Below, in pieces: positions 1-8,516 of a DNA stretch of 8,516 nucleotides. The position numbers and the translations under genes were made by a program. The notes under the pieces are model-generated. The model worked only from the letters and a program-made list of their open reading frames with translations. It was not told the origin of the DNA and ran no database searches. Origin of the DNA: a bacterium (GTDB lineage Bacteria; Cyanobacteriota; Vampirovibrionia; Obscuribacterales; Obscuribacteraceae); NCBI GenBank assembly GCA_030431355.1, contig JAUIJG010000221.1:1-8516 (forward strand), in the 5' to 3' direction. How positions within the stretch are numbered: position 1 is the stretch's first letter; each line of letters starts with the position of its first letter.

Positions 1-56
1 ATTTCTTTAGCCAGTTTGTCATCGTTCTGTCGGAATCTCAGAAATTTTTCTGAAAT

Positions 57-98
57 CCTAAAGAAACGGAGACGACTTCCGAACGAAGCCGTCTCCGT
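57..98 (-). terminator. Rho-independent terminator of the thioredoxin-fusion membrane gene
   Basis: Positions 66-79 and 85-98 form a 14-bp stem around a 5-nt loop. In the plus strand one pair (75/89) is an A-C mismatch, but in minus-strand RNA it becomes a G-U pair, so the stem is complete only in the minus direction. The minus strand then continues with the T-rich TTTCTTTAGG. The hairpin starts 22 nt after the stop codon of the gene at 121-1116. A smaller palindrome, TCAGAAA-tt-TTTCTGA (38-53), lies just beyond and may be a second stop signal. Confidence 0.85.
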
Positions 99-120
99 AT
101 TCCGGAATCGAAGCTGAAAT

Positions 121-1116
121 TTACAAGTTTGCCTTCACGAATGCCTCGATGTCGGCCGCCTCGGCAGAGTCGGTGAGACGATTCTGCGCCAGGGCACCGT
201 TTTTGATGCAGAGAATGCAGGGGCATTCGGTGACGCCATAACGGTCGGCCACCTCAGGGGAGTCGGCTAGACGCAGGCGGACGAAGTTCGCATGGCCCTG
301 ATATTTGTCTGCCACCTCTTGAAACACCGGCACCTCCGCCGCGCATTTGTCACACTTGCCCTGGAACATAACGAAGACGGGGCCCGATGAAGCCGCTGTG
401 GCTGAGAGGTAAGCGTCGAAAGAGCTGTCGTCGGCCAGGGAGACATTGCCACCGGACTTGCAAATGGCGGAGTCGTCGATGGTTTCGATTACCTGGGTGT
501 GGTCGTGGTGCATGTGTCCGCCGTGCTGGCCGTGCATAGGCATTAGCATGGACGGGAACAGGGTCATGAGGAACATGACCAGGCCCATGGCGAAGTGGGC
601 GAAGTCTGCTCCCAGAGAGAAGACCTTTGGATTCTTGAGGTCGAGGAATACTTGATAAGCGTAATAAGATGTAAACCATCCCCAGAAAGCCAGGAGAAGA
701 GCCGTTAAGATGAGACCGAGGTTGACGTGGACGAACATGAGAGCCATACCGAAGAGCATGCCCACATGGACCCAGTCATACCAGGCTTTGTTGTAAGTCA
801 GTGTTTTTCCCCAGGTCAGTGCCCGGACAATAAACCAGGCTCCTGCTGCGCAGAGGCTGACGACCCACACCATAGGTGGTGCTTGCAAAGCAGCCGGTGC
901 CATCGCGCCAGCCATGGCAAGCATGCAGAGACCGTGACCGACCTCGTTTTCCCAGTCGGAATAACCGGTGGCCGCCCGGACCTGGTCCCGGAAGAAAAGT
1001 CGGTAGAGGTAGAAAGCGGCGCCCAGGGCGAAGAGCGCTGAAAGAGAGAGAATCAGCCATTCAGGAGCGACCAGTGCTCCTCCCATGGCGTCATGCATGT
1101 GATCGTGGTTGTGCAT
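121..1116 (-). CDS. His-rich six-helix membrane protein with C-terminal thioredoxin-like domain
   Basis: A 331-residue protein. The N-terminus is His-rich (HNHDHMHD, residues 2-9). About six hydrophobic segments follow (roughly 17-40, 62-78, 82-100, 114-131, 133-152, 168-192), in the style of DUF5134-like membrane proteins, an uncertain match. A second His-rich stretch (195-206, HGQHGGHMHHDH) links the membrane part to a thioredoxin-fold domain at about 218-331. The redox motif is Cys255-Asp-Lys-Cys258, placed as in thioredoxin CxxC sites. The expected cis-proline is Pro299, flanked by Cys298 and Cys300, with Cys303 beyond, which is unusual. The ATG at 1116 has GGAG 7 nt upstream. The gene stands alone, about 630 bp from the DyP gene, with its own terminator. 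Thiol exchange or metal handling at the membrane is inference; the side of the membrane occupied by the thioredoxin domain is not settled. Confidence 0.85.
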   Translation of the reverse strand: MHNHDHMHDAMGGALVAPEWLILSLSALFALGAAFYLYRLFFRDQVRAATGYSDWENEVGHGLCMLAMAGAMAPAALQAPPMVWVVSLCAAGAWFIVRALTWGKTLTYNKAWYDWVHVGMLFGMALMFVHVNLGLILTALLLAFWGWFTSYYAYQVFLDLKNPKVFSLGADFAHFAMGLVMFLMTLFPSMLMPMHGQHGGHMHHDHTQVIETIDDSAICKSGGNVSLADDSSFDAYLSATAASSGPVFVMFQGKCDKCAAEVPVFQEVADKYQGHANFVRLRLADSPEVADRYGVTECPCILCIKNGALAQNRLTDSAEAADIEAFVKANL

Positions 1117-1305
1117 AATATTGCTCCACTTGAGGATTTTGAGTTTTTGTTCGGATGCTTAAAACAGACCTCTATTTGAATAAGGTCTGGATAAATCGGA
1201 TTGAGCCTGGTAACCGTTCATACTTTCAAAGATGAGCAGTAAACTTCGCGGACACCTTTTCCGATCCGTCGTTAGACAGAGGGGGTAGGAAGGAAGTTTT
1301 ATTTC

Positions 1306-1527
1306 TCAATGGAAGTACGTCGGGTTCTTTTCCAAAAAACAGTGCAGTAGTTGTATCTTCCCTAGCTTCTCTTTAGTGCTTATTACATTTCTACTTCTCT
1401 GATAATCTTCAGCTTCTCTACATTTTTTTGTAAGTTCCAGCTCTGTTTTAGATGGTGGCTTTTCTCCGGGCTCGGCCTTATAGAGATCTCAGGAAAAGGC
1501 TATGAAATCAAGGGTTCGCGCAGCCAT
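1306..1527 (-). pseudogene. Possible small decayed gene, ATG plus in-frame TGA
   Basis: From the ATG at 1527 the minus strand reads 12 codons (MAARTLDFIAFS), meets TGA at 1489-1491, then stays open for 60 codons to a TGA at 1306-1308. The second part is rich in Lys and Glu, contains LTKKCREAEDYQRS and ends FLEKNPTYFH. It has no ATG, GTG or TTG near its own beginning. It could be a gene broken by one nonsense mutation. It could equally be a chance opening, since purine-rich DNA readily yields Lys/Glu/Arg codons and 60 open codons are not rare by chance. No ribosome binding site of note precedes the ATG, and no family is recognised. Confidence 0.2.
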
Positions 1528-1534
1528 ATGTCCG

Positions 1535-1574
1535 TAACCCCCGGTGGGGGTTGCTAATCCCCCACCCGGGGTTA
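1535..1574. repeat. GC-rich near-perfect inverted repeat (cruciform or hairpin)
   Basis: Arms at 1535-1550 and 1559-1574 pair over 16 bp with one mismatch around an 8-nt loop. The left arm also folds on itself perfectly (AACCCCC-ggt-GGGGGTT), so two alternative structures compete. Neither strand has a T-run after the structure, so it does not look like a simple terminator. It lies about 170 bp downstream of the DyP stop and beyond the better terminator at 1655-1712. Confidence 0.7.
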
Positions 1575-1654
1575 TGGTGTCAGAACTGGTTTTATGGTCT
1601 TGTTTCATTCAGCCCCTGTTTGTTTAATAACTATAGGCGGTAGTAAAGCGTGTG

Positions 1655-1712
1655 TGAGAAAAAGAAACCGCCGGAAATACCGGATTGACAGGAAGCTCCG
1701 ATGCGGTTTCTT
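1655..1712 (-). terminator. Probable Rho-independent terminator of the DyP operon
   Basis: Arms 1703-1712 and 1662-1671 (AAGAAACCGC with GCGGTTTCTT) are perfectly complementary over 10 bp. On the minus strand the structure runs into TTTCTTTTTCTC. The loop is long (31 nt) but contains a smaller CCGG-tattt-CCGG stem. It begins 34 nt past the DyP stop at 1747, a normal position for an operon terminator. The long loop is the main reason for caution. Confidence 0.6.
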
Positions 1713-1746
1713 AGAAATCATTTTGGTCTCATGGCTGATTGCTCTG

Positions 1747-3309
1747 TCAGAGATATTCGAAGAAGCTCAGAGACGGAGCGAAGAAGTATTCCCCGCCCAG
1801 CATCTTCACGAATCCGGCAAAAGATGTATCTACCTTTACCGTCTCTTTCCCCCAGCCGCCAGGCCAGTTTTCGGGAGCCCGGGCGGCGTTGGGGCTGGTC
1901 GGATGCGGCTGCCCGATTAGGGGATCAAGACCGGTCTTGTCGTAGTCCGAATCCTCGTCCTTCTGGGGTTGTAGAAAGTAAGGGTTGTTGCTCCAGCGTC
2001 TTTGAATGAATTCAAACTGCTCCCTGATATCTGATTGATAACAGAGAAAGAGCAGCCCTGAGCCTTCTTCCGGCAGATTCTCCGAATCGTCGCTTTCTTG
2101 AAGAGGACCGCCATAGGGGATTCCTCTCCGGGCAATTCTATGGCGTTTTTCCATCTCCAGGCTTTCGTCTCCGGTTTCGAATCCGACAGCCTCACCCCGG
2201 GGATTTGTCTTCCTTATATGCGAGTGAAAGGGGCAACGCCTTCCCTGGGGGTCCTGACTGAAATCAAAATTGTTCGGTACATCCGTCCGCCCTGGCTTGT
2301 CTTCCAGGACAACCGGAGTGCCGTCTTTGAATCGACCGACTGCCATAGCGCCCGCTAGCTCCGGGCTGATACCAAGTTCACCGGCCAGTTGGCGGGTGGC
2401 TTTTTTAAAGCCCCGGATATTCTGCTCCAGCTTCCTGTATACAAGAAAGCTTCCGTAGCTGTTTTCGGTCCGTCCGAAGGGATCGGTCACTAGAACCAGA
2501 TTCAGTGGCGCGGTCGGATCCCAGTTCGATATGCCACCCGAGGCTCGTTCCTTTTCGAGTTGCTCTTCCAGAAATAGCGGTTGGCTGCGCCCGTCTACAT
2601 AGCCGAAGTGTTCCACGTGAACAACGGATTGGGGATCTTCCGGGTCGAGCTGCTTGAGCAAGGTCTCTCCCCTTTCCACCGTATGCACCACCATTGAATT
2701 TTGGCTTGCGTCCTCAAGCACTCGCGTTAGCGCTTGCTCCAACTCGGCTTTGTTGTCCGAGGCGAGCAACAGAAGAAGATGGATCTCTTCTTGAAAAGGT
2801 GTTTCCCATACGTCGATGGATGGGTCCAGCAAATACCTTGCCCGTCCTTTCATGCCGCTGAGGAAAACATCGTTTTCTTTGTTGCGGTCCAGGGGATCTA
2901 CGCTAAGACCCCGGGGAAGGTATGTCTCTTTAAATCCTAGAGCAAGATAGCCCCGGGCTGAAAGAGCCAGATGTCCGAAGAGTCCACCGTCCAGGCTCGC
3001 GCTTCTGTATCCCAGAGCGCTTTGCTGTTGGTCTTTGAAAGAGGTCGCATACGCTCCAGCCAGGCTTTTCAGCCAGGCGCGGGAAGCCTTTTGATCTCTG
3101 GAGAAGCCAATAAAAACATGGGCAGAAAAGTTTCTGCCATGACCTGACAGGATGTTGCCCTGCAAGTTTGAAAACAACTCTTCCCTCAGAGGGTCTTCGA
3201 CGGATAGTGGACCGGCGCTATAAAGTGTCGCTCCGGTCGCCTTCTTTGACCTCGGAAAGAATCTAATAAGCAGGATAGTCGCTATCGTTAGCAAAATTAG
3301 ATATGCCAT
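1747..3309 (-). CDS. Membrane-anchored DyP-type heme peroxidase
   Basis: A 520-residue dye-decolourising peroxidase, a heme enzyme that uses H2O2 to oxidise bulky or unknown donors. The family GxxDG motif appears as GYVDG (236-240), with Asp239 the predicted distal acid. The proximal heme ligand is predicted to be His364 in CPFHSHIRKTNPR (359-371). The distal arginine is Arg394 or Arg395 in RRGIPYG. Length and the CPF..HIRKTNPR pattern match the long fungal/cyanobacterial-type class rather than the roughly 300-residue bacterial classes. Residues 2-15 are a hydrophobic helix followed by RFFPRSKK. Positive charges after rather than before the helix suggest an uncleaved anchor with the catalytic domain cytoplasmic. 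No Tat motif is visible. The ATG at 3309 is 7 nt after the ferredoxin stop, and AAGGA at 3321-3325 lies inside the ferredoxin gene, so translation is probably coupled. Confidence 0.95.
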   Translation of the reverse strand: MAYLILLTIATILLIRFFPRSKKATGATLYSAGPLSVEDPLREELFSNLQGNILSGHGRNFSAHVFIGFSRDQKASRAWLKSLAGAYATSFKDQQQSALGYRSASLDGGLFGHLALSARGYLALGFKETYLPRGLSVDPLDRNKENDVFLSGMKGRARYLLDPSIDVWETPFQEEIHLLLLLASDNKAELEQALTRVLEDASQNSMVVHTVERGETLLKQLDPEDPQSVVHVEHFGYVDGRSQPLFLEEQLEKERASGGISNWDPTAPLNLVLVTDPFGRTENSYGSFLVYRKLEQNIRGFKKATRQLAGELGISPELAGAMAVGRFKDGTPVVLEDKPGRTDVPNNFDFSQDPQGRRCPFHSHIRKTNPRGEAVGFETGDESLEMEKRHRIARRGIPYGGPLQESDDSENLPEEGSGLLFLCYQSDIREQFEFIQRRWSNNPYFLQPQKDEDSDYDKTGLDPLIGQPHPTSPNAARAPENWPGGWGKETVKVDTSFAGFVKMLGGEYFFAPSLSFFEYL

Positions 3310-3316
3310 GGTAAGT

Positions 3317-3625
3317 TCAGTCCTTTTTCTTTTTGCTTTTCTTGGACTTCTTTTTCTTCTTCTTTTTGTCGGAAGATGCAGGCTTCCCGGAAGTTGAGTA
3401 CTCCCCAGCGGCTATTGTTTTCGCCTCTGATTTGGAAACCTTTTTGAACTTGAGTTTGCCCGGCATGACCACCACGGAAGGTCCGTGTTTGCACATGCCA
3501 AGGCATTTGGAGCCGACCACCGTGGTGTCCGGGCCGGCGTTATCTTTTACCAGATCATAGATTTCGCAACTGCCTTTCCTGGGGCACTTTTTGCCCCTGG
3601 TGCAGACGAGGATTTTTCTACTCAT
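3317..3625 (-). CDS. Thioredoxin-like [2Fe-2S] ferredoxin with poly-lysine tail
   Basis: A 102-residue protein of the thioredoxin-fold (2Fe-2S) ferredoxin family, the type first known from Aquifex and from NuoE-like domains. Predicted cluster ligands are Cys8, Cys14, Cys41 and Cys45, the last two in CLGMC followed by KHGPSVVV, a typical family signature; Cys20 is an extra cysteine. The fold ends near residue 70. The tail from about 87 to 101 is almost entirely lysine with a few serines. Start choice: the ATG at 3625 has AGAGAAGAAAG just upstream and leaves a 25-bp gap to the preceding gene. The open frame extends to 3709 but would overlap that gene and replace a normal family N-terminus. It sits between the membrane protein and DyP genes, which suggests it carries electrons to or from one of them. 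The tail may bind acidic partners, nucleic acid or phospholipid (inference). Confidence 0.9.
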   Translation of the reverse strand: MSRKILVCTRGKKCPRKGSCEIYDLVKDNAGPDTTVVGSKCLGMCKHGPSVVVMPGKLKFKKVSKSEAKTIAAGEYSTSGKPASSDKKKKKKKSKKSKKKKD

Positions 3626-3650
3626 AAGACTTTCTTCTCTTAAAAGTGCG

Positions 3651-4100
3651 TCAGCCTTTCCTCTTGTGAGGTACCGGCATCCAGCGTCGTTTCTTGAACG
3701 GGATGACACCGGTGAGGGTGGCAGGCGCGAAGGCGAGGATAAATATCATCAGACCGGCAAGGATCGGTATGTCGACTTGCAGGCTGGCCGGGAAAAAGAA
3801 ATGGTGGATCAGGACAGCAAGTACGGATACCTTGGCGAAGGCAAGGTATTGAAGCATCTTTCCTGTCTGGGCCAGGTTGAAAATAGTGCGCAGGATCATG
3901 GTCGAAAAGATTCCGAGCACCAGGCTTGTCATGGCGACGGAGAGAACCAGACCGATTGAACCGGCAAGAGAAGCTGAGAGGCTGGCTCCAATTCCGAAGA
4001 AGAGGACCAGGGCGGAACTCAGGACAAAGAATGCGTATGTTTTGAAGAAGTGAAGCAGGGGGTTTCCGTGGGGTGTCTTAGGCATTTTCCATCTAGGCAT
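3651..4100 (-). CDS. Four-helix membrane protein of unknown function, first gene of the DyP operon
   Basis: A 149-residue protein with about four hydrophobic segments (roughly 20-42, 45-75, 83-103, 111-134). Its basic N-terminus (MPRWKMPK) and basic C-terminus (KKRRW...HKRKG) both point to the cytoplasm. I do not recognise the family. Two adjacent histidines (99-100) lie in the third helix and another (His12) near the N-terminus; whether they bind heme is unknown. The ATG at 4100 has GAAGGAC about 7 nt upstream. The stop is 25 bp before the ferredoxin start, so these genes are almost certainly co-transcribed. By position it may be a membrane redox or docking partner for the ferredoxin and the anchored peroxidase, but nothing in the sequence proves it. 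Confidence 0.85.
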   Translation of the reverse strand: MPRWKMPKTPHGNPLLHFFKTYAFFVLSSALVLFFGIGASLSASLAGSIGLVLSVAMTSLVLGIFSTMILRTIFNLAQTGKMLQYLAFAKVSVLAVLIHHFFFPASLQVDIPILAGLMIFILAFAPATLTGVIPFKKRRWMPVPHKRKG

Positions 4101-4569
4101 GATTCTGTCCTTCTCGGTTGTTCAAGGTTGCAGAAGCTAGAAAGTCCCTGGGGGGCTTTCTTGAATCGGGCGAAGATGAATTTGTTTGGCTATTAAATAA
4201 AAAGAGTTAAGTGGTAACTCCTGGGATTCCAATTTAAAAGTATGTTTTTCACTATCACTGTTCTTGGTCTCGATGCCACTGGATAAAAGTGTGAGGCTTA
4301 GCTCTTGGCGGCAGGTCTTTTAGTGGTCCTTTGGGAGACTTACCGCGCCTATTATTTCGGTCCAGTGGCTTTTCTCGCAGATGAGAATAGTGAATTCAAG
4401 TGTAGGCTGCTGTTTGCTTGTCATGTATAACAAGAGTTGGCGTGGTTAGCGTATCTTGAAAACCCGGTTCTACAACTATTTGCCAGGTATATGTTCCGGA
4501 GGGAGGCTTTGGGATCCTACTCTTGGCATTGTGGTGCCTGAACTTATTCGGTGGTGATGGTGCTCTTTG
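4101..4569. other. Upstream region of the DyP operon, no gene seen
   Basis: About 470 bp with no credible gene on either strand; it should hold the promoter of the 4100-to-1747 operon. An inverted repeat GAGTTA-agtgg-TAACTC (4204-4220) is followed on the minus strand by TTTTTATTT, so it resembles a weak terminator or attenuator about 105 nt before the first start codon. A weak -35/-10 pair (TTGGAA, 17 nt, TAACTC) overlaps it on the minus strand, but the -10 match is poor. The rest is unremarkable until the pyrimidine tract at 4570. Confidence 0.5.
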
Positions 4570-4636
4570 CTTTCCTTTTCCTCTTCTCCTCTCCTTCCTT
4601 CCTTCCCTTCCCTTCCCTTCCCTCTCTTTTTCTTTC
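4570..4636. repeat. 67-nt uninterrupted polypyrimidine tract
   Basis: Every base from 4570 to 4636 on the plus strand is C or T. The tract includes repeated CCTTC/CCCTTC blocks. Homopurine-homopyrimidine runs of this length with mirror-like internal repeats can form triplex (H-DNA) structures and can slip during replication. It lies 18 bp before the G-rich hexamer repeat. Confidence 0.9.
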
Positions 4637-4654
4637 GGTCGATGCGGCGTGATT

Positions 4655-4791
4655 GTCAGGGTCAGGGTCAGGGTCGGGGTCAGGGTCGGATCGGGGTCAG
4701 GGTCGGAGTCGGGGTCAGGGTCAGGGTCGGAGTCGGAGTCGGGGTCGGGGTCAGGGTCGGGGTCGGGGTCGGAGTCGGATCGGTTCCGTAC
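4655..4791. repeat. Degenerate G-rich hexamer tandem repeat (GGGTCR)n with G-quadruplex potential
   Basis: About 22 units of six bases, mostly GGGTCA, GGGTCG and GAGTCG, with a 5-nt unit (GATCG) near 4689 that shifts the register once. Many runs of three or four G are spaced by TCA or TC, close to the textbook pattern for intramolecular G-quadruplexes. On the complementary strand the repeat reads as Asp-Pro/Asp-Ser dipeptides, and on the plus strand as Gly-Ser or Arg-Gly, which explains the long spurious open frames here. No ribosome binding site or credible start leads into it. Confidence 0.9.
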
Positions 4792-4820
4792 CGGTTCAGT
4801 GCAGAGAACAGTTTGGGTCC

Positions 4821-5180
4821 GGGGAGGAATATGCCGGAATGGCATAGGAACTAGCGAATCTGTATGCCAAAGTGGCATAAAGCGGCGGGGTCGGGGAGGA
4901 ATATGCCGGAATGGCATAAGAATTGGCGGATCTGTATGCCAAAGTGGCATAAATGCAGTGGTCCGGGGAGGAATATGCCGGAATGGCATAAGAATTGGCG
5001 GATCTGTATGCCAAAGTGGCATAAAGCGGCGGGGTCGGGGAGGAATATGCCGGAATGGCATAGGAACTAGCGGATTTGTATGCCAACGTGGCATAAATGC
5101 AGTGGTCCGGGGAGGAATATGCCGGAATGGCATAGGAACTAGCGGATTTGTATGCCAAAGTGGCATAAAGCAGCGGGCAT
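4821..5180. repeat. Five tandem 72-bp units carrying ten TATGCC-N5-GGCATA palindromes
   Basis: Units begin with GGGGAGG at 4821, 4893, 4965, 5037 and 5109, exactly 72 bp apart. Each has two 17-bp palindromes. The first is always TATGCCGGAATGGCATA (starts 4830, 4902, 4974, 5046, 5118). The second is TATGCCAAAGTGGCATA in four units and has AACGT as its centre in unit 4 (starts 4863, 4935, 5007, 5079, 5151). Palindrome starts alternate 33 and 39 bp apart throughout. Unit ends alternate between AAGCGGCGGGGTC (units 1, 3) and AATGCAGTGGTCC (units 2, 4), giving a 144-bp higher-order period. Because 72 is a multiple of three, both strands stay open and encode a 24-residue repeat, but the frames start only at TTG codons and look non-proteinaceous. 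The unit resembles an iteron or multi-site protein-binding array; its function is unknown. Confidence 0.95.
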
Positions 5181-5210
5181 GGCATGGGCATAAGAGCGGC
5201 GGGCATGCGC

Positions 5211-5248
5211 TGGGCGTGGCTTGTGCAGGGCTTGGGCGTGGCTTGTGC
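5211..5248. repeat. Two 16-bp direct repeats, 22-bp period
   Basis: TGGGCGTGGCTTGTGC occurs at 5211-5226 and again at 5233-5248. It follows a degraded GGCATGGGCATA stretch (about 5176-5191) that looks like a decayed end of the 72-bp array. No function is evident. Confidence 0.8.
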
Positions 5249-5300
5249 TCAGGTCTCGTTTGGGCATGAAATACTATAAGATATCGTAAATGCGTTGAAA

Positions 5301-5339
5301 TTAAAAAGCACAGGAGTATCGCCAGGCGGCTCCTGTGCT
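5301..5339 (-). terminator. Rho-independent terminator, minus strand
   Basis: Arms 5330-5339 and 5307-5316 (AGCACAGGAG with CTCCTGTGCT) form a perfect 10-bp GC-rich stem around a 13-nt loop. On the minus strand it is followed directly by TTTTTAATTT. The plus strand has no T-run after it. The nearest upstream minus-strand gene is the FAD oxidoreductase ending at 5581, so its message would carry about 240 nt of 3' sequence. Confidence 0.85.
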
Positions 5340-5580
5340 CAATCGAAACTTTGCGGTCTACTTTATCTGTTATCAGGTCATCAGCCCCGGATTTCCAAGG
5401 AGTTAAGAACCCGGAGAGTGCATACCAGACTTGCGAAAGGCATGAACTCCCAGGTTTCGAATAGGGCAAGAAAGTCAACTCTCAGGCAGCTGCACCCTTA
5501 CGCGAATGTCCCGAAGAACAATCACGCAAAGATACAAACTGCCCGGCTGCTCCTTGCCCATCTCCGATACTCCTCAGAAA
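5340..5580 (-). other. 3' trailer of the oxidoreductase transcript with one weak small ORF
   Basis: This 241-bp stretch lies between the oxidoreductase stop and the terminator. A 28-codon minus-strand frame runs from the ATG at 5561 to a TGA ending at 5475 (begins MGKEQPGSLYLCVIVLRDIR). It has GAGGAG 8 nt upstream and starts 19 nt after the oxidoreductase stop. The spacing suits a downstream operon member, but the peptide is too short to judge and may be chance. Nothing else was recognised. Confidence 0.3.
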
Positions 5581-6549
5581 TTAGCCACCAAAGAGTCTTG
5601 CGATTTCTTTGGCGATACCGTGGGACGTGATGTATCCAGTGCGGTGGTGACCGTAGTTGTGAATAAGCGTGCGTCCGTCCTTGAGCTGAACCGGTTCCAT
5701 GCGGACCTGGTTTCGCATCGGGCAGAGGATTCGGCGAGCACTGACGATGTCGTCGGCGGTCACTTTCAACTCAGGCACCATTCGGGAGCAGCGCTCGAGA
5801 ATGTCTCTGGTGCTCTTCTCGTCCACTTCGACGGACTGATTGTCCTCGTCGTAGACGGTGCCGAGTTTGATGAACTTGCCGTGGGGTACGACATAGGCAG
5901 GTTTGTTCGGACCCTCTTCGTCGACGAAGGCACGGTCAAACTTGGTTTTGTTCTTGATGGTGATTACTTGCAGGCGGGCGGGTCGGAGTTCGGAATCGGT
6001 GGACAATTCCAATGTGCCCAAACCGGTGCAGTTGATTACCAGGTCGAATTCCTTGGGGAAATCAACCAGGTTTTCAATCTTCTTCTTCTCGAACTTTCCA
6101 CCTTCCCGGGCGACGTTGTAACGCAACCAGGGGAGGTATCCGGCGGGGTCGATGACCGGTGCTTTGTCTAGCACCCAGGCAGCGGCGTATTCGTCGGCAT
6201 ACTCATCGGCTTCGGCCCGGCGCACCATCGCGTATTCGTTGGCGAACCAGGGTTTTTCGTCCGTTCCGGCGAGCATGTAGATGGGAAGCATCGAGACTCC
6301 CGAGTTGGGCACTTCTGCGAGCGCTTTGAAAACCTTCAAGCTGTAATTCGCCCATCCCTCGACACGCTGGTCGGCCTTTTCTCTCAAGGGCAACCACAGT
6401 GCGAACGCATCGTGGGAGTTGGAGGGGAATTCACCATCGGCTTCTCTGGACCAAATGGTGACTTCATGGTCTGTCGATTGCAAGATAGTCATTGCAGTCG
6501 TCAGTCCGGAAACACCAGAGCCAAGTACTAGAATCCGTAGGTTTTTCAT
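5581..6549 (-). CDS. FAD-dependent oxidoreductase, D-amino-acid oxidase family
   Basis: A 322-residue flavoprotein of the DAAO/DASOX type, which oxidises the amine of D-amino or related acids to an imino acid with release of H2O2. The N-terminal dinucleotide-binding motif is ILVLGSGVSGL (7-17), with GxGxxG at 10-15. NCTGLG (173-178) matches the second FAD-contacting segment (NCTG) of the family. Near the C-terminus, VRMEPV carries Arg283, which aligns with the substrate-carboxylate arginine of pig DAAO. HNYGHHRTGY (297-306) replaces the usual HNYGHGGxG, so the glycine pair next to the flavin is His-Arg. Start choice: the ATG at 6549 directly precedes the FAD fold and has AGAGGTG 4 nt upstream. 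The frame stays open to 6732, but the extra 61 residues have no family counterpart. Substrate is unknown. It appears monocistronic, with the terminator at 5301-5339. Confidence 0.9.
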   Translation of the reverse strand: MKNLRILVLGSGVSGLTTAMTILQSTDHEVTIWSREADGEFPSNSHDAFALWLPLREKADQRVEGWANYSLKVFKALAEVPNSGVSMLPIYMLAGTDEKPWFANEYAMVRRAEADEYADEYAAAWVLDKAPVIDPAGYLPWLRYNVAREGGKFEKKKIENLVDFPKEFDLVINCTGLGTLELSTDSELRPARLQVITIKNKTKFDRAFVDEEGPNKPAYVVPHGKFIKLGTVYDEDNQSVEVDEKSTRDILERCSRMVPELKVTADDIVSARRILCPMRNQVRMEPVQLKDGRTLIHNYGHHRTGYITSHGIAKEIARLFGG

Positions 6550-7067
6550 ATGCACCTCTGTAGGTATATGTGTCGAGTCTTCTTGTAGGGAAGTCTCGAC
6601 GGATTGTGGAAAAATGTTTCCGCTTGCCAGCTTGTGGGTCGGAAACGTCATTCGCTTGACTGCTCTAAATTCGGCCAATTCCAAATCAGCGCAGTTACTC
6701 AGCCAGTGCTTTTGTTCTTCCGGACGGAACATGCTCCATACGGTGTGTTTCCCCTAATCGATCGAATATCGAAAAGTTGAATTTGCGCTGGTTCTGAGTA
6801 GACGCCTGGTGGTTGTTAAGGAAAATGTCTCCGAAAAATTAGAATTTCATGAAAGATACGTTCACCCTAATAATAGTGATCTATTTAAGGCAACTCTTGT
6901 CATGCCTGTTTCTTGAAAACACTCTTTTTTGAGCTGATATTTCACTTTGGCACCATCTGTAGAGGCTTGAGCTTATTTTTGGAGGAGTTATCGGTGGGGG
7001 TAAAACCTATTGTCAGCAGGCATTTGCACCGGATTATCTCCTTAAATTGATGGATTTTGACCGTTGG
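6550..7067. other. Divergent intergenic region, no confident gene
   Basis: This begins the roughly 1.1-kb gap between the divergently transcribed oxidoreductase and stress-protein genes. An inverted repeat TCGAT-cgaat-ATCGA (6758-6772), about 210 bp before the oxidoreductase start, could be an operator. On the plus strand, 6758-6916 is open for 52 codons (includes RLVVVKENVSEKLEFHERY) with only a GTG as possible start. Another plus-strand frame (6963-7136) is open for 57 codons but has no proper start. These may be gene remnants or chance; no family is recognised. Confidence 0.4.
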
Positions 7068-7348
7068 CCAGCCTTGGCTAGCAAAGAGGAAGGCTGGATA
7101 TCGAAAGAATTCGCTTGGCTAGGCAAACCAGACTAGCCAAGGGGAGGACAGCTGATACTCTTGCTGGTGAGCATTCTCGGAGCATCTATTGCGGCTGGGC
7201 TAGCCAAGGGGTATGGTGGCAACTGAGTTTATTTTGCGACCAGATTCAAATGAAAAAGCAATCGACCGGATCAAAGCCTTTTCTAATCCCACAGCTATAG
7301 AAAAGAGATCAACGGTCGATTGCGCAGACAGTACTTAGAAAGTACTGT
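7068..7348. other. Cluster of four stem-loops, candidate structured RNA or DNA
   Basis: Four inverted repeats follow one another. (a) CCAGCCTT 7068-7075 with AAGGCTGG 7090-7097. (b) CTTGGCTAG 7114-7122 with CTAGCCAAG 7133-7141. (c) A 66-nt hairpin, 7258-7323: 11-bp outer stem, 4-bp GATC stem, then 8-bp CTTTTCTA/TAGAAAAG. (d) ACAGTACT 7328-7335 with AGTACTGT 7341-7348, followed on the plus strand by TTATTTTTC. The motif CTAGCCAAGG or its complement occurs at 7072-7081 (inverted), 7114-7122 (inverted, 9 bp), 7133-7142 and 7200-7209. A 41-codon frame (ATG 7213 to TAG 7338, begins MVATEFILRPDSNEKAIDRI) overlaps the last two hairpins. The cluster lies 290 nt before the stress-protein start. Its role is unknown. 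Confidence 0.5.
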
Positions 7349-7640
7349 AGTCCGGTTATTTTTCGACAATTCATTCATTACTACTTTTACTGAATAAGAA
7401 GAGTAAGGAAGATTGTCCTGGAGTTATCAACTTCCATATCATAATTGCCGCAGTTCCCGTGGCCATCATCATTAAGGATGATAGTTAGGGATGGTATCCG
7501 GCGGGTGCTCATCATCAAGCATCGACCGATCTTTAATCGTCCTTTTGAGCGTTACCGGCTTCAGTTTATATGTGGTGCAATGGCACTGTAGTTTCAGCCG
7601 ATTCTCGCCGAAGTAGTCAAGGCAAAAGAGGTGATTAGCG
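7349..7640. other. Leader region of the universal stress protein gene
   Basis: About 290 bp with no confident gene. TGGCAC-tgtag-TTTCA (7581-7596) is a partial match to a sigma-54 -24/-12 promoter, but the essential GC of the -12 element reads TC, so the assignment is weak. A small ATCATC/GATGAT inverted repeat lies near 7467-7482. The ribosome binding site AGAGGTGA (7627-7634) sits 6 nt before the ATG at 7641. One 41-codon plus-strand frame (7491-7616) has a hydrophobic middle but no good ribosome binding site. Confidence 0.4.
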
Positions 7641-8516
7641 ATGCCATTTAGAAATGTTCTTTTAGCCCTCGATGGTTCAGAGTATTCCCAACGTGCCGCG
7701 GAATATGCTTTCTGGTTGTCCTCCGAATTGGATGCCGAACTTACCGCCCAGCATGTGGTAGACCCGCGCCTGGTGGATCTGTTTATCGCGCCGGAGTTTG
7801 GTGAAGAGCTTGGTTTCGGTCAAGCTGTAGATACCGAGGAAAAGGTCTTCAAGGCGATCAAGCGGATCGGAAAAGTGGTGCTTGAGCTGATTGAGAAAGA
7901 GGCGGAGAAGCGTGGAATTGCCATCGACTCTCACCTGGACATCGGTCATGTGGTGGAAGAGATTGTCAAAAGGGCGGATGAGCACGATTTGACCGTCATC
8001 GGACATCGCGGCAAAGGGCACAAAATGTCCCCCACCAATCTTATGACCGGCTCGGTGGCTGAAAGAGTGGTTTATTCGACCCGGGACCCGGTTCTTGTCG
8101 CTGTCAGTCCCCTCGATCAGTGTGAGCAGTTTCTGGTCGCCTATGACGGCAGTGAAGCTTCCAGAGGAGCGCTTCTTGCGGCTGAGCAGCTGGCCAAGGA
8201 GACTCATAAGTCGTTGAAAGCACTCACTGTGGTGGCGGAAGACGAAAAGGTCTCCGAGGCGGAGTTGATAGTGGAGCAGAGTGAGCCATACTTACGAGAG
8301 TTTCATCGAAAAGATGTTTTCTCCATAGAGAAAGGCGCCCATGCCAAGACCCTGATGGACCATGCTTACGAGTCCAACAGCATCCTGGTTATGGGAGCGT
8401 ACGGCTTCAACAAACTCGAGGACCTGGTTCTTGGCAATACGGCAACCCAGGTTGTTCGGCAGACCCGCACCAGCGTTCTCATTTTTAGACCCCATTTTGT
8501 CTCGGACAAAAAAGGT
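7641..8516 (+). CDS. Universal stress protein with two tandem Usp domains (3' end beyond window)
   Basis: A 292-codon frame open to the last base of the window, so the stop is not seen; length suggests it is nearly complete. It begins MPFRNVLLALDGSEYSQRAA, the usual Usp first strand with an Asp-Gly-Ser loop. Domain 1 spans about 1-157 and domain 2 about 162-284, starting FLVAYDGSEASRGALLAAE. The ATP-binding motif G-2x-G-9x-G(S/T) is nearly intact in domain 2: GAYG (252-255), nine residues, then GN (265-266). In domain 1 the equivalent GHRG (121-124) is followed by twelve residues before GS (137-138), so its loop is longer. The ATG at 7641 has AGAGGTGA 6 nt upstream. Usp proteins bind nucleotides and help cells survive starvation, oxidants or respiratory arrest; they are cytoplasmic. 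It is transcribed away from the neighbouring oxidoreductase. Confidence 0.93.
   Translation, partial: MPFRNVLLALDGSEYSQRAAEYAFWLSSELDAELTAQHVVDPRLVDLFIAPEFGEELGFGQAVDTEEKVFKAIKRIGKVVLELIEKEAEKRGIAIDSHLDIGHVVEEIVKRADEHDLTVIGHRGKGHKMSPTNLMTGSVAERVVYSTRDPVLVAVSPLDQCEQFLVAYDGSEASRGALLAAEQLAKETHKSLKALTVVAEDEKVSEAELIVEQSEPYLREFHRKDVFSIEKGAHAKTLMDHAYESNSILVMGAYGFNKLEDLVLGNTATQVVRQTRTSVLIFRPHFVSDKKG

What the first reader, a model, noticed from the sequence alone, without database searches (positions are those of the whole stretch)
4821..5180. Ten-palindrome, 72-bp tandem array with strict 33/39-bp alternation
Five exact 72-bp units carry two kinds of TATGCC-N5-GGCATA palindrome. The 6-bp arms never vary in ten copies while linkers and one spacer do, and unit ends alternate in a 144-bp higher-order pattern. 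Conserved arms with drifting linkers suggest selection for a dimeric protein's sites or for cruciforms. It could be a replication or partition locus (iteron or parS-like array), a nucleoid-protein cluster, or a mobile or expanding satellite. The sequence does not match a CRISPR or REP/BIME element that I know.
Basis: partly seen in the sequence, partly recalled or inferred. Interest (0 to 1): 0.7.

Follow-up and report, generated by a model that had tools for sequence, protein, structure and literature searches.

The report
Intergenic tandem array of twin palindromes
A stretch of DNA between two bacterial genes holds five copies of a 72-letter repeat, each carrying two identical-armed palindromes; it is a real, rare, probably non-coding array whose palindromes look held fixed, perhaps as landing sites for a paired protein, but what it does is not shown.

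Summary
Ten exact TATGCC-N5-GGCATA dyads lie at 4830-5167 (shuffles, up to 2 mismatches: mean 0.14) in five units of exactly 72 bp (4816-5175). The units are not identical: they differ pairwise at 3-13 positions. None of the 14 variable columns falls in the 24 arm columns. The two dyads of a unit share 12 of 12 arm bases but 6 of 21 neighbouring bases. Two protein searches found one relative: P0121, the translation of another five-unit array, which keeps 40 of 40 arm-derived residues while 11 of 16 other residue columns vary. It shares the array and GC-rich tail, not the hexamer flank. Coding looks unlikely. Plasmid, phage and viral scans, and one exact-arm scan of genome contigs, found no such array. 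Best reading: a lineage-restricted intergenic minisatellite whose dyads are under sequence-specific constraint, most likely as sites for a dimeric DNA-binding protein. A neutral satellite and an untagged REP-like hairpin cluster remain live rivals. The window's genome is not held, so the decisive genome-wide count could not be done.

The parts
4816..5175 (.). Five 72-bp tandem units, each with dyad A and dyad B separated by 16 bp (A to B) and 22 bp (B to next A)
4830..4846 (.). Dyad A, unit 1 (TATGCC-GGAAT-GGCATA); further A copies at 4902-4918, 4974-4990, 5046-5062, 5118-5134
4863..4879 (.). Dyad B, unit 1 (TATGCC-AAAGT-GGCATA); further B copies at 4935-4951, 5007-5023, 5079-5095 (loop AACGT), 5151-5167
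5168..5250 (.). GC-rich degenerate tail with one stray GGCATA half-site (5187); pieces of it match the P0121 array's flank in three reading frames
4655..4778 (.). Left-hand flank: GTCRGG/GTCGGR hexamer array, G-quadruplex-like pattern on the + strand; not seen in the residues that follow the array in P0121
5307..5339 (-). 10-bp perfect hairpin (13-nt loop) ending in TTTTT on the minus strand: terminator-like, between the DAO gene and the array
   Evidence: for the arms; T-run read. The terminator scan does not list it; that scan takes loops of 3-8 only
5581..6549 (-). FAD-dependent oxidoreductase (DAO) gene; its 3' end faces the array
3651..4100 (-). ORF of 149 aa without a family match at the cut-offs; next gene on the other side, its start 716 bp from the array

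Best explanation
This is a non-coding, intergenic minisatellite (as far as sequence can show it). It was amplified by unequal recombination or slippage of a 72-bp unit (inferred from the mosaic of unit variants). Each unit carries two copies of one 17-bp dyad whose arms are held in sequence (supported, not proven). Identical arms, variable loops and linkers, and no compensating arm changes fit sites for a homodimeric DNA-binding protein better than a structure-only hairpin. Tandem amplification would then give a cluster of up to ten dimer sites (inferred). The likely use is local loading or titration of a regulator or nucleoid-type protein in an otherwise silent gap between a terminator and the next promoter (speculative).
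For: Ten exact dyads against a shuffle mean of 0.14. 0 of 14 variable nucleotide columns in arms: P = 0.0016 if columns are independent, 0.020 for nine and 0.079 for six pooled events. A against B in the majority unit: 12 of 12 arm bases but 6 of 21 other bases. P0121: arm residues Y-A..A-Y kept in 10 of 10 dyads, while 11 of 16 other residue columns vary (P = 0.0017 if columns are independent). No open frame behaves clearly as coding.
Against: No binding protein was identified. The spacings of 33 and 39 bp (3.1 and 3.7 turns at 10.5 bp) put A and B on different faces of the helix. The dyads lie 730-1067 bp upstream of the next gene start, far for a promoter operator. Seven of the 11 variable residue columns vary in the window too, so the window and P0121 are not independent tests. 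Only one relative was found, known through its translation only, so third codon positions are unseen. Occurrence elsewhere in the genome is unknown.
Confidence: 0.42

Rival explanations
1. Neutral satellite. A palindrome-bearing intergenic sequence was amplified recently; arms look fixed only because the copies are young and homogenised.
For: The stretch from about 4570 to 5250 is repetitive: a polypyrimidine run, hexamers, the 72-mers and a degenerate tail. The unit variants form a mosaic, as in unequal exchange. The array was rarely found: one relative in two protein searches and no array in the collection scans. With linked changes pooled, arm invariance in the window is P = 0.020-0.079.
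Against: The two dyads of a unit share the arms but not their surroundings, and a second array keeps the arm residues while 2 of its 5 A loops change.
Confidence: 0.3
2. Untagged REP-like or RNA/ssDNA hairpin cluster: short hairpins with the same stem and two loops, a heterodimer reiterated in tandem with its flanks.
For: Folds beyond shuffles: array z -5.7 (DNA, +), -5.1 (RNA, +) and -7.0 (RNA, -); four single hairpins -7.3 to -8.9 kcal/mol. PMC3733652 (passages) describes REP heterodimers and clusters of dimers reiterated with flanking DNA. P0121 shows a second left flank.
Against: No GTAG or CGTC tag beside the stems. No compensating arm changes. No Rfam match. Such z-scores would be expected of any palindrome array. 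No transposase family among the nine ORFs scanned.
Confidence: 0.18
3. Coding repeat: a 24-residue repeat protein read on the minus strand (frame YATLAY...YAIPAY).
For: Three of six frames are stop-free over the array; the 136-aa frame starts with ATG; P0121 was predicted in the same frame, and the longest alignment of P0121 to the window spans tail and array in that one frame (153 columns, 73% identity, one 3-residue gap). The 136-aa frame has 3 of 7 synonymous changes.
Against: At least three stop-free frames arise in 355 of 3000 column-permuted arrays. The two longest ORFs have 0 of 7 synonymous changes, and the highest counts (4, 4 and 5 of 7) fall in the three frames that contain stops. 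Other pieces of the P0121 tail match the window in two other frames, though the tail is itself repetitive. No Shine-Dalgarno-like sequence before the ATG (read); no Pfam or NCBIfam match at the cut-offs.
Confidence: 0.07
4. Partition or replication array (sopC- or iteron-like).
For: Architecture resembles F plasmid parS/sopC: tandem repeats with inverted repeats (PMC6238139, passages).
Against: No parA, parB or rep family among the ORFs scanned; no plasmid match.
Confidence: 0.03

Closest known systems
F plasmid sopC / parS-F centromere (PMC6238139, passages seen)
   Same: Tandem direct repeats carrying inverted repeats; about ten dimer sites in all
   Different: parS-F has twelve 43-bp repeats with ten 16-bp inverted repeats and a ParB partner; here two dyads per 72 bp, and no par gene recognised in the window
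REP / GTAG- and CGTC-tagged palindrome clusters, heterodimers (PMC3733652, passages seen)
   Same: Short intergenic hairpins in pairs with the same stem and different loops, reiterated in tandem with flanks
   Different: No GTAG or CGTC tag; dispersal not testable; the two dyads have unrelated flanks
PARCEL palindromic amphipathic coding repeats (PMC2996958, abstract and passages seen)
   Same: Tandem repeat of about 75 nt with dyad symmetry in the DNA
   Different: PARCELs encode a 25-residue DUF285-type motif; the ORFs here match no Pfam family at its cut-off and do not behave clearly as coding
Bacterial minisatellites / VNTR loci (recalled) and G-rich intergenic repeats (PMC4692102, passages seen, for GGGNATC-type repeats in Xanthomonas and Nostoc)
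   Same: Intergenic tandem repeats; the neighbouring hexamer array is G-rich in the same way
   Different: The 72-bp unit is long and built around two dyads

Membership tests
Tagged REP elements | GTAG or CGTC unpaired tag at one end of the hairpin | tested here: not met
   Flanks of all ten dyads printed and read; neither tag adjoins a stem
Tagged REP elements | Many dispersed intergenic copies in the genome | not testable with these tools
   Genome not held; the window has no other copy at up to 2 mismatches
sopC-like centromere | Linked parA/parB genes | tested here: inconclusive
   None recognised among nine window ORFs of 38 listed or six window genes, but the window is only 8.5 kb
sopC-like centromere | Tandem repeats carrying dimer-binding dyads | tested here: inconclusive
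   The architecture is there; binding was not tested
PARCEL | ORF with DUF285-type 25-residue repeats | tested here: not met
   No Pfam match at the cut-off for the three array ORFs scanned or P0121
Minisatellite / VNTR | Head-to-tail copies with variants shuffled between units | tested here: met
Minisatellite / VNTR | Copy number differing between strains | not tested
   The only relative (P0121) also has five units
CRISPR | Identical repeats separated by unique spacers | tested here: not met
   Linkers are repeated too

The most novel reading that the evidence does not exclude
A lineage-specific DNA-binding or segregation protein of non-photosynthetic Cyanobacteriota uses clustered TATGCC-N5-GGCATA dyads as a chromosomal loading or anchoring site, a new sopC-like landmark that spreads as a movable 72-bp satellite with its GC-rich tail.
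Probability: 0.08. Interest if true: 0.7.

Novelty: new member of a known kind. Interest (0 to 1): 0.3.

Why it matters
If the dyads are protein sites, the array offers a defined bait for finding an unknown DNA-binding protein in a group that, as far as I recall, has few or no cultured members. It would also show a binding cluster growing by satellite amplification. If neutral, it is an ordinary hypervariable intergenic repeat, useful at most as a strain marker.

Tried and rejected
Whole-genome count of the dyad: impossible, no genome is held. Paired-dyad scan (exact arms, 8-38 nt between dyads) of genome contigs: 2 stretches, in a Proteobacteria and a Myxococcales MAG by their titles; both were read and show GTATGCCC...GGGCATA hairpin pairs without the 72-bp unit. 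The same scan of viral contigs: 1 stretch, read, without the unit. P0121 in viral contigs: 2 stretches matched a peptide pattern, 0 confirmed. Array in plasmids and phages, distant mode: no match (BLAST's low-complexity filter was on). P0121 by tblastn in plasmids and phages: no match. Whole window against plasmids, near mode: no match. Rfam and tRNA: none. An outer stem GGTCCG/CGGATC around dyad A in some unit folds was looked at by eye and dropped: unit variants weaken it rather than compensate. Paper searches: seven, of which only the listings were seen, and these only in part (for example 15 of 65, 20 of 117, 8 of 480); no listed title pointed to this array. The listed paper that looked relevant was the PARCEL paper, where the half-site strings stand in a Vibrionales palindrome.

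Full report
WHAT IS THERE. The ten dyads are real: exact TATGCC-N5-GGCATA at 4830, 4863, 4902, 4935, 4974, 5007, 5046, 5079, 5118 and 5151, and no others in the window even with two mismatches (200 shuffles: mean 0.14, largest 2). They sit in five units of exactly 72 bp, 4816-5175. The units are similar, not identical: 3 to 13 differences per pair. Eight columns around the unit ends alternate with a 144-bp period, but three linked positions after dyad A group units 1,4,5 against 2,3, so the pattern is a mosaic.

SURROUNDINGS. The array lies in a 1.5-kb gap between the 3' end of an FAD-dependent oxidoreductase gene (5581-6549, minus; PF01266 E 2e-30 on the longer ORF 5581-6732) and the start of a 149-aa ORF (3651-4100, minus). 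Beyond that ORF come a gene weakly like 2Fe-2S ferredoxins (below NCBIfam cut-offs) and a DyP-type peroxidase-like gene (PF20628 above its cut-off, PF21105 and TIGR01413 just below theirs). A 10-bp hairpin plus T-run at 5307-5339 on the minus strand looks like a terminator (arms; T-run read). If it is one, the array may be untranscribed from the oxidoreductase side (inference). To the left lies a (GTCRGG)n array at 4655-4778 with 19 of 20 spacings of 6 and one of 5, and before it a polypyrimidine run; to the right a degenerate GC-rich tail. GC skew is highest here (0.38 at 4751-5250), as expected from G-rich repeats.

HOST. No genome is held for the window. I take the host to be a non-photosynthetic cyanobacteriote; this is tentative, and the finer placement near Obscuribacterales is recalled, not tested.

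CODING OR NOT. Three of six frames are stop-free through the array, but at least three are in 355 of 3000 column-permuted arrays. For seven single-base variants the longest plus and minus ORFs give 0 of 7 synonymous changes, the 136-aa minus frame 3 of 7, and the three frames that contain stops 4, 4 and 5 of 7. The hexamer array contains a 5-bp unit that breaks frame. I regard the region as non-coding, at about 0.93.

RELATIVES. A query made of joined stretches of the window's frames found one protein at E <= 0.001 among 5061 candidates, from a database of 5.77 billion (P0121, 214 aa, ENA contig of 47,775 bp, E 6.9e-45). A shorter query at E <= 10 found the same one only, among 39 candidates. 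Both searches see only proteins of limited length that share short words with the query. P0121 is a translation, in the minus frame, of another array of five 72-bp units. The longest alignment to the window runs through part of the tail and the whole array in one frame (153 columns, 73% identity, one 3-residue gap); other pieces of its first 35 residues match the window's tail in two other frames. This speaks weakly against a conserved protein, because the tail is itself repetitive. Its last 64 residues match the window no better than E 0.44, and that match is to array residues, so the left flank differs and the hexamer array is not seen there.

CONSTRAINT. Nucleotide level, window: 14 variable columns of 72, none in the 24 arm columns, one in a loop; P = 0.0016 if all are independent, 0.020 for nine events and 0.079 for six. 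Within the majority unit: dyads A and B share 12 of 12 arm bases but 6 of 21 flank and loop bases, and their linkers align no better than shuffled ones (1364 of 2000 shuffles as good). Residue level, window plus P0121: 11 variable columns of 24, none among the 8 arm-derived (P = 0.0017 if independent); the same 11 vary within P0121 alone. The window alone has 7 variable residue columns, none arm-derived (P = 0.033), and these seven are among the 11, so this is not a fully independent test. In P0121 two of five A loops change (IP to NL or NP) while both arms stay. Arm conservation is therefore supported by three overlapping tests, none overwhelming.

HOW IT MIGHT WORK. Arms kept in sequence, with no compensating changes, point to recognition of the sequence by a two-fold symmetric protein rather than to a hairpin alone. 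Against a tidy operator model stand the 33/39-bp spacing, not a whole number of helical turns, and the distance of 730-1067 bp to the next gene start. Fold z-scores of -5 to -7 are what I would expect of any palindrome array and do not decide. I therefore favour a cluster of dimer sites amplified as a minisatellite, at 0.42, with a neutral satellite at 0.30, an untagged REP-like hairpin cluster at 0.18, coding at 0.07 and a partition or replication array at 0.03.

KNOWN KINDS. Closest in architecture is the F plasmid centromere, twelve 43-bp repeats with ten 16-bp inverted repeats bound by ParB (PMC6238139, passages); no par gene was recognised here. Closest in natural history are REP heterodimer clusters reiterated with their flanks (PMC3733652, passages); the defining tags are absent. 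PARCELs (PMC2996958, abstract and passages) are coding and carry DUF285-type repeats, not found here. I file it as a new, so far private, palindrome-bearing minisatellite.

LIMITS. One relative, seen only as protein. No genome-wide count. The exact-arm scan of genome contigs (one genome for each of 84,980 species by the tool's description) would miss arrays with changed arms or other spacing. Copy number in a short-read assembly may be wrong, although the units differ and P0121 also has five.

Noticed in passing
4655-4778: GTCRGG/GTCGGR hexamer array, 19 of 20 spacings of 6 bp, matching a G-quadruplex pattern at 4659-4702 and 4741-4768; preceded by a CCTTCC-type polypyrimidine run at about 4570-4630.
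   Followed up: partly
7072-7208: Second family of dyads, CTTGGCTAG / CTAGCCAAG, in the intergenic region upstream of the universal stress protein gene.
   Followed up: no
1532-1577: 19-bp inverted repeat, 89% complementary, in the gap between the thioredoxin-domain gene and the DyP-like gene.
   Followed up: no
121-1116: ORF joining a membrane part resembling DUF5134 (28.4 bits, just under its cut-off of 29) to a C-terminal thioredoxin domain.
   Followed up: no
L001:6890-7060: Two GTATGCCC-AAC-GGGCATA hairpins and one GTATGCGC-AAC-GCGCATA variant, among ACGTGTC-type inverted repeats, in a roe deer omasum MAG; REP-like by eye, without the window's unit.
   Followed up: no
4836-4840 (loop of dyad A) against P0121: One A loop of P0121 changes from IP to NL in translation. 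If the arms are intact, that would turn the possible G-U loop-closing pair of dyad A into A-U on the + strand; a single case seen only as protein, hint only.
   Followed up: no
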